Assembly: GCF_037203705.1 (NCBI RefSeq)
Contig: NZ_JBBCAT010000001.1
Span: 1,709,418-1,773,417, forward strand
Length of the DNA: 64,000 nucleotides
Source of the DNA: Prosthecomicrobium sp. N25
GTDB taxonomy: Bacteria; Pseudomonadota; Alphaproteobacteria; Rhizobiales; Ancalomicrobiaceae
Reading direction: 5' to 3'
Below the pieces are notes generated by a model. It had not been told where the DNA came from and searched no databases. It was given only the letters and a program-made list of their open reading frames with translations. The position numbers and the translations under genes were made by a program. Positions 1-64,000 of this stretch are shown here, in pieces. Positions within the stretch are counted from its first letter, which is position 1. Each line of letters begins with the position of its first letter.

Positions 1-1086
1 CTCGGGCGGGAAGGCGCCGTCCAGGATCACGGCCTCGAAGTCGAGGATCGCGGTGGCGCCGGCGACCAGCACGGCGAGCGCCCGTCCCGCCTCCTCGAGC
101 CAGGCGTCGAGGTGGGCGCCGTAGTCCGGCCAGCTCCGCGGCTCGCGCCAGAGGTCGGAGGCGTCGACCCCCGCGGCCCTGAGCCGGTCCTCCAGCACGT
201 AGAGCGAGGCGGCCCGGATCAACTGCTCGGTCACCACCTTGCCGCCAGGGGCGGCGCGCGGGACGGGCATCGAGCCGATGGCGCCGGCGTTGCCGGTCCG
301 GCCCGGCACCACGTTGCCGGACACCACGATGCCGCCGCCCACGAAGGAGCCGACGAACACGTAGACGAAGTCGCGCGCCGCCTGGGCGTTGCCGAACAGG
401 TTCTCGGCCGCGCAGGCCGCCGTGCCGTCGTTCATGACGTGCACCGGCCAGGGCAGGACGGCCGTGAGCGCCTGCCGGGCGTCGAAGCCGCGCCAGGCCT
501 GCATGACCGCGGGCGGCGCGCCGACCTCGGGCTCCCAGTTCCAGAGTTCGAAGGGCGTCGCCACCCCGAAGCCGACGATGCGCGCGCGCTGAGTCTCGCT
601 GAGCCGGGCCGTCAGGTCCGCGGTGCCCTCCCGCACATGGGCGAGCAGGCTGTCGGGGAGAGGGTAGGGGTGGGTCCAGTGCCGCCGGGCGATGACCCGG
701 CCGAGGAAGTCGACCACGACGAGGTCCGTCGAGCGGCGGCCGATCTTCAGGCCGAACGACACCGCCCCGTCCGGGTTGAGCATGTACGGAATGGCCGGCT
801 GCCCGATCCGGCCGCGCTGCGGCTCGCCCCGGCGGATCAGCCCCTCCTGCTCCAGGCGGTTCATGATTACCGTCGTGGTCTGCGGCGAGAGGCCGGTCAG
901 CCGTGCGATCTCGGCCTTGGGCAGCCCGCCGCCGCGCCGGATCAGCGACAGCACCAGCCGCTCGTTGTAGAGGCGCACGCCCGCCTGGTCTGTCCCGCGG
1001 CGCAGGTCGGCCGCCGGCAGGCCCTCGCGCAGGGCGGGCTCCGCGCGCCCGACGTCGCGCTGTCCGATCTCGGGCAGGTCGTCCAC
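1..1086 (-). CDS. frcR: ROK-family transcriptional repressor, FrcR-like (3' end outside window)
   Basis: Sugar-responsive ROK repressor, probably controlling the divergent frcBCA genes. Reading the minus strand from a GTG at 1086, preceded by GGAGGAG at about 6 nt, gives an N-terminal winged helix (LYNERLVLSLIRRGG, then LTGLSPQTTTVIMNRLEQEG, about residues 40-80) and then a ROK/actin-like fold with GLKIGR and VVDFLGRV, VMNDGTAA and VGGGIVVSGN-type segments. The frame is still open at base 1, so the C-terminus is cut off; 362 codons are visible and ROK regulators are usually 380-410 residues. In Sinorhizobium meliloti the fructose transporter genes frcBCAK lie beside such a regulator; the pairing here is inferred from the same divergent layout and the palindrome between the genes. 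Confidence 0.85.
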   Translation of the reverse strand, partial: MDDLPEIGQRDVGRAEPALREGLPAADLRRGTDQAGVRLYNERLVLSLIRRGGGLPKAEIARLTGLSPQTTTVIMNRLEQEGLIRRGEPQRGRIGQPAIPYMLNPDGAVSFGLKIGRRSTDLVVVDFLGRVIARRHWTHPYPLPDSLLAHVREGTADLTARLSETQRARIVGFGVATPFELWNWEPEVGAPPAVMQAWRGFDARQALTAVLPWPVHVMNDGTAACAAENLFGNAQAARDFVYVFVGSFVGGGIVVSGNVVPGRTGNAGAIGSMPVPRAAPGGKVVTEQLIRAASLYVLEDRLRAAGVDASDLWREPRSWPDYGAHLDAWLEEAGRALAVLVAGATAILDFEAVILDGAFPPE

Positions 1087-1190
1087 CGATTCTCCTCCCG
1101 GCGAGGCTCTCGTTTCACGTGCCGCAAGGCGATCCGCCTAGGCAAGGCCCGGCCTCGCATCGCCGCGGATGATGGCCCTCGGCACCCGTG

Positions 1191-1229
1191 CTGTCAATAA
1201 GTTCATCCAGTGGATTTATTTATTGACAG
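1191..1229. promoter_or_regulatory. Inverted repeat between frcR and frcB, probable ROK operator/promoter
   Basis: CTGTCAATAA (1191-1200) and TTATTGACAG (1220-1229) form a perfect 10-bp inverted repeat with a 19-bp spacer. Each arm contains TTGACA pointing outward, so both arms could also serve as -35 elements of divergent promoters, though no convincing -10 follows on the plus strand. It is the only AT-rich patch in this 313-bp gap. The operator role is inferred from its place between a ROK repressor and its likely target; the rest of 1087-1399 shows nothing else I can name. Confidence 0.6.
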
Positions 1230-1399
1230 GCTTCCCGGCTTCATGCGAGAACCGCCCTACCGGATGGCGGCCGCCGTCCCCGCACCGCGCGTCGAAGCGC
1301 CCGGCGGGGGCAGGGCGGTCAGCCGGGAGACCTCGCCGGGGGCTTGCCCGGACGAGGCTGCAAGGCGCCCCGACAGGGGCTTTCGGGAGGAAGAAACCG

Positions 1400-2437
1400 A
1401 TGAAATCCTTCAAGGCTTCGCTCACCATGACGGTCGCCGCTGCGGCCCTCGGGCTCGCCTTCGCGGCCGGCCCCGCCGCCGCACAGGGCAAGGTCGTGGT
1501 CGGCCTGATCACCAAGACCAACACCAACCCCTTCTTCGTGAAGATGCGCGAGGGCGCCGAGGCCAAGGCCAAGGAACTCGGCATGGAGCTGCGCTCCTTC
1601 GCGGGCAAATACGACGGCGACCATGACAGTCAGGTCCAGGCGATCGAGAACCTGATCGCCGGCGGCGCCAAGGGCATCCTGCTGGTGCCGTCCGACTCCA
1701 AGGCCATCGTGCCGGTCATCAAGAAGGCGCGCCAGGCGGGCGTGCTCGTCATCGCCCTCGACACCCCGACGGAGCCGGCCGACGCCGCCGACGCGACCTT
1801 CGCCACCGACAACTTCGAGGCCGGCAAGCTGATCGGCCAGTGGGCCAAGGCGACCCTCGGCGACAAGGCCGCCACCGCCAAGATCGCCCTGCTCGACCTC
1901 TCCAAGAACATGCCGACCGTCGACTACCTGCGCGACCAGGGCTTCCTCACCGGCTTCGGCGTGGACGTGAAGGACCCGAAGAAGAACGGCGACGAGACCG
2001 ACAAGCGCATCGTCGGCAACGACGTGACCGCCGGCTCGGAGGAGGGCGGCCGCAAGGCCATGGAGAACCTGCTCCAGAAGGACCCCGGCGTGAACGTCGT
2101 CTACACCATCAACGAGCCGGCCGCGGCCGGTGCCTACGAGGCCCTGAAGGCCGTCGGCAAGACCAAGGACGTGCTCATCGTCTCGGTCGACGGCGGCTGC
2201 CCGGGCGTCAAGAACGTCAAGGCCGGTATCATCGGCGCGACCTCCCAGCAGTACCCGCTGCTGATGGCCTCCAAGGGCATCGAGGCGATCGCCGAGTTCG
2301 CCAAGACTGGCAAGAAGCCGGCCCCGACCCCGGGCCTCGACTTCTTCAACACCGGCGTCAGCCTGATCACCGACAAGCCGGCTTCCGGTGTGCCCTCGAT
2401 CAACACCGAGGAAGGCCTGAAGAAGTGCTGGGGCTGA
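1400..2437 (+). CDS. frcB: Sugar (fructose-type) ABC transporter substrate-binding protein FrcB
   Basis: Periplasmic sugar-binding protein of the ribose/galactose-binding (PBP1, cluster B) family, 345 aa. It starts at ATG 1400 after GGAGGAAG, with a signal peptide [22 protein letters not shown]...AAAQ cleaved near residue 29. The mature start [18 protein letters not shown] and the segment [19 protein letters not shown], then [11 protein letters not shown] near the hinge, are typical of FrcB. A longer in-frame reading upstream lacks a ribosome site and would bury the signal peptide. It heads the frcBCA transporter and is followed by a strong intercistronic hairpin, which suggests it is made in excess over the membrane parts. 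Fructose as substrate is inferred from family resemblance; ribose or mannose are possible. Confidence 0.9.
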
Positions 2438-2800
2438 TGCCCCTGCGGGGCCGGCCGTCCGTCTGACGGCGGCTCCGATCTGCGATAGGGAAACCCGCGG
2501 CGGCCAGCCGCCGCGGGTCTCCGGCCAGGGCCCGGGGAAGCGCCGGTCGTCCCCCACCCACCCCCGCCTGCCCGTGGCAGGCGGACCGCCTCGCCGGCGC
2601 GCCCGGCAGGTCCGAGGACACCGGGGCGGAGGCCCCTGCGGCAGGCTCGCGGCGACGGCGCCGGGGCGCCCGGTCCCTCTTCAAACGATTTGCATTCCTC
2701 GGCGGACGGGCGGACCATGGCGTCCTCCCGCGCGGCAGAACGCGGGCCCGATGCGAGCGCCCGTCGAGGCTAGGTCGAGCGAAACTCCAGGAGGAAGCCC
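2438..2800 (+). other. 363-bp frcB-frcC intercistronic gap
   Basis: No gene is supported here. It holds the 12-bp-stem hairpin at 2493-2518 and, just before frcC, the AGGAGGAAG ribosome site. Short open frames exist but lack ribosome sites and family features. Confidence 0.6.
2493..2518 (+). terminator. Strong intercistronic hairpin between frcB and frcC
   Basis: ACCCGCGGCGGC (2493-2504) and GCCGCCGCGGGT (2507-2518) are perfectly complementary around a 2-nt centre. There is no T-run, so it is more likely an mRNA-stabilising or attenuating stem-loop than a full terminator. Its place right after a binding-protein gene and before the permease gene matches the known differential-expression hairpins of binding-protein operons such as malEFG. 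Confidence 0.6.
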
Positions 2801-3883
2801 ATGTCGGCAACGGACGAGTCGCCCTCGAAGGCGGCGGAATTCGAGCGCGTGGCCGCCCAGGTGCAAACCGGCGTGGCCAACTTCGCGGAGGACAGGCCGA
2901 CGCTCGTCAAGCGTCTGCAACACCTCCTCCACATGCATCCGACACTCATCCCGGCGATCGTTCTCCTGATCGGCGTGGCGATCTTCTCGACCATTGTCGG
3001 CGAGCGCTTCCTGCACCCCTTCAACTTCTCGCTGGTCCTCCAGCAGGTGACGATCATCGGCGTCATCGGCGTCGCCCAGACGATCATCATCCTGACCGCC
3101 GGCATCGACCTCTCGGTCGGCGCCATCATGGTCCTCTGCTCGGTGGTGATGGGCAAGCTCGCCGTCGGCGCCGGCCTGCCGGCCCCGGTCGCGATCCTGG
3201 CCGGCCTCGGCGTCGGCGCGATCTGCGGCGGCATCAACGGCCTGCTCGTCACCCGCTTCCGTCTGCCGCCCTTCATCGTCACCCTCGGCACCTGGAACAT
3301 CTTCTTCGCGCTCAACCTCTGGTACTCCGAGAGCGAGACGATCCGCGCCGCCGACGTGGAGGCGGAGGCGCCGCTCCTGCAGGTCTTCGCCACCTCGATC
3401 GACTTCTTCGGCATGCGGCTGACCGCCGGCTCTGTGGCCATGATCCTGCTCGTGCTGCTGTTCTGGTACGTGCTCAACCACACCCCCTGGGGCCGCCACG
3501 TGCATGCCGTCGGCGACGACCCCGACGCCGCCCGCCTCGCCGGTATCCGCACCGACCGGGTCCTGATGTCGGTCTATGTGGTCGCCGGCGTCGTCTGCGC
3601 CTTCGCGGCCTGGGTCCTGATCGGCCGCATCGGCTCGGTCAGCCCGCAGGCCGGCCAGACCGCCAACCTCGACTCGATCACCGCCGTGGTGATCGGCGGC
3701 ACCTCGCTCTTCGGCGGACGCGGATCGATCATCGGCACGCTCTTCGGCGCGCTCATCGTCGGCATCTTCCGCAACGGCCTGGCGCTCTCGGGCGTCAACG
3801 TGCTCTGGCAGGAATTCGCCGTCGGCGTCCTCATCATCGTCGCCGTCGCTCTCGACCAGTGGCTCCGGAGGGTTTCCCAGTGA
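2801..3883 (+). CDS. frcC: Sugar ABC transporter permease FrcC
   Basis: Inner-membrane permease of the RbsC/FrcC family, 360 aa. A hydrophilic N-terminal stretch of about 50 residues precedes roughly ten membrane segments, beginning IPAIVLLIGVAIFSTIV. The family hallmark ILTAGIDLSVGAIM is present near residues 98-111 and VIGGTSLFGGRGSIIGT near residues 294-310. AGGAGGAAG stands 5-6 nt upstream of the ATG. The stop overlaps the GTG start of frcA (GTGA), so permease and ATPase are translationally coupled. Confidence 0.92.
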   Translation: MSATDESPSKAAEFERVAAQVQTGVANFAEDRPTLVKRLQHLLHMHPTLIPAIVLLIGVAIFSTIVGERFLHPFNFSLVLQQVTIIGVIGVAQTIIILTAGIDLSVGAIMVLCSVVMGKLAVGAGLPAPVAILAGLGVGAICGGINGLLVTRFRLPPFIVTLGTWNIFFALNLWYSESETIRAADVEAEAPLLQVFATSIDFFGMRLTAGSVAMILLVLLFWYVLNHTPWGRHVHAVGDDPDAARLAGIRTDRVLMSVYVVAGVVCAFAAWVLIGRIGSVSPQAGQTANLDSITAVVIGGTSLFGGRGSIIGTLFGALIVGIFRNGLALSGVNVLWQEFAVGVLIIVAVALDQWLRRVSQ

Positions 3884-4665
3884 CCAGCTCGGCCCCCATT
3901 CTCCAGGCCCGCGGCCTCGTCAAGCGCTACGGCCGCGTCACCGCCCTCGACCATGCCGACTTCGACCTCTACCCGGGCGAGATCCTCGCGGTCATCGGCG
4001 ACAACGGCGCGGGCAAGTCGTCGCTCATCAAGGCCCTGACCGGCGCCATCACGCCCGACCACGGCGAGATCACCTTCGACGGCGAGGCCGTCCAGTTCAC
4101 CAACCCGCTCGACGCCCGCAAGGCGGGCATCGAGACCGTCTACCAGAACCTCGCGCTGTCCCCCGCGCTGTCGATCGCCGACAACCTGTTCCTCGGCCGC
4201 GAGCCGCTGGCGCCGGGCGTGCTCGGCCAGTGGTTCCACAAGCTCGACCGCTCGCGCATGCGGCGGGAGGCCCGCCAGGCGCTCTCCTCCCTCGGCCTGA
4301 TGACCATCCAGAACATCGACCAGCCGGTCGAAACCCTGTCGGGCGGTCAGCGCCAGGGCGTCGCCATCGCGCGCGCCGCCGCCTTCGGCAGCCGTGTGGT
4401 CATCATGGACGAGCCGACCGCCGCCCTCGGCGTCAAGGAGAGCCGCAAGGTGCTGGAACTGATCCTGGACGTGAAGCGCAAGGGCCTGCCGATCGTCCTG
4501 ATCAGCCACAACATGCCGCATGTCTTCGAGGTCGCCGACCGGATCCACATCCACCGCCTGGGCCGCCGCCACGCCGTGGTCGACCCCAAGGCGATCTCCA
4601 TGTCGGACGCCGTCGCCATCATGACCGGCGCCATGGCGCCGCCGGCGGGTGCCACGCTGCAGTGA
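3880..4665 (+). CDS. frcA: Sugar ABC transporter ATP-binding protein FrcA
   Basis: Single-domain ABC ATPase of 261 aa that powers FrcBC. Walker A is GDNGAGKSS (residues 40-48), the signature is LSGGQRQGVAIARA, and Walker B is VVIMDEPTAA. Unlike RbsA or MglA it has only one nucleotide-binding domain, as in FrcA. I chose GTG 3880, which overlaps the frcC stop and follows GGAGGG; an upstream in-frame ATG at 3859 would add seven residues inside frcC without a ribosome site. No sugar kinase (frcK) follows, unlike the S. meliloti operon; the next gene is convergent. Confidence 0.9.
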   Translation: MTSSAPILQARGLVKRYGRVTALDHADFDLYPGEILAVIGDNGAGKSSLIKALTGAITPDHGEITFDGEAVQFTNPLDARKAGIETVYQNLALSPALSIADNLFLGREPLAPGVLGQWFHKLDRSRMRREARQALSSLGLMTIQNIDQPVETLSGGQRQGVAIARAAAFGSRVVIMDEPTAALGVKESRKVLELILDVKRKGLPIVLISHNMPHVFEVADRIHIHRLGRRHAVVDPKAISMSDAVAIMTGAMAPPAGATLQ

Positions 4666-4678
4666 CCGTCGGGGAGGG

Positions 4679-4697
4679 GAGGGCGGCCACCGCCCTC
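4679..4697. terminator. Possible hairpin terminator between convergent frcA and LysR gene
   Basis: GAGGGCGG (4679-4686) and CCGCCCTC (4690-4697) form an 8-bp stem with loop CCA, sitting between convergent genes and touching the LysR gene stop. No T-run on either side, so support is weak. Confidence 0.3.
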
Positions 4698-5616
4698 ACT
4701 CCACCCAGGCCCGCTCCGCGTCGACCGCGGCGCAATACTGCGCGGCGCTGAGCCGTGCCTGCTCCACCGCCAGCGCCACCACCTCGGTGTTGGTGGTCGC
4801 CTGGTAGGTGGCGATGATCGGCATCGCGGCGAGCCGCTTGGCGGTCCTCAGCACGGTCAGTAGCCCGAGGCCGATCTCGCGCTCCACCGTCACGGTCGGC
4901 AGCGCGCCGATGCCGAACCCCTCGATCACCAGGTTGATGATGGAAAAGAGCGAGTTGTTGCTGGTCAGCTTGGAGGCCAGCACCTGCTCGTCCTGGAAAT
5001 AGGGTGCGATCATGCGGAACGGGGGCGTACCCCGCGGAAAGGTCACGATCGGCATCGCCGCCAGGTCCTCGACCGTATAGACCCGCTCCGGGTCCACCGA
5101 CCGCGCCGACCCGACCCAGCTCATCTCGAACACGCAGGAGACGAAGCTGCGGTAGCTCTCGCCGATCACCGGGTCGAGCGCGAAGATGAGGTCGTAGGCG
5201 CCGCGCTCCATACCCTCCACGAGGTTCTTGGTGCTCTCGATGGTGAGCTCCACCTTGAGCCGCGGCGACCGCCGGTGCAGCGCCTCGACGAGCGGCGGCA
5301 TCCAGGTTGACGACACCGTGTCGATCGCGCCGATCCGAACCACATCGAGCGCCGCCGCCGGCTGGCCGGAGAGGTCGCTCTTCAGCACGTCCAGGCTGTG
5401 CAGCACGCCCTCGAAGGTCTTCAGCGCCCGTTCCCCCTCGGGCGTCAGCGCGAAGTCCCCGCCGCGCCGGCGCACGAGCGTGCAGCCGAGCTCGGCCTCG
5501 AGCGCCGCCAACCGCATGGAGACGGCCGGCTGGGTCGTGTTGAGCTCCCGGGCGGCACGCGCGAAGTGGCGCACGCGCGCGAGCACGACGAAGCTGGCCA
5601 TGTCGACGATCCGCAT
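4696..5616 (-). CDS. LysR-type transcriptional regulator
   Basis: LTTR of 306 aa. The N-terminal HTH (residues 1-60: FVVLARVRHFARAARELNTTQPAVSMRLAALEAE region) is followed by a co-inducer-binding domain opening LDVVRIGAIDTVSSTWMPPLVEALH. It lies 25 bp downstream of the PotA-like ATPase gene on the same strand, so it probably regulates or is co-transcribed with that transporter; the effector is unknown. The start has only a weak ribosome site but matches the normal LTTR N-terminus. Confidence 0.88.
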   Translation of the reverse strand: MRIVDMASFVVLARVRHFARAARELNTTQPAVSMRLAALEAELGCTLVRRRGGDFALTPEGERALKTFEGVLHSLDVLKSDLSGQPAAALDVVRIGAIDTVSSTWMPPLVEALHRRSPRLKVELTIESTKNLVEGMERGAYDLIFALDPVIGESYRSFVSCVFEMSWVGSARSVDPERVYTVEDLAAMPIVTFPRGTPPFRMIAPYFQDEQVLASKLTSNNSLFSIINLVIEGFGIGALPTVTVEREIGLGLLTVLRTAKRLAAMPIIATYQATTNTEVVALAVEQARLSAAQYCAAVDAERAWVE

Positions 5617-5641
5617 GGCCGCGCTTGTACCACGCCGCCTC

Positions 5642-6697
5642 TCAGTCCGGGGAGACGGTCCTGACCCGCCGCGGATCGATCACCAGGCGCACCGCGTCGC
5701 CGGCCGCGAAGGGGGCGTCGTTGCCGGCGAGCACCCGCAGGTCCGCCCCGGCGGTCGCCACCACGTAGCGGGTGCGCGCGCCGAGGTAGACCCGGGCCTT
5801 CACGGTCCCGGCGAGCCCTTCGCCGGGCCCGGGCGGTGTCAGGACCAGGTCCTCCTGCCGCAGCACCAGCCGCGCCCGCCCGCGCCGCGGCTCGTCGGGG
5901 GAGAGCCGGACCCGGCCGCCGTCGCCGAGCCGCGCCTCGGGCCCCTCCGGACCGTCCACGATCTCGGCCGGCACCAGGTTGGCGGAGCCCAGGAAGTCCG
6001 ACGCGAAACCCGTCTCCGGCCGCGCGTAGAGCGCCTCCGGCGCCCCCTGCTGCTCGATCCGGCCGGCGTTGATCAGCACCACCCGGTCTGACAGGCTGAG
6101 CGCCTCCTCCTGGTCGTGGGTGACGAACAGCGTGGTGAGCCCGGTCTTCTGGTGGATTTCGATCAGCTCCACCTGCATGTCCTCGCGCAGCCGCGCGTCG
6201 AGGTTCGAGAGCGGCTCGTCGAGGAGCAGCACCTTCGGTTTCGACACGATGGCACGGGCCAGCGCGACCCGCTGCTGCTGTCCGCCGGAGAGCTGGCGCG
6301 GACGCCGTTCCGCCAGCGCGCCGAGTTGCACCGTCTCGAGCGCGGCCCGAACGCGGGCCTCCTGCTCCTCCCGGCTGCCGATGCGCCGCATGCGCAGCGG
6401 GAAGCGCACGTTCTCGGCGACGGACAGGTGCGGCAGGAGCGCGTAGGACTGGAACATCATGGCGATGTCCCGCCGCTCCGGCGGCAGCCGGGTCACGTCG
6501 CGCCCGCCGATCGTCACCGTCCCGGCGCTCGGCGCCTCCAGGCCGGCCACGATCCGGAGCAGGGTCGTCTTCCCGCAGCCGGACGGCCCGAGCAGGCTGA
6601 CGAACTCGCCGTCCGCGACCGACAGCGAGATCCCGCCGAGCACCTCCGTCGTCCCGAAGGCCTTCCGAAGTCCGGTGAGTTCGACGGCGCCGGTCAT
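5642..6697 (-). CDS. ABC transporter ATP-binding protein, PotA/spermidine-putrescine type
   Basis: ATPase of 351 aa. Walker A GPSGCGKTT is at residues 37-45, followed by signature LSGGQQQRVALARA and Walker B VLLLDEPLSNLD. The C-terminal ~85 residues are a TOBE-like beta domain (LVLRQEDLVLTPPG onward). The ATG at 6697 overlaps the stop of the upstream permease (ATGA), which fixes the start; the frame stays open far upstream but only as antisense to the permease. It is the last cistron of a SBP-permease-permease-ATPase set and should energise import of a polyamine-like or other small organic solute. Confidence 0.9.
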   Translation of the reverse strand: MTGAVELTGLRKAFGTTEVLGGISLSVADGEFVSLLGPSGCGKTTLLRIVAGLEAPSAGTVTIGGRDVTRLPPERRDIAMMFQSYALLPHLSVAENVRFPLRMRRIGSREEQEARVRAALETVQLGALAERRPRQLSGGQQQRVALARAIVSKPKVLLLDEPLSNLDARLREDMQVELIEIHQKTGLTTLFVTHDQEEALSLSDRVVLINAGRIEQQGAPEALYARPETGFASDFLGSANLVPAEIVDGPEGPEARLGDGGRVRLSPDEPRRGRARLVLRQEDLVLTPPGPGEGLAGTVKARVYLGARTRYVVATAGADLRVLAGNDAPFAAGDAVRLVIDPRRVRTVSPD

Positions 6698-7494
6698 GCC
6701 GCGACCTTTCCGAGGCCGAGGATCCGGTCGATCAGCACCATCAGCAGCACCGTCACGCCGATCATGATGGTCGAGACCGCCGCCACCGACGGGTCCGGGC
6801 TGAACTCGAGCTGCCCGTAGATCTGCACCGGCAGGGTGGTCAGCGTCGGGGTCCTGAGGAAGAGCGACAGGACGGCCTCGTCGAACGAGATGTTGAAGGC
6901 GAAGAAGGCGCCCGCCGCCAGCCCGGGCAGCGCCTGCGGCACCACCACCAGCAGGAGCCGCTGCAGCCGGCCCGCCCCCATGGTGCGCGCCGCCTCCTCC
7001 AGGAACGGGTCGGCATCGGCCAGCACCGCCAGGGTAGTGCGCACCACGTAGGGGATCGCAACAACCGTATGGCCGACGAGGAGCGTCGCGGTCGAGACCG
7101 GCCCGAAGGTCCGGCTCCAGAACATCAGCATGCCGATCGCGTAGATGATGGTGGGCAGCACGAGCGGCGACAGGAAGGCCGTCGCCAGGACGCCCGAGCC
7201 CGGCAGCGCACGCCGGTTGAGCGCGATCGCGGCCGCTCCGCCCACCACCGTGGCGAGCACCATCACGCCGAGCGCGATCTGAAGGCTCGTCAGCGCCGCG
7301 GCCGTGTAGGTGCCGGAGGTCAGCACCGCCTCGTACCATTGCAGGCTGAAGCCCTGCGGCGGGAAGGCGATGAACTGGCTCTCCGACACGGAGGCCCCCG
7401 CCACGACCGCGAGCGGCCCGAGGAGGACGAGCCCCGCCAGGAGCACGAGCGCGCCCCCCGCGATCCGCCAGCCGAGCGGCACCGCCCTAACCAT
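6694..7494 (-). CDS. ABC transporter permease, PotC-like
   Basis: Inner-membrane permease of 266 aa with about six membrane segments, starting IAGGALVLLAGLVLLGPLAVVAG. The cytoplasmic EAA loop reads EEAARTMGAGRLQRLLLVVVP (given here as the span near residues 167-187), the ATPase docking site. The 3' end overlaps the ATPase gene by 4 bp and the 5' end overlaps the other permease by 8 bp, so the three are one tight operon. Confidence 0.88.
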   Translation of the reverse strand: MVRAVPLGWRIAGGALVLLAGLVLLGPLAVVAGASVSESQFIAFPPQGFSLQWYEAVLTSGTYTAAALTSLQIALGVMVLATVVGGAAAIALNRRALPGSGVLATAFLSPLVLPTIIYAIGMLMFWSRTFGPVSTATLLVGHTVVAIPYVVRTTLAVLADADPFLEEAARTMGAGRLQRLLLVVVPQALPGLAAGAFFAFNISFDEAVLSLFLRTPTLTTLPVQIYGQLEFSPDPSVAAVSTIMIGVTVLLMVLIDRILGLGKVAA

Positions 7495-8320
7495 GCCGCG
7501 CCCCCGTCAGCCGCACGTAGGGCACCAGCACCAGGAGCACGCCCGCGAAGAGGACGACCGCCTGCGCGGCCGCGAAGGGCCATTCGAGCGTCTGCGTGAC
7601 CGCCCCGTAGATCGACGCCGCCAGCACCTGCAGCCGGCTGCCGCCGAGGAGGTTGGGCGTCACGAAGGAACTCGCCGAGAGGGTGAAGCAGAGGAGCGAG
7701 CCCGCGACGATCCCCGGCATCGCGAGCGGCAGGACGACCGTCCGGAGCGTCTGCCCGAAGCTCGCCCCCATGGTCCGGGCCGCCTCCTCGAGCCGCCGGT
7801 CGAGGCGCGTCAGCACGCCGAGGATCGATAGCACCATGAAGGGCAGCAGCACCTGCGTGAGCCCGAGCACGATCGCGGTCTCGGTCTGCATCAGCGAGAA
7901 GGACCGGTTGGCGAGGCCGAGGTCGCGCATGACCTGGGGTACGAGGCCGCTCCGGGCGAGCAGGACCATCCAGCCGAAGGTGCGCACCACCACGCTCGTC
8001 ATCAGCGGCAGCACGACCATGATGACGAGCGCCAGCCGCAGCCCCGGGCCGGAGCGCGCCGTGATGTAGGCGAGCGGGAAGCCGATCGCCGCGCAGAGGG
8101 CCGTGATGATCAGCGACAGCCGCACGGTGCGCCACAGGATGCCGAGGTAGAACGGGTCTCCGAGCACCCGGGCGAGATGGGCGGTCGTCGCCGTCCCGCC
8201 CGGCCCCTCGACGCTGAGGGCGAGCATCTCGAAGATCGGCAGGACGAAGGCGAGGGCCAGGAGCGCGAGCCCCGGCAGGAGCAGGGCCAGGGTCTCGGCC
8301 CGGTCGCGCGCCCCCGCCAT
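7487..8320 (-). CDS. ABC transporter permease, PotB-like
   Basis: Inner-membrane permease of 277 aa. The first helix is LALLLPGLALLALAFVLPIF, followed by a periplasmic loop and five more helices; the EAA loop EEAARTMGASFGQTLRTVVLP lies near residues 180-200. It heterodimerises with the PotC-like permease downstream, as in other spermidine/putrescine-type importers. It follows the binding-protein gene after 7 bp. Confidence 0.88.
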   Translation of the reverse strand: MAGARDRAETLALLLPGLALLALAFVLPIFEMLALSVEGPGGTATTAHLARVLGDPFYLGILWRTVRLSLIITALCAAIGFPLAYITARSGPGLRLALVIMVVLPLMTSVVVRTFGWMVLLARSGLVPQVMRDLGLANRSFSLMQTETAIVLGLTQVLLPFMVLSILGVLTRLDRRLEEAARTMGASFGQTLRTVVLPLAMPGIVAGSLLCFTLSASSFVTPNLLGGSRLQVLAASIYGAVTQTLEWPFAAAQAVVLFAGVLLVLVPYVRLTGARHG

Positions 8321-8327
8321 CGCCGGC

Positions 8328-9362
8328 CTACTTGGCGATGGCCTTGTTCCAGGCCTCCACCCAGCTCGCCCGCTTCGCCTCGATGACCGTCGGGTCGAAG
8401 CGCAGGAGCCCGGACGCCGCCTTCTCGCCGTAGGCGATGTCGGCCGCGACCTCGTCGGAGACCTTCACCTTGGCGTTGGTCGGGGTGTAGCGGAGCGCCT
8501 CCGCGAAACAGCCCTGCGCCTCCGCCGAGATGGTCATGTCGATGAACTTCGAGGCGAGGTCGCCGTTCGGCCGGTTCGCCACCAAGTTGGCGGTGATGAA
8601 GCTCGCCGGCGTGCCTTCCTTCGCCTGGATGAACTTCGCCGGCATGTTGGCCTTCTTGAGCGTGAAGGCGTAGTCGGAGGCGTAAGGGGCGATCCAGGCG
8701 TCGTTCTGCGCGAAGGCCTGCTGGATCTCCGGCGAGGTCTTCACCACCACGGCGCCGGCCTTGAGCAGGGTCTTCACCGCGTCCAGGCCGGGCTGGATGT
8801 TGTCGAGGTTGCCGCCCATCACCGCGTTGAGCTGCAGGAAGCCGAGCATTCCGTAGCCGTTGGAGATGTCGGTCAGGACCACGTGGTCGCCGAAGGAAGG
8901 ATCCATCAGGTTCTTCCAGCTCGTCGGTTCCTTCGGCACCTTCTTCGAATTGACCACGAGCCCGATCGCCGCGATCGAGTAGGCCGGGCCCTCGCCCTTG
9001 GCGACGTTCTTCTTGGCGAAGTCATAGAGGTTGGCGAGGTTCGGCACCTTGGCGGGATCGAGCGGCGAGATCAGCCCCTCGGAGGCCGCCACGATCTCCT
9101 GCCCGCCCGAGAAGTGGATCACGTCGAACTGCGGCGCGGCCTTCTGGGCGCGCACCTGCGCGAAGGCGTCGGCCGAGTAGGCGGTGACGATCTTGACGCT
9201 CGCCCCCGTCGTCTTCTCGAAGGGCTCGATCACGCATTTCCGGTGCGCCTGCTCGTAGGCGCCGCCGAAGGAGTTGATGACGAGCGTGTTGGACTGCGCC
9301 AGCGCGGTGCCGCCCATGAGAGCGGCGAAGGTCAGCGCTGCGGATGCTGTCACGAGCTTCAT
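8328..9362 (-). CDS. Extracellular solute-binding protein, PotD-like
   Basis: Periplasmic binding protein of 344 aa with signal peptide MKLVTASAALTFAALMGGTALAQ, starting at ATG 9362 after GGGGGAGCG. The mature start NTLVINSFGGAYEQAHRKCV and the DVIHFSGGQEIVAASEGLI segment are typical of the spermidine/putrescine-binding (SBP_bac_8) clan. A longer in-frame reading has no ribosome site and hides the signal peptide. The substrate cannot be read from the sequence; members of this clan bind polyamines, aminophosphonates, opines and others. Confidence 0.88.
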   Translation of the reverse strand: MKLVTASAALTFAALMGGTALAQSNTLVINSFGGAYEQAHRKCVIEPFEKTTGASVKIVTAYSADAFAQVRAQKAAPQFDVIHFSGGQEIVAASEGLISPLDPAKVPNLANLYDFAKKNVAKGEGPAYSIAAIGLVVNSKKVPKEPTSWKNLMDPSFGDHVVLTDISNGYGMLGFLQLNAVMGGNLDNIQPGLDAVKTLLKAGAVVVKTSPEIQQAFAQNDAWIAPYASDYAFTLKKANMPAKFIQAKEGTPASFITANLVANRPNGDLASKFIDMTISAEAQGCFAEALRYTPTNAKVKVSDEVAADIAYGEKAASGLLRFDPTVIEAKRASWVEAWNKAIAK

Positions 9363-9442
9363 GGTCGCTCCCCCTTGCAGTCTCGGCGCGCGGCACGGCG
9401 CGCAACTCGGTCCGGTCGGCGCCCGACCCGGGCGCCCGGCGG

Positions 9443-9919
9443 TCACAGGCGTCCGATCTCCACCCACTTCGCCCCCTCCTGACGGATCAGGCGGCACTGC
9501 TCGGCGATGGCGTCGAGCCCCTCGGTCATTTTGCCGAAGTACGTGCAGGGGATCCAGCCGGTCGGCCCGAAGGTCCGCCCGCCGAAGGCGTAGAAGAGGC
9601 CGATCTCCCAGAACTCGCTCGGATCGATCTTGAAGAAGTTGGGCGGCTGGTAGAACCACAGGAGTTCGCCGGCCTCCGGGATGATCGTCTGGTTCTCCGG
9701 CGGCAGCTTGGTCGGGTCGAAGTTACGCGCCGTCTCCGGCAAGCCCATCATGATCTCCGGCCCGGAGAACATGGCATGCGTCGCCTTCCAGCGGATCGGC
9801 TCGAAGAGGGCGCCCCACAGCGCCGCGCAGGTCTGCGGCGCCACGTCCCAGTACATCGTCACGATGCCGGTCACGTCCGCATCCACGAACTTCAGATAGA
9901 GCTTCCTCTCGTCCGCCAT
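9443..9919 (-). CDS. DUF3830 family protein (cyclophilin-like fold)
   Basis: Cytoplasmic protein of 158 aa beginning MADERKLYLKFVDADVTGIV, with TCAALWGALFEPIRWKATHA and FYAFGGRTFGPTGWIPCTYFGKM segments that match the DUF3830 pattern. Good ribosome site GGAGGAG upstream. It is the first gene of the PotABCD-like cluster, 80 bp before the binding protein, so it probably serves the imported compound's metabolism. The biochemical function of the family is not established. Confidence 0.75.
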   Translation of the reverse strand: MADERKLYLKFVDADVTGIVTMYWDVAPQTCAALWGALFEPIRWKATHAMFSGPEIMMGLPETARNFDPTKLPPENQTIIPEAGELLWFYQPPNFFKIDPSEFWEIGLFYAFGGRTFGPTGWIPCTYFGKMTEGLDAIAEQCRLIRQEGAKWVEIGRL

Positions 9920-10197
9920 TCGCCTTGCTCCTCCGGGATTTGAACCTTATTCGACCGGGGGGTGGCGCGGGTGTCAAATCGTCAATCAAAATCGGGTCGA
10001 TCAGAGTTTCTTATCAGCCGCGCCGCCTGTCGCGGCCCCCACGGGATAGGACGGACTGGCCGTCAATGTCGCAGAACTCCGCCGTTCTTCGCGCGTAGCT
10101 GTTTGCTGTTGTACTGATTGTCGTACCCCAACTTGCGTAAGCTTGGCTGGCTCCCTACTTATCCGAGTAGTCATTCCCTGTTACCCTTGGGGGTCGC

Positions 10198-10548
10198 ATG
10201 AAGCCTGGAACTAGAGCCTGCATCGCTGCGGCAGCCATTTGCGCCGCGAATGGCAAATCGGCCAGCAGCATTTACGACCATCGTGAAGGCTGCCGACATA
10301 CGATCAGCGGGAAGGTGGATGGAAACAAGGTAAAGTTGTACGATCATGAACGGGGCTGCCATTTCTCAGGAAGCTTTAGGAGTATATACGACTACGGAGA
10401 GCAGCGGCACGTTCAGGTCAAAATGAACGGCAACTCGTTCAGCGGCTACGACTACGCCACGAGCAACCATTTCCACGGTACGGTCACCGGGAGACAGGTT
10501 CGTATCTACGATTACGCTACTGGTCAATACTACTGGTACTCAATGTGA
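10198..10548 (+). CDS. Small YD-repeat protein, unknown function
   Basis: A 116-aa protein I do not recognise. After a weakly signal-like start (MKPGTRACIAAAAICAANGKSA) it is built from five short units centred on SIYDH, KLYDH, SIYDY, SGYDY and RIYDY, each followed by a charged/glycine turn (for example VDGNKV, MNGNSF, VTGRQV). This suggests repeated beta-hairpins. Base composition and codon use are visibly more AT-rich than all neighbours (many TTT, AAA, ATA, TAC-rich runs), a sign of recent acquisition or relaxed selection. It stands alone between the DUF3830 gene and dusA and is followed by a hairpin at 10562. No strong ribosome site (CTTGGGGGTCGC precedes the ATG). Confidence 0.6.
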   Translation: MKPGTRACIAAAAICAANGKSASSIYDHREGCRHTISGKVDGNKVKLYDHERGCHFSGSFRSIYDYGEQRHVQVKMNGNSFSGYDYATSNHFHGTVTGRQVRIYDYATGQYYWYSM

Positions 10549-10561
10549 AAAACCTGAAAGG

Positions 10562-10586
10562 GAGCGGCGGCAAATAGCCTCCGCTC
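10562..10586 (+). terminator. Hairpin after the YD-repeat gene
   Basis: GAGCGGCGG (10562-10570) pairs with CCTCCGCTC (10578-10586) with one mismatch around loop CAAATAG. It lies 14 bp after the stop; the following GGTTC is only weakly T-rich. Confidence 0.4.
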
Positions 10587-10702
10587 GGTTCAAGGATACG
10601 GGCTACCAGGTACCCAAAGGCGTACCATGCGGCGCTGTTGATGGATTCTCGCCGAAATCCATTATGTAGAGCCGAAACCCGAGCCCCGGACCCGAGCCGC
10701 CC

Positions 10703-11698
10703 GTGACGTTCCCCGACCCCCGCTTCTCCGTCGCGCCTATGATGGACTGGACCGACCGGCATTGCCGGGTCTTCCATCGCCTGCTGACGCGGCGCGCGCT
10801 GCTCTATACGGAGATGGTCACGTCGGCTGCGGTGGTGCACGGGGACAAGCCGCGGCTGCTCGGCTTCTCGGCGGCGGAGCACCCGGTGGCGCTGCAGCTC
10901 GGCGGGTCGGACCCGCGCGAGCTGGCGGCGGCGGCGCGGATCGGGGCGGACTTCGGCTACGACGAGATCAACCTGAACGTCGGCTGCCCGTCCGACCGGG
11001 TCCAGTCCGGCCGCTTCGGCGCCTGCCTGATGGCCGAGCCGGACCTCGTCGGCGCGTGCGTGGCGGCCATGAAGGCGGCGGTCGCCGTCCCGGTCACGGT
11101 CAAGTGCCGCATCGGCATCGACGACCAGGACCCCGAGGCGGCGCTGCCCCGCCTCGTCGCGGCGGTCCGCGCGGCCGGCGTCGACGGGCTCGTGGTGCAT
11201 GCCCGCAAGGCCTGGCTCCAGGGCCTGTCGCCGAAGGAGAACCGCACCGTCCCGCCGCTCGACTATCCCCTGGTCCACCGCCTGAAGGCCGCCAACCCGG
11301 ACCTGCCGGTCGCGATCAACGGCGGCATCGCGAGCCTCGACGAGGCCCTCGGCCACCTGGAGCACGTCGACGGCGTCATGCTCGGCCGCGCCGCCTACGA
11401 GCATCCGCGCCTGCTGGCCGCGGTCGATCGCCGCCTCTTCGGCGAGCCCGGCCCCGACCCGGACCCCTTCGACGTGGTCGAGCGACTGATCCCCTACGCG
11501 GCGGCGCATGTGGAGGCCGGCGGCCGGCTGTCCAACGTGACCCGCCACGTCCTCGGCCTGTTCAACGGATGGCCCGGGGCGCGCTCCTGGCGGCGCCTGC
11601 TGACCGTCGGGGCGACCCGTCCCGGCGCCGGGGTCGAGGTGGTTCGCGAGGCGCTGGCGGCGGTGCGCCGGCCCGAGGTCGAGGACGCGGCGGCCTGA
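10703..11698 (+). CDS. dusA: tRNA-dihydrouridine synthase A
   Basis: FMN enzyme of 331 aa that reduces uridine to dihydrouridine in the tRNA D-loop. FSVAPMMDWTDRHCR opens the TIM barrel; NVGCPSDRVQSGRFGACLM carries the catalytic Cys, and HARKAWLQGLSPKENR and INGGI are DusA landmarks. The start is a GTG with a poor ribosome site, but it places the conserved APMMDWTD motif at the usual distance. It converges on the retropepsin gene with a 3-bp gap. Confidence 0.93.
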   Translation: MTFPDPRFSVAPMMDWTDRHCRVFHRLLTRRALLYTEMVTSAAVVHGDKPRLLGFSAAEHPVALQLGGSDPRELAAAARIGADFGYDEINLNVGCPSDRVQSGRFGACLMAEPDLVGACVAAMKAAVAVPVTVKCRIGIDDQDPEAALPRLVAAVRAAGVDGLVVHARKAWLQGLSPKENRTVPPLDYPLVHRLKAANPDLPVAINGGIASLDEALGHLEHVDGVMLGRAAYEHPRLLAAVDRRLFGEPGPDPDPFDVVERLIPYAAAHVEAGGRLSNVTRHVLGLFNGWPGARSWRRLLTVGATRPGAGVEVVREALAAVRRPEVEDAAA

Positions 11699-11701
11699 CC
11701 C

Positions 11702-12394
11702 TCAGCGCCTGAGGATCAACCGGTCGCCCTGGATCGTGAAGGAGTGCAGCCGGTCCAGGAACGAATTGCCGAGGAGGCTCATCTCGAGCTGGCCCGGGCG
11801 GGCAACCAGCGCGTGCACGCGAAGTTCGGTGATGTCCCCGATGCTGAGCGACTCGAGGACCACGGGCGCCGCCGTGGTGCCGCCGTTGGCGGTCGACACA
11901 TTCACGTCGTAGCTGAGCGTCGAGGTGTCGATGCCGACGTCCCGCGCGTCCCGGTCGGAGAGCACGACGGAACTCGCGCCCGTGTCGACCACGAGCCGGA
12001 TCGGCTGGCCGTTCGCCTCCGCGCGGACGCGGAAATGCCCGTCGCGGGACTTCGCCACCATGACGGACCCTCCCTCGCCCGTACTGACCGCGAGGCCCGG
12101 GATCAGCGAACCGGCCATCCGCCGTCCGGCGATCTCCAGTTCGGTGCGGTAGGAATAGCCGGTCATCAGCACCGCCACGATGGCGAGCCACAGCACGCCC
12201 GCCCGCAGCGCCTCGGAGAACCGTCCCTCGAAGCGGCGCAGCACGCCCGCGCCGATCACGAGCGCGAAGGCGGAGAGGATCACGAGCCGGGAGAAGTCGC
12301 CGCTCTCCAGGCCGAACACCCGTCCCGCGTCGTTGTTGAGCATGAGGAGGCCGAGGGCCACGCCGAGGCCGAGCAGGATCAAGCCGAAGACCAT
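11702..12394 (-). CDS. TIGR02281-type retropepsin-like aspartic protease, membrane-anchored
   Basis: A 230-aa protein with N-terminal membrane segments (MVFGLILLGLGVALGLLML, then LVILSAFALVIGAGVL and AGVLWLAIVAVLMTGYSY) and a C-terminal domain with the catalytic triplet in LVVDTGASSVVLS, as in single-lobe retropepsins. The start ATG 12394 follows TGAGGG and lies 8 bp past the DUF1289 stop. The cobS-DUF1289-protease order is common in Rhizobiales; the natural substrate is unknown. Confidence 0.8.
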   Translation of the reverse strand: MVFGLILLGLGVALGLLMLNNDAGRVFGLESGDFSRLVILSAFALVIGAGVLRRFEGRFSEALRAGVLWLAIVAVLMTGYSYRTELEIAGRRMAGSLIPGLAVSTGEGGSVMVAKSRDGHFRVRAEANGQPIRLVVDTGASSVVLSDRDARDVGIDTSTLSYDVNVSTANGGTTAAPVVLESLSIGDITELRVHALVARPGQLEMSLLGNSFLDRLHSFTIQGDRLILRR

Positions 12395-12401
12395 CACGCC
12401 C

Positions 12402-12647
12402 TCACTGCTGCTGCTGCGCCGCCATCGCCGCCTCCCGTCGCCGCCGGCGTCCCGGAAGCTCGGCCATGATGCGCGCCCGTTCCGCCTCCGCATAGCCGGC
12501 CCAGCCGCCGATCTCCTCGAGCGTGCGCTCGCAGCCGACGCAGGTGCGGCCCGCCGGATCGACCCTGCAGATCTTCACGCAAGGGGTGAGGATGGGTCTG
12601 GAAGACGGCACGCGCGTGGCAATCCGGATTTGAAACGTCCTCCTCAC
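12402..12647 (-). CDS. DUF1289 small Cys-rich protein
   Basis: An 81-aa protein with the family core PCVKICRVDPAGRTCVGCER followed by TLEEIGGW; the cysteines probably bind a metal. The C-terminus is basic and ends in a Gln run. The start is uncertain: GTG 12647 has no ribosome site, and a shorter form from an internal GTG (VPSSRPILTP) is possible. It sits between cobS and the retropepsin gene. Confidence 0.75.
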   Translation of the reverse strand: MRRTFQIRIATRVPSSRPILTPCVKICRVDPAGRTCVGCERTLEEIGGWAGYAEAERARIMAELPGRRRRREAAMAAQQQQ

Positions 12648-12701
12648 GAGATAGGCGAGGATGTTCGCCTCGGCAAGCGCGGGGCGCGACGGCGCAGCGC
12701 C

Positions 12702-13520
12702 TCAGCCGACCGCGGCGGCGGCGACGCTCAGGAAGGCGATCTCGGCGACCTGCTGTCCGGCGCCGACCACGTCGCCCGTCTGCCCGCCGATCTGCCGCAC
12801 CGCCAGGAGCCCGAGCCCGGCCACCGCGGCGCCGGCGGCCGCCGCGGCCCCGAGCACCGCATCGCCCCCGATCGGCGCCGCCGCGATGAGGAGCGCCGTT
12901 CCCGCCGCGATCGCGAATCCGGCGCCCGCCGCCCCGGCCGTCACCGTCCCGGCCGCCCGGCCGGCCCCGTCGATCCGTGCCGGGGGCAGGGCGGCGACGA
13001 GGCAGATGGCCGTCGAGCGGGAGACCGCCGCCGCGGCCAGCAGCCCGAGCGCGGCCCCCTGCGCCCCGGCGTCTTCCACCAGCGCGGCCAGGAGGACGGT
13101 GCGGATCAGCAGCGACAGCGCGAGCGCCGCCGCCCCGTAGCTTCCGATCCGGCTGTCCTTCATGATCTCCAGCTTGCGCGCCCGGCTCGCGCCCCCGCCG
13201 AAGCCGTCCGCCGTGTCGGCGAGCCCGTCCTCGTGCAGCGCCCCCGTCGCCAGGAGCCCCGCCGCGAGCGCCAGGGCCGCGGCCGCGGGCGCGGGGAGGG
13301 ACGTCGAGCCGAGGAGCCAGAGCAGTGCCGCGGCCGGCCCCGCGATGACGAGGCTCGCGAAGGGCAGGACGACCACCGCCCGCCCGAAGTCCGGCATCGC
13401 GGCCGGGTCGTCGGCCGGGCCGATCCGCGGCACGGGCAGGCGCGAAAAGAAGCGCACCATCCCGGCGAGGTCGGCCGCCAGCCGCGCCGCCGCCCCGGCA
13501 TTTTGGTCACGCTGCGCCAT
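12702..13520 (-). CDS. cobS: Adenosylcobinamide-GDP ribazoletransferase (cobalamin synthase)
   Basis: Integral membrane enzyme of 272 aa joining adenosylcobinamide-GDP and alpha-ribazole in the last step of B12 synthesis. FFSRLPVP near the N-terminus, LHEDGLADTADGFGGG and KDSRIGSYGA are the family motifs. Several Ala/Leu-rich membrane helices follow. It is divergent from cobT across 79 bp, so the two probably share a control region; I see no cobalamin riboswitch there. Confidence 0.93.
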   Translation of the reverse strand: MAQRDQNAGAAARLAADLAGMVRFFSRLPVPRIGPADDPAAMPDFGRAVVVLPFASLVIAGPAAALLWLLGSTSLPAPAAAALALAAGLLATGALHEDGLADTADGFGGGASRARKLEIMKDSRIGSYGAAALALSLLIRTVLLAALVEDAGAQGAALGLLAAAAVSRSTAICLVAALPPARIDGAGRAAGTVTAGAAGAGFAIAAGTALLIAAAPIGGDAVLGAAAAAGAAVAGLGLLAVRQIGGQTGDVVGAGQQVAEIAFLSVAAAAVG

Positions 13521-13599
13521 TCCCCGCCCCGCCCCGCTTGCTACGGCGTCCCCGCCTCTCTAAACCGCATCGCCGAGAGCGCATGCCCCGAGAGGTTCC

Positions 13600-14625
13600 A
13601 TGGCCGAGTCCGCCCTTCCCTTCGACGACTTCCGGGATCTCGTCAATCTGCTGCCGCCGCCCGACGAGGCGGCCGTCGCGGCCGTGCGCGAGCGCGACCG
13701 GCAGCTCACCAAGCCCCCCGGCTCCCTCGGCCGCCTGGAGGAGATCGTCGAGTGGCTCGCCGCCTGGCAGGGCAAGCCGCAGCCGGAGGTGCTGCGCCCG
13801 CTCGTCGCCGTCTTCGCCGCCAACCACGGCGTCACCGCCAAGGGCGTCTCCGCCTACCCGGCATCCGTCACCCGCAGCATGGTGGAGAACTTCGCCGCCG
13901 GCGGCGCGGCCATCAACCAGATCTGCGTCGCCGAGGACATCGGCCTCAAGGTCTTCGAACTCGCCCTCGACCTGCCCACCCCCGACATCTCCGAGGCCGA
14001 CGCCTTCGACGAGGCCGGCTGCGCCGCCACCATGGCCTTCGGCATGGAGGCGCTGGTCGGCGGTCCGGATCTCCTCTGCGTCGGCGAGATGGGCATCGGC
14101 AACACGACCGTCGCCGCGGCGATCTTCCACGCCCTCTTCGGCGGGAGAGCCGAGGATTGGGTAGGCCCGGGCACCGGCGTCGCCGGCGACGCGCTCGCCA
14201 ACAAGATCGCGGTCGTGCGCGCCGCCGTGGAGCGTCTCGACGGCCGCACGTCGGACCCCTTCGAGGTGCTGCGCCGCATCGGCGGGCGCGAGATCGCCGC
14301 CATTGCGGGCGCGATCCTGGCGGCCCGTCACCAGAAGGTCCCGGTCATCGTCGACGGCTTCGTGACGACCGCCGCCGCCGCCGTCCTGCACGCCGCCAAC
14401 CCGGGCGCGCTCGACCACTGCCGTTTCGGCCATCTCTCCGCCGAGCCGGCCCATGCCCGCGCCCTGGCGCTGATGGGCAAGCGCCCGCTTCTCGACCTCG
14501 ACATGCGCCTCGGCGAGGGTACGGGCGCGGCGCTCGCCGCCGGCCTCGTGCGCACCGCCGCCCGCATCCATGCCGGCATGGCGACCTTCGCGCAGGCCGG
14601 AGTGGCGAACCGGGACGGTGCCTGA
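13600..14625 (+). CDS. cobT: Nicotinate-nucleotide--dimethylbenzimidazole phosphoribosyltransferase
   Basis: Enzyme of 341 aa (CobT/CobU) making alpha-ribazole phosphate for the lower axial ligand of B12. KPPGSLGRLEEIVEWLA near residues 40-56, VFAANHGV, GEMGIGNTT and LGEGTGAALA are the family motifs. The ATG at 13600 follows GAGAGG at 4 nt. Length is normal. Confidence 0.94.
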   Translation: MAESALPFDDFRDLVNLLPPPDEAAVAAVRERDRQLTKPPGSLGRLEEIVEWLAAWQGKPQPEVLRPLVAVFAANHGVTAKGVSAYPASVTRSMVENFAAGGAAINQICVAEDIGLKVFELALDLPTPDISEADAFDEAGCAATMAFGMEALVGGPDLLCVGEMGIGNTTVAAAIFHALFGGRAEDWVGPGTGVAGDALANKIAVVRAAVERLDGRTSDPFEVLRRIGGREIAAIAGAILAARHQKVPVIVDGFVTTAAAAVLHAANPGALDHCRFGHLSAEPAHARALALMGKRPLLDLDMRLGEGTGAALAAGLVRTAARIHAGMATFAQAGVANRDGA

Positions 14626-14801
14626 CCGGCCCTGCCGGCGCCTGCTTCGAACTTTGCAGAAAAACTGAATGAAACTGTGCATTCACCTCTTCACGTCTGG
14701 AAAACCGTCAGAATATCAGATGTGTTGGGGCGGCATGCTCAAATATTGACCAGGAAGGCGCGCGGCACTTACATGGCCTCCTCACCGGAGGACATCGGAT
14801 C

Positions 14802-15311
14802 ATGAAAGTCGTTCAGCTCGCCGCCCTCGCTTCCCTCGTCGCCGTCCCGGCCGAGGCCGCCTGCAGCCTGCCGAACCTCGCCGGCCGCTGGACCGCCACC
14901 GTCTTCGCCCAGAACGGCACCACGGTGACGACTACCGGCTGCGACCTCGCCATCTCGTCGACGGGCGCCGTCACCGGGACCTGCGCCGATTCGGCCGCGG
15001 CCCAGCCGGTGCCGACCGGCACCGCCACCGTCCTCAACGCCCAGAAGTGCATGTTCAACGGCACGCTGACGCTCGGCACCGTGGTCCACACCATCAACCT
15101 CGCCGCCATGACCAACGACAAGCAGATGGTCGCCGGCATCGGCACGATCGACGCGGGCACTAGCACGACGCCGCCGACGACCCCGCCCACCACCCCGCCC
15201 ACGGCGGCCGGTGGCTTCCAGCTCACCATGGTCAAGCAGGCCGGCGGCAACAGCGGCACGGGCGGCGCCGGCGTCGGCGGTGGCAGCGGCAGCGGCAGCG
15301 GCAAGAAGTAA
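14802..15311 (+). CDS. Predicted secreted protein with TPP repeats and Gly-Ser tail
   Basis: A 169-aa protein of unknown function. Signal peptide MKVVQLAALASLVAVPAEAA is followed by a small beta-rich domain opening CSLPNLAGRWTATVFAQNG with four Cys, then TSTTPPTTPPTTPPT and a second short segment, and a low-complexity Gly/Ser end. The LAGRW start resembles lipocalin-like or copper-binding beta-barrel proteins, but I cannot assign a family. GGAGGACATCGGATC gives a good ribosome site. It stands alone between cobT and phaC. Confidence 0.7.
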   Translation: MKVVQLAALASLVAVPAEAACSLPNLAGRWTATVFAQNGTTVTTTGCDLAISSTGAVTGTCADSAAAQPVPTGTATVLNAQKCMFNGTLTLGTVVHTINLAAMTNDKQMVAGIGTIDAGTSTTPPTTPPTTPPTAAGGFQLTMVKQAGGNSGTGGAGVGGGSGSGSGKK

Positions 15312-15381
15312 GACCTTCGCCGGCCCGGGTCCCGTTCCGGTCCGGCCTCGAAACCCTGGCTCGCGCCCGCGAGGGCGTGCG

Positions 15382-17319
15382 CTATTCCTCCAGGACGTAG
15401 CCGCCCGGCGCGTCGCAGAGCACCGGCAGGCCCTTGTCCGGGGCCCCGATCGGGGGCGGCGCGCCCGGCGCGCCGGAGTGCTGGCCGAGCCAGGCGAACC
15501 AGGCCGGCCACCAGGAACCGTCCTGCGGCGCGTGGGCGGCGAGCCAGCCGTCCGGATCGACGTAGACGTCGTCGCGCCCTTTCGTGCCGATCCTGTAGCG
15601 CCGCTCGCGGCCGCTGCGGCCGACATGGCCCGGCTCCGAGACGATTCCGGCGTTGTGGCCTCCGGAGGTCAGCAGGAACGTCACCTCCGTGTCGGTCAGG
15701 AGACTGATCTTGTAGACGGAGCGCCACGGCGCCACGTGGTCCGTCTCGGTGCCGACCGCGAAGAGCGGCACATGCACGTCCTCGAGCGCGACTGCGCGGC
15801 CGTCCACCTTGTACCGGCCCTCCGCCAGGTCGTTCTTCAGGAACAGCCCCTTCAGGTACTCGGTGTGCATGCGGAAGGGCATGCGCGTCGCATCCGCGTT
15901 CCACGCCATCAGGTCGTTCGCCGGCGGCCGCTCGCCGAGCAGGTACTCGCGCAGGATCCGCGACCAGACGAGGTCGGTCGACCGCAGCATCTGGAAGGCG
16001 CCGGCCATCTGCTTGGTGTCGAGGAAGCCGCGCTCCCACATCATGTCTTCCAGGAACGCGAGCTGGCTGTCGTCGATGAAGAGCGTCAGCTCGCCGGCCT
16101 CGTGGAAGTCGGTTTGCGACGCGAAGAGCGTGAGGGAGGCGAACCGGCCCCGCCCGTTCTGCGGCTCCGCCGCCGCCGCCGTGGCGAGCAGCGTGCCGCC
16201 GATGCAATAGCCGGTCGCGTGCACCTTCACGTTCGGCACGATCGCCGCGACGGCCCCCATGGCGGCCTCGATGCCGAGCTTGCGATAGTCGTCGAAGCCG
16301 ATGTCGCGGTCGTCCTCGGTCGGGTTCTTCCACGAGATCATGAAGACCGTGAAGCCCTCCGCGACCAGGTGACGGACCAGCGAGTTCTCCGGCGAGAGGT
16401 CGAGGATGTAGTATTTCATGATCCAGGCCGGCACGATCAGCACCGGCTCGGGCCTGACCGACGCGGTCGTCGGCTCGTACTGGATGAGCTCCATCAGCCG
16501 GTTGCGGAACACCACCTTGCCGGGCGTCACCGCCACGTCGCGCCCGGGCACGAAGGCCTCGCCCGCGCCCTCGCGCCGTCCCGAGAAGGCCGCGGTCGCG
16601 TCCTCGCTCCAGTTCCGGAAGCCGCGCACCAGGTTGGCGCCGCCCTCTTCCGCCGTGCGCCGGATGACCTCCGGGTTCAGGGCCGGCACGTTGGAAGGCG
16701 CCGCCATGTCGAGGATCTGGCGCGCCGCGAACTCGACGACCCGCTCATGGTGCGGCGAGACCCCGCGCACGTTCGTGGTCGCTTCCTTCCACCACTGCTC
16801 CGTCAGCAGGAACCCTTGCGCGGCGAGGCTGAACGGCAGGTGCTTCCAGTCGTCGGCGGCGAAGCGGCGGTCGTTCGGGGCCGGCTCGACGCAGACCGGG
16901 CAGGGGGCTCCGCCGTTCAGGGCCGACGACAGGGCGAAGCGGCCGAACTCGGCCCATTTCCGCAGGGCGGATTCGGCGAGCAGGATCGACTTGCCCGGCG
17001 AGGTCGCCAGATGCAGCGCCCAGTCCATGTAGGCGAGCGTGACGGCCGCCGGCGACAGCCCCTGAGTCACCCGCGCCGCCGCCGCATGGGAGGCCCGGTC
17101 GACGACGTCCGCCACGGTTCGTGCCGCATGGCTTTCCACCCGCGGGAAGGGCAGGTGCAGGGCCGAGGGGGCCGGCACGCCCCAGGCACCCGGGCCTCCC
17201 GCCGAGGCCGGCGCCGGCGCGGCCGGATCCGCCGACCGCCCGACGGCCTCGCCGCCCACCAGCTTGAGGGCGGGCTTCGCCGCCTTCGGCCTGCGGCCTG
17301 TGGAGATCCGATCGGTCAT
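15382..17319 (-). CDS. phaC: Class I poly(R)-hydroxyalkanoate synthase
   Basis: Enzyme of 645 aa polymerising 3-hydroxyacyl-CoA into PHA on granules. The lipase-like box GYCIGG is at residues 370-375 with catalytic Cys372; Asp527 (GTETDHVAPW) and His555 (SGGHNAG) complete the triad. PAWIMKYYILDLSPENSLV and FMISWKNP are also typical. The N-terminal ~55 residues are Ala/Pro-rich and variable. Good ribosome site GGGAGCGGAC. A phasin gene lies 23 kb away at 40469, so storage genes are dispersed. Confidence 0.94.
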   Translation of the reverse strand: MTDRISTGRRPKAAKPALKLVGGEAVGRSADPAAPAPASAGGPGAWGVPAPSALHLPFPRVESHAARTVADVVDRASHAAAARVTQGLSPAAVTLAYMDWALHLATSPGKSILLAESALRKWAEFGRFALSSALNGGAPCPVCVEPAPNDRRFAADDWKHLPFSLAAQGFLLTEQWWKEATTNVRGVSPHHERVVEFAARQILDMAAPSNVPALNPEVIRRTAEEGGANLVRGFRNWSEDATAAFSGRREGAGEAFVPGRDVAVTPGKVVFRNRLMELIQYEPTTASVRPEPVLIVPAWIMKYYILDLSPENSLVRHLVAEGFTVFMISWKNPTEDDRDIGFDDYRKLGIEAAMGAVAAIVPNVKVHATGYCIGGTLLATAAAAEPQNGRGRFASLTLFASQTDFHEAGELTLFIDDSQLAFLEDMMWERGFLDTKQMAGAFQMLRSTDLVWSRILREYLLGERPPANDLMAWNADATRMPFRMHTEYLKGLFLKNDLAEGRYKVDGRAVALEDVHVPLFAVGTETDHVAPWRSVYKISLLTDTEVTFLLTSGGHNAGIVSEPGHVGRSGRERRYRIGTKGRDDVYVDPDGWLAAHAPQDGSWWPAWFAWLGQHSGAPGAPPPIGAPDKGLPVLCDAPGGYVLEE

Positions 17320-17390
17320 GTCCGCTCCCTATCCAAGCTCCGATGGATTGGTATTCTAGCCCATCGGACGCGACGGATTCGTGATCCCGA

Positions 17391-18065
17391 TCAATCGCGC
17401 CACGGTTCGGCGCCTTCGTGGCGATCGAGGAAGTCCTCGACGCCGAGGCTGCGGAAGTCGTCGAGCGCCGCCCGGAGCCGCTTGTGGCTCCAGTCCCACC
17501 AGCCGAGCCGTATCAGCCGTTCGGCGACGGCGGCCGGGAAGCGGGCCCGGATGGGCTTCGCCGGATTGCCCCCGACGATCGTGTAGGGCTCGACGTCGCG
17601 GGTGACGACCGCCCCGGCCGCCACCACGGCGCCCGTCCCGACCGTCCGCCCGGGCAGAACGATCGCACCCCGCCCGATCCAGACGTCGTGCCCGATCGAG
17701 ACGCGCGCCTGCCGGCGCCGGTCGAACAGCTCCGGCTCGTCCTCGGCATCCTCGAAATACTGCCAGGACCGATAGGTGAAATGCGACTGGCTCGCCCGCT
17801 CCATCGGGTGGTTTCCGGGGTTGATCCCGACCAGCGCCCCGATGGAGACGAACTTGCCGATGTCCGCGTAGACGATCTCGCAGTCGCTCGTCGCATAGGA
17901 ATAGTCGCCGAAGACGGACTCGATCACCGTGGTGCGGGCGCCGAGCTTGCAGAACTTGCCGAAGGTCGAGGCCCGCGCGATCGCGGTCTCGTGGATGAGG
18001 GGCTTTGCGCCGAGCCGCTTCTTGCGGACATGCGCGGGCAGGGACTTGTCGTCGAGCGCGGCCAT
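17391..18065 (-). CDS. Hexapeptide-repeat acyltransferase, TIGR03308 (phosphonate-associated) type
   Basis: Left-handed beta-helix acyltransferase of 224 aa. [56 protein letters not shown] and [13 protein letters not shown] form the trimeric acetyltransferase core, and the end [19 protein letters not shown] matches transferases often found in phn (phosphonate) clusters. No phn gene is in this window, so the substrate is open. The ATG at 18065 follows GGAGACCCCC. Confidence 0.82.
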
Positions 18066-18179
18066 GGGGGTCTCCGGGGGTCCGGTCCCGGGTTAGTCCG
18101 CCGGCCATCCGGGCGCAAGCGCGGCGGCCGAAACGCGCCTTGACTTCGCCTCCGGCCCCCCTCTATACCCGTGCCGACC

Positions 18180-18254
18180 GGGCGGTTAGCTCAGCGGGAG
18201 AGCATTCGCTTCACACGCGAAGGGTCACAGGTTCAATCCCTGTACCGCCCACCA
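18180..18254 (+). tRNA. tRNA-Val (anticodon CAC)
   Basis: A 75-nt cloverleaf can be drawn: acceptor GGGCGGT with ACCGCCC, D-stem GCTC/GAGC, anticodon stem TTCGC/GCGAA with loop TTCACAC (anticodon CAC, reading GUG), T-loop GTTCAATCC, discriminator A and genome-encoded CCA. A GTTCAATCC T-arm and all stem pairings are intact. Confidence 0.96.
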
Positions 18255-18279
18255 CCGTATTCTCGTTACAGCATGCAAG

Positions 18280-18302
18280 CCGTTGATGGGATTGATCAAC
18301 GG
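18280..18302 (+). terminator. Hairpin downstream of tRNA-Val
   Basis: CCGTTGAT (18280-18287) and ATCAACGG (18295-18302) make a perfect 8-bp stem with a 7-nt loop, 25 bp after the tRNA. No T-run follows; it may be a processing or weak termination signal. Confidence 0.4.
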
Positions 18303-18401
18303 GCGCGATGAATTGACCGTTGCGTGACCCCGAGGGAAGGGGCACGATGCCTCCTGACACCTGCTGCCGCCCCCGGCGGCCGGAACGACAGGAGGCTTCC
18401 C

Positions 18402-20000
18402 ATGACGGTCCCCGGCTGGAAACTCGGCGCTTTCGCGCTGGTCGCGGCCTTCGCCACCCCCATGCTGGCGCCCGCCGCCCTCGCCGAGACCGTCTACCAC
18501 CGCGGCAATTCCGGCGAGCCCGAGACCCTCGACCCCCACAAGACGTCGACCGTCGCCGAAGGCGACATCCTGCGCGACGTCTACGAGGGCCTCGTGGCCT
18601 ACAGCGCCAAGGCCGAGGTGATCCCGGGCGCCGCCGAGTCCTGGACGGTCAGCCCGGACGGCCTGACCTACACGTTCAAGATCCGCGCGAATGCCGCCTG
18701 GTCCAACGGCGACCCGGTCAAGGCCTCCGACTTCGCCTTCTCGTTCCGCCGCCTGATGGATCCGGCCACGGGCGCCAAGTACGCGACCGTGCTCTACTGC
18801 CTGAAGAACGCCGAGAAGATCAACAAGGGCCAGATGAAGCCCGAGGAGCTCGGCGTCAAGGCGGTCGACGACCGCACCCTCGAGGTCACGCTCGAGAGCC
18901 CGACGCCCTACTTCATCCAGCTCCTCACCCATACGACCGGCCTGCCGGTCCACCCGGGATCGGTGGCCAAGTTCGGCAAGGACTTCGTCAAGGCCGAGAA
19001 CTTCGTCTCGAACGGCGCCTACGTGCCGAAGGAGGTCGTGCCCGCCTCGCACATCCGGCTCGAGAGGAACCCGAAGTTCCACGACGCCGCCAACGTGAAG
19101 ATCGACGCCGTCGTCTTCTACCCGACCGAGGACCGCTCCGCCGCGCTCCGCCGCTTCCAGGCCGGCGAGTTGCACTCCAACAACGACGTCCCGGCCGACC
19201 AGGTCGACTTCATCAAGAAGACCTTCGGCAAGCAGTTCCGCACCGCCCCCTACCTCGGCACCTACTACTTCGCCTTCAACACCACCAAGGGCCCGCTCGG
19301 CGACGCGCGGGTGCGCCAGGCCCTGTCCATGGTGGTCGACCGCGAGTTCCTCGCCGACCAGATCTGGGGCGGCACCATGCTGCCCGGCTACTCCTTCGTG
19401 CCCCCCGGCGTCGCCAACTACGAGGGCGGCCCCGCCTACGCGACCTGGAAGGACATGGCCCCGCTCGACCGGGAGGAGGCGGCCCTGAAGCTCATGAAGG
19501 AGGCCGGCTACGGACCGGCCAAGCCGATCAAGCTCGAGATCCGCTACAACACCTCCGAGAACCACAAGAAGACCTCGGTCGCGCTCGCCGAGATGTGGAA
19601 GCCGCTCGGCGTCGAGGTGACCTACGTCAACACCGACCTGAAGACCCACTACGCGCACCTGCGCGACGGCGGCGACTTCGACATCGCCCGCGCCGGCTGG
19701 ATCGCCGACTATTCCGACCCGCAGAACTTCCTGTTCCTGGTCGAGAGCGACAATGCCGGCTTCAACTACGCGCGCTACAAGAACCCCGAGTATGATGGCC
19801 TTATGAAGAAGGCCGCCGCCGAGACGGACCTCGTCAAGCGCGCCGCCGTGCTGAAGCAGGCCGAGACGATCTTCATGCGCGACCTGCCCTTCGTGCCGCT
19901 CCTCTACTACGCCTCCAAGAACCTCGTCTCCGACAAGCTCGCGGGCTGGGAGGACAACACCCGCGACGCCCATCCGACCCGCTTCCTGTCGCTGAAGTGA
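18402..20000 (+). CDS. Peptide ABC transporter substrate-binding protein, OppA family
   Basis: Periplasmic binding protein of 532 aa (SBP_bac_5). ATG 18402 follows AGGAGG; signal peptide MTVPGWKLGAFALVAAFATP...LAE. The mature start TVYHRGNSGEPETLDPHKTS, and LEVTLESPTPYFIQLL, are OppA-like, and AGWIADYSDPQNFLFLVES is the ligand-domain signature. It heads an opp-type operon with oppB, oppC and a fused oppDF. Peptide specificity is inferred. Confidence 0.9.
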   Translation: MTVPGWKLGAFALVAAFATPMLAPAALAETVYHRGNSGEPETLDPHKTSTVAEGDILRDVYEGLVAYSAKAEVIPGAAESWTVSPDGLTYTFKIRANAAWSNGDPVKASDFAFSFRRLMDPATGAKYATVLYCLKNAEKINKGQMKPEELGVKAVDDRTLEVTLESPTPYFIQLLTHTTGLPVHPGSVAKFGKDFVKAENFVSNGAYVPKEVVPASHIRLERNPKFHDAANVKIDAVVFYPTEDRSAALRRFQAGELHSNNDVPADQVDFIKKTFGKQFRTAPYLGTYYFAFNTTKGPLGDARVRQALSMVVDREFLADQIWGGTMLPGYSFVPPGVANYEGGPAYATWKDMAPLDREEAALKLMKEAGYGPAKPIKLEIRYNTSENHKKTSVALAEMWKPLGVEVTYVNTDLKTHYAHLRDGGDFDIARAGWIADYSDPQNFLFLVESDNAGFNYARYKNPEYDGLMKKAAAETDLVKRAAVLKQAETIFMRDLPFVPLLYYASKNLVSDKLAGWEDNTRDAHPTRFLSLK

Positions 20001-20058
20001 GGACGGACGGGCAGCGCGCCGAAAGGCGGGCGGCGGCTCCGGTGGCGGGCCGCGCCCC

Positions 20059-20979
20059 ATGCTGAGCTATGCGCTCCGCCGGCTGCTGGGCGCGGTCCCG
20101 ACCGTCTTCGTCATCGTGACGATCTCGTTCTTCCTGATCCGGGTCGCCCCGGGCGGACCGTTCGACCTGGAGCGGCCGCTCGAGGCGAAGGTGATGGAGA
20201 ATCTCCGGCGCATCTACCAGATGGACCGGCCGCTCGCCGAGCAGTACTGGACCTACCTGAAGAACGTCGTCGTCGGCGACTTCGGCCCGAGCTTCTACTG
20301 GCGGGACTTCACGGTCGCCGAGCTCTTCGCCGGCGCCCTGCCGATCTCCGTCCGTCTCGGCGTCCTGGCGCTCGTCCTCGCCGTCCTGGTCGGCGGCACC
20401 CTCGGCACCGTCGCGGCCTTCCGGCAGAACCGCGCCGAGGACTTCGCCGTGATGACGGTCGCCACCGCCGGGATCACCATCCCGACCTTCGTGGTCGCGC
20501 CCCTGCTGCAGATCGTCTTCGGCATCTGGCTCGCCTGGCTTCCCGTGGCCGGCTGGGGCGGCGGCGCCCTGCGCAACACGATCCTGCCGGTCCTCGTCCT
20601 CGCGCTGCCGCAGACCGCCATCGTGGCGCGGCTGACCCGCGCGAGCCTGATCGAGATCCTGCGCTCCAACCCGATCCGCACCCTGAAGGCCGCGGGCCTG
20701 CCCCCGACGGTCGTCGTCCGCCACGCGCTCCGCGCCGCCGCCCTGCCGGTCGTCTCCTATCTCGGGCCCGCCTCGGCCGCGCTGCTGACCGGCTCGGTCG
20801 TGGTCGAGACGATCTTCGGCATCCCGGGCGTCGGCCGCTTCTTCGTCGAGGGCGCGCTGAACCGCGACTACACGCTGGTGATGGGCACGGTCGTGCTCAT
20901 CGCCGTCTTCATCATCGTCTTCAACCTCGTCGTCGACCTCGTCTACGCGCTGGTCGACCCGCGCGTGAGGCTCGATTGA
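20059..20979 (+). CDS. oppB: Oligopeptide ABC transporter permease OppB
   Basis: Inner-membrane permease of 306 aa. The N-terminus MLSYALRRLLGAVPTVFVIV and the short motif RVAPGGPFD are hallmarks of OppB/DppB. About six membrane segments follow, with LKAAGLPPTVVVRHALRAAA as the ATPase-contact loop and a C-terminal ALVDPRVRLD. The stop overlaps the TTG start of oppC. Confidence 0.92.
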   Translation: MLSYALRRLLGAVPTVFVIVTISFFLIRVAPGGPFDLERPLEAKVMENLRRIYQMDRPLAEQYWTYLKNVVVGDFGPSFYWRDFTVAELFAGALPISVRLGVLALVLAVLVGGTLGTVAAFRQNRAEDFAVMTVATAGITIPTFVVAPLLQIVFGIWLAWLPVAGWGGGALRNTILPVLVLALPQTAIVARLTRASLIEILRSNPIRTLKAAGLPPTVVVRHALRAAALPVVSYLGPASAALLTGSVVVETIFGIPGVGRFFVEGALNRDYTLVMGTVVLIAVFIIVFNLVVDLVYALVDPRVRLD

Positions 20980-22082
20980 GCGCCGCCGCGGCCGTGGGCC
21001 GCTCCCTCTGGGCCGACGCCCGCGCGCGCCTCTTCGCCAACCGGGCCGCGGTGACGAGCCTCGTCCTCCTCGGCCTCGTCGCGTTCTTCGCGCTCGCCGG
21101 CCCGAGCCTCGCCCCCAACCCCTACGACCGCGTCTACCCCGACTTCGTCCGCACGCCCCCCTCGCTCGCCGCCCATCCGGACCCGGCCCGCGCGGAGGAC
21201 ATCGCCCGCCGCCTCGCCGCCCGCGTCCGCGCCACGGTCGCCGCCGCCGAGCATCGCGGCGACAGCCTTCGGCTCACCCTGACGGCGCCCCGCGCCATAG
21301 ACCCGCGCCTGCCCTCCGTGTTCGACCGCTCCGACCTCTTCGAAGCCGCGACGGTGGTGGAGACGACGGACGAGGGCCGGCGCATGGTCCTGGACATGCG
21401 CGTCGAGCGCGTCCGCTTCCTCTTCGGCACGGACGGCAACGGCCGCGACCTGCTCGCCCGCGCCATGATCGCCACCCGCGTCTCCCTCGCCATCGGCCTC
21501 CTGGCGAGCGCCGTCGCGCTCGTGGTCGGGGTCGCCTGGGGCGCCACGGCCGGCTATCTCGGCGGCCGCGTCGACGCGCTGATGATGCGCGCCGTCGACG
21601 TGCTCTATTCGCTGCCCTTCATCTTCTTCGTCATCATGCTGGTGGTCTTCTTCGGCCGGAACTTCGTCCTGATGTTCCTAGCCGTCGGCGCGGTCGAATG
21701 GCTCGACATGGCCCGCATCGTCCGCGGCCAGACCCTGTCGCTGAAACGGCAGGAGTTCGTGCAGGCCGCCGAGGCGCTCGGCGTCTCCACGCCCGGCATC
21801 CTGATGCGCCACATCGTGCCGAACACGCTCGGCACCGTGGTGGTCTTCCTGACCCTCCTTGTCCCCCGCGTCATCCTGATCGAGAGCTTCCTGTCCTTCC
21901 TCGGCCTCGGCGTGCAGGAGCCGCTGACGAGCCTCGGGGTGCTGATCTCCGAGGGCGCCAAGTCGATCCAGGACTCCACCTACCTGCTGGTCTTCCCCTC
22001 CATCGTCCTGGTCCTCACGCTTGGCTGCCTCAACTTCCTGGGCGACGGCCTGCGCGACGCCCTCGACCCGCGGGACCGCTGA
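20976..22082 (+). CDS. oppC: Oligopeptide ABC transporter permease OppC
   Basis: Inner-membrane permease of 368 aa, longer than usual because a periplasmic stretch of about 100 residues (HPDPARAEDIARRLAARVRA... to ...RVRFLFGTDGNGRDLLARAM) lies between helices 1 and 2. GTDGNGRDLLARAMIATRVS and EALGVSTPGILMRHIVPN are family motifs; the C-terminus is LGDGLRDALDPRDR. The start is TTG overlapping the oppB stop (TTGA), with GTGAGG upstream. Confidence 0.92.
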   Translation: MSAAAAVGRSLWADARARLFANRAAVTSLVLLGLVAFFALAGPSLAPNPYDRVYPDFVRTPPSLAAHPDPARAEDIARRLAARVRATVAAAEHRGDSLRLTLTAPRAIDPRLPSVFDRSDLFEAATVVETTDEGRRMVLDMRVERVRFLFGTDGNGRDLLARAMIATRVSLAIGLLASAVALVVGVAWGATAGYLGGRVDALMMRAVDVLYSLPFIFFVIMLVVFFGRNFVLMFLAVGAVEWLDMARIVRGQTLSLKRQEFVQAAEALGVSTPGILMRHIVPNTLGTVVVFLTLLVPRVILIESFLSFLGLGVQEPLTSLGVLISEGAKSIQDSTYLLVFPSIVLVLTLGCLNFLGDGLRDALDPRDR

Positions 22083-22083
22083 G

Positions 22084-23682
<1,599 letters not shown>

Positions 23683-23798
23683 CCGGCCGCCGAAGTCGCC
23701 GCCTCCCGCCTGTCCGGCCCCTGTGCTAGTCTGGTTCGGGCATCTCGGTGCGAAGGTTCTGTTCCTCGACCGGCAGGGGCCCCCATGGGCGGGCGACC

Positions 23799-25523
23799 AT
23801 GAAGCGGCGGCTGAGCGCGGTCCTTGCGCTGGACGTGGTGGGCTCGTCGCGCCTGATCCAGGCTGACGAAAGCGGCGCGTTGCGCGCGATCAGGGCGGTC
23901 TTCGACACGATCGTCGGTCCGGCGGTGACCCGGCATTCCGGTCGCACGGTGAAGACGATGGGCGACGGGGCGCTGATCGAGTTCGGGAGCCCCGTCGAAG
24001 CCGTGCTTGCGGCCGTAGAAACCCAGACCACGATGGCGACGTGGGGCGGCACCCCGGCGATCGTGCTGCGCATCGGCATCAACATGGGCGACGTGGCGGT
24101 CGACGACGACGGCGACATCTTCGGCGACAGCGTCAACGTTGCGGCGAGACTTCAGGAAGTCGCCGATCCCGGCGGCCTGTGCGTCTCCGACAAGGTCTTC
24201 AATGAACTGGAGGGCAAGCTGGCGCTCCCCTTCGAGGACGGCGGCGAACGGCAGCTCAAGAACATCGCGCGGCAGATCCGGGTCTACCGCCTGAAACCCG
24301 GGGCCGCCTCCACGGACGAGCCGAAGTCGGTCCGGCCGAGCCTCGACAGGGGCGACCGCCCGTCCATCGCCGTCCTGCCTTTCGCCAATCTGAGCGGGGA
24401 CCCGGAGCAGGAATATCTGGCCGACGGCATCGCGGACGATGTCACCACCGCACTCGCCCGGTCACGCTGGCTCTTCGTGATGTCGCGGAATTCGTCCTTC
24501 GCCTTCAGGGGCCGCGCGATGCTGACCGACGAGATCGCCCGTCTCCTCGGTGTCCGCTACGTCCTGACCGGAAGTCTGCGGCGCAGCGGCTCGCGCCTGC
24601 GCATTTCGGCCCAGCTCATCGAGGCCGAGACCGGCGGCTCGATCTGGGCGGAGCGCTACGACCGCGACATGGGCGACCTGTTCGCCTTGCAGGACGAGAT
24701 CACGGAGGCGGTGGCGGGGGCCATCGAGCCGGAACTCCTGAAGAAGGAGGGCCAGCGCGGCGCCGACCGTCCGCGCAGCCTGACGGCCTGGGACCTGGTG
24801 CGCCGCGGCATGTGGGAGTTCCACAAGATCCGGCCTGAGACGCACTGGACGGCACTGGACCTGTTCCGCGAGGCGACCCGCAGCGCCCCCGAATTCGCCG
24901 ACGGCTTCTTTTGGGCGAGCCGCGCCGCCACCGGCATCGCCGCCTACGGTTGGACCGAGAAGCCCGGCCTCCTGCTGGACGAAGCCTTGGCGACTGCAAC
25001 GCGCGCGATCCAGTTGGACGAGCGGAATCCGTATGCCCACTACGCCCTGGGCATAGCCGAGCTCTTCAGGGGGGCCACCGACAAGGGCCTTGCGGCCGCC
25101 CGCCGCGCCGTCGCGCTGAACCCGAGCTTCGCCCTCGGCTATTTCGTCCTGGGCATGGCCGAACTCCAGTCGGGTCGCGCTCTCGAGGGGGCACACGCCC
25201 TGGAACACGGGTTGAGGCTATCGCCCTTCGATCCGCAGAACTTCACCTGGTCGGTGTTTCTCGCGCTCGCCTACTGCTTCTCGGGCGACCCCGCCAAGGG
25301 GCTGGACGATGCCCGACGGGCGCTCGTGCTGCGACCGGGGTGGCCCGCCGCACTCGCCGCCGTCGCCCTCTGCTCGTCCGCCCTGGAGGATCGGGAGGGC
25401 GCGCGGACGGCCGCGAAGGCGCTGCGAAACACCTCCGAGGCCGAGATCAACCCGGTGCGCTCCATTGTCCGTTGCCTGCCCGACTGGTCGGCTGCCCTCG
25501 ACAGGGCGCTGAACGTCGATTGA
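23799..25523 (+). CDS. Class III adenylate/guanylate cyclase with TolB-like and TPR domains
   Basis: Cytoplasmic signalling protein of 574 aa. The N-terminal cyclase domain has metal-binding Asp12 (LALDVVGSSRL) and Asp56 (KTMGDGALIEF), Lys52 for base contact, and Asn113/Arg116 (VNVAARL) for the transition state, so it looks catalytic. Residues ~185-310 match the TolB-like segment of such cyclases (IAVLPFANLSGDPEQEYLAD, TGSLRRSGSRLRISAQLIEA). TPR-type helices follow (NPYAHYALGIAELFRG, NPSFALGYFVLGMAELQSG). An upstream GTG at 23748 is possible, but the family starts at MKRRLSAVLALDVVG. No adjacent partner reveals the input signal. Confidence 0.86.
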   Translation: MKRRLSAVLALDVVGSSRLIQADESGALRAIRAVFDTIVGPAVTRHSGRTVKTMGDGALIEFGSPVEAVLAAVETQTTMATWGGTPAIVLRIGINMGDVAVDDDGDIFGDSVNVAARLQEVADPGGLCVSDKVFNELEGKLALPFEDGGERQLKNIARQIRVYRLKPGAASTDEPKSVRPSLDRGDRPSIAVLPFANLSGDPEQEYLADGIADDVTTALARSRWLFVMSRNSSFAFRGRAMLTDEIARLLGVRYVLTGSLRRSGSRLRISAQLIEAETGGSIWAERYDRDMGDLFALQDEITEAVAGAIEPELLKKEGQRGADRPRSLTAWDLVRRGMWEFHKIRPETHWTALDLFREATRSAPEFADGFFWASRAATGIAAYGWTEKPGLLLDEALATATRAIQLDERNPYAHYALGIAELFRGATDKGLAAARRAVALNPSFALGYFVLGMAELQSGRALEGAHALEHGLRLSPFDPQNFTWSVFLALAYCFSGDPAKGLDDARRALVLRPGWPAALAAVALCSSALEDREGARTAAKALRNTSEAEINPVRSIVRCLPDWSAALDRALNVD

Positions 25524-25600
25524 CGGGACGCACCCGCCCGCCCCGGGCGGCCGGCAGGAGTGTCGTCGGCGCCCGATCGGCCGGCGAGCCGGCCCCAGTC

Positions 25601-26419
25601 TCAGTCGAGCAGGCGCTGGACGATCCCCAGGAGGCCCGGCGACCGAAGGGCCTGCTTGATCGCGTCGGCCCAGATCGGGCCGATGGCGCGCTCGTCGAGA
25701 TGATGGTCGAGCGGGTTGGCGGGCCTCACCGCGTCCCTGACCGCGCCGGTCGCCGGATCGGTCCAATGCGGTCGCAGGTCGAGGAAGTCGTAGCCCCGGG
25801 TCCGGCAGCCCTCGGCCATCCGGGCGTTGAAGCGCTCGGTGAGGTCCAGGCGGTCGGGGTAGGGGACGGTCAGCCAGCGCCGCTCCGCGGCCAGCGCCCG
25901 GCCTAGATCCTCCGTCACGACGGTCGGCGGCGGCGCCGAGCCGACCAGGATGCGGCGGTACCCCGCCGCCGCGACCGACTCCAGGAACGCGAGATAGCGG
26001 CCGACCGACCGGGCGAGCGCATCCTCTACCGTCATGCCGCCTTGATGGGCCTTGAGCCAGATCGTACTGCCGCAGTCGACCTCGCCCATCAGGAAGAACG
26101 GCACCCTGCGCGGCCGGAAGGGCAGGAGCGCCGCGCGGAACCGGGCGGCCGCCTGCGTGCGCGAACCGGAATTGGCGAGGCCCATGCAGGAGGCGCTGGT
26201 CACCACCGTGGCACGGCAGGTCCGGTAGCCGAAGTGGCCGGCCTTGTAGGCCTTCCAAACCGATGCCACGTGGCTGTCGCCGCAGATGACCACCTCGTCC
26301 AGGAGCGGCGGCAGCAGCCGCCCGACACGCTGCCGCCAGGGGTGCTTTCCCTTGACCTGCCAGCGGACCCGCTCCGCGTGCTCGGGCGGCGGCTGCCCGG
26401 ACCGTTCCGCCGTCGACAT
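25601..26419 (-). CDS. SGNH/GDSL-fold hydrolase-like protein
   Basis: A 272-aa soluble protein without a signal peptide. VVICGDSHVASVWKAYKAG gives the block I Ser49, FFLMGEVDCGSTIWLKAH a conserved mid-domain block, and NPLDHHLDE near residue 235 the Asp/His block, as in SGNH esterases that trim sugar or cell-surface acyl groups. GAGGAGCAGG precedes the ATG. It follows the giant kinase gene on the same strand after 58 bp and could be co-transcribed. Substrate unknown. Confidence 0.72.
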   Translation of the reverse strand: MSTAERSGQPPPEHAERVRWQVKGKHPWRQRVGRLLPPLLDEVVICGDSHVASVWKAYKAGHFGYRTCRATVVTSASCMGLANSGSRTQAAARFRAALLPFRPRRVPFFLMGEVDCGSTIWLKAHQGGMTVEDALARSVGRYLAFLESVAAAGYRRILVGSAPPPTVVTEDLGRALAAERRWLTVPYPDRLDLTERFNARMAEGCRTRGYDFLDLRPHWTDPATGAVRDAVRPANPLDHHLDERAIGPIWADAIKQALRSPGLLGIVQRLLD

Positions 26420-26477
26420 GCGTCCTGCTCCTCGCCCCGGCGGCTCGGCCGGGGGCTCTACACCAAGCGGCCAGCGC

Positions 26478-29400
26478 TCAGCAGCGGCTCGCCGCGCAGT
26501 TGGACGTGGGGTTGTTGTAGGCCGGGGGCGGCGGCTGCCGGACGACGCGCGGCTCCACCGGCGCCACCGGCGCGGTCCGCACGGTCGTGGTCGGCGGGGG
26601 CCGGATCACGGCCGGCGGCTCCTCGTCGGGCGGCCGCACGCGGCGCGTCCGGGCCGGCGGCTCGCGCGTCGCAGGCGGCTCGCGCGTCGCCGGCCGATCG
26701 GCCTTGTCGCCGCGATCGGTCTTGTCCGGCCGGTCCACGGGCGTCTTCACGATCGGCGCGTCGACGGCCTTGGGCGGGTCCACCTCGTGGTCGACCGACA
26801 GCCCCGGCGGCAGCGCCGCCACCTCGAGGGCGTCCTGCAGCCGCTTGTAGGTGTCCGGGCTCCGCGCCACGCCGGTCACCTTGAGCGTGCCGTCGCTGAC
26901 CACCACGGAGCCTTCCGAGAGCTCCGCCACCCGCTCGGCCGCGAAGGTCGCCGCCGCCCGGAAGTCGAAGCCGGCGCCGGCGGCGATGCGCGTCTCGTCG
27001 TTGAGATCGAAGCCCTTCGGCAGGGCGGCGCGCAGCACGTCGGCGACGCGCCGCCGCTCGTCCTCGCTCGGGACGTAGCCGGTCAGACGCAGCCGGTTGC
27101 GCTCGAGCCTGGCGGTCCAGGTGAAGGGGGCGACCGTCGCCGGCTTCACGTCGAGCCGCGCCTTGGCCCCGCCCGGCAGCGATCCGCCGAGGTCCTGGAG
27201 CAGCGCCTGGTGGGCCTCGGGGGTCGCCGCGGTGCCGTCGAGGGCCACGCTGCCGTCCACGATCGAGACCGTGCCGCTTTCCAGCCGCTGGGCCTGGGTG
27301 ACCGCGATGCGGACGATGTCGCCGAAGCGGTCGGGCGCCCCGTCCCCGACGAGCAACTCGTCGCTGACCTTCCAGCCGCCGACCGCGCCCGCCGAGGCGA
27401 GGAGGTCGCGCCGGGCCTGCTCGGAGGGCATGTAGCCGGAGATCTTCACCTCGCCGCCGCGCTTCACCAGTTGCCACGTGTAGGGCGCCACCACGGGTGC
27501 GTTGGCGCTGAAGCGGGAGACCCGGAAGGTGCCCGGCAGGGCCGCCTGCAGGGTCGCGCGCTTCAGCCCGTCGAAGCTGTCGGGCGCCGCACCCTGGCCC
27601 TCCAGCGTCACGGACCGGTCGGACAGCACGATGCGCCCGCGCGCCAGCCGCGGCACCTGGTCGAGCGCCACCTTGGCGGCGGCCACGAAATCGGCCGGCG
27701 CCCCGTCCGCGATCCGGCTGTCGTCCCGGACGGTCCGTCCCGCGGCGGCCGTGCCGGCCGCGGCCGCGATCTCCCGCCGCGCCTCCTCGGAGGGCACCAC
27801 GCCCGTGAGCGTGACCGTCCCGCCATCGACCAGCACCGACCAGTCGAAGGGCGAGACCACCGGGGGCTTCAGCGCGAAGGCCATGCGGGCGCCGCCCGGC
27901 ACCGCGTCCCGGCTCGCCGCCGCCGCCCCCGCATAGGCCTCCGTGCTGCGCGCGCGGCCCTCGATCCTGAGGTCCGCATCCGCGATCGAGACCCGCCCCT
28001 CCGCCATCTCGGCGAGCCGCTGCAGGCCGAAGCGGGCGGTCTCCGCAAAGCCGGCCGGGGCGCCGCGCGCCACCTTCAGGTCGTCCGAAACCGAAGCGTT
28101 GGCGCCGGCGCGCCGCGCCTGGTCGATAAGGGGCTGGCGCAGGTCCTCGCTCGGGATGTAGCCCGCGAGGCGGACCCGGTTGCCGGTCACGTCGGCGCTG
28201 AACACGTAGGGGGCCACCGTCGCGGGCGTGATCACGCTGCGCGCCACGCTCGTGCCCGCCGCCGGCTTGCCGAGGTCCCGCTGCAGGGCGATGTGCATGT
28301 CGGGCGTGGCCGCCGTGCCCTCGATCGAGAGCGCCGTGTCCTCGTAGGCCGCCGTGCCGGTCGTCAGCCGTGCCGCCTGGGTCAGCGCGTAGCGGATCAT
28401 GGGAAGGAAGGCGTCCGGGGCGCCGTCGCCGATCATCAGCTCGTCGCGCACCGCCGTCGCGCCGAAGACGCCGGCCGCCGCCTGCATGACGTCCCGCCGC
28501 GCCTGGTCGTTCGGTGCGAAGCCGGCGATCCGCGCCTGGCCCCGGTCGACCGTGACGGACCAGGCGTAGGGCGAGATGCGCGGCGGGTCGACCGCGATCC
28601 GGGCGAGGCGGTAGCCGGCCGGCAGCGTGCCGGCCGCGGCGCGGCGCAGGTCGTCGTAGTCGACCGGACCCGCCGCCAGGCCCTCCACCGACAGCCCCTG
28701 GTCGCGCAGCAGCGCACGGCCGCGCTGCAGGTGCCGCGCCTGATCGGCGAGGTGGCGCACGGCGGCTGCGAAGTCCGCCGGCGCGCCGTCGGCCACCCGC
28801 GTCTCGTCCTTCAGCGTGCGCCCGGCGATTGCCTGCCCGGCGATCCGCGCCGCCTCCGCCTTCGCCTCCGCGCTCGGCGCGAAGCCGGAGAGCACCACCG
28901 ACTGCGGGTCCACGACGATCGCCCATTCGAAGGGGCTCGCGACCGCGGGCCGAACCTCCGAGACGAGGCTGCCGCCCGCCGGCACCGGGTCCCGGTCGCG
29001 CGCCACGACCTGCTGGTAGGCCTCGTGGCTGCGGGCGCGGCCTTCGAGCCGCAGCGCCGCGCCGTTCAACGTGGCGCGGCCTTCGGCAAGGTCGGTCAGG
29101 CGGCCGGCCGCATAGCCGGCGAGGTCGGCGAAACCGGATGGCGCCCCCGCCGCCACGAGGCTCTGGTCGGTGACCGTGGCGGCCGGCTGGGCGCGCTTCA
29201 GCGCCTCGACGACCTGGCTGCGCACCTCTTCGCTCGGCACGTATCCGCCGATCCGGATCCGTCCCTGGCCGAATTCGGCCGACCAGCCATAGGGCGCCAC
29301 GGTCGCGGGCACGAAGGCGGCGAGCCGCGGGGCCACCCCGGGGGCGAGCTTGCCGAGATCGCGCAGGGTCGCCGCATAGGCCTCCGGATTGGCCGCGGTG

Positions 29401-31976
29401 CCCTCAAGCGCGAGGCTGGCATCCTCGATCGCCACCCGCCCGCCCGCGAGCCGCGGGATCTGGCCGAGCGCGAGTCGCGCGGTCTGCAGGAAGCCGGCGG
29501 GCGCGCCCTCGCCGATCATCATCTCGTCTTCGATCTTGAGCCCGGGCGCGGCCTCGCGCGCGGCGGCGACCACCTCCTGCCGCGCCGCCTCGCCCGGCAC
29601 GAAGCCGGTCAGCCGCAGGCTGCCCATGGCCGAGGTCGCCACCCAGGGATAGGGCGAGATGCGCGGTGCCCCGATCGTGTTGCGCTCGACGACGAAGCCC
29701 GGCGGCAGCTTGTCGGGCGCGAGTGCCGCCGTCAGGGCCATGAAGGATTCCGGGCTCGCGATCTGGCCGTCGAAGGCGAGCGTCCGGCCCGACAGCGAGA
29801 CGCGACCCCGAGCGATGTGCGGCACCTGCTCGAGCGCGAAACGCGCCGCGCGACGGAATTCCGGCGGCTCGCCATCCGCGATGCGGGTGTCGTCCCGCAA
29901 CGCCCGCCCGCCCGCCACCTGGCCGGCGGCGGTCGCGAGGTCGGACTTCGCCTCGTCGGAGGGCACGAACCCGGTCAGCGCGACCGTGTCCCCGTCGATC
30001 GTAATCGCGAAGTCGAACGGCTGCACCAGCGGCGCCCGGATCTGGGCCGTGACCTGTCCGCCCTGGACCGTCGCCGCCTTCAGCGCCGCGAAGCTCTCCG
30101 GGCTGCGGGCCCTGCCTTCGATCGCGACGGTCGTCCCGGACACGGACACGCGGCCGAGGGACAGGCCGGCGAGCCGGTCGATCGCGAAGCCGGCGAGGTC
30201 CTCGAAGCCGGCCGGCGCGCCGCCTGCCACGCGCGTGTCGTCCTGGACGGACTGGCCCGCGAAGGCACGCCGGGCCGTATCGATGAGCCGCGTCCGCGTG
30301 CCGTCGTCCGGGACGTAGCCGCCGAGCACGACCCGGCCGGGCTCCAGCTCGGCCACGAAGGTGAACGGCACGATCTCGGCCGGCCGGACCGCGAGGCGGT
30401 TGCGCCAGTTGCCGGGCAGGGGGCGTCCGAAGTCGCGTTGCAGCGCCCGGTAGCTCTCCGGCGTCGCCGCCGTCCCCTCGATGGCGACGTCCGGTCCCTC
30501 GATCTTGACCGAACCGCTGGCGAGGCCCGCGAGGCCGCCGGTCGCCAGGCGGACCATCTCGACATAGTCGGGCGGGGCGCCGTCGGCGACCCGGATCTGG
30601 TTGACGATCTGGGCGCCGGGAAGAGCGCGCGCGATGCTCTCCTGGATGAGCTGGCGGTCGCCTTCGGACGGGGCGAAGCCGGAGAGCTTGACGCTGCTCC
30701 CGTCCCGAACCGCCTGGAGGCCGTAGGCGCCCGGGGCCGGTCCCGCATCCGGCGCGGGCCCGCGCGGGGCGACCATCGCCCAGTAGACGGCGCCCGCGGC
30801 GACGATGAGTGCCACCAGGACGGCCGCGATCGCCGCGAACGATCCGCGCCGCGGCGCCCCCTCGGACGCCCCGGCGGCGGCCGGCGCGGCGGACGGCCGG
30901 GCGCCGCCGGTGACCACGGAGCCCGTGTCCGCGCGGCCGGCCCCGGTCATCTGGCTCGGCCGTTCGACCCGCGAAGCGGTCACGGCCCGGGCAGAACTGA
31001 CCGAGAAGCTGATCGTGCGGCTCGGATCGTCCGGCGCCGGGAGGCTCTCAACCGCCGGTTCGGCGGCCCAGCCCAGCGCGGCCCTCAGTTCGCCGATCGA
31101 CTGCGGCCGTTCCTCCTCGTCGAGACGGAGCGCGCGGTCGATCCCGTCGAGGAAGCGTGCCGAATATCGGTTCGGCTGCAGCGCCGCGTCCGCGGCCGGG
31201 ACATAGGGGTCGGTCCCTGTCCCGGCGCGCCGCCCGAGGCGCATCACCCGGGTCACGGACGCGATCGGCGGGCTGCCCGCGACCGCCCGGTACAGGACGG
31301 CCCCGAGCGAGTAGATGTCGGTGTAGCGCCCGTGCTGCCCCGGACCGTCCGAATCGGTCTGCTCCGGCGGGGCGTAGCGCATCTGCGCGACCATCTTGGA
31401 CGAGCGGTCCCGATCGATTCCCTGGCCGGCCGCGCCGAAATCGATGAGCACCGGGTCGCCGCTCGGCCGGATCATGATGTTGCGGGGCGTCAGGTCCCGG
31501 TGCATCGTGTTCCGGTCGTGGACATAGTCCACGGCCTCGAAGACCTTCTCGAACAGGAAGCGCAGCTCGTCCTCGGACGGCGGTGTCCCCCGCGCCGTGA
31601 GCCACTGCTCGAAATTCGCCCCCTCGACATACTCCATGACGAGGTAGCAGGTGTTGTTCCAGCGGATGAAGTTCTCGCCGCGGATGATGTACGGATGCTG
31701 GAAGCGGTTGACGACCGCCTTCGCCTCTTCCTGGAACTTCTGCAGCGCGTACTCGTAGGTCCCTTCGCTGACGGCGGTGTCGACCACCACGGTCGCGCCC
31801 GTGCGCGAGGAGATGTCGCGGACGTAGAATTCCTTGATCGCCACCGTCTTGTGGGTGACGTCATTGAACCCCTTGTAAGTGATGCCGAATCCGCCCGCGC
31901 CCAGGATCTCCGTGATCCTGTAGCCGGCCACCTCCGTTCCGATGTCGAGGGCGTAGGGGTACCGCGGGTCTTTCAT
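26478..31976 (-). CDS. Giant Ser/Thr protein kinase with eleven periplasmic BON-like repeats
   Basis: A 1,832-aa membrane protein. Residues 20-300 are a Hanks-type kinase: Gly loop LGAGGFGITYKG (25-36), Lys48 (VAIKEFY), acidic alphaC FQEEAK (81-86), catalytic loop HRDLTPRN (159-166; Thr replaces the usual Lys after HRDL), DFG (179-181) and APPEQ. A low-complexity linker leads to one membrane helix (about 380-402). Outside lie eleven tandem repeats of 116-122 residues (417-1737), each with a GFVPSExxR half and a GAPxxF...IEGxAxxPExY half, like paired BON modules. The last 95 residues are Pro/Arg-rich and end CAASRC. It probably senses an envelope or outer-membrane cue and phosphorylates cytoplasmic proteins. 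Ribosome site AGGA is modest. Porin and SGNH genes flank it. Confidence 0.88.
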   Translation of the reverse strand: MKDPRYPYALDIGTEVAGYRITEILGAGGFGITYKGFNDVTHKTVAIKEFYVRDISSRTGATVVVDTAVSEGTYEYALQKFQEEAKAVVNRFQHPYIIRGENFIRWNNTCYLVMEYVEGANFEQWLTARGTPPSEDELRFLFEKVFEAVDYVHDRNTMHRDLTPRNIMIRPSGDPVLIDFGAAGQGIDRDRSSKMVAQMRYAPPEQTDSDGPGQHGRYTDIYSLGAVLYRAVAGSPPIASVTRVMRLGRRAGTGTDPYVPAADAALQPNRYSARFLDGIDRALRLDEEERPQSIGELRAALGWAAEPAVESLPAPDDPSRTISFSVSSARAVTASRVERPSQMTGAGRADTGSVVTGGARPSAAPAAAGASEGAPRRGSFAAIAAVLVALIVAAGAVYWAMVAPRGPAPDAGPAPGAYGLQAVRDGSSVKLSGFAPSEGDRQLIQESIARALPGAQIVNQIRVADGAPPDYVEMVRLATGGLAGLASGSVKIEGPDVAIEGTAATPESYRALQRDFGRPLPGNWRNRLAVRPAEIVPFTFVAELEPGRVVLGGYVPDDGTRTRLIDTARRAFAGQSVQDDTRVAGGAPAGFEDLAGFAIDRLAGLSLGRVSVSGTTVAIEGRARSPESFAALKAATVQGGQVTAQIRAPLVQPFDFAITIDGDTVALTGFVPSDEAKSDLATAAGQVAGGRALRDDTRIADGEPPEFRRAARFALEQVPHIARGRVSLSGRTLAFDGQIASPESFMALTAALAPDKLPPGFVVERNTIGAPRISPYPWVATSAMGSLRLTGFVPGEAARQEVVAAAREAAPGLKIEDEMMIGEGAPAGFLQTARLALGQIPRLAGGRVAIEDASLALEGTAANPEAYAATLRDLGKLAPGVAPRLAAFVPATVAPYGWSAEFGQGRIRIGGYVPSEEVRSQVVEALKRAQPAATVTDQSLVAAGAPSGFADLAGYAAGRLTDLAEGRATLNGAALRLEGRARSHEAYQQVVARDRDPVPAGGSLVSEVRPAVASPFEWAIVVDPQSVVLSGFAPSAEAKAEAARIAGQAIAGRTLKDETRVADGAPADFAAAVRHLADQARHLQRGRALLRDQGLSVEGLAAGPVDYDDLRRAAAGTLPAGYRLARIAVDPPRISPYAWSVTVDRGQARIAGFAPNDQARRDVMQAAAGVFGATAVRDELMIGDGAPDAFLPMIRYALTQAARLTTGTAAYEDTALSIEGTAATPDMHIALQRDLGKPAAGTSVARSVITPATVAPYVFSADVTGNRVRLAGYIPSEDLRQPLIDQARRAGANASVSDDLKVARGAPAGFAETARFGLQRLAEMAEGRVSIADADLRIEGRARSTEAYAGAAAASRDAVPGGARMAFALKPPVVSPFDWSVLVDGGTVTLTGVVPSEEARREIAAAAGTAAAGRTVRDDSRIADGAPADFVAAAKVALDQVPRLARGRIVLSDRSVTLEGQGAAPDSFDGLKRATLQAALPGTFRVSRFSANAPVVAPYTWQLVKRGGEVKISGYMPSEQARRDLLASAGAVGGWKVSDELLVGDGAPDRFGDIVRIAVTQAQRLESGTVSIVDGSVALDGTAATPEAHQALLQDLGGSLPGGAKARLDVKPATVAPFTWTARLERNRLRLTGYVPSEDERRRVADVLRAALPKGFDLNDETRIAAGAGFDFRAAATFAAERVAELSEGSVVVSDGTLKVTGVARSPDTYKRLQDALEVAALPPGLSVDHEVDPPKAVDAPIVKTPVDRPDKTDRGDKADRPATREPPATREPPARTRRVRPPDEEPPAVIRPPPTTTVRTAPVAPVEPRVVRQPPPPAYNNPTSNCAASRC
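26766..30728 (-). repeat. Eleven ~360-bp tandem repeats with a three-unit higher order
   Basis: Within the kinase gene, residues 417-1737 divide at recurring (A/S)P(Y/F) boundaries: 417-535, 536-651, 652-773, 774-893, 894-1013, 1014-1134, 1135-1254, 1255-1374, 1375-1496, 1497-1615, 1616-1737. Units 1,4,7,10 share GTAATPE and RDLGK-type ends (type A; 4, 7 and 10 also share a G(E/D)GAP turn). Units 2,5,8,11 share GRARSPE-like text (type B). Units 3,6,9 share ADGAPADF and ARGR (type C). The array is therefore (ABC)3AB with a period of about 1,080 bp. Confidence 0.85.
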
Positions 31977-32144
31977 TCAAAATCCTGATCAGAACCGGGC
32001 CCACTATGCCAGCAAAGGCCGCCCGTCGCCACACTGCCAGGGGTGTGCGCGCCAATCCAGACCGCCGCCGCTGAACCGGCGGTGAACGAATTCTCCGTCC
32101 GTCCTGGCCGGCCCGCCGCCCGGGAGTGCCGGCCCGTCCGGAGC

Positions 32145-32177
32145 AAAAAAGAAGGGACCGCGCGGGGCGGTCCCTTC
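32145..32177 (-). terminator. Rho-independent terminator after the porin gene
   Basis: An 11-bp perfect stem (32151-32161 with 32167-32177, GAAGGGACCGC and its complement) with loop of 5 nt is followed on the minus strand by a run of six T (32150-32145). It lies 23 bp past the porin stop, a textbook terminator. The gap from here to the kinase start (31977-32144) shows nothing else. Confidence 0.9.
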
Positions 32178-32199
32178 GGGATCTCGTGCGGTCGGCGGC

Positions 32200-33594
32200 T
32201 CAGAAGCGGCGGTCGACCCGCAAAAGGAACGAAAGCCGGTCTGTGTCGCGGAGGTTGAACTTGTCGCCGGTCGCCGGGTTCTTGACCACGTAGGACGAGG
32301 ACCCGCGCGTGAAGTCGATCATCGCGTAGCCGAGTTCGGCACCGATGCGGAAGTTCTGGGTCGGCGACCATTCGACCAGCGCGAGCGTCTTGTACAGGTC
32401 GTAGTCCGCGCGCGGGCCGACCCCGAAGAGGAGCGTGCGGAAGTCGTCCTCGACCTTGGCGTAGCCGATGCTGCCGGCCAGCCTGATGGTGTCGGTCACG
32501 CCGTAGCCGGCGCCGATATGGCTGGACAGGATCTTGGTGGGCAGGAACTTGCCGCTCGTGATCCGGCTGAACCCGTCTGTCGTGGCGAAGCCGGTGCCGC
32601 CGCCGAGACGGTCGTCATCGGCGCCGACGCCGGAGAACTGGCTTGCCCCGTTGGTATAGGCGAGGCCGGCGTAGACGCTGCCCCGCGGCGTGAAGCGCCA
32701 CTCGCCGCCCACCTGGGCGGCATAGCCCCAGTCGTCCGCCCCGCCGACGTTGACGTTGGCGGGCGCCCTGTTGACCCCGTTGACGATGACGTTTCCGGTC
32801 GCGAGCACGAAGGGCGAGCGGATGACGTGATGGGCCGCCGCCGACGCCTGCACGGTAAAGGTCGGGCTGGTGAACTTCACCGTCCCGATCACGTCCGGAT
32901 ACTTGAAGCCCGCGTAGTTGGACCCGGCCGGCGAGTTGACCCCGTAGGGGCCGATGAAGCCGCGCCGTGCGATCGTCGGATCCTCGAGGGCCAGGGTGGC
33001 CGAGAACCCGCCCTGGCTGACCGTGTAGGCCAGCATGTTGGTGCGCTGGTCGGCCGTCAGCGGGTTCGAATAGGTCAGGAAGAAGGGCAGGTTGAAGTAC
33101 GAGTAGGTAATGCCGGCCGTCAGCCCGCCCCACTGCACGTAGCCCTCGCGCAGGATGGTGCGGTTGAAGCTCAGGTTCCGGGCCGCGAGCGTGACGGGGT
33201 CGAAGGTCTCGTGGAACGTGCCGTTCTCGAACTCGATGCGCGCGACGCTGCGCAGCAGGCCGTACTCGGTGCCCGTGCGGGCCTCGAAGTCAATGCGGGC
33301 GCGGGCCAGCGTCGAGATCGCGTTCCAGTTCCGGTAGGGGTAGGGCGTGACATAGCGGTTCGCCTGCTGGACGAAGCGCTCCTGCGCGTAGTCCGCGTCG
33401 AACCGGACGCCGCCGCCGATCCTGAGGCAGGTCTCCGTCCCCGGAATGTAGAAGAAGCCGGACCCGTACGCGTCGCAGACCTTGACGTAGTCGACCGCGG
33501 CCGGAGCCGGGCGCCCGAGATCGGCCGCGCCTGCCGGGGACCCGACCCAGCCGGCCATCGCCGCACCCATCAGTGACACCAGTACGCGCCGCAT
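32200..33594 (-). CDS. Alphaproteobacterial porin (Omp2/Porin_2 family)
   Basis: Outer-membrane beta-barrel porin of 464 aa. Signal peptide MRRVLVSLMGAAMAGWVGSP...AGA; the mature N-terminus has the family mark VDYVKVCDAYGSGFFYIPGTETCLRIGG with two Cys (quoted in parts: VCDAYGSGFFYIPG, ETCLRIGG). Alternating amphipathic strands follow, ending in DRLSFLLRVDRRF with the C-terminal Phe needed for BAM assembly. ATG 33594 follows AGGGG; two upstream in-frame ATGs (33603, 33615) are less likely. Confidence 0.9.
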   Translation of the reverse strand: MRRVLVSLMGAAMAGWVGSPAGAADLGRPAPAAVDYVKVCDAYGSGFFYIPGTETCLRIGGGVRFDADYAQERFVQQANRYVTPYPYRNWNAISTLARARIDFEARTGTEYGLLRSVARIEFENGTFHETFDPVTLAARNLSFNRTILREGYVQWGGLTAGITYSYFNLPFFLTYSNPLTADQRTNMLAYTVSQGGFSATLALEDPTIARRGFIGPYGVNSPAGSNYAGFKYPDVIGTVKFTSPTFTVQASAAAHHVIRSPFVLATGNVIVNGVNRAPANVNVGGADDWGYAAQVGGEWRFTPRGSVYAGLAYTNGASQFSGVGADDDRLGGGTGFATTDGFSRITSGKFLPTKILSSHIGAGYGVTDTIRLAGSIGYAKVEDDFRTLLFGVGPRADYDLYKTLALVEWSPTQNFRIGAELGYAMIDFTRGSSSYVVKNPATGDKFNLRDTDRLSFLLRVDRRF

Positions 33595-33741
33595 CGCACA
33601 CATCCCCTGAGGCAATCGTCTGTCAGCTTATAGACCGATTCCGTCCAAGACCACGTTACCGGCGGCCGCGGAGCACCGTATCCTGCGGTTTCGCCGCCAC
33701 CAGTTGCGCACCTGCAACAAGGCCGGGTCCAGGCCGTAACG

Positions 33742-34662
33742 TCAGGTCGGCCGCGGGGGCGCGGGCAGGTAGCCCTGGCCGTGTTCGCGCAGGAAGGCCG
33801 CGAGCGCGCTCGGGGCCGGCAGCAGCCGCCGGTGCCGCAATTGGACCACGTACCAGGCCCTGAGGATGGGGAGACCCCTGACGTCGAGCACGACCAGTCG
33901 CCCGTCCCCGATCTCCGCCGCGATGGTATGGGCCGAGATGAACGCGATGCCGAGACCGGCCATCACCGCCTGCTTGATGGTCTCGTTCGATCCCATCTCC
34001 AGGCCGACCCGCGGCTGCAGCCCGTGGCCGGCGAAGAACCGCTCCATCAGGATCCGCGTCCCGGAGCCGGATTCGCGCAAGAGGAAGGTCTCGTCCGCCA
34101 GCGCCTCGGGCGCGAGGTCCCGGGCCGCCGCGAGCGGGTGGTCGGGCGGGGCGATGACCACGTGCGGATGCGGCCCGATCTCCGACAGCTCGACCTCCAG
34201 CTCGTCCGGCGGCCGTCCCATGATCGCCACGTCGACCGCGCCCTCCTTGAGCGCCGCGATGATCTCGCCCCGGTTGCCGATCGTGAGCTTCAGCTCCAGG
34301 CCCGGATGCGCCTTGAGGAAGTCGGCGAGCGCCCGCGGGGCGTAGTACTTGGCCGTCGAGATGACCCCGACCGAAACGACCCCGCGGCCGGCACTGCGCA
34401 GCGCCTCGAGCGCCCGCGTGCAGTCGGCCAGCGCCAGCTCGATCCGCTCCACGGTCGCCAGCACCTCCCGGCCGGCCTCTGTCAGCCGCAGCCCGTCGGC
34501 GAGCCGCTCGACCAGCGGCAGCCCGGCCGCCTCCTCGAGCTGGCGCATCTGGACGGTCACCGCCGGGGGGGTGAGATGCAGCGCCTCCGCCGCGCCCGCG
34601 AAGGAGCCGCTCCGCATCACGGCAGCCAGCGCGCGCAGCTGCTTGAGGGTGACGTGCCGCAT
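33742..34662 (-). CDS. cbbR: LysR-type regulator of the Calvin operon, CbbR
   Basis: A 306-aa LTTR with HTH residues 1-60 (VTLKQLRALAAVMRSGSFAG, then AEALHLTPPAVTVQMRQLEE) and a ligand domain with GVVSVGVISTAKYYAPRALA and VDVAIMGRPPDEL. These match CbbR, which senses reduced-carbon/redox metabolites and activates cbb genes. ATG 34662 follows GGAGCGGAGAG; a longer in-frame reading runs through the promoter region and is rejected. It is divergent from cbbS, the standard CbbR position. Confidence 0.9.
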   Translation of the reverse strand: MRHVTLKQLRALAAVMRSGSFAGAAEALHLTPPAVTVQMRQLEEAAGLPLVERLADGLRLTEAGREVLATVERIELALADCTRALEALRSAGRGVVSVGVISTAKYYAPRALADFLKAHPGLELKLTIGNRGEIIAALKEGAVDVAIMGRPPDELEVELSEIGPHPHVVIAPPDHPLAAARDLAPEALADETFLLRESGSGTRILMERFFAGHGLQPRVGLEMGSNETIKQAVMAGLGIAFISAHTIAAEIGDGRLVVLDVRGLPILRAWYVVQLRHRRLLPAPSALAAFLREHGQGYLPAPPRPT

Positions 34663-34683
34663 GGCTCTCCGCTCCAGCCTCGG

Positions 34684-34697
34684 AATTTCAGGAAATT
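34684..34697. promoter_or_regulatory. Inverted repeat in AT-rich cbbR-cbbS control region
   Basis: AATTTC-AG-GAAATT (34684-34697) is a 6-bp inverted repeat inside an unusually AT-rich stretch (34681-34735) between cbbR and cbbS. LysR proteins bind T-N11-A type dyads here, so this is the likely CbbR site; the exact box is inferred. Confidence 0.5.
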
Positions 34698-34823
34698 TAA
34701 TGCTTGGCCAAAATATCCCAAATTTACTTAAGCCGCACCGCGGCAGATGATCCTGGTTGCGGACAGCGTGTCGTCCGGGTGAGCGCCGCTCCCCGGCCCG
34801 GCCGGTCCGCAAGGGAGCGAAAC

Positions 34824-35243
34824 ATGAAAATCACCCAGGGCCTGTTCACCTTCCTGCCGGAGCTCACGGAGGACCAGATCCGCCGACAGGTCGAATACTG
34901 CCTCGCCAACGACTGGGTCATCAGCATCGACATGACCGACGAGATCGAGTCCCGCGCCACCTACTGGGAGTCCTGGGGCGACCACGACGTCGCCGCCGGA
35001 GGTGTGGCGGGCGTCATGGAGGCGATCCGGGTCTGCCGCAACGCCAACCCGCGCCACCACGTCCGCATCAGCGCCCATGATTCGAGCCGCGGCTTCGAGG
35101 AGGTCCGCCTCTCCTTCATCATCAACCGCCCGCGCGAGGCCTCGGTGTTCCGCATGGAGCGGCCCGAATTCGCCAACCGCGCGCCGCGCTACCGCGTCCA
35201 GCCGCCCGCCATGGAGCGCCGCTTCGGCGGCATGCGCGGCTGA
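34824..35243 (+). CDS. cbbS: Divergent RuBisCO small-subunit-like protein (CbbS)
   Basis: A 139-aa protein. MKITQGLFTFLPELTEDQI, QVEYCLANDW, TYWESWG, CRNANPRHH and SRGFEEVRLSFIINRP match red-type (form IC) small subunits. Two normally conserved stretches differ: the DDPHPRN-type loop reads DEIESRA (39-45) and the P-M-F-D segment after the WG reads DHDVAAGG (53-60). AAGGGAGCG gives the ribosome site. In known operons cbbL immediately precedes cbbS; here 161 bp of control region lies directly between cbbR and cbbS, and no cbbL is in the window. It may pair with a large subunit encoded elsewhere or be a diverging remnant. Confidence 0.82.
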   Translation: MKITQGLFTFLPELTEDQIRRQVEYCLANDWVISIDMTDEIESRATYWESWGDHDVAAGGVAGVMEAIRVCRNANPRHHVRISAHDSSRGFEEVRLSFIINRPREASVFRMERPEFANRAPRYRVQPPAMERRFGGMRG

Positions 35244-35353
35244 GGTCCGACTGACGCGCGAAGGCGACGGCCGCCCGTGAGCCCGGCGCGGACCGGCTCG
35301 GGGCAGCCGAGCGTGGAAATGCGCCGCATGGCCGGCGCCGCCCCGATCGACTA

Positions 35354-35375
35354 GGATCCGCCTCCTGACGGATCC
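35354..35375 (+). promoter_or_regulatory. Hairpin just upstream of cbbX
   Basis: GGATCCG (35354-35360) and CGGATCC (35369-35375) form a perfect 7-bp inverted repeat whose loop reads CCTCCTGA, ending 7 bp before the cbbX ATG. No purine-rich ribosome site is visible, so the structure may affect cbbX translation; role inferred. Confidence 0.35.
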
Positions 35376-35382
35376 TCGCCCC

Positions 35383-36285
35383 ATGATGTCCGATTCCTTG
35401 CCCGGTCCGGATCCGGCGCCCTCCGGGACGCTGGACCTGAAGGCGCTCTATGCGGAAACCGAGATCGGCGCGCTCCTCGCCGAGCTCGATCGCGACCTCG
35501 TGGGCCTCGAGCCCGTCAAGCGGCGGATCCGCGAGATCGCGGCTTTCCTGCTGGTGGTCCGGGCGCGCCAGCGTCTCGGCGTTCCGACCCAGCCGCCGAC
35601 CCTCCACATGTGTTTCACCGGCAACCCGGGCACCGGCAAGACGACCGTCGCCTCCCGAATGGCCGGCATCCTGCACCGCCTCGGCTACATCCGGCGCGGA
35701 CACCTGGTCGCCGTCACGCGCGACGACCTCGTCGGCCAGTACATCGGCCACACGGCTCCGAAAACCAAGGAAGTCCTGAAGCGGGCGCTGGGCGGCGTCC
35801 TGTTCATCGACGAGGCCTACTACCTCTACCGGCCCGAGAACGAGAAGGACTACGGCCAGGAGGCGATCGAAATCCTCCTCCAGGTCATGGAGAACCAGCG
35901 CGACGACCTGGTCGTCATCCTGGCGGGCTACAGGGAGCGGATGGAGGTCTTCTTCGCCGCCAACCCGGGCATCCGCTCGCGCGTCGCCCACCATGTCGAG
36001 TTCCCGGACTACTCCAACGAGGAGCTCTTCGAGATCGCCGGCCGCATCGCCGCCCGCGAGGGCTACCGCTTCTCCGCGGAGGCCGAGGCGGCGCTCGCCG
36101 ACTACGTCGCCCGCCGCCGCACCCAGCCGAACTTCGCCAACGCCCGCTCGATCCGCAACGCCGTCGATCGCGCGCGCCTGCGCCAGGCCAACAGGCTCTT
36201 CCAGGGATCCGGCATCGTCGATCGGGACATGTTGATTACCATCGAGGCTTCGGACATACGAGCAAGTCGTGTCTTCAGGGACTAG
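35383..36285 (+). CDS. cbbX: Red-type RuBisCO activase CbbX
   Basis: AAA+ ATPase of 300 aa that frees inhibited red-type RuBisCO by pulling on the large-subunit C-terminus. Walker A is GNPGTGKT (80-87), Walker B VLFIDEA (139-145), the pore loop YIGHT (120-124), and [18 protein letters not shown] carries the sensor/arginine-finger region. [20 protein letters not shown] is the C-terminal lid. It starts at ATG 35383 or 35386; neither has a clear ribosome site. Its presence argues that a red-type large subunit exists somewhere in the genome. Confidence 0.93.
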
Positions 36286-36310
36286 TCCGGCCGGGGAGCC
36301 TCCGCGCGTG

Positions 36311-37378
36311 ATGATGAAGCCGTCGCTCGACGACGTGCTCGCCGACTGGGCGGCGGGCGTGCCCGCCCGTGCCGAGATCGCCCGGACGGTGGCGGCGCTC
36401 GCCGCCGCCGCCGCCGAGATCGCCGGCCTGGTCGCCGACGGCCCGCTGGCCGGCGCGCTCGGCGCCGCCGTCGCCGAGAACGTCCAGGGCGAGGTCCAGA
36501 AGGAGCTCGACCGGATCGCCGACGATCGCTTCCTCGCCGCCGCCGCGGCCTCGCCCGTCGCCGCCTTCGCGTCCGAGGAGCGTGACCACCCGGTCGTGCT
36601 CGATCCCCGCGCGCCGCTGCTCCTGGCCGTCGACCCCCTCGACGGCTCGTCCAACATCGACACCAACGTCTCGATCGGCACGATCTTCTCGATCCTGCCC
36701 GCCCCGCCGGACTTCCCCGCGCTCGCCGCCGAGGCCGGCGCGGCCCTCGAGCATGGCCCGTTCCTGCAGCCCGGCCGCGGCCAGCTCGCCGCCGGCTACG
36801 TGATCTACGGACCGCAGACCGCCCTTGCCCTGACGCTCCGCGCCGGCACCATGCTGTTCACGCTCGACCGCCGGTCCGGCACCTTCCGCCTGACCACGCC
36901 CTCCGTCCGGGTCCCGGAGCGCACGCACGAGTTCGCCATCAACACCGCGAATTCCCGTCACTGGGACGATCCCATCCGCGTCTACGTCGAGGACTGCCTC
37001 GCCGGCGAGGAGGGACCGCGCGGCGAGAACTTCAACATGCGCTGGATCGCCTCGCTGGTCGCCGAGTGCCACCGGATCCTGGTGCGTGGCGGCGTCTTCC
37101 TCTACCCCTCCGACCGCCGCCGGGGATACCACGAGGGCCGGCTGCGCCTCGTCTACGAGGCGAACCCGATATCGCTGCTCGTCGAGGAGGCCGGGGGTGC
37201 CTCGACCACGGGCGAGGTCTCGATCCTCCACGTCGAGCCGCGCCACCTGCACCAGCGGGTGCCCTTCATCTTCGGCTCCAAGACCGAGATCGAGCGGATC
37301 GAGCATCACCATGCCGATCCGCATCCCCACTCCGAGCGCTCCCCGCTGTTCGGCCGCCGCGGCCTGTTCCGGGCCTGA
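36311..37378 (+). CDS. cbbF: Class I fructose-1,6-bisphosphatase CbbF
   Basis: Enzyme of 355 aa hydrolysing fructose-1,6-bisphosphate (and probably sedoheptulose bisphosphate) in the Calvin cycle. ASEERDHPV, LLAVDPLDGSSNIDTNVSIG (metal site) and GGVFLYPSDRRR, then RLVYEANPISLLVEEAGG are class I motifs. The start is uncertain among GTG 36308, ATG 36311 and ATG 36314, all after GGGGAG; a GTG at 36269 would overlap cbbX by 17 bp. The His-rich tail EHHHADPHPH is unusual. Confidence 0.92.
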   Translation: MMKPSLDDVLADWAAGVPARAEIARTVAALAAAAAEIAGLVADGPLAGALGAAVAENVQGEVQKELDRIADDRFLAAAAASPVAAFASEERDHPVVLDPRAPLLLAVDPLDGSSNIDTNVSIGTIFSILPAPPDFPALAAEAGAALEHGPFLQPGRGQLAAGYVIYGPQTALALTLRAGTMLFTLDRRSGTFRLTTPSVRVPERTHEFAINTANSRHWDDPIRVYVEDCLAGEEGPRGENFNMRWIASLVAECHRILVRGGVFLYPSDRRRGYHEGRLRLVYEANPISLLVEEAGGASTTGEVSILHVEPRHLHQRVPFIFGSKTEIERIEHHHADPHPHSERSPLFGRRGLFRA

Positions 37379-37391
37379 CGGAGATCATCGC

Positions 37392-38267
37392 ATGTCGGTC
37401 CGCCACCCGATCATCTCCGTCACGGGCTCCTCCGGCGCCGGCACCACCTCGGTCAAGAAGATCTTCGAGCAGATCTTCCGGCGCGAGGGCATTGAGGCCG
37501 CCTATATCGAGGGCGACGCCTTCCACCGCTACGACCGCGCCACGATGCAGCGCGTGATGGCCGAGGAGGCCGCCAGGGGCAACAACAACTTCAGTCACTT
37601 CGGCCCGGACGCCAACCTTCTCGAGGAACTGCAGGAGGTGTTGCGGACCTATGCCGAGCACGGCCGCGGCCGCACCCGGCTCTACATGCACGACCGCGAG
37701 ACCGCCGAGGCCCACGGCCTGCCCGAGGGCACCTTCAGCGACTGGGAGGATTTCCCGGCCGGAACCGACATCCTGTTCTACGAGGGCCTGCACGGCGCGA
37801 CGATCACCGACAGGATCGACATCGCCCGCGTCGCCGACCTGAAGATCGGGGTCGTCCCGGTGCTGAACCTCGAGTGGATTCAGAAGATCCACCGCGACCG
37901 GCAAACCCGCGGCTATTCGACGGAAGCCGTCATGGATACAATTCTCCGCCGCATGCCGGACTACGTCCACTACATCTGCCCGCAGTTCACTGAGACCGAC
38001 ATCAACTTCCAGCGCGTGCCCACGGTCGACACGTCCAACCCCTTCGTGGCGCGCTGGATCCCGACGCCGGACGAAAGCCTCGTCGTGATCCGCTTCAAGA
38101 GCCCGCGGGGGATCGATTTCCCGTACCTGATCTCCATGATCAAGGACAGCTTCATGAGCCGCGCGAACTCGATCGTCATCCCCGGCTCGAAGCTCGACAT
38201 CGCCATGCAGCTGATTCTGACGCCCATGATCCTTCAGCTGATGGACCGGAAGCGCCGGGCGCTGTAG
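37392..38267 (+). CDS. cbbP: Phosphoribulokinase CbbP
   Basis: Class I (bacterial) PRK of 291 aa making ribulose-1,5-bisphosphate. The P-loop is GSSGAGTTS (residues 12-20), followed by IEGDAFHRYDR, FYEGLHG and KIGVVPVLNLEWIQKIHRD. It lies 13 bp after cbbF with GGAG upstream. PRK has no role outside carbon fixation in most bacteria, so the operon was built for a functioning cycle. Confidence 0.95.
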   Translation: MSVRHPIISVTGSSGAGTTSVKKIFEQIFRREGIEAAYIEGDAFHRYDRATMQRVMAEEAARGNNNFSHFGPDANLLEELQEVLRTYAEHGRGRTRLYMHDRETAEAHGLPEGTFSDWEDFPAGTDILFYEGLHGATITDRIDIARVADLKIGVVPVLNLEWIQKIHRDRQTRGYSTEAVMDTILRRMPDYVHYICPQFTETDINFQRVPTVDTSNPFVARWIPTPDESLVVIRFKSPRGIDFPYLISMIKDSFMSRANSIVIPGSKLDIAMQLILTPMILQLMDRKRRAL

Positions 38268-38375
38268 AAGCGGCGCCGCCGGCCCGGCTCGGGCCTGCCT
38301 CTTGCCGATGCAGAGCCCCTGAAGATCCGATGTCGAGCGACCGGCCGCCGTACGGCCGGCCGGAGGAGCGATACG

Positions 38376-40385
38376 ATGACCGTCCCCGCCCGCGATCTGA
38401 CCTGGCCCGTGACCGCGGCGATCCGCGCGCTCGCCATGGACGCCGTCGAGCAGGCGAAGTCCGGCCACCCGGGCGCCCCGATGGGCATGGCCGAGATCGC
38501 CGCCGCGCTCTGGCTGAAGCACCTGAAGCACAACCCGGCCAACCCGCACTGGCACGACCGCGACCGCTTCGTCATGTCGAACGGCCACGGCTCCATGCTG
38601 GTCTACGCGCTCCTGCACCTGTCGGGCTACGACCTGCCGATCGACGAGCTGAAGCGCTTCCGCCAGCTCCATTCCAGGACCCCCGGCCATCCCGAATGGG
38701 GCTACACGCCCGGCGTCGAGACGACCACCGGCCCCCTCGGCCAGGGCCTCGCCAACGCGGTAGGCATGGCGATCGCCGAGAAGACGCTCGCCGCCCAGTT
38801 CAACCGCCCCGGCCACACGATCGTCGACCACCGGACCTACGTGACCGTCGGCGACGGCTGCCTGATGGAGGGCATCAGCCACGAGGTCTGCTCGCTCGCC
38901 GGCCGCCTCGGCCTCGGCAAGCTGATCGCCCTCTACGACGACAACGGCATCTCGATCGACGGCAAGGTCGGCGACTGGTTCGCCGACGACACGCCCGCCC
39001 GCTTCGAGGCCTACGGCTGGCACGTGATCCGGGCCGTCGACGGCCACGATTTCGATGCCGTCGACGCCGCCATCGCGGCCGCCCGCGCGGTCGCCGACAA
39101 GCCCTCCCTGATCTGCTGCAAGACGGTCATCGGCAAGGGCTCGCCCAAGAAGCAGGGCCACCAGGACAGCCACGGCGCGCCGCTCGGCGCCGACGAGATC
39201 GCCGCCGTGCGCGCCGCCATGAACTGGCCGCACGCCCCCTTCGAGGTGCCCGCCGCGGTCTACGCGACCTGGAACGCGCGCCAGAAGGGTGCCGAGGCCG
39301 AGGACGCCTGGACGGCCCGTTTCGCCGCCTACCGGTCGGCCCACCCGGAGCTCGCCGCCGAGTTCGAGCGTCGCATGGCCGGCGACCTGCCGGCCGACTT
39401 CGCGACCTTCGCCGAGGCCGCGCTCGCCGAGACCCAGGCTAAGACCGAGGTGATCGCCACCCGCAAGGCGAGCCAGAACGCCCTCAACTTGCTCGCCCCG
39501 AAGCTCCCCGAGTTCCTCGGCGGCTCGGCGGACCTGACCCACTCCAACCTGACGAACTTCAAGGGCACGCTGCCGATCACCTCCGACCCGGCGGGCAACA
39601 CGATCCTGTACGGCGTGCGCGAGTTCGGCATGACCGCGATCGCCAACGGCATCGCGCTGCACGGCGGCTTCCTGCCCTTCGTGGCGACCTTCCTGGTCTT
39701 CTCGGACTACGCCCGCAACGCCGTGCGCATGTCGGCGCTGATGCGCCAGCGCGTCGTGCACGTCTACACCCACGACTCGATCGGCCTCGGCGAGGACGGT
39801 CCGACCCACCAGCCCGTCGAGCACGCCGAATCCCTGCGCCTGATCCCCAACCTGCAGGTCTGGCGCCCGGCCGACCCGGCCGAGACGGTGGCGGCCTGGA
39901 CGGCGGCGGTCGCCCGCAAGGACGGGCCGAGCGCGCTGCTCCTGTCCCGCCAGGGCCTGCCGGTGCAGCCGCGCGACGCCGACGGCCTCGCCGCCATCGC
40001 GCGCGGCGGCTATGTCCTGCGCGAGGCGGCCGGCGCCCGCGTCACCCTGCTCGCCACCGGCTCCGAGGTGAAACTCGCCACCGAGGCGGCGGACAGTCTG
40101 GCCGCCGAGGGCATCCCCGCGCGGGTCGTCTCGATGCCTTGCACCGAGCGCTTCGACGCCCAGGACGCGGCCTGGCAGGCGGCCGTGCTGCCGCCCGCGA
40201 TCCCCGTCGTCGCCGTCGAGGCCGGCTGCACCCGCGGCTGGTGGAAGTATGTGGGCCGCACCGGCAAGGTCGTCGGCATCGACCGCTTCGGCGAATCCGC
40301 CCCCGAGAAGGCCGTCTACGCCTATCTCGGGGTCACCGCGGACGCGGTGGCCGAGGCCGCGCGGTCGGTGGCAGCCAAGGGTTAG
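38376..40385 (+). CDS. cbbT: Transketolase CbbT
   Basis: ThDP enzyme of 669 aa, full length. [45 protein letters not shown] and [12 protein letters not shown] form the PP domain; [19 protein letters not shown] lies in the Pyr domain and the C-terminal domain ends VAAKG. GGAGGAGCG ribosome site. Last gene of the cbb operon here: aldolase (cbbA) and gap/pgk are absent, and the next gene is convergent. Confidence 0.94.
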
Positions 40386-40386
40386 G

Positions 40387-40466
40387 CAGTCGGGATGAGA
40401 CAGTCGGCAGTCTGGATTGGGCAGTCGGCCGTTGGATCCTGCCGCCTACTGCCTACTGCCCACCCT
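40387..40466. repeat. CAGTCGG/GCCTACTGCC repeat cluster between cbbT and phasin gene
   Basis: CAGTCGG occurs at 40387, 40401 and 40422, each preceded by G or A. Near-complementary CTACTGCC repeats follow around 40446-40462, so the 83-bp gap between two convergent genes can fold back on itself. It may act as a bidirectional terminator or be a dispersed intergenic repeat. Confidence 0.5.
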
Positions 40467-40468
40467 TC

Positions 40469-40831
40469 TCACTTGCCCGGCATGCCCGGCCATTTGCCGA
40501 AGGCGGCGGTCAGGTTCTTGCCCGCCTCCTCGGCCATCTTCATGGCCTGCCGGTTGTAGTCGGTGACGAGGCCCTGGAAGAACTCCATCTGGATTCGCCC
40601 GACATCCATGGGGGTCTTGGCCTCCGTGAGGGCCCGGACCGTCTCCATGTCCTTCCGCATGCGCTCCTCGACGAAGCCCATCGTCTCGCGCGACAGCTTC
40701 TGGATCCGCTCGATCATCTCCGTGTTGCCGCCCGGCACGCCCTTCGGCGCCTGCGACCAGAAGGACGCGAGGTCCTTGGTCCAGTCCATGTTGGGCCAGC
40801 CCTCGAAGGGGTTCTTAGGTTCGTTTGCCAT
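40469..40831 (-). CDS. Phasin family PHA-granule protein
   Basis: A 120-aa protein matching the Phasin_2 pattern: MANEPKNPFEGW start, a helical mid-region with ERIQKLSRETMGFVEERM and TPMDVGRIQMEFFQ, and NRQAMKMAEEAGKNLTAAF. Phasins coat PHA granules and interact with PhaC, encoded at 15382. ATG 40831 follows GGGAGGACGACACC; longer upstream readings have no support. Confidence 0.85.
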   Translation of the reverse strand: MANEPKNPFEGWPNMDWTKDLASFWSQAPKGVPGGNTEMIERIQKLSRETMGFVEERMRKDMETVRALTEAKTPMDVGRIQMEFFQGLVTDYNRQAMKMAEEAGKNLTAAFGKWPGMPGK

Positions 40832-40853
40832 GGTGTCGTCCTCCCTGCTCCGA

Positions 40854-41813
40854 TCACCGAGGTAAGACGGATACTCCGCGAGAGTCCAGCAGGTTCCGAG
40901 GCGCAGGCGGGAGCTGCCGATCGCGGGCGACCTCCCTGGCGAGCCACGCGGCTGCTGCGAAGCACACGGCGCCACCGATGACGTCGACGAAATAGTGGCC
41001 GCCGATCGGGAGGACTCCGCCCAACGCCGCTGCCGCGAAGAGGATCGTGGGCCACCTTACCCAAGGAATGCCCCGAACGCTCCAGGCCAGCATCAGCGCC
41101 ATGGCCGTATGGAACGATGGAAAGGTGACCACGCCGGGAAGGCGTCCGAGATCCAGCGTCCTCACCGCGCCGGAGCGCCAGGCGTCCAGGACGCCGAGAT
41201 GATAGACGCCCGAACCTGCCGGCAGGGCGCGCTTCATCTCCTCGGAGATCGGCAAATGGAGGAAGGCGCCCTGAGCGGGCAAGACGATCGACACCGTGCA
41301 GGCGAAAGCGAGGGTGACGACATAGATCAGGCAAAGTTCCCTCACCCGATCCGATCGCCCAAGACCGGCCAGACCGACGACAGCCAGAATGAGAGCTCGG
41401 TCGATCTTGTCATAGCCGAAGAAGATCGTCGGAATCGCGTACGGGACACGTTTGAGTCCAAGGACGAGGGCTTCCGGATCGTATCCGAGAGTGCGGTCGG
41501 CCTGGGCCAGCCACGGGTCTATGAAGGGAAGCTCCAGCCCGAGCGCCACGATCGCGGTCGCACCGCCCATGATCGTGGTGAAAAGCATGGCTGCGAGGCA
41601 CTGGACGGCGAGCCGGACTTGCGGGCGGTCGACCACCGTGCGGTAGCCGATATGGATCGTGGCCAGAAACCCGAACACGAAAGCGAAGTGGGGCCCACTC
41701 GCGAAATCTACCGATGCCGAAGTCAGCAGAAGAAGAAAAGAAAAAACACAGATCTGAAATCCCAATGTGCTCAGGATAACGACATTCATTATTCGGAATT
41801 GATAACGGGACAT
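40854..41813 (-). CDS. PAP2-superfamily membrane phosphatase/transferase
   Basis: A 319-aa multi-pass membrane protein. FPSFHTAMALMLAW and GGHYFVDVIGG are the conserved PAP2 motifs 2 and 3, with catalytic His in each; the closest shape is the inositolphosphoryl-ceramide-synthase-like PAP2_3 group. Substrate is probably a lipid phosphate. GGAG lies 8 nt before ATG 41813. The first ~40 codons and the upstream gap are more AT-rich than the surroundings. Confidence 0.8.
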   Translation of the reverse strand: MSRYQFRIMNVVILSTLGFQICVFSFLLLLTSASVDFASGPHFAFVFGFLATIHIGYRTVVDRPQVRLAVQCLAAMLFTTIMGGATAIVALGLELPFIDPWLAQADRTLGYDPEALVLGLKRVPYAIPTIFFGYDKIDRALILAVVGLAGLGRSDRVRELCLIYVVTLAFACTVSIVLPAQGAFLHLPISEEMKRALPAGSGVYHLGVLDAWRSGAVRTLDLGRLPGVVTFPSFHTAMALMLAWSVRGIPWVRWPTILFAAAALGGVLPIGGHYFVDVIGGAVCFAAAAWLAREVARDRQLPPAPRNLLDSRGVSVLPR

Positions 41814-42012
41814 GGACTATACTCCAGGTAAGGAGCAGACTATGCCGGTGTCACGTTGAAAGGAGGTTATGAGACTCAGGCACAACTGGAATTCGACTGC
41901 GATCATCCGTTCGGACATCAGCCGAAGGACGACTTGTCGCCGTTGAAGGGGTCGACTAATCCAGAACCGGGTCGGCGCCGGGCCGGCTCCCTTGAAATCG
42001 CGAGTGCGACCC

Positions 42013-43647
<1,635 letters not shown>

Positions 43648-43660
43648 GGGCCCGCGCCGC

Positions 43661-44701
43661 TCAGCTCGCCTGCCGACGGTGCGCGAACTGGGCGAGCGTC
43701 TGCTTCGCCTTGGCGGGCGCCAGCTTGGCGAAGTCCTCGCGCTCGAATCGCGCCTGCGTGTCGGAGAAGCGCAGCCGCCGCTGGCGCAGCTTGACCACCT
43801 GCGCCCAGGTCGCCTCCTCTATGTCGAGCGCCCTCAAAACGTTGACGATGCCGTTGGCGTCCGAGCGCACCAGCACTTTCAAGATCGACAGCTCGTCGAT
43901 GTGCGTGATGGCCGTGAGCAGGGTGGCGAGGTCGTTGTAGCGGTCCGCGGCCGCCAGGGCGAGGACCGCCGAATCGAGGGTCCTCTCCTTCGCGGCGACC
44001 TCCTGGATGAGCTTGCCGATCTCCACCGGCCGCGTCGCCTCGGGGAACGCGATGGCCACCGGCGGCGGTGTCGCCGGGGCGGCCTCGATCGGCGCGGGCC
44101 GTGCCATCCGGCCCCTGAGGCGCTTGGCGACCAGCATGACCAGCCGCTCCGCATCACCCTCCGGCAGATCGTTGCGCAGCGCCAGGATGCGGCAGAGTTC
44201 CTCGTCGTCCGCGGCCCGGTCCACCAGCTTGTGGGCCGAGGCGTCCGAGATCTCCGAACTGGTGTTCTCCGCCACAGCGCGCAGAACCAGGACGTTGCCG
44301 CGCGAGACCAGCACGTCGGTCACGCGGAAGCTCAGGTTCTCGCGGCCCGCGATTGCGATCCGGTGCCCGTCGTCGAGGCGGAACGCGAGGTCGGCGAGGT
44401 CGTCGTCGGTGAGATCCGGATTGCCGGCCAGGATCGGCGAGGCCACCAGCAGCACGTCGGAGGCGAGGGCGAGCACCAGTCCCTTCGGCAGGCCGGCCTT
44501 CGACCCCAGCCGCGCCGACACCACCGAGCGGGCCTCCTCGCCCGTATGGGGCAGGAGCTTGTGGGCGATGTCGGCGAACAGCGACACTTCCTGGGCGGTC
44601 GGCTGCCGCCCGTCGAACAGCATGGACGACAGCATGGTGAGCAGCGCGTCGCGTCCGGCTTCGGAGCGATCCGCCAAGACTGACTGCAACTGTTCAAGCA
44701 T
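43661..44701 (-). CDS. DUF2336 family protein
   Basis: A 346-aa soluble, all-helical protein of a family largely restricted to alphaproteobacteria; function unknown. It begins MLEQLQSVLADRSEAGRDAL and has HEAT-like helical text such as LTDDDLADLAFRLDDGHRIA and ISDASAHKLVDRAADDEELC, with a Pro/Ala linker near residue 220. The start ATG 44701 matches the family; the longer reading upstream has Arg-rich noise. Not clearly in an operon. Confidence 0.8.
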   Translation of the reverse strand: MLEQLQSVLADRSEAGRDALLTMLSSMLFDGRQPTAQEVSLFADIAHKLLPHTGEEARSVVSARLGSKAGLPKGLVLALASDVLLVASPILAGNPDLTDDDLADLAFRLDDGHRIAIAGRENLSFRVTDVLVSRGNVLVLRAVAENTSSEISDASAHKLVDRAADDEELCRILALRNDLPEGDAERLVMLVAKRLRGRMARPAPIEAAPATPPPVAIAFPEATRPVEIGKLIQEVAAKERTLDSAVLALAAADRYNDLATLLTAITHIDELSILKVLVRSDANGIVNVLRALDIEEATWAQVVKLRQRRLRFSDTQARFEREDFAKLAPAKAKQTLAQFAHRRQAS

Positions 44702-45090
44702 GCGCCAGTGCCTTCTCGCCAAACGCCATCTGCCCCTCGGCCCTGTCCGCCGGCAGAACTGTAAGAACAAGGGATAGCACAGACCAGTAAGCCGTCCGTT
44801 AAATACCTGCGGCTGGGTTCGGCATCTAAACTATTCACTTAACCGCATGTGTAGGCCGCATACCCGGCCGGCGCCCCTCTGGCCGCGCATCCCGGCCGAG
44901 CCCGCAAGTCCCTTGCGTGACCCTCAGATCACAGCGCACGCGAATGTGACCCTCCGGCGGCGGTTTCGCGGCCGGCGGCCTTGCCTCGCCATCGGGCCGT
45001 CAACAATATGGCAACCGGAAAACCTGCAGATTTGCTCCGCAGAGCGCTTTTTCGCGCGGGTTGTTGTCCGAAGGCTTGGAGAAATTCGGT
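44702..45090. other. 389-bp divergent intergenic region
   Basis: It separates the DUF2336 gene (minus) from the L,D-transpeptidase gene (plus) and presumably carries both promoters. There are AT-rich patches near 44800-44845 and 45000-45060 but no clear -35/-10 pair, and no gene is supported in it. Confidence 0.4.
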
Positions 45091-45714
45091 ATGCGCGCAG
45101 GCATGACGGCGGCGGTGACCCTGGCGGCGGGTCTCCTGGCTGCGGTGACGGTGGTCAAGGCGGAATACAATCCCGGAGTTCAGGTGCGCTACGACGCCAT
45201 GGGCAACGCGGTCGAGGGGCCCGGCATCACGCCGACGACCTCATCCTCGGCCGGCCCCAGGTACACGCCCATCCCGCGCGAAGTCGTCGACTTCAAGGGC
45301 CCGAACCTCGGCAGAGGCAACATCCTGATCAATACCGCCGAGCGGCGCCTCTACCTGATGCTCGGCGACGGCAAGGCCCTGAAATACGGCATCGGCGTCG
45401 GCCGGCCCGGCTTCACCTGGGGCGGCACCCATTCGGTGACCCGCAAGGCCGAGTGGCCCGGCTGGACCCCGCCGCCGCAGATGCGCAAGCGCGTCCCGAA
45501 CCTGCCGGCCTATATGCCCGGCGGCCCGGACAACCCGCTCGGCGCCCGCGCCATGTATCTGGGCTCGACCTTCTACCGCATCCACGGCTCCAACGAGCCC
45601 TGGAGCATCGGCCAGGCGGTCTCGTCGGGCTGCTTCCGCATGACCAACGATGACGTTACGGACCTCTACGAGCGCGTCAAGGTCGGCGCGCGGGTGACCG
45701 TCGTCCACGATTGA
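45091..45714 (+). CDS. L,D-transpeptidase (YkuD/ErfK family)
   Basis: Periplasmic peptidoglycan cross-linking or lipoprotein-anchoring enzyme of 207 aa. Signal peptide MRAGMTAAVTLAAGLLAAVT...KA. The YkuD domain starts NILINTAERRLYLML, with GRPGFTWGGTHSV and the catalytic HGSNEPWSIGQAVSSGCFRM containing the nucleophilic Cys. ATG 45091 follows GGAG at 9 nt; a TTG at 45061 would add ten residues. Linkage type (3-3 or protein anchoring) cannot be told from sequence. Confidence 0.9.
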   Translation: MRAGMTAAVTLAAGLLAAVTVVKAEYNPGVQVRYDAMGNAVEGPGITPTTSSSAGPRYTPIPREVVDFKGPNLGRGNILINTAERRLYLMLGDGKALKYGIGVGRPGFTWGGTHSVTRKAEWPGWTPPPQMRKRVPNLPAYMPGGPDNPLGARAMYLGSTFYRIHGSNEPWSIGQAVSSGCFRMTNDDVTDLYERVKVGARVTVVHD

Positions 45715-45755
45715 CGCGTTCGGGCCGGGGGGCCTCGGGGGCTGACGGGTTGCGG

Positions 45756-45778
45756 GGCCGGCGAGCGTATCGCCGGCC
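45756..45778. terminator. Hairpin between convergent L,D-transpeptidase and DUF971 genes
   Basis: GGCCGGCGA (45756-45764) and TCGCCGGCC (45770-45778) form a perfect 9-bp stem with loop GCGTA. No T-run; position between convergent stops suggests a bidirectional terminator. Confidence 0.45.
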
Positions 45779-45810
45779 TCGTCCGTTCCGGACGACGCCC
45801 GCGGCGGGCC

Positions 45811-46182
45811 TCAGCGGCGCGCGTCGCGGCCCAGGCCCTTGGCGTCGAGCTCGGCGAGATACTCCCCCCAGATCCGCTCGCGGTCGCGGCCGAGCGTCAG
45901 AAGGTAGTCCCAGCCGTAGATCCCGGACGAGTGCAGGTCGTCGAAGGTGAGGCGGACCGCGTAGTTCCCCACAGGCTCGACCGCCAGGATGCGCACGTCG
46001 CGCTTGCCCGGCACGGTCTTTCGCTCCGCCGGAGAGTGGCCCTGCACCTCGGCGGACGGGCTCGTCACCCGCAGGTACTCGGCGGCGAGCGGGTGGGATT
46101 CGCCGGTGTCGAACGACACCGTCAGGGTCCGCTTGTCGGCGGCGAGCCGCAGTTCCGTCGGCCAGGGAGTAGCGGCAGTCAT
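45811..46182 (-). CDS. DUF971 (gamma-butyrobetaine hydroxylase-like N-terminal) protein
   Basis: A 123-aa protein beginning [20 protein letters not shown], with [18 protein letters not shown] and [20 protein letters not shown], the DUF971 core that also forms the zinc-binding N-terminal domain of gamma-butyrobetaine hydroxylase. Stand-alone versions are often near Fe-S or molybdenum-cofactor genes; here moaA is divergent. The long upstream extension of the frame overlaps moaA and lacks a ribosome site. Confidence 0.82.
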
Positions 46183-46379
46183 CGACAGGATCCTCGGGGT
46201 TCGCGTCGGCCCTTCAGATACGGCGCCCCGGGGCGTGGAGCAAGCCTTCACCAGACCGGCAGAGGACGCCGGCCCGCCCGTTGATTTCGCCGCGCGAGGG
46301 CCTATGGTTTGCGCCCGTCCTGGCGGCGGCAGGCTCGGGAACCCATATGAGCACGGCAAGAGGTGCGGAGGATGGATCG

Positions 46380-47408
46380 ATGACGGCACAGAGCGCGGCC
46401 CCCGCGCCGGCGGCCCCGCTGGTGGACCCGTTCGGACGGGCCATCTCGTATTTGCGGGTTTCCGTGACCGACCGCTGCGACTTCCGCTGCGTCTACTGCA
46501 TGGCGGAGGACATGACCTTCCTGCCGAAGCGCGACGTGCTGAGCCTCGAGGAACTCGACCGGCTCTGCTCGGCCTTCGTGACGCGCGGCACGCGCAAGCT
46601 GCGCCTGACGGGCGGCGAGCCGCTCGTTCGCAAGGACATCATGACCCTCTTCCGCTCGCTGTCGCGCCACCTGGAGTCCGGAGCCCTCGACGAGCTGACC
46701 GTCACCACCAACGGTTCGCAGCTCGCCCGCTACGCCGCCGAGATGAAGGCCCTCGGCGTGCGTCGCATCAACGTGTCGCTCGACACGCTCGACCCCGTGA
46801 AGTTCAAGGCCATCACCCGCTGGGGCGACCTCGCGCGCGTCCAGGCCGGGATCGACGCCGCGCTCGCCGCCGGCCTGGAGGTCAAGATCAACGCGGTCGC
46901 GCTGAAGGGCGTCAACGAGCATGAGGTCGACGACCTGATCCGCTACGCGCACGGCTCGGGCATGGACCTGACCCTGATCGAGACCATGCCGCTCGGCGAG
47001 ATCGACGGCGACCGCACGGAACAGTACCTCCCGCTCTCGCGCGTCCGCGCCGATTTGATGGACCGCTGGACCCTCGACGAGATCGACTACCGCACCGGCG
47101 GCCCGGCCCGCTACGTGCGCGTCCGCGAGACCGGCGGCCGGCTCGGATTCATCACGCCGCTGACCCACAACTTCTGCGAATCGTGCAACCGCGTGCGCGT
47201 CACCTGCACGGGCATGCTCTACATGTGCCTCGGCCAGGAGGACTCCGCGGATCTGCGCGCGCCCTTGCGCCAGTCCGAGAGCGACGCCCTGCTGCACGCC
47301 GCCATCGACGAGGCGATCGGCCGCAAGCCGAAGGGCCACGACTTCGTCATCGACCGCCGCCACAGCCGCCCCGCCGTCTCCCGCCACATGAGCGTCACCG
47401 GCGGTTAG
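46380..47408 (+). CDS. moaA: GTP 3',8-cyclase MoaA
   Basis: Radical-SAM enzyme of 342 aa for the first step of molybdenum cofactor synthesis. N-terminal cluster Cys33, Cys37, Cys40 ([11 protein letters not shown]), [12 protein letters not shown] for SAM, and the second cluster in [12 protein letters not shown] plus a later Cys. The C-terminus ends SVTGG, keeping the conserved Gly-Gly tail. ATG 46380 follows GGAGGATGGATCG; an upstream ATG at 46347 is less likely. mobA lies 10 kb downstream at 57570. Confidence 0.94.
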
Positions 47409-47510
47409 GCCAACGGACGTCCGCCCTCCGACGTCCCGCCCCGCAGCCCCGTAGCCCCGGATAAGTCGCGTCACCGCCGATCCGGCGGCGGCATCGAACG
47501 CATCACGCTG

Positions 47511-48046
47511 ATGCCGCCGGTCCGCCCGCGCCGAACGTCACAGCGCTGCAGCAATGGGAAGGCCTCGCCCACGGTTGTCACCCCGGCCACCGAGCCGGGG
47601 GCCAGCGCTCTCCACCCGCCGCAGCGCCGCGGAGCGCGGCCCGCCCTGGATCCCGGATCTGCGGCGCGTGCCGCGCCTTGTCCGGGAATGCGGCGGAGGG
47701 GTGGGGGTTCGCAAGATCCCCCGACCTTGGGGCACCCCCTCTCCACCCGCATCCCCGGCCGGAGCGCAGCGCAGGGCCGGGGTCCAGCGCTCCCCACCGG
47801 CCGCAGCGCTGCGGATCGGGGTCAGCGCCGGGTCCCGGATCGGCGGCGCGTGCCGCGCCTTGTCCGGGGATGCGGGTGGAGAACTGGGGGTCGAATGAGC
47901 CCTCGACCTCGAGGCTCCCCCTCTCCCCCGCATACCCCGCCGCAGCGCAGCGGAGAGCCGCCAACGGCATTGAACGCGTCGACCGTCACGCCCATGCCGC
48001 CGGTCCGCCCGCGCCGAACGTCACCGCGCTGCAGCCGTGGGAAGGT
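47511..48046. repeat. Two 53-bp near-identical direct repeats bracketing the mosaic
   Basis: A 53-bp unit at 47511-47563, starting ATGCCGCCGGTCCGCC and ending TGGGAAGGC, recurs at 47994-48046 with about four substitutions. The similarity extends left (GCATCGAACGC versus GCATTGAACGC). The copies flank the palindromic core like the ends of a mobile intergenic element. Confidence 0.7.
47651..47870. repeat. Paired palindromic repeat (two copies, 182 bp apart)
   Basis: TCCCGGAT...GGCGCGTGCCGCGCC...TTGTCCGGGA at 47651-47687 and again from 47833 to 47870. Each copy is itself an inverted repeat (outer CCCGGA/TCCGGG, inner GGCGCG/CGCGCC), resembling dispersed palindromic intergenic elements of Rhizobiales. 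Confidence 0.65.
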
Positions 48047-48144
48047 CGGGATCGGACCCGGCACCGCGCCTGGATCCGGCCCAGACGCGAACAGGCTCGG
48101 GGCGAGCCCGGGCCTGGCAATCCGAAGCGGACGGAGGAAGCGGA

Positions 48145-49704
48145 TCAGAAGCCGAAGCCGATTCCGCCGCGGCGGCCGAGGCCGATGCCGATGCTGATCG
48201 GGGGCACGAACACCTTGGGCTGCTTGACGACCACGCCGGCCGGCTCTTCCTCGACCACGACGGTCCGCTTCTTCGGACGGACCACCACGGCCGGCTCATC
48301 TTCGACCGGCACGGCCCGGGCCACCGGCGTGGCCGGACGGGTCCGCGTGGTCGCCGGGCGTTCGCGGGTGGTCGTGGCCGCCTTGGTGACCGGCACCTTG
48401 GCCTTGCGCAATTCGCTCGTCGACTTCTCGGGCTCGGGCGTGACCGAGGCCGACTGGGACTTCGTGGCCGGACGCTTGGTCTCCGGCTGCTTGACGGGCT
48501 CCAGCGACCGGCCCGCCGTCGCCGCCGTGGCGGCGGCCGCGGCCGCCGCTGCACCCGCGGTCGCGGCCGACGGGGCCGCGTCGGAGGTGACCGCCGAGGT
48601 CGTGCTTGCCAGCGCGAGCTGCAGGCAGGGGCCGGTGGAGACGCCGACGCGGCTCACCATGCTGCCGAGCAGGGCGGCCGCGATGCGGTCGTCGTCGCCG
48701 TTCCGCTCGACCCCGAAGTCGGGAGCCGCCGAGGCGAGGACGACGCGCGTGCCGTCCGCGAAGCGACCGTCGATCGCGCCGGTCCGATAGCCGTAGTCGG
48801 CGAGCACCGCCTGCAGCACGCGCACGCGGTCGGGATCGGTGGTCGGCCGCCCGTCGGCCGTCTGGCGCATCGTCCGGGTGCAGAACTTGGCCTCGTCGCC
48901 CGTGCCCGCGCCCTGGATGCGCCAGGTCAGCCGCGATTCGACAGGGGCGCCGGCCTTCAGCTCCGAGAGCTTGGCGAGGCACACCGCCCCGCCCACCATG
49001 GCGTAGCATTTCCAGGTGTCGCCGGAGCGCACGAAGGTGCCGGCCGCCGAGGGGAGGTCGATCAGCACGGCCACGCGCCGGTCGTCCGTGGCGGGACGGC
49101 GCGTCTCGGAGATGAGGCGGATCTCGCAGTCGGTGTCCTTGGCGCAGGACCCGGTCTGGGCGAGCTTGACGTCGATCGCCGGCTCGGCGTTGGCCGGCGC
49201 CTGGGCGGTCGCGGCGCCCGAGACGCTCGGCGCGGCCTGGCGGACGTCGAGGCCCTGGCCTTCGCGGACGAGGCAGTCCCGGGTGGTCAGGCGCCGGGCG
49301 TCCTCGCGGTAGCCTTGCGCGTCGCGAACCCGGCGCAGCGTCTCGCGCAGCTCCTCGCGGGTGGTCTCCGCGCCGCGCGCGGCGCTCGGGTCGCGGTCGA
49401 CCGCGAGCTCCAGCTCGATCACCTTCTTGGAGAGGTCCTCGGCGCGCGCCGTGGTGCGGGCGATGAACTGCTCGGCTTCGACCAGCATCCAGTCGCGGTC
49501 CTTGGCGCAGACCGGGCCGTCGGGGAGGCGCGGCAGCTCGGCGAGCTGCGCGCGGGTCGAGGCGGGCGCCTGGGGCGAATCGGCGGTCTGCGCCGAGGCC
49601 GAAAGCGCACCGGCGGCGAGAAGCCCGGCTCCGAGCGCGATCGAGACAACCGACGCGGATGCGGGTTGCCGGTCCGACCGGGCCGCGATCCTGAACTTGG
49701 ACAT
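48145..49704 (-). CDS. Secreted hypothetical protein with PG-binding-like motif
   Basis: A 519-aa protein I cannot place in a family. The N-terminus MSKFRIAARSDRQPASAS is followed by a signal-like helix (VVSIALGAGLLAAGALSASA). Residues ~30-130 are helical with two Cys; near residue 290, RVLQAVLADYGYRTGAIDGRF resembles a peptidoglycan-binding_1 motif (two parts: LQAVLADYGY, GAIDGRF). The last ~170 residues are an Ala/Pro/Lys/Val low-complexity region ending in SIGIGLGRRGGIGFGF. It may be an envelope-anchored protein. ATG 49704 matches the start; the longer upstream reading is Arg-rich. Confidence 0.65.
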   Translation of the reverse strand: MSKFRIAARSDRQPASASVVSIALGAGLLAAGALSASAQTADSPQAPASTRAQLAELPRLPDGPVCAKDRDWMLVEAEQFIARTTARAEDLSKKVIELELAVDRDPSAARGAETTREELRETLRRVRDAQGYREDARRLTTRDCLVREGQGLDVRQAAPSVSGAATAQAPANAEPAIDVKLAQTGSCAKDTDCEIRLISETRRPATDDRRVAVLIDLPSAAGTFVRSGDTWKCYAMVGGAVCLAKLSELKAGAPVESRLTWRIQGAGTGDEAKFCTRTMRQTADGRPTTDPDRVRVLQAVLADYGYRTGAIDGRFADGTRVVLASAAPDFGVERNGDDDRIAAALLGSMVSRVGVSTGPCLQLALASTTSAVTSDAAPSAATAGAAAAAAAATAATAGRSLEPVKQPETKRPATKSQSASVTPEPEKSTSELRKAKVPVTKAATTTRERPATTRTRPATPVARAVPVEDEPAVVVRPKKRTVVVEEEPAGVVVKQPKVFVPPISIGIGLGRRGGIGFGF

Positions 49705-49982
49705 GTCAACCTCCTGGCCGCCGCGGGCGGCTCCGCCCGTCAACGGATGGCCGCACCGAAAGGCACGGCACCGAATGGACCTACGATAGCGCCGGGACCT
49801 GAACCGTCGCTGAACATCCCATCCGGGGCGAAAGCAGTCCATCACCATGGCGGATCCATGGCGGATCAGGCGTCTCGCGACGATCACGATTGCGCCAGCA
49901 CGGTCTTCACGCGTCCCTCGCGAGCGCCTAGGGTGGCCGCCCGCCGTCCGCCCCCCTGAAGCCCACCCAGCATGGATCGACG

Positions 49983-50912
49983 ATGCCGGCCCAGAGCGAC
50001 AATGCCCGCGGCATCCTTGCCATGAACGTCGCCATGTTCGCCTTCGTGGTGAACGACAGCTTCGTCAAGGCCGTCTCGGCCACGCTGCCGCTCGGCGAGA
50101 TCATGCTGCTCCGCGGCCTCGTGGCGACGGCCGGCCTCCTGCTGCTCTGCCGCCTGACCGGGGCCTTCGCGGCCTGGCGGGCGCTGCGCGACCGCATGCT
50201 GGTCTTCCGCCTCGTCGGCGAGATCGGTGCCACCTTCTTCTTCGTCGCCGGCCTCACGCGCCTGCCGATCGGCAACGTCTCGGCCATCTTCCAGGTGACC
50301 CCGCTCGCCGCGACCGCGGCCGCCGCCCTGTTCCTGGGCGAGCGCGTCGGCTGGCGCCGCTGGACCGCGATCCTCGTCGGCTTCCTGGGCGTGCTCGTCA
50401 TCATCCGCCCCGGCCTCACCGGCTTCGACCACTCCGCGCTCCTGATCCTCGCCTCGGTCGGCTTCGTGGTGCTGCGCGACCTCGCCACCTCGCGCATGCC
50501 GGCCGCCATCCCGACCTTTCTCGCCGCCCTGTCGAGTTCGGTGACGATCATGCTCTTCGGGCTCTGCCTCTATCCCGTCGACGGGGCGATCTCCCTGGTC
50601 GGCGAGTGGCGTCCGCCCCGTGCCGGCGAGATGGCCATGCTGACCGGCGCCGGCGCGGGCCTGCTGGCCGGATACGTGCTGCTGACGATCGCCATGCGGA
50701 CCGGCGAGATGGGGGTCGTCGCGCCCTTCCGCTACGCGCTGCTGCTCTGGGCCTTCCTGATCGGCGTGATCTTCTTCGGCGAGCGACCGGACGGCTTCAC
50801 CCTGCTCGGCGCCGCGATCGTGGTGGCGACCGGCCTCTACACGGTCCAGCGGGAACGCCGCCGAGCCCGCAGCGCCGACCGGGAGGCCCCGGCGCCCGTC
50901 CGCGCCGGCTGA
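49983..50912 (+). CDS. DMT-superfamily (EamA) transporter
   Basis: Inner-membrane protein of 309 aa with about ten helices in two EamA halves; GEIMLLRGLVATAGLLLLC and NVSAIFQVTPLAATAAAALF are typical first-half segments and ALLLWAFLIGVIFFGERPDG a second-half one. Members export small metabolites or amino acids; substrate unknown. Weak ribosome site. It is followed by an MFS exporter gene 48 bp later. Confidence 0.85.
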   Translation: MPAQSDNARGILAMNVAMFAFVVNDSFVKAVSATLPLGEIMLLRGLVATAGLLLLCRLTGAFAAWRALRDRMLVFRLVGEIGATFFFVAGLTRLPIGNVSAIFQVTPLAATAAAALFLGERVGWRRWTAILVGFLGVLVIIRPGLTGFDHSALLILASVGFVVLRDLATSRMPAAIPTFLAALSSSVTIMLFGLCLYPVDGAISLVGEWRPPRAGEMAMLTGAGAGLLAGYVLLTIAMRTGEMGVVAPFRYALLLWAFLIGVIFFGERPDGFTLLGAAIVVATGLYTVQRERRRARSADREAPAPVRAG

Positions 50913-50960
50913 CCGCCGCGCCCGCTCCGAACACCGTCCGACTTCGTATAGGCTCGTGCC

Positions 50961-52163
50961 ATGACCGTTATCGCCGCCACCGGCCCGGCCCCGGCCCGCC
51001 GCCCCCCGCTTCTCGTGCTGATCGCCGCCTCGGCCGTCAACCCGCTGGCGCTCAACATGTTCGTGCCCTCCATGCCCGGCATGGAGGCCGCCTTCCACAC
51101 CACCTACGCAAAGGTCCAGCTCGCCCTCTCGCTCTATCTCGCCGCCGTCGCGGTCGCCCAGCTGGTGCTCGGCCCCCTGTCGGACCGGTTCGGCCGGCGC
51201 CCGGTGATGATCGCCGGGCTCACCCTCTTCGTCGTCGGCACGCTGGTCTGCCGCTTCGCCCCCACCATCGAGATGCTGATCGCCGGCCGCGTCGTCCAGG
51301 GCGCCGGCAGCTGCACCGGCCTCGTCCTGACCCGTGCCATCGTCCGCGACCTCTATGACCGCAACCAGGCGGCCAGCATGATCGGCCTCGTCACCATGGG
51401 GATGGCCGTCGCCCCCGCCCTCGGCCCCGCCATCGGCGGCTACCTGGACGAGCTGCACGGCTGGACGGCGACCTTCGACCTCCTGCTCGGCTTCGGCCTC
51501 CTCGTCACGCTGGCGTCCTGGCGCTACCTCACCGAGACCAACCGCGACCCGCAGTCCGGGGGCGGCATCGGGGCGCTCGCAGGCAGCATCGTCACCCTGA
51601 TGCGCATCCCGATGTTCCGGGTCTTCGCCTTCACCTGCACCTTCTCGAGCGCGATCTTCTTCACCTACATCGGCGGCGCGCCCTACGTGGCGCAGAAGCT
51701 GATGGGCGTCGGCACGCGCGAGATCGGCTTCTGGTTCATGCTGATCGCGGTCGGCTACGTCATCGGCAACTTCGGTTCGGCCCGCTATGCCGGCCGCTTC
51801 GGCGTGCTGCGCATGATGCTCGTCGGCAACCTCGGGGGCGTCGCCGCCTGCGCCGCGATGGCGCTCCTATTCTGGGTCGGCGTCATGCACCCCATCGCCA
51901 TCTTCGGCCCGGTCTTCGTCCTCGGCATCGCCAACGGCATCGCGCTGCCCTCCACCATGTCGAGCGGCGTCAGCGTGCGCCCGGACCTCGCCGGGGCGGC
52001 CTCGGGGCTGATCGGCTCCATGCAGGTGGGCGGCGGCGCGCTGGCGACCGTCGTGGTCGGGGCCCTGCTCGAGGACACGCCCTGGCCCCTCGTCCTCGCC
52101 ATGCTGACGCTTTCGGTCCTGGCGTTGCTGACCGGCCTCCTGGCGCGACGCGACCGGAGCTGA
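50961..52163 (+). CDS. MFS transporter, Bcr/CflA (drug/metabolite efflux) family
   Basis: A 400-aa inner-membrane protein with 12 predicted helices. LGPLSDRFGRRPVMIAG is the MFS motif A between helices 2 and 3; NMFVPSMPGMEAAFHTT and VQGAGSCTGLVLTRAIVRD are Bcr/CflA features. It probably exports drugs or short peptides by proton antiport; specificity is not visible. Lies 48 bp after the DMT gene. Confidence 0.88.
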   Translation: MTVIAATGPAPARRPPLLVLIAASAVNPLALNMFVPSMPGMEAAFHTTYAKVQLALSLYLAAVAVAQLVLGPLSDRFGRRPVMIAGLTLFVVGTLVCRFAPTIEMLIAGRVVQGAGSCTGLVLTRAIVRDLYDRNQAASMIGLVTMGMAVAPALGPAIGGYLDELHGWTATFDLLLGFGLLVTLASWRYLTETNRDPQSGGGIGALAGSIVTLMRIPMFRVFAFTCTFSSAIFFTYIGGAPYVAQKLMGVGTREIGFWFMLIAVGYVIGNFGSARYAGRFGVLRMMLVGNLGGVAACAAMALLFWVGVMHPIAIFGPVFVLGIANGIALPSTMSSGVSVRPDLAGAASGLIGSMQVGGGALATVVVGALLEDTPWPLVLAMLTLSVLALLTGLLARRDRS

Positions 52164-52253
52164 GGCCGAAATCGGGTGCAGTGGTGAAACCTATTGCTTG
52201 TCAGGGACTTGACACCGACCCGAAAGGACCGGGGGAGTGCTGCCGCTGAGGAC

Positions 52254-52282
52254 TTGACGTGCGCGCCACGCATGCCCTTTAT
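52254..52282 (+). promoter_or_regulatory. Possible promoter of the TRAP operon
   Basis: TTGACG (52254) and CTTTAT (52277) with 17-bp spacing fit the relaxed alphaproteobacterial sigma-70 pattern 49 bp upstream of dctQ. A second TTGACA in the same GGACTTGAC context lies at 52209. Weak support only. Confidence 0.3.
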
Positions 52283-52330
52283 GCGTAACCAGGAGGCCGC
52301 GGCGCGGCAAGAACTCTCCCCGGGGGAACC

Positions 52331-52885
52331 ATGAGCGGACTGCTGCGCTTCAGCTCGAGCATAGACGGCCTGAATACCTTGATCGGCAAGCTCGTGTCCT
52401 GGCTGATCTTGATGGCCGTGCTGGTCAGTTCCATCAACGCCATCATCCGCAAGGTGTTCGACCAGAGCTCCAATGCCTGGCTCGAATTGCAGTGGTATCT
52501 CTTCGGTGCGGTCTTCATGCTCGGCGCGGCCTGGACGCTGCTCCGGCGCGAGCACATCCGCATCGATATCTTGTTCAATACGTTTCCGCGCCGGGTGCGG
52601 CTGTGGATCGAGCTCCTCGGCCACATCCTGTTTCTGATGCCCTTCGTCATGCTGATGGTCTACGAGTCCACGGACTTCGTCATACGCTCCATCCAGCTTC
52701 AGGAAATGTCCTTCAATGCCGGCGGCCTGATCGTCTGGCCCGCGAAGGCGCTGGTGCTGGTTGGTTTCTTCCTGCTCTTCCTTCAGGGGATCTCGGAGAT
52801 CATCAAGCAGGTCGCGGTGATCCGAGGCATCCTGCCCGAGCCGGAAACGGGCTCGTCGCACGGCCAGAACTCGCACGAATCCTGA
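52331..52885 (+). CDS. dctQ: TRAP transporter small permease (DctQ)
   Basis: Four-helix inner-membrane subunit of 184 aa; VSWLILMAVLVSSINAIIRK is helix 1, ELQWYLFGAVFMLGAAWTLL with RREHIRIDI the family core. GGGGGAACC precedes the ATG. It partners the large permease 68 bp downstream in a sodium-driven organic-acid importer. Confidence 0.92.
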   Translation: MSGLLRFSSSIDGLNTLIGKLVSWLILMAVLVSSINAIIRKVFDQSSNAWLELQWYLFGAVFMLGAAWTLLRREHIRIDILFNTFPRRVRLWIELLGHILFLMPFVMLMVYESTDFVIRSIQLQEMSFNAGGLIVWPAKALVLVGFFLLFLQGISEIIKQVAVIRGILPEPETGSSHGQNSHES

Positions 52886-52953
52886 ACCCACCCACGCACG
52901 GCGTCGCAAGAAAATCACGAGGACCGCGGGGAAGCGGGTTCCGGGAGGCAGAG

Positions 52954-55152
52954 ATGGTCGCGTTCCTCATCCACAACATCGCACCGATCATGTTCCTGAG
53001 CCTGATCGTGTTCCTGTTGCTGGGCTATCCGGTCGCCTTCTCGCTGGCGGCGCTCGGGCTCTTCTACGGCTGGGTCGGCATCGAGCTCGGGCTCCTGTCG
53101 CCCAACCTCTTGCAGGCCTTGCCGGAACGCGTCTACGGCACGATGGCGAACGACACGCTCCTCGCCATCCCGTTCTTCACATTCATGGGCCTGATCCTCG
53201 AACGATCCGGCATGGCCGAGAAGCTGCTCGACACGGTCGGCAAGCTGTTCGGCCCGGTGCGCGGCGGTGTCGCCTACGCGGTCATCTTCGTCGGCGCGCT
53301 GCTCGCCGCGACGACGGGCGTGGTCGCCGCCTCGGTGATCGCCATGGGCCTGATCTCGCTGCCCATCATGCTGCGCTACGGCTACGACCGCCGCCTCGCC
53401 TCCGGCGTCATCGCCGCCTCCGGCACCCTCGCTCAGATCATCCCGCCGAGCCTGGTCCTCATCGTCCTGGCCGACCAGCTCGGCCGCTCCGTCGGCGACA
53501 TGTATCTCGGCGCCTTCGTGCCCGGCATCGTGCTGACGATCCTCTACATGCTCTACGTCTTCGTGCGCACGCTCGTGCAGCCCGACAGCGCCCCGGCGCT
53601 GCCCGCGGAGGCCCGCTCCTTCGGCGAGGGCGCGCCCTACGAGAAGGTCATGAAGGCCTCGCTCCTGCCGCTGGCACTCGTGATCTGGGGCATGATCCTG
53701 CTCTTCGACCCCGAATGGGGCATCTCCCTCTTCGAGCGCTACCTGCCCTTCGTCCCGGCCTACGTGAAGAGCGCCGGCCTGCAGGAGCCCTGGATCTCGA
53801 TCGTCAAGATCGGCGCGTTGATCGGCGTCTACGCCCTCTATGTCGCCGCGATCCGCTTCGTGCCCACCGCCCTCGGCAAGGTCGTCGGCCTCGTGCTCTT
53901 CGCGCTCGCGGCCTTCGTCGTCTACCGGGCCGCGGTCGAGATCGGCACCGGCGCCCTGGCGGTCGAGGCCGCGACCCTCCAGGGCCGCCTCGGCGGGATG
54001 GCCCTGGTCGTGCTCCGCCACTGGCCGGACATCCTCGCCGCCGTCGCCCTCGTGCTCGCCGGCCTCTCCATCATGGAATCGCCCAGCCGGCCCGTCGCCG
54101 CCGCAGCGCACCGGGTCGTCGCCGACCTCCTGCCGCCGCTGATCCTGATCTTCCTCGTGCTCGGCACCATCTTCCGCGGCATCGCCACCCCCACGGAGGG
54201 CGGCGCCATGGGCGCGGCCGGCGCCATCGTGCTCGCCGTCCTCAACCGCAAGCTCGACTGGAGCCTGATCCGCCAGGCCGGCGAATCGACCGCCAAGCTG
54301 TCCGCCTTCGTGCTCTTCATCCTGGTCGGCGCGCGCGTCTTCTCGCTGACCTTCTACGGGGTCAACGGCCACATCTGGGTCGAGGAGATCCTGAAGGAGA
54401 TGCCGGGCGGCATGTACGGCTTCCTGATCATCGTCAACGCGCTGATCTTCTTCCTGGCCTTCTTCCTCGACTTCTTCGAGCTCGCCTTCATCGCCGTGCC
54501 CCTCCTGGTCAAGGCGGCCGAGACCATCTTCTCGACCGACCCCCATGCGGTCGCGATTGCACAGGACATCGGCCTGCGGGTCATCGACGGCAAGGTCGCC
54601 GACGTCGGCCCCTTCATGATCTGGTTCGGCGTGCTGCTCGGCGTGAACATGCAGACGAGCTTCATGCACCCGCCCTTCGGCTTCGCGCTCTTCTACTTGC
54701 GCTCCGTCGCCCCCACGAAGCCGTATCTCGATACCGTGACCAAACGGACCATGCAGCCGGTCACGACCGGGCAGATCTATTGGGGCGCCGTGCCCTTCGT
54801 CCTCATCCAGGTGGTGATGGTGGCGGTCGTGCTGTTCTTCCCGCGGATCGTCATGTGGTACAATGATACCGCAAACACGGTCGACCCGACCAAGTTCGAG
54901 ATCCAGCTGCAGGGCCCGCTCGGCGGCGGCATGCCGGGACTGCCCGGCCTTCCCGGCCAGGATTCCGGCCTGGGCGGTCCGCCCGCCGGCCTGGGCGGTC
55001 CCCCGGCCGGCCTCGGCGGCCCACCCCCGGGCCTCGGCAGTCCCCCGCCCGGCCTCGGCGGCCCGCCCCCGGGCCTCGGCAACCCCCCGGATCTCGGCGC
55101 TCCGCCCCCGGGGCTCGGCACACCGCCCGCCGAGCCGCCCAAGCAGAACTGA
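52954..55152 (+). CDS. dctM: TRAP transporter large permease (DctM), extended form
   Basis: A 732-aa membrane protein, against about 430 for classic DctM. Residues 1-220 and 390-640 are the DctM elevator domains (AIPFFTFMGLILERSGMAEK, SGTLAQIIPPSLVLIV, TPTEGGAMGAAGAI). Between them, about 170 residues add further helices, as in the TakP-linked class. After FPRIVMWYNDTANTVD the protein ends in GLGGPPA-type heptads that I have not seen in this family. ATG 52954 follows GGGAGGCAGAG; the frame runs open upstream through dctQ but only as an out-of-frame shadow. The likely binding protein is at 56200. Confidence 0.9.
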   Translation: MVAFLIHNIAPIMFLSLIVFLLLGYPVAFSLAALGLFYGWVGIELGLLSPNLLQALPERVYGTMANDTLLAIPFFTFMGLILERSGMAEKLLDTVGKLFGPVRGGVAYAVIFVGALLAATTGVVAASVIAMGLISLPIMLRYGYDRRLASGVIAASGTLAQIIPPSLVLIVLADQLGRSVGDMYLGAFVPGIVLTILYMLYVFVRTLVQPDSAPALPAEARSFGEGAPYEKVMKASLLPLALVIWGMILLFDPEWGISLFERYLPFVPAYVKSAGLQEPWISIVKIGALIGVYALYVAAIRFVPTALGKVVGLVLFALAAFVVYRAAVEIGTGALAVEAATLQGRLGGMALVVLRHWPDILAAVALVLAGLSIMESPSRPVAAAAHRVVADLLPPLILIFLVLGTIFRGIATPTEGGAMGAAGAIVLAVLNRKLDWSLIRQAGESTAKLSAFVLFILVGARVFSLTFYGVNGHIWVEEILKEMPGGMYGFLIIVNALIFFLAFFLDFFELAFIAVPLLVKAAETIFSTDPHAVAIAQDIGLRVIDGKVADVGPFMIWFGVLLGVNMQTSFMHPPFGFALFYLRSVAPTKPYLDTVTKRTMQPVTTGQIYWGAVPFVLIQVVMVAVVLFFPRIVMWYNDTANTVDPTKFEIQLQGPLGGGMPGLPGLPGQDSGLGGPPAGLGGPPAGLGGPPPGLGSPPPGLGGPPPGLGNPPDLGAPPPGLGTPPAEPPKQN
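54967..55131 (+). repeat. 21-bp tandem repeats encoding GLGGPPP tail of DctM
   Basis: Eight units, seven of 21 bp and one of 18 bp (54967, 54988, 55009, 55030, 55051, 55072, 55093 short, 55111), each starting GGCCTSGGC or close to it, encode GLG(G/S/N/T)PP(A/P/D). Variation is mostly at third positions and the fourth/seventh residues, so the array is old but in frame. Confidence 0.85.
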
Positions 55153-55160
55153 TCGACCGG

Positions 55161-55184
55161 CCGCCCGTCCCTTGCGACGGGCGG
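55161..55184 (+). terminator. Hairpin terminator after dctM
   Basis: CCGCCCGTC (55161-55169) and GACGGGCGG (55176-55184) form a 9-bp stem with loop CCTTGC, 9 bp past the dctM stop. TTCGCATTC follows, a weak T-rich tail. Confidence 0.55.
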
Positions 55185-55281
55185 TTCGCATTCGCGGTCT
55201 TGCATGCGGGCTTCAGGGGTTGTTCAGGGATCGAGGCGCAGACTTCCACCGTCTCGCCGACGAGAACAGGACCGCTTCGCC

Positions 55282-56070
55282 ATGTGCCGCTGGGTGGCCT
55301 ACGCTGGCCCGCCGATCTTTCTCTCCGACCTCGTGACCGACCCGGAGCATTCCCTCATCGCCCAGAGCCTCGGCGCCGAGGAGGCGAAGGTCGAGGTGAA
55401 CGGCGACGGCTTCGGCATCGGCTGGTACGGCGAGCGGACGGAACCCGGCCTCTACCGCGAGATCCTGCCGGCCTGGTCGGACGACAACCTGCGCCACCTC
55501 GCCCGGCAGGTTCGTTCCCGCCTCTTCTTCGCCCATGTCCGCGCCGCGACCGGGACCGCCACGAGCCGCGCCAACTGCCACCCCTTCGCGAACGGCCGCT
55601 GGCTCTTCATGCATAACGGTCAGATCGGCGGCTATGCGGGCCTGCGCCGCACCATCGAGGCGATGATCGGCGACGCCCATTACGGCGCCCGCGCCGGCAC
55701 CAAGGATTCCGAGGCCCTCTTCCTGATCGCGCATTCGCGCGGCCTCGACCGCGACCCGGTCGGCGCCGTCGCTTCCACGCTCCGGGACGTCGTCGCCGCC
55801 ATGCGCGTCGCCCGCGTCGAGGCCCCGCTACGCGTGACCGCCGCCCTCTCGGACGGCCAGCGCCTCTTCGCGTTCCGATATGCCTCCGACCGCCGCCCGC
55901 CGAGCCTCTACTGGCGACGCGACGGCGGCGCCATCCAGGTCGTCTCGGAGCCCCTCGACCGCCGCCGTGAGGCATGGAACGCCGTGCCGGACGGCCATGC
56001 CCTCGTGTGCTGCGGCGCCGGCGGCTGCGACGTCGTCCCGCTCGCGGTCGAGGCGGTGGAGGCGGCCTGA
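55282..56070 (+). CDS. Class II glutamine amidotransferase (YafJ/EgtC type)
   Basis: A 262-aa Ntn-type amidotransferase. The start MCRWVAYAGPP puts the catalytic Cys at residue 2, exposed after Met removal, and NGDGFGIGWYGE, FAHVRAATGTA and RANCHPFANGRWLFMHNGQI are the glutaminase motifs. EgtC-like enzymes act on glutamyl peptides; no ergothioneine genes are near, so the substrate is open. A longer upstream reading would destroy the N-terminal Cys. Confidence 0.9.
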   Translation: MCRWVAYAGPPIFLSDLVTDPEHSLIAQSLGAEEAKVEVNGDGFGIGWYGERTEPGLYREILPAWSDDNLRHLARQVRSRLFFAHVRAATGTATSRANCHPFANGRWLFMHNGQIGGYAGLRRTIEAMIGDAHYGARAGTKDSEALFLIAHSRGLDRDPVGAVASTLRDVVAAMRVARVEAPLRVTAALSDGQRLFAFRYASDRRPPSLYWRRDGGAIQVVSEPLDRRREAWNAVPDGHALVCCGAGGCDVVPLAVEAVEAA

Positions 56071-56133
56071 GCCCGGTCGGGCGGCCCCGCCCGTCCTGCG
56101 CCGCGCCGGCCTGCGAAACGAATGAGGCGGCCG

Positions 56134-56164
56134 GAAAAGAAATGCCCGGGGCAAGCCCGGGCAT
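56134..56164 (-). terminator. Rho-independent terminator after takP-like gene
   Basis: ATGCCCGGG (56142-56150) and CCCGGGCAT (56156-56164) make a 9-bp stem with 5-nt loop; on the minus strand TTCTTTTCC follows. It lies 36 bp past the stop of the TRAP binding-protein gene and also between convergent genes. Confidence 0.75.
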
Positions 56165-56199
56165 GACAGAGTCGATCGATCGACTGTGGGTCTAAACTC

Positions 56200-57417
<1,218 letters not shown>

Positions 57418-57569
57418 TCAGTTCGATACGCGACGCTTGCTGAAGGATCGGCCGACCCTGGCAAGACACGCGCGCATGCCGGGAGAGGTAAGACCAGTAG
57501 ATCCTGCATATCTCTGGCAAACGAGACCCGGAATGAGAAAGAGTCGAGAAGCGGTTGCGGTGCGTGAGC

Positions 57570-58205
57570 TCAGATGGTTGCCTTCGGCGACGATGAACTT
57601 GCAAGCGCTTCCGCCCGCGACAGATCCTCCGGTGTATTGGCGTTGAAGAACGGGTCCACCCCGCCCTCGCTTGCGAAGGGTACGACGGCTGTCGGATGCC
57701 GCTCGATCCAGGCCATCACCTTCCGGGCCTCGCCCGACAGGAGCCCCTCCTCGAGCTCGTCGGCGAGCGAGACCGGGAAGAGGCCGAACACCTGATGGGT
57801 GCCGCTCTCGCTCGACGGGATCGCGATGGCCTCCTCGGGCCGGCCCTCGAGCGCCGCGGCGAGGCACCGGACCACGTCCAGCGGCAGGAACGGCGTGTCG
57901 CCCGCCGCCGTCGCCACCCATCGCGCGCCCGGCCGGTGGGTCTCTGCCCACCGCATGCCAGCCAGCACACCGGCGAGGGGCCCCGGATGTCCCGGCAGGG
58001 TATCGGGGACGACCGGCAGGTCGGTGACGCCGAAGCGAGACGGGTCGCCGTTGGCGTTCAGGACCAGGGCGTCGACCTGGGGACGGAAGCGCTCGACCAC
58101 GTGCGCCAGCATCGGCCGCCCGCCGAGCGCCAGCAGCGGCTTGTCGCCCCCGCCCATGCGCCGCGACAGGCCGCCCGCCAGGATCACCCCCACGATCTCG
58201 CTCAT
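57570..58205 (-). CDS. mobA: Molybdenum cofactor guanylyltransferase MobA
   Basis: Enzyme of 211 aa adding GMP to molybdopterin to form the bis-MGD precursor. VILAGGLSRRMGGGDKPLL is the nucleotide-binding signature, followed by DTLPGHPGPLAGVLAGM and AAGDTPFLP. ATG 58205 gives the normal N-terminus; the long open frame upstream is antisense to the TadG gene. It complements moaA at 46380; other moa/moe genes are outside the window. Confidence 0.92.
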   Translation of the reverse strand: MSEIVGVILAGGLSRRMGGGDKPLLALGGRPMLAHVVERFRPQVDALVLNANGDPSRFGVTDLPVVPDTLPGHPGPLAGVLAGMRWAETHRPGARWVATAAGDTPFLPLDVVRCLAAALEGRPEEAIAIPSSESGTHQVFGLFPVSLADELEEGLLSGEARKVMAWIERHPTAVVPFASEGGVDPFFNANTPEDLSRAEALASSSSPKATI

Positions 58206-58249
58206 GCCCCGAGCGTCGGCCGGCCGGCGATCGCCGTCAAGGGTGGCGG

Positions 58250-59758
58250 TCAGCGGGCCAGGCGGAGCCGCCCGATGCGCTGGGCGATCTTGTCGAAGAT
58301 CGGCGACAGCTGGGCGACCTCGACCGCATCGTAGAAGTGTCCGGAATCCGTCGCACAGGCCGCCAGCAGATCCTTGGCGGTCGTGTCGGTCCCGAGTTCC
58401 AGGCCGATCGTGAAGATCTCGATGCCCTTGGCCTTGATGTTGCTGCAAACCTCTAGGGCCTTGGCGTCGAGGTTGGTGCGCAGGTTCTTTCCGCGGGTCG
58501 GACCCGTATAGTCGTGGTACGGATAGTCCACCGATGAATATTGGCCAGCCGTGCCCGTCCCGTAGGTGGAGATCGAGTTGGCCCCGTCCGTCATCAGGAC
58601 GATGATCTTCTGGTTGTCCTTGGTCCCGTAGCTGCGTCCCTCGGTGAACGGCATCTCGGGCGAGAGCATCCGCCACCCCCAGGCCAGGCCCTCCGGGATG
58701 TTCGTCGACCCGAAGGCCTTCATGGCGTCGAGCGCGGTCTTCACCGTCGGGATGCTGGCGGTGAGCGGGGTCACCGGCGTGATGTCGCAGCCGAAGTCCG
58801 GGCCCTTGGGGCGGCGATAGTTGGAGAAGAAGGTCGAGTTCGAGCGGTCGATGGTGGTCGCGAGGTTGTACTTGGACGCATTGATCAGCCGGGCGATGTC
58901 GCCGCCGCCGATGTGGTCGGGAATGTAGTCGTTCGGATAGGAGTATCCGGCGCTGCGGTCCGGCTCGTCGGGCCAGAAGGAGGGGACGAAGAGCGTGTCG
59001 GGCTTCGCCGCATCGGGCACCGCGTCGGTCGTGTCGTAGGGCGAGGGCCGGGTCTCGACGCAGCCCGGCCACGCGATCGCGAACTTGTCGTAGAGCGAGA
59101 AGCGGTTCAGCGCTGCGTTGAAATTGGAATTGGCCCTGTTGCTTCGGGCGTCGTTGTCGATCCACGGCGCGCCGCGGTATTTCGGCCCGACATTCACGAA
59201 GGCCGAGAAGGGCACCACGGCGAACTTCAGCCGGTCCTCGCCGACCACCTGCCGGGCGAGTTGGTCCACGAAGGCGTTCGACGCCGATTTCAGCGTCGCC
59301 ATCCGGGTCCCATCCATGGAGCCCGTGTTGTCGAGCGTCAGGGCGATCTCCAGCGTGGTCGTGCTGACCTGGGACTCGCTACGGACGCTCTGCTCCATGG
59401 TGGCGATGCCCAGGATGCCGAGGAACAGCATCTTGACCTCGACCGTCGCGTCGACCGTCACCTGCGTCTTGTCGGCCGCAACCGCGAACCTGGTGATCTT
59501 GGCGTCGCGATGCGTGAAGTTCGCCTCGAAGGACTGGCGTGCCGCCGTCGCCGGGTCGCCGCCGACGGTCCGGCCGAGTTCGATGGCGCGGGCACCCGCG
59601 ATCGTCGCCGCGTCCGCGGCGTCCTGCAGGGTGACGCGGGCCGCGGTCACGCGATTGTAGTCGACCGCCCCTCCGGCGACGCCCATCAGCGGCACCAGCA
59701 TCACCGCGAAGGTCACCATCGTGTTGCCGCGCGTATCGCCCCACAAGCCGCCGAGCAT
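58250..59758 (-). CDS. TadG-like protein with von Willebrand A domain
   Basis: A 502-aa protein. The N-terminus DTRGNTMVTFAVMLVPLMGV is the TadE/TadG class-III-pilin-like membrane segment (residues 8-27), and a vWA domain starts EIALTLDNTGSM (MIDAS-like DxTxS) with MTDGANS later. AGGAGGCGGGC precedes ATG 59758. TadG proteins help assemble Flp pili, but no other tad gene is in the window. Confidence 0.85.
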   Translation of the reverse strand: MLGGLWGDTRGNTMVTFAVMLVPLMGVAGGAVDYNRVTAARVTLQDAADAATIAGARAIELGRTVGGDPATAARQSFEANFTHRDAKITRFAVAADKTQVTVDATVEVKMLFLGILGIATMEQSVRSESQVSTTTLEIALTLDNTGSMDGTRMATLKSASNAFVDQLARQVVGEDRLKFAVVPFSAFVNVGPKYRGAPWIDNDARSNRANSNFNAALNRFSLYDKFAIAWPGCVETRPSPYDTTDAVPDAAKPDTLFVPSFWPDEPDRSAGYSYPNDYIPDHIGGGDIARLINASKYNLATTIDRSNSTFFSNYRRPKGPDFGCDITPVTPLTASIPTVKTALDAMKAFGSTNIPEGLAWGWRMLSPEMPFTEGRSYGTKDNQKIIVLMTDGANSISTYGTGTAGQYSSVDYPYHDYTGPTRGKNLRTNLDAKALEVCSNIKAKGIEIFTIGLELGTDTTAKDLLAACATDSGHFYDAVEVAQLSPIFDKIAQRIGRLRLAR

Positions 59759-59960
59759 GCCCGCCTCCTTTTTCTGGAGACGAGATGAAATTCTAGCTGC
59801 TTGCAGACCGGTTAAGGGCCCGGGAGGTGATCCGAACCGTTCGGAAACCAAGAAAACTCATTAAAATGAGAGTGTTAGACCCAAAGCCGCGGCCTTTTGC
59901 GGAACTTGCGCGGCCTCACGGGGGAGCCTGAACTTCGCGATACCGTTACTGATCCATATA

Positions 59961-60007
59961 GGAAAACGAATATGTAGCCCCGCGCGACGCGATGGCGGGC
60001 GCGGGGC
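59961..60007 (-). terminator. Terminator after the dehydrogenase gene
   Basis: GCCCCGCGC (59977-59985) and GCGCGGGGC (59999-60007) form a 9-bp stem with a 13-nt loop; on the minus strand TACATATTCGTTTTCC follows, 7 bp past the stop of the 60015 gene. Confidence 0.65.
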
Positions 60008-60014
60008 CGGTCGC

Positions 60015-60884
60015 TCAGCGGTCGAGGCGGGCGATGAGGCTCGACGTGTCCCAGCGACGCCCGCCCATCTTCTGCACCTCGCTGTAGAACTGGTCGACCA
60101 GCGCGGTCACGGGCAGGTTGGCGCCGTTGCGCCGCGCCTCGCCGAGCACGATGCCGAGGTCCTTGCGCATCCAGTCGACCGCGAAGCCGAAGTCGAACTT
60201 GCCGGCCGCCATGGTCTTGTACCGGTTCTCCATCTGCCAGGACTGCGCCGCCCCCTTGGAGATGGTCTCGATCACCGTCTCGACGTCCAGGCCCGCGGCC
60301 TTGGCGAAGTGGATGCCCTCGGCGAGCCCCTGGACGAGCCCGGCGATGCAGATCTGGTTGACCATCTTGGTGAGCTGGCCCGATCCCGCCGGGCCGAGCA
60401 GGTTGACCATGCGCGCGAAGGCCCGGATCACCGGCTCGGCCCGCTCGAACGGGGCCCGGTCGCCGCCGACCATCACGGTCAGGACCCCGTTCTCGGCGCC
60501 CGCCTGCCCCCCCGAAACCGGCGCGTCCAGCGCGTCGAAGCCGCCGATGCGGGCCGCGTCGTAGAGCTCCCGCGCGACGTCGGCCGAGGCCGTCGTGTTG
60601 TCGATGTAGACCGCCCCGGCGGCCATCGACTTGAAGCAGCCGTCCGGTCCGAGGGTGACCTCGCGCAGGTCGTCGTCGTTGCCGACGCAGGAGAAGACGA
60701 AGTCGCAGCCCTCCGCCGCCTTCGCGGGCGTCAGCCCCAGGCTGCCGCCGAACTGCGCGACCCACTTCTCCGCCTTCGCGGTGGTCCGGTTGTAGACCGC
60801 CACGTCGTGGCCGCCCTTGGTCCTGAGATGCCCGGCCATGGGGTAGCCCATGACGCCGAGCCCGATGAAAGCCACCTTCGCCAT
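60015..60884 (-). CDS. NAD(P)-dependent beta-hydroxyacid dehydrogenase (MmsB/GarR-like)
   Basis: A 289-aa oxidoreductase. VAFIGLGVMGYPMAGHL is the Rossmann loop, DAPVSGGQAGAENG the substrate loop and GQLTKMVNQICIAGLVQ carries the catalytic Lys. It could act on 3-hydroxyisobutyrate, tartronate semialdehyde or succinic semialdehyde; sequence alone cannot decide. AAGGGTGACGGG precedes the ATG. Confidence 0.88.
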   Translation of the reverse strand: MAKVAFIGLGVMGYPMAGHLRTKGGHDVAVYNRTTAKAEKWVAQFGGSLGLTPAKAAEGCDFVFSCVGNDDDLREVTLGPDGCFKSMAAGAVYIDNTTASADVARELYDAARIGGFDALDAPVSGGQAGAENGVLTVMVGGDRAPFERAEPVIRAFARMVNLLGPAGSGQLTKMVNQICIAGLVQGLAEGIHFAKAAGLDVETVIETISKGAAQSWQMENRYKTMAAGKFDFGFAVDWMRKDLGIVLGEARRNGANLPVTALVDQFYSEVQKMGGRRWDTSSLIARLDR

Positions 60885-61054
60885 CCCGTCACCCTTCTTG
60901 TTTCAGTCTGGTGCCGATCGCCTGCGCGTCCGGCCCTCCGATGGCCGCGAGACTAGCCCGCGCCGCGGCGGATCGCACCGGCGACTTCCGTCGGTCCGTC
61001 CGAAACCGCCCGCGCTGTGCCGCCGCCGCCACGTCCGCCGCGGCCGGGGCCCGT

Positions 61055-61906
61055 TCAGGCGCGCCGGCGCAGATGCCGGGTGAGCAGTCGCTCGAGCCAG
61101 TCCCAGATCCGGCGCAGCGTCTCCACCAGGGTCAGGTAGACGACGGCGGCGTACATGTAGACGGAGATGTCGTAGGTCCGGCTATAGGCGAGCTTGGTCT
61201 CGCCCATCAGCTCGAAGAGCGTCACCACCGAGGCCACCGCCGATCCCTTGATCATCAGGATCACCTCGTTGCCGAGGGGGCGGAGTGCGGTGATCATGGC
61301 CTGCGGCAGGATCACCTTCCAGAAGGCGATGCGCTCGGTGAGCCCGAGCGCGAAGGCCCCCTCCCACTGGCCGCGCGGCACCGCCTTGATGGCGCCGGCC
61401 AGGATCTCGGCCTGATAGGCGGCCGTGTTGAGCGAGAAGGTCAGCAGGACGTACCAGTAGGCGTCCTTGTAGAAGGTCCCCAGGTTCAGGGGCGCGAGAT
61501 ACTCCGAGAACTGACCCGCCCCGTAATAGGCGAGGTAGGTCTGGGCGAGCAGCGGCGTGCCCCGGAAGAAGTAGATGTAGCCGAACGCGAACCGCGCCCA
61601 CAGGCCGCGCTGGCGCAGCCGGGCGAGCGCGAGCGGCAGGGCCAGGAGCCCTCCGAAGACGAGCGAGATCGCCACGAGCTGCAGGGTCACCCCGAGCCCG
61701 GTCGCGAGCCGGGGCCAGTATTTGACGAAGACCTCGGCATCCAGCATCCGCCCGACCGCCACCGGCCAGTCGGACACCAGCACGCTCGCGATCAGCGCGA
61801 GCAGAAGGAGCGCGACCACGTCGCCGGGCCGCGTCACCGGGCGAGGCCGATCCGCCGTCGCATCGGCCACGGGCCCGAGGCTGCCGGGAGCCGCCTCCGC
61901 GCTCAT
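61055..61906 (-). CDS. Polar amino-acid ABC permease, HisM-like
   Basis: A 283-aa permease with a 30-residue variable N-terminus, then helices and the loop AFALGLTERIAFWKVILPQA that docks the ATPase. FFRGTPLLAQTYLAYYGAGQ is the HisM/GlnP hallmark. The ATG overlaps the stop of the upstream permease by 1 nt (TGATG). No ATPase gene follows within 170 bp; the next gene is the unrelated dehydrogenase, so the ATPase is elsewhere. Confidence 0.88.
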   Translation of the reverse strand: MSAEAAPGSLGPVADATADRPRPVTRPGDVVALLLLALIASVLVSDWPVAVGRMLDAEVFVKYWPRLATGLGVTLQLVAISLVFGGLLALPLALARLRQRGLWARFAFGYIYFFRGTPLLAQTYLAYYGAGQFSEYLAPLNLGTFYKDAYWYVLLTFSLNTAAYQAEILAGAIKAVPRGQWEGAFALGLTERIAFWKVILPQAMITALRPLGNEVILMIKGSAVASVVTLFELMGETKLAYSRTYDISVYMYAAVVYLTLVETLRRIWDWLERLLTRHLRRRA

Positions 61907-62700
61907 CAGCCGATCCTCCGCTCGCCGCGCGCCGACCACGCCTCGATCCGGCCGATCCCGACCGACGAGATCATCGACAGGACGAGATAGATGAGGCAGG
62001 CCACGAGGTAGAAGAGGAAATGCTGCTTGGTCACGCCGGCCGCCACGAAGGACATGCGCAGCAGGTCCGGCAGGGCGATCACCGAGACCAGGGACGTGTC
62101 CTTGAGCAGGATCAGCCACAGGTTGGACACGCCGGGCAGCGCGAAGCGCCAGAGCTGGGGCAGGACCACGAGCCGGAACGCCAGGCCGCGGCTGAGACCG
62201 AGCGAGCGGGCCGCCTCGACCTGCCCGCTCGAGATGCCCCGAAAGGCGCCGAGAAAGACCTCGCTCGAATAGGCGGAGAACACGACCCCGAGCGCGAACA
62301 TGCCGGCCACGAAGCCGTTGACCTGCACGGCCTCGCCGCCGTCCGTCCAGGCCTCGATGGTCTCGGCCTCGAAGCCGGCGCCCCAGTCGGTCAGGAGCTG
62401 CAGGACCGCGCCGACGCCCTGGTTGAAGCTCTCGACCGCGCTCTGCAGCAGCATCTGGCCGCCGTAGTAGACGATGAAGATGGTGAGCAGCTCCGGCAGG
62501 CCGCGGAAGACCGTCGTATAGCCGTCCCCGATGGCGCGCAGCAGCCACGAGGACGAGTTCTTCGCGATCGCCACCAGGAGCCCGAGAAGCAGCCCGAAGG
62601 GCAGGGTCGCCAGCGCCAGCGTGACCGTCACGAGGACGCCCTCGGCGATCTCGTCCCCCCATCCGTTCGCCCCCCACGCGAGGAGGCCGAGAGTCTCCAT
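61906..62700 (-). CDS. Polar amino-acid ABC permease, HisQ-like
   Basis: A 264-aa permease. GVLVTVTLALATLPFGLLLG is helix 1, GDGYTTVFRGLPELLTIFIV and ARSLGLSRGLAFRLVVLPQL are the family signature and EAA loop. It pairs with the HisM-like subunit and follows the binding-protein gene after 104 bp. Weak ribosome site. Confidence 0.88.
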   Translation of the reverse strand: METLGLLAWGANGWGDEIAEGVLVTVTLALATLPFGLLLGLLVAIAKNSSSWLLRAIGDGYTTVFRGLPELLTIFIVYYGGQMLLQSAVESFNQGVGAVLQLLTDWGAGFEAETIEAWTDGGEAVQVNGFVAGMFALGVVFSAYSSEVFLGAFRGISSGQVEAARSLGLSRGLAFRLVVLPQLWRFALPGVSNLWLILLKDTSLVSVIALPDLLRMSFVAAGVTKQHFLFYLVACLIYLVLSMISSVGIGRIEAWSARGERRIG

Positions 62701-62804
62701 GGTCCGGCCCGTGGTCTCGGGTCAATCGAAGGGGTTGCCGGCGAAGCCGCCGGGCCCGGCGGGCGAACCGGACCGGAGGACGAGGCCCCCGGTCCGGCGG
62801 CCGC

Positions 62805-63584
62805 TCAGTAGATCGAGAAGGGGAAGTACTTCTTGTTGATCTTCTCGTAGGTGCCGTCCTTGATGATCTCGGCCAGCGCCTTGTTGATCTGCGCCTTGAG
62901 GTCCTTGTCCTCCTTGCGCACCGCGATGCCGGCGCCCTCGCCGAAATACTTGACGTCCTTGATGTCGCCGCCGACGAACTGGCAGCACTTGTTGCCGTCG
63001 CCCTTCTCCAGCCATTCGTAGAGGACCACGGAATCTGCCAGGATGCCGTCCAGCCGGCCGGCGACCAGATCGGCGTTGGCCTCGTCCTGCGTGCCGTAGA
63101 GCTTCACGTTGACGCCCTTGGCCTTGTACTGGTCCTCCAGGTACGTGGCGTGCGTCGTCGAGGACTGCGCCCCGAGCGTCTTGCCCTTCAGGGCCTCCGG
63201 CTTCGTGTCCGTGATGCCGTTGGTCTTCGAGGTCACGAAGCGCGCCGGCGTGTTGTAGTACTTGTCGGTGAAGTCGACCTGCTTCTTGCGCTCCTCGGTG
63301 ATCGACATCGAGGCCACGATCGCGTCGAACTTCTTGGCCTTCAGGGCGGGAATGATGCCGTCCCAGTCCTGGGCGACGAAGTCGCACTTGGCCTTCATCT
63401 TGTCGCACAGCGCCTTGGCGATCTCGATGTCGAAACCCTGCAGCTGCTTGTTCGAGTCGACGAAGTTGAAGGGCGGGTAGGCCCCTTCCGTGCCGATCTT
63501 GATCGCCTTCCATTCCTTCGCTTCGACCGCGCCGACCGCCGCCAGCATGGCGAAAGCGGCGACTGCGTACTGCATCAGACGCAT
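62805..63584 (-). CDS. Polar amino-acid ABC substrate-binding protein (SBP_bac_3)
   Basis: Periplasmic protein of 259 aa. Signal peptide MRLMQYAVAAFAMLAAVGAVEA; mature start KIGTEGAYPPFNFVDSNKQL and FDIEIAKALCDKMKAKCDFV are HisJ/ArgT-like, with two Cys pairs. Likely binds lysine/arginine/ornithine or histidine. AAAAGGG precedes ATG 63584. It heads the HisQ/HisM set. Confidence 0.9.
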   Translation of the reverse strand: MRLMQYAVAAFAMLAAVGAVEAKEWKAIKIGTEGAYPPFNFVDSNKQLQGFDIEIAKALCDKMKAKCDFVAQDWDGIIPALKAKKFDAIVASMSITEERKKQVDFTDKYYNTPARFVTSKTNGITDTKPEALKGKTLGAQSSTTHATYLEDQYKAKGVNVKLYGTQDEANADLVAGRLDGILADSVVLYEWLEKGDGNKCCQFVGGDIKDVKYFGEGAGIAVRKEDKDLKAQINKALAEIIKDGTYEKINKKYFPFSIY

Positions 63585-64000
63585 GATGGGACCCTTTTCT
63601 GCCTCCCGGACGCCGTTGCGCCCGTGCGGGCGGAGATCCGCCCGCGATACGCCGACTTTGGCCTGTTCCCCGCGCTTCCGCAACGGGCGCCGGCATGTCC
63701 TGCGCCCCCTCGGCCCATGGGCGCCGGCCGGCTCACCTACCGTCACTCGACAATCGTCGAGTCGGCGCCGAAGTAAAGCCTAAACCATGATCACGCACGC
63801 CGCGTCCGCTACATGCCTTTCTTCAGATTTGACCGAAAAGGATGAGGCTCGCGAAACCGGCCCGTGACAAGGGTCCGGAGACAGTCTCCTCCACCACCCG
63901 GCACGCCACCCGTCAGACGGCGCCGCCGACAAGGGATGCAGGTGCATGCAACTGGGCAGGCTCCCCGGGCTCTCCCGCGGGCCGCGCGAGGCATCCGACG
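63585..64000. other. 416-bp region at the window end with two hairpins
   Basis: No gene is supported. Upstream of the binding-protein gene lie GCGGGCGGA-GA-TCCGCCCGC (63626-63645, 9-bp arms) and ACTCGAC-AATC-GTCGAGT (63745-63762, 7-bp arms). Either could be an operator or 5'-leader structure. The remainder is plain, slightly more AT-rich sequence. Confidence 0.45.

Follow-up and report, generated by a model that had tools for sequence, protein, structure and literature searches.

A giant receptor-like kinase and its array of repeats

What could a bacterial receptor-like kinase sense with eleven tandem domains set behind a single membrane helix, and how did so long an array arise? These questions are raised by a 1,832-codon gene lying in a 64,000-bp stretch of DNA from Prosthecomicrobium sp. 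N25, the whole of which was analyzed and is referred to as the window in the rest of the text. The gene occupies positions 26478-31976 of the minus strand, with residue 1 at 31976; the first-pass annotation had described the same frame without giving its strand. A plus-strand open reading frame of 1900 codons (26286-31988) spans the entire kinase gene. The codon-position GC content of the minus-strand frame (0.74/0.55/0.94) shows that this is the real gene and that the overlapping 1900-aa frame is its antisense shadow, a by-product of the high-GC coding strand. No Rfam RNA was found near the kinase gene. The protein consists, in order, of a Hanks-type kinase domain, a linker, one membrane helix, 11 units and a 95-residue Pro/Arg tail, with the following features.

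26478..31976, minus strand: whole gene, 1832 aa (kinase, transmembrane helix, 11 OmpATb-type units and tail)
31059..31976, minus strand: Hanks-type Ser/Thr kinase domain, PpkA-like, residues 1-306 (Pkinase 135 bits; 5hnv E 1e-40; intact catalytic motifs)
30843..31058, minus strand: cytoplasmic juxtamembrane linker, residues 307-378 (from sequence)
30771..30842, minus strand: sole transmembrane helix, residues 379-402 (RR before the helix, N-in; hydropathy maximum 2.6)
30369..30728, minus strand: unit 1, type A, residues 417-536 (unit profile, trees)
30021..30368, minus strand: unit 2, type B, residues 537-652 (unit profile, trees)
29655..30020, minus strand: unit 3, type C, residues 653-774 (unit profile, trees)
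29295..29654, minus strand: unit 4, type A, residues 775-894 (unit profile, trees)
28935..29294, minus strand: unit 5, type B, residues 895-1014 (unit profile, trees)
28572..28934, minus strand: unit 6, type C, residues 1015-1135 (unit profile, trees)
28212..28571, minus strand: unit 7, type A, residues 1136-1255 (unit profile, trees, AlphaFold with units 8-9)
27852..28211, minus strand: unit 8, type B, residues 1256-1375 (unit profile, trees, AlphaFold)
27486..27851, minus strand: unit 9, type C, residues 1376-1497 (unit profile, trees, AlphaFold)
27129..27485, minus strand: unit 10, type A, residues 1498-1616 (unit profile, trees; most conserved between species, 62%)
26766..27128, minus strand: unit 11, type B by position, class less certain, residues 1617-1737 (unit profile, trees)
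26481..26765, minus strand: Pro/Arg-rich disordered tail, residues 1738-1832, with a C-terminal C-x4-C (1827, 1832) (pLDDT about 40)

As the first-pass annotation had it, there is one membrane helix: hydropathy reaches 2.6 at residues 379-402, compared to 1.1 at its highest elsewhere in the protein, and RR stands ahead of the helix. Judging from this single N-in helix, the array is predicted to lie on the periplasmic side. The only cysteines of the periplasmic part (about 1,430 residues) are C1827 and C1832, within the last six residues. This C-x4-C pair, which may form a disulfide, is kept in the three genomes that carry the 11-unit form (the window, L047 and L048), the tail being otherwise variable. 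The 4-unit paralogues described below have exactly two periplasmic cysteines, which lie beyond the last unit at a distance of 33 residues from each other. No peptidoglycan-binding domain was recognized in the 11-unit protein, and its tail is predicted to be disordered.

Identity of the repeat units

The first-pass annotation had counted eleven BON-like repeats of 116-122 residues. Number and length were borne out: 11 units of 116-122 aa fill residues 417-1737, each fitting over near its full length a unit profile built from the same 11 units, in agreement with two independent, curated models, NF051434 and BON. NCBIfam NF051434 (ArfA/OmpATb N-terminal domain) matched 11 stretches with 273 bits (whole-protein cut-off 81; single units scored 24-43 bits, under that cut-off), and Pfam BON (PF04972) matched six stretches with 149 bits (cut-off 27). 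Against the PDB, a profile of the three-unit block retrieved only Rv0899/OmpATb (2kgs, 2ksm and 2l26, E = 5e-8 to 1e-7), with OsmY next at 0.016. phmmer with two units gave weak matches to the PDB; the OmpATb link came from the profile.

The AlphaFold model of units 7-9 (pLDDT 92, pTM 0.79) shows two beta-beta-alpha-beta halves per unit. For this model Foldseek ranked 2kgs (OmpATb) first, and VIA-align placed the OmpATb entries 2kgs, 2ksm and 2l26 at the top (Z = 11.2, 10.4 and 9.2; next 5.8). Units 10-11 were predicted to have the same fold from an alignment of three sequences only. Since two half-modules are seen in each of the modeled units 7-11, the figure of about 22 proposed earlier is a fair extrapolation for the whole array. 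The label "BON-like" therefore stands for fold and family but can be made more specific: profile matches and models identify each unit as a complete OmpATb/Rv0899 B domain, that is, two BON halves. Like OmpATb, in which a membrane anchor is followed by the B domain (PMC6151718), the protein has a single anchor (helix 379-402) ahead of its B domains. A Pfam scan found no OmpA domain in the 11-unit protein, which, despite its OmpATb B domains, is not an ArfA protein.

The A-B-C order and its origin

The units had been proposed to follow the order A-B-C-A-B-C-A-B-C-A-B. In a tree of the 11 units, class A (units 1, 4, 7 and 10) and class B (2, 5, 8 and 11) received support values of 96/93 and 97/96, and class C (3, 6 and 9) of 59/68, rising to 93/83 and 98/87 once relatives joined the tree. 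Identity averaged 42% within classes (32-50) compared to 33% between classes (25-43), the best match of every unit was a unit of its own class, and the A/B/C labeling fitted the tree with the minimum number of changes, equaled by 1 of 200 shuffles. The tree and the identity averages thus recover the 1/4/7/10, 2/5/8/11 and 3/6/9 clustering on which the first-pass annotation had staked its order, the A and B positions being well supported and class C and unit 11 more weakly so. Unit 11 fell in class B in three trees and near classes C and D (see below) when distant OmpA-type units were included; placing it with D or with C instead of B was not rejected (p-AU 0.37 and 0.35). The class of units 1-10 is firm and unit 11 most probably belongs to class B.

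Orthologues with 11 units were found in G001 and G002, making with the window three congeneric genomes, one of which is Prosthecomicrobium hirschii. In the tree, unit i groups with unit i of the other two genomes at all 11 positions, indicating that the whole 11-unit array is older than the split of the three species. Units of the window and P. hirschii share 45-62% identity. A recent expansion or an unstable copy number was rejected on the grounds of this positional orthology and of the lack of near-identical units (maximum 50%).

The 11-unit gene has company in its own genome, namely a 4-unit kinase paralogue (L016 5163-9575) that also occurs in G001, G002, G006, G007, G011 and G014, with 3 units detected in G006. 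In G007 the gene (L049 from about 7486) is split over frames, either as a pseudogene or through sequencing errors. The first three units of the paralogue belong to classes A, B and C and the fourth to a separate class, D; its tail holds nine Sel1 repeats and a PG_binding_1 match below threshold. The (ABC)3-A-B order supports the earlier proposal of growth by copying of a three-unit block, and the simplest history is that a four-unit A-B-C-D ancestor gave rise to the array when, in one paralogue, its A-B-C block was copied repeatedly. The kinase tree leaves the split of the paralogues unplaced relative to the age of the genus. Two kinase genes stand in tandem in the window's genome (L062 3142-8800), the first at least with a Sel1-like tail.

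Relatives of the 11-unit kinase

A search with the single 11-unit protein found no related loci. In an alignment-based search, units occurred, among the best 80 of 551 related stretches, only in Ancalomicrobiaceae-type genomes; none of 26 kinase loci in a class-level sample (a few from the window's own genome) had units, and a search of plasmids gave one match, to the kinase only. The kinase-BON combination that the first-pass annotation had suggested seeking across Hyphomicrobiales was thus found in Ancalomicrobiaceae-type genomes, with 3-4 or 11 repeats.

OmpATb-type units were detected in 193 of 347 Hyphomicrobiales genomes (E 1e-6, few candidates being scored per genome). All but one of the 25 unit loci read code for non-kinase proteins with about 3-9 units, many of them anchored at the N-terminus; some show an OmpA motif, and the two scanned with Pfam both end in OmpA. 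Among 15 Ancalomicrobiaceae genomes searched with the kinase domain as the query, the kinase form is present in 7, none of which has the long OmpA form, and the OmpA form is present in 7 of the 8 others (OmpA ends recognized by eye, except in G005, by Pfam). This exclusion (Fisher p = 0.0014 for 15 genomes of 7 genera, relatedness ignored) suggests that the kinase form takes the place of the OmpA tether in Ancalomicrobiaceae; with so few genomes and independent lineages, we treat it as a lead. One-to-one inheritance of classes A, B, C and D from the OmpA-type proteins was unsupported, as their units fall mostly outside the kinase classes and root support is weak.

The kinase domain

The Pfam Pkinase model matches residues 19-292 with 135 bits. 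The motifs listed by the first-pass annotation in calling the protein a receptor-like Ser/Thr kinase are all present (GAGGFG at 26, AIKEFY at 46, HRDLTPRN at 159, DFG at 179 and PPEQ at 203) and are kept in every aligned relative (HRD[LI]TPRN). The Pkinase domain, the lysine, HRD, DFG and the glycine loop together place it among Hanks-type kinases, and from these motifs it is probably catalytically active. The domain is 76% identical between the window and P. hirschii. The nearest solved kinase structure is PpkA (5hnv, E = 1e-40; runner-up 9e-20). The periplasmic von Willebrand A domain that is a feature of Pseudomonas aeruginosa PpkA was absent from a Pfam scan of the 11-unit kinase. The identity of a PASTA kinase was rejected: Pfam found no PASTA domain, and the PknB_PASTA model scored 109 bits compared to a cut-off of 450. 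The statement that kinases of this subfamily carry varied tails proved apt, as Sel1, WD40-like and Cys-rich tails were found.

A proposed envelope receptor

We propose that the protein is an inner-membrane receptor kinase in which a PpkA-like domain, a helix and 22 BON half-modules sense the envelope and signal by threonine phosphorylation, a reading to which we give a probability of about 0.5. Most likely, it would act on the envelope (peptidoglycan) as a tether or a sensor, with threonine phosphorylation as the coupled output. Here we infer both the ligand of the array and the FHA and PP2C partners of the kinase. The chain of eleven B domains would contact peptidoglycan or envelope lipids and proteins; the state of the array (occupancy, tension or clustering) would be passed through the helix to the kinase, which would autophosphorylate and then phosphorylate threonines read by FHA-domain proteins; and a PP2C phosphatase would reset the signal, in a pathway like PpkA-Fha-PppA but untied from type VI secretion. 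Contact with peptidoglycan or the envelope is suggested by the lineage of the units, which is one of membrane-anchored proteins often ending in an OmpA peptidoglycan-binding domain; recognized peptidoglycan-binding domains occur in relatives of the 11-unit protein only. The first-pass annotation had pictured a rod possibly reaching the outer membrane; a straight rod of that reach is speculative: by our estimate, eleven domains end to end probably exceed the width of the periplasm, and the tail is predicted to be disordered. A point against the proposal is that BON domains can bind phospholipid instead, as in DolP (PMC7806268).

The array could instead be mainly a structural tether or spacer, whose copy number sets length or multivalent grip, with a kinase that responds to or maintains envelope geometry in prosthecate cells. 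The same module is used in proteins made of an anchor, repeats and OmpA, and exactly 11 units were kept in three genomes while the units themselves diverged (those of the window and P. hirschii are 45-62% identical), a pattern suggestive of selection on length; P. hirschii also forms stalked cells of two distinct morphologies (PMC4653794). However, the 76% conservation of the kinase domain between species argues that signaling is not vestigial, and the 11-unit form lacks a peptidoglycan-binding end, so we consider a mainly structural role unlikely. More doubtful is a fuller scenario in which an OmpATb/OmpA tether turned kinase receptor replaced the tether in Ancalomicrobiaceae, its long multivalent A-B-C probe with the Cys pair reading spacing, tension or redox in appendage-forming cells and reporting by threonine phosphorylation.

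Genomic neighborhood

On the minus strand, the window has in order a cbbR-like regulator, a porin, the kinase and an SGNH-like protein, with these features upstream of the kinase.

33742..34662, minus strand: LysR-type, cbbR-like regulator gene of the Calvin-cycle block; lies upstream of the kinase gene in each of the three genomes
32151..32177, minus strand: intrinsic terminator, 11-bp stem, T6, between the porin and kinase genes (strong)

The plus strand, divergent from cbbR, codes for the small subunit of RuBisCO and a CbbX-like AAA protein (both recognized by Pfam, as was the porin), and for FBPase, phosphoribulokinase and transketolase (all three recognized by eye). In P. hirschii the kinase gene directly follows cbbR, and behind it come genes for a class II aldolase and a protein resembling ribulose-phosphate epimerase. 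A functional link to the porin, raised as a possibility by the first-pass annotation, was not supported: a strong terminator separates the two genes, and in P. hirschii no porin gene stands between the regulator gene and that of the kinase.

The position after a cbbR-like regulator in three genomes, together with the aldolase and epimerase-like genes of P. hirschii, could tie the kinase to the neighboring Calvin-cycle or carbon-metabolism genes, as a member of the cbbR regulon that reports envelope or nutrient state. However, the linkage is conserved among congeners only, which share synteny by descent; the terminator and the porin gene intervene in the window, the 4-unit paralogue lies outside such a context, and a true RuBisCO large subunit was not found in the genome. 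A tie to the Calvin-cycle genes is therefore improbable.

The small-subunit gene is itself an orphan in all three genomes (window 34779-35240, plus strand; L047 12305-12721; L048 12185-12601), standing beside cbbX, FBPase, phosphoribulokinase and transketolase genes but with no adjacent large-subunit gene, and the window copy lacks the PMFD stretch of the others. The one large-subunit-like match in the window's genome is weak (1e-57 compared to 1e-135 in the family's other genera) and is probably a RuBisCO-like protein. Between the small-subunit and transketolase genes of G002 only lies a 565-codon frame of very low GC, 35% at third positions (L048 13349-15046, plus strand), probably acquired DNA. 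Elsewhere in the window, downstream of a transport operon, 23748-25523 (plus strand) codes for an adenylate/guanylate-cyclase-like protein with a TPR-like tail (by eye).

FHA proteins, PP2C and type VI secretion

FHA matches number 5-9 in the kinase-bearing genomes compared to 0-1 in the others, and the FHA genes of the L181 cluster account for much of this difference. In that cluster, a related kinase of the same genome (L181 13380-17087) has as its neighbors a PP2C gene (L181 17502-18626) and four FHA genes. Its FHA and PP2C genes belong to another kinase, so that they bear indirectly on a partnership with the 11-unit kinase. The whole cluster (L181 5658-18626) comprises this third kinase type, with Cys-rich periplasmic repeats (by eye), the PP2C phosphatase, the four FHA proteins (one of which is a fusion with a flavoprotein-like part) and a transporter of the TauE type. 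Beside it lie Cas7-, Cas2- and Cas3-like genes (by eye; L181 147-4072 and L182 5416-7695) with repeats at 3791-4072, a probable type I-C CRISPR-Cas system.

A role in regulating type VI secretion, as a PpkA whose sensor was swapped, might be argued from PpkA being the nearest solved relative of the kinase and from a type VI sheath gene with an FHA gene nearby in the window's genome. However, two of the three genomes coding for the 11-unit form, P. hirschii included, gave no VipA/TssB match, which makes type VI secretion an unlikely output; moreover, the kinase gene (C1:1736000-1741000) is far from the sheath gene (C1:1056674) and adjoins no type VI gene. We hold this reading to be very improbable. 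Least credible of all is a role in defense against phages, as a PD-T4-6-type kinase whose tail is unusual: the PD-T4-6 and mad6 models that match the domain match kinase domains generally, and a periplasmic array at a conserved chromosomal position is ill-suited to a mobile defense gene.

Comparison with known systems

An envelope-sensing receptor kinase would belong to a known kind, and the new part is its OmpATb sensor array, for which we found no earlier report. Transmembrane Ser/Thr kinases with repeat sensors are represented by the PASTA kinases of Gram-positive bacteria and actinobacteria; to our knowledge, the input of few such sensors is known in Gram-negative bacteria. A 2011 study reportedly dealt with Rv0899-like proteins in nitrogen-fixing bacteria and could mention kinase fusions. 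Our search of the open-access literature found no kinase paired with OmpATb repeats, which agrees with the first-pass annotation that no such architecture had been described, although absence is not proof. A census of BON architectures sorts them into 12 clusters, all of them lacking a kinase, among which the BON+BON+OmpA cluster corresponds to the OmpA form (PMC7806268), and a 2025 paper on BON proteins covers up to three domains and does not mention a kinase (PMC11747388). The family joins a kinase to the OmpATb B domain, whose structure is solved and whose function is disputed, in natural unit numbers of 3-4 and 11 in related genomes. Together, the fusion and the natural unit numbers offer a way to study which partners the domain binds and whether reach or avidity depends on the number of repeats, and the 4-unit and 11-unit gene pair is present in P. 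hirschii, a sequenced, cultured and stalked organism.

The 4-unit paralogue has the same kinase, helix and A-B-C units but ends differently, in a D unit of separate class, nine Sel1 repeats and a region weakly matching PG_binding_1. The anchored proteins of Hyphomicrobiales share the tandem units (about 3-9), mostly behind one N-terminal anchor; however, they have no kinase, and those read over their whole length carry a peptidoglycan-binding OmpA domain at their end. OmpATb (ArfA/Rv0899) of Mycobacterium tuberculosis likewise has an anchor followed by the double-BON B domain of six strands and three helices, but it has one B domain, an OmpA-like C-terminal domain and no kinase, whereas the 11-unit protein has eleven B domains, a cytoplasmic kinase and no OmpA domain. 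PASTA kinases (PknB/StkP) offer an analogous layout of a kinase, one helix and a row of small extracytoplasmic repeats, from which the 11-unit kinase differs in having no PASTA domain. PpkA, of the type VI threonine-phosphorylation pathway, is the closest solved kinase domain, is membrane-associated and responds to periplasmic input, upon which it dimerizes, autophosphorylates and phosphorylates FHA-linked targets, PppA reversing the reaction (PMC10482370). The 11-unit kinase, in contrast, has neither the von Willebrand A domain nor a link to type VI secretion, and its predicted sensor is the OmpATb array.
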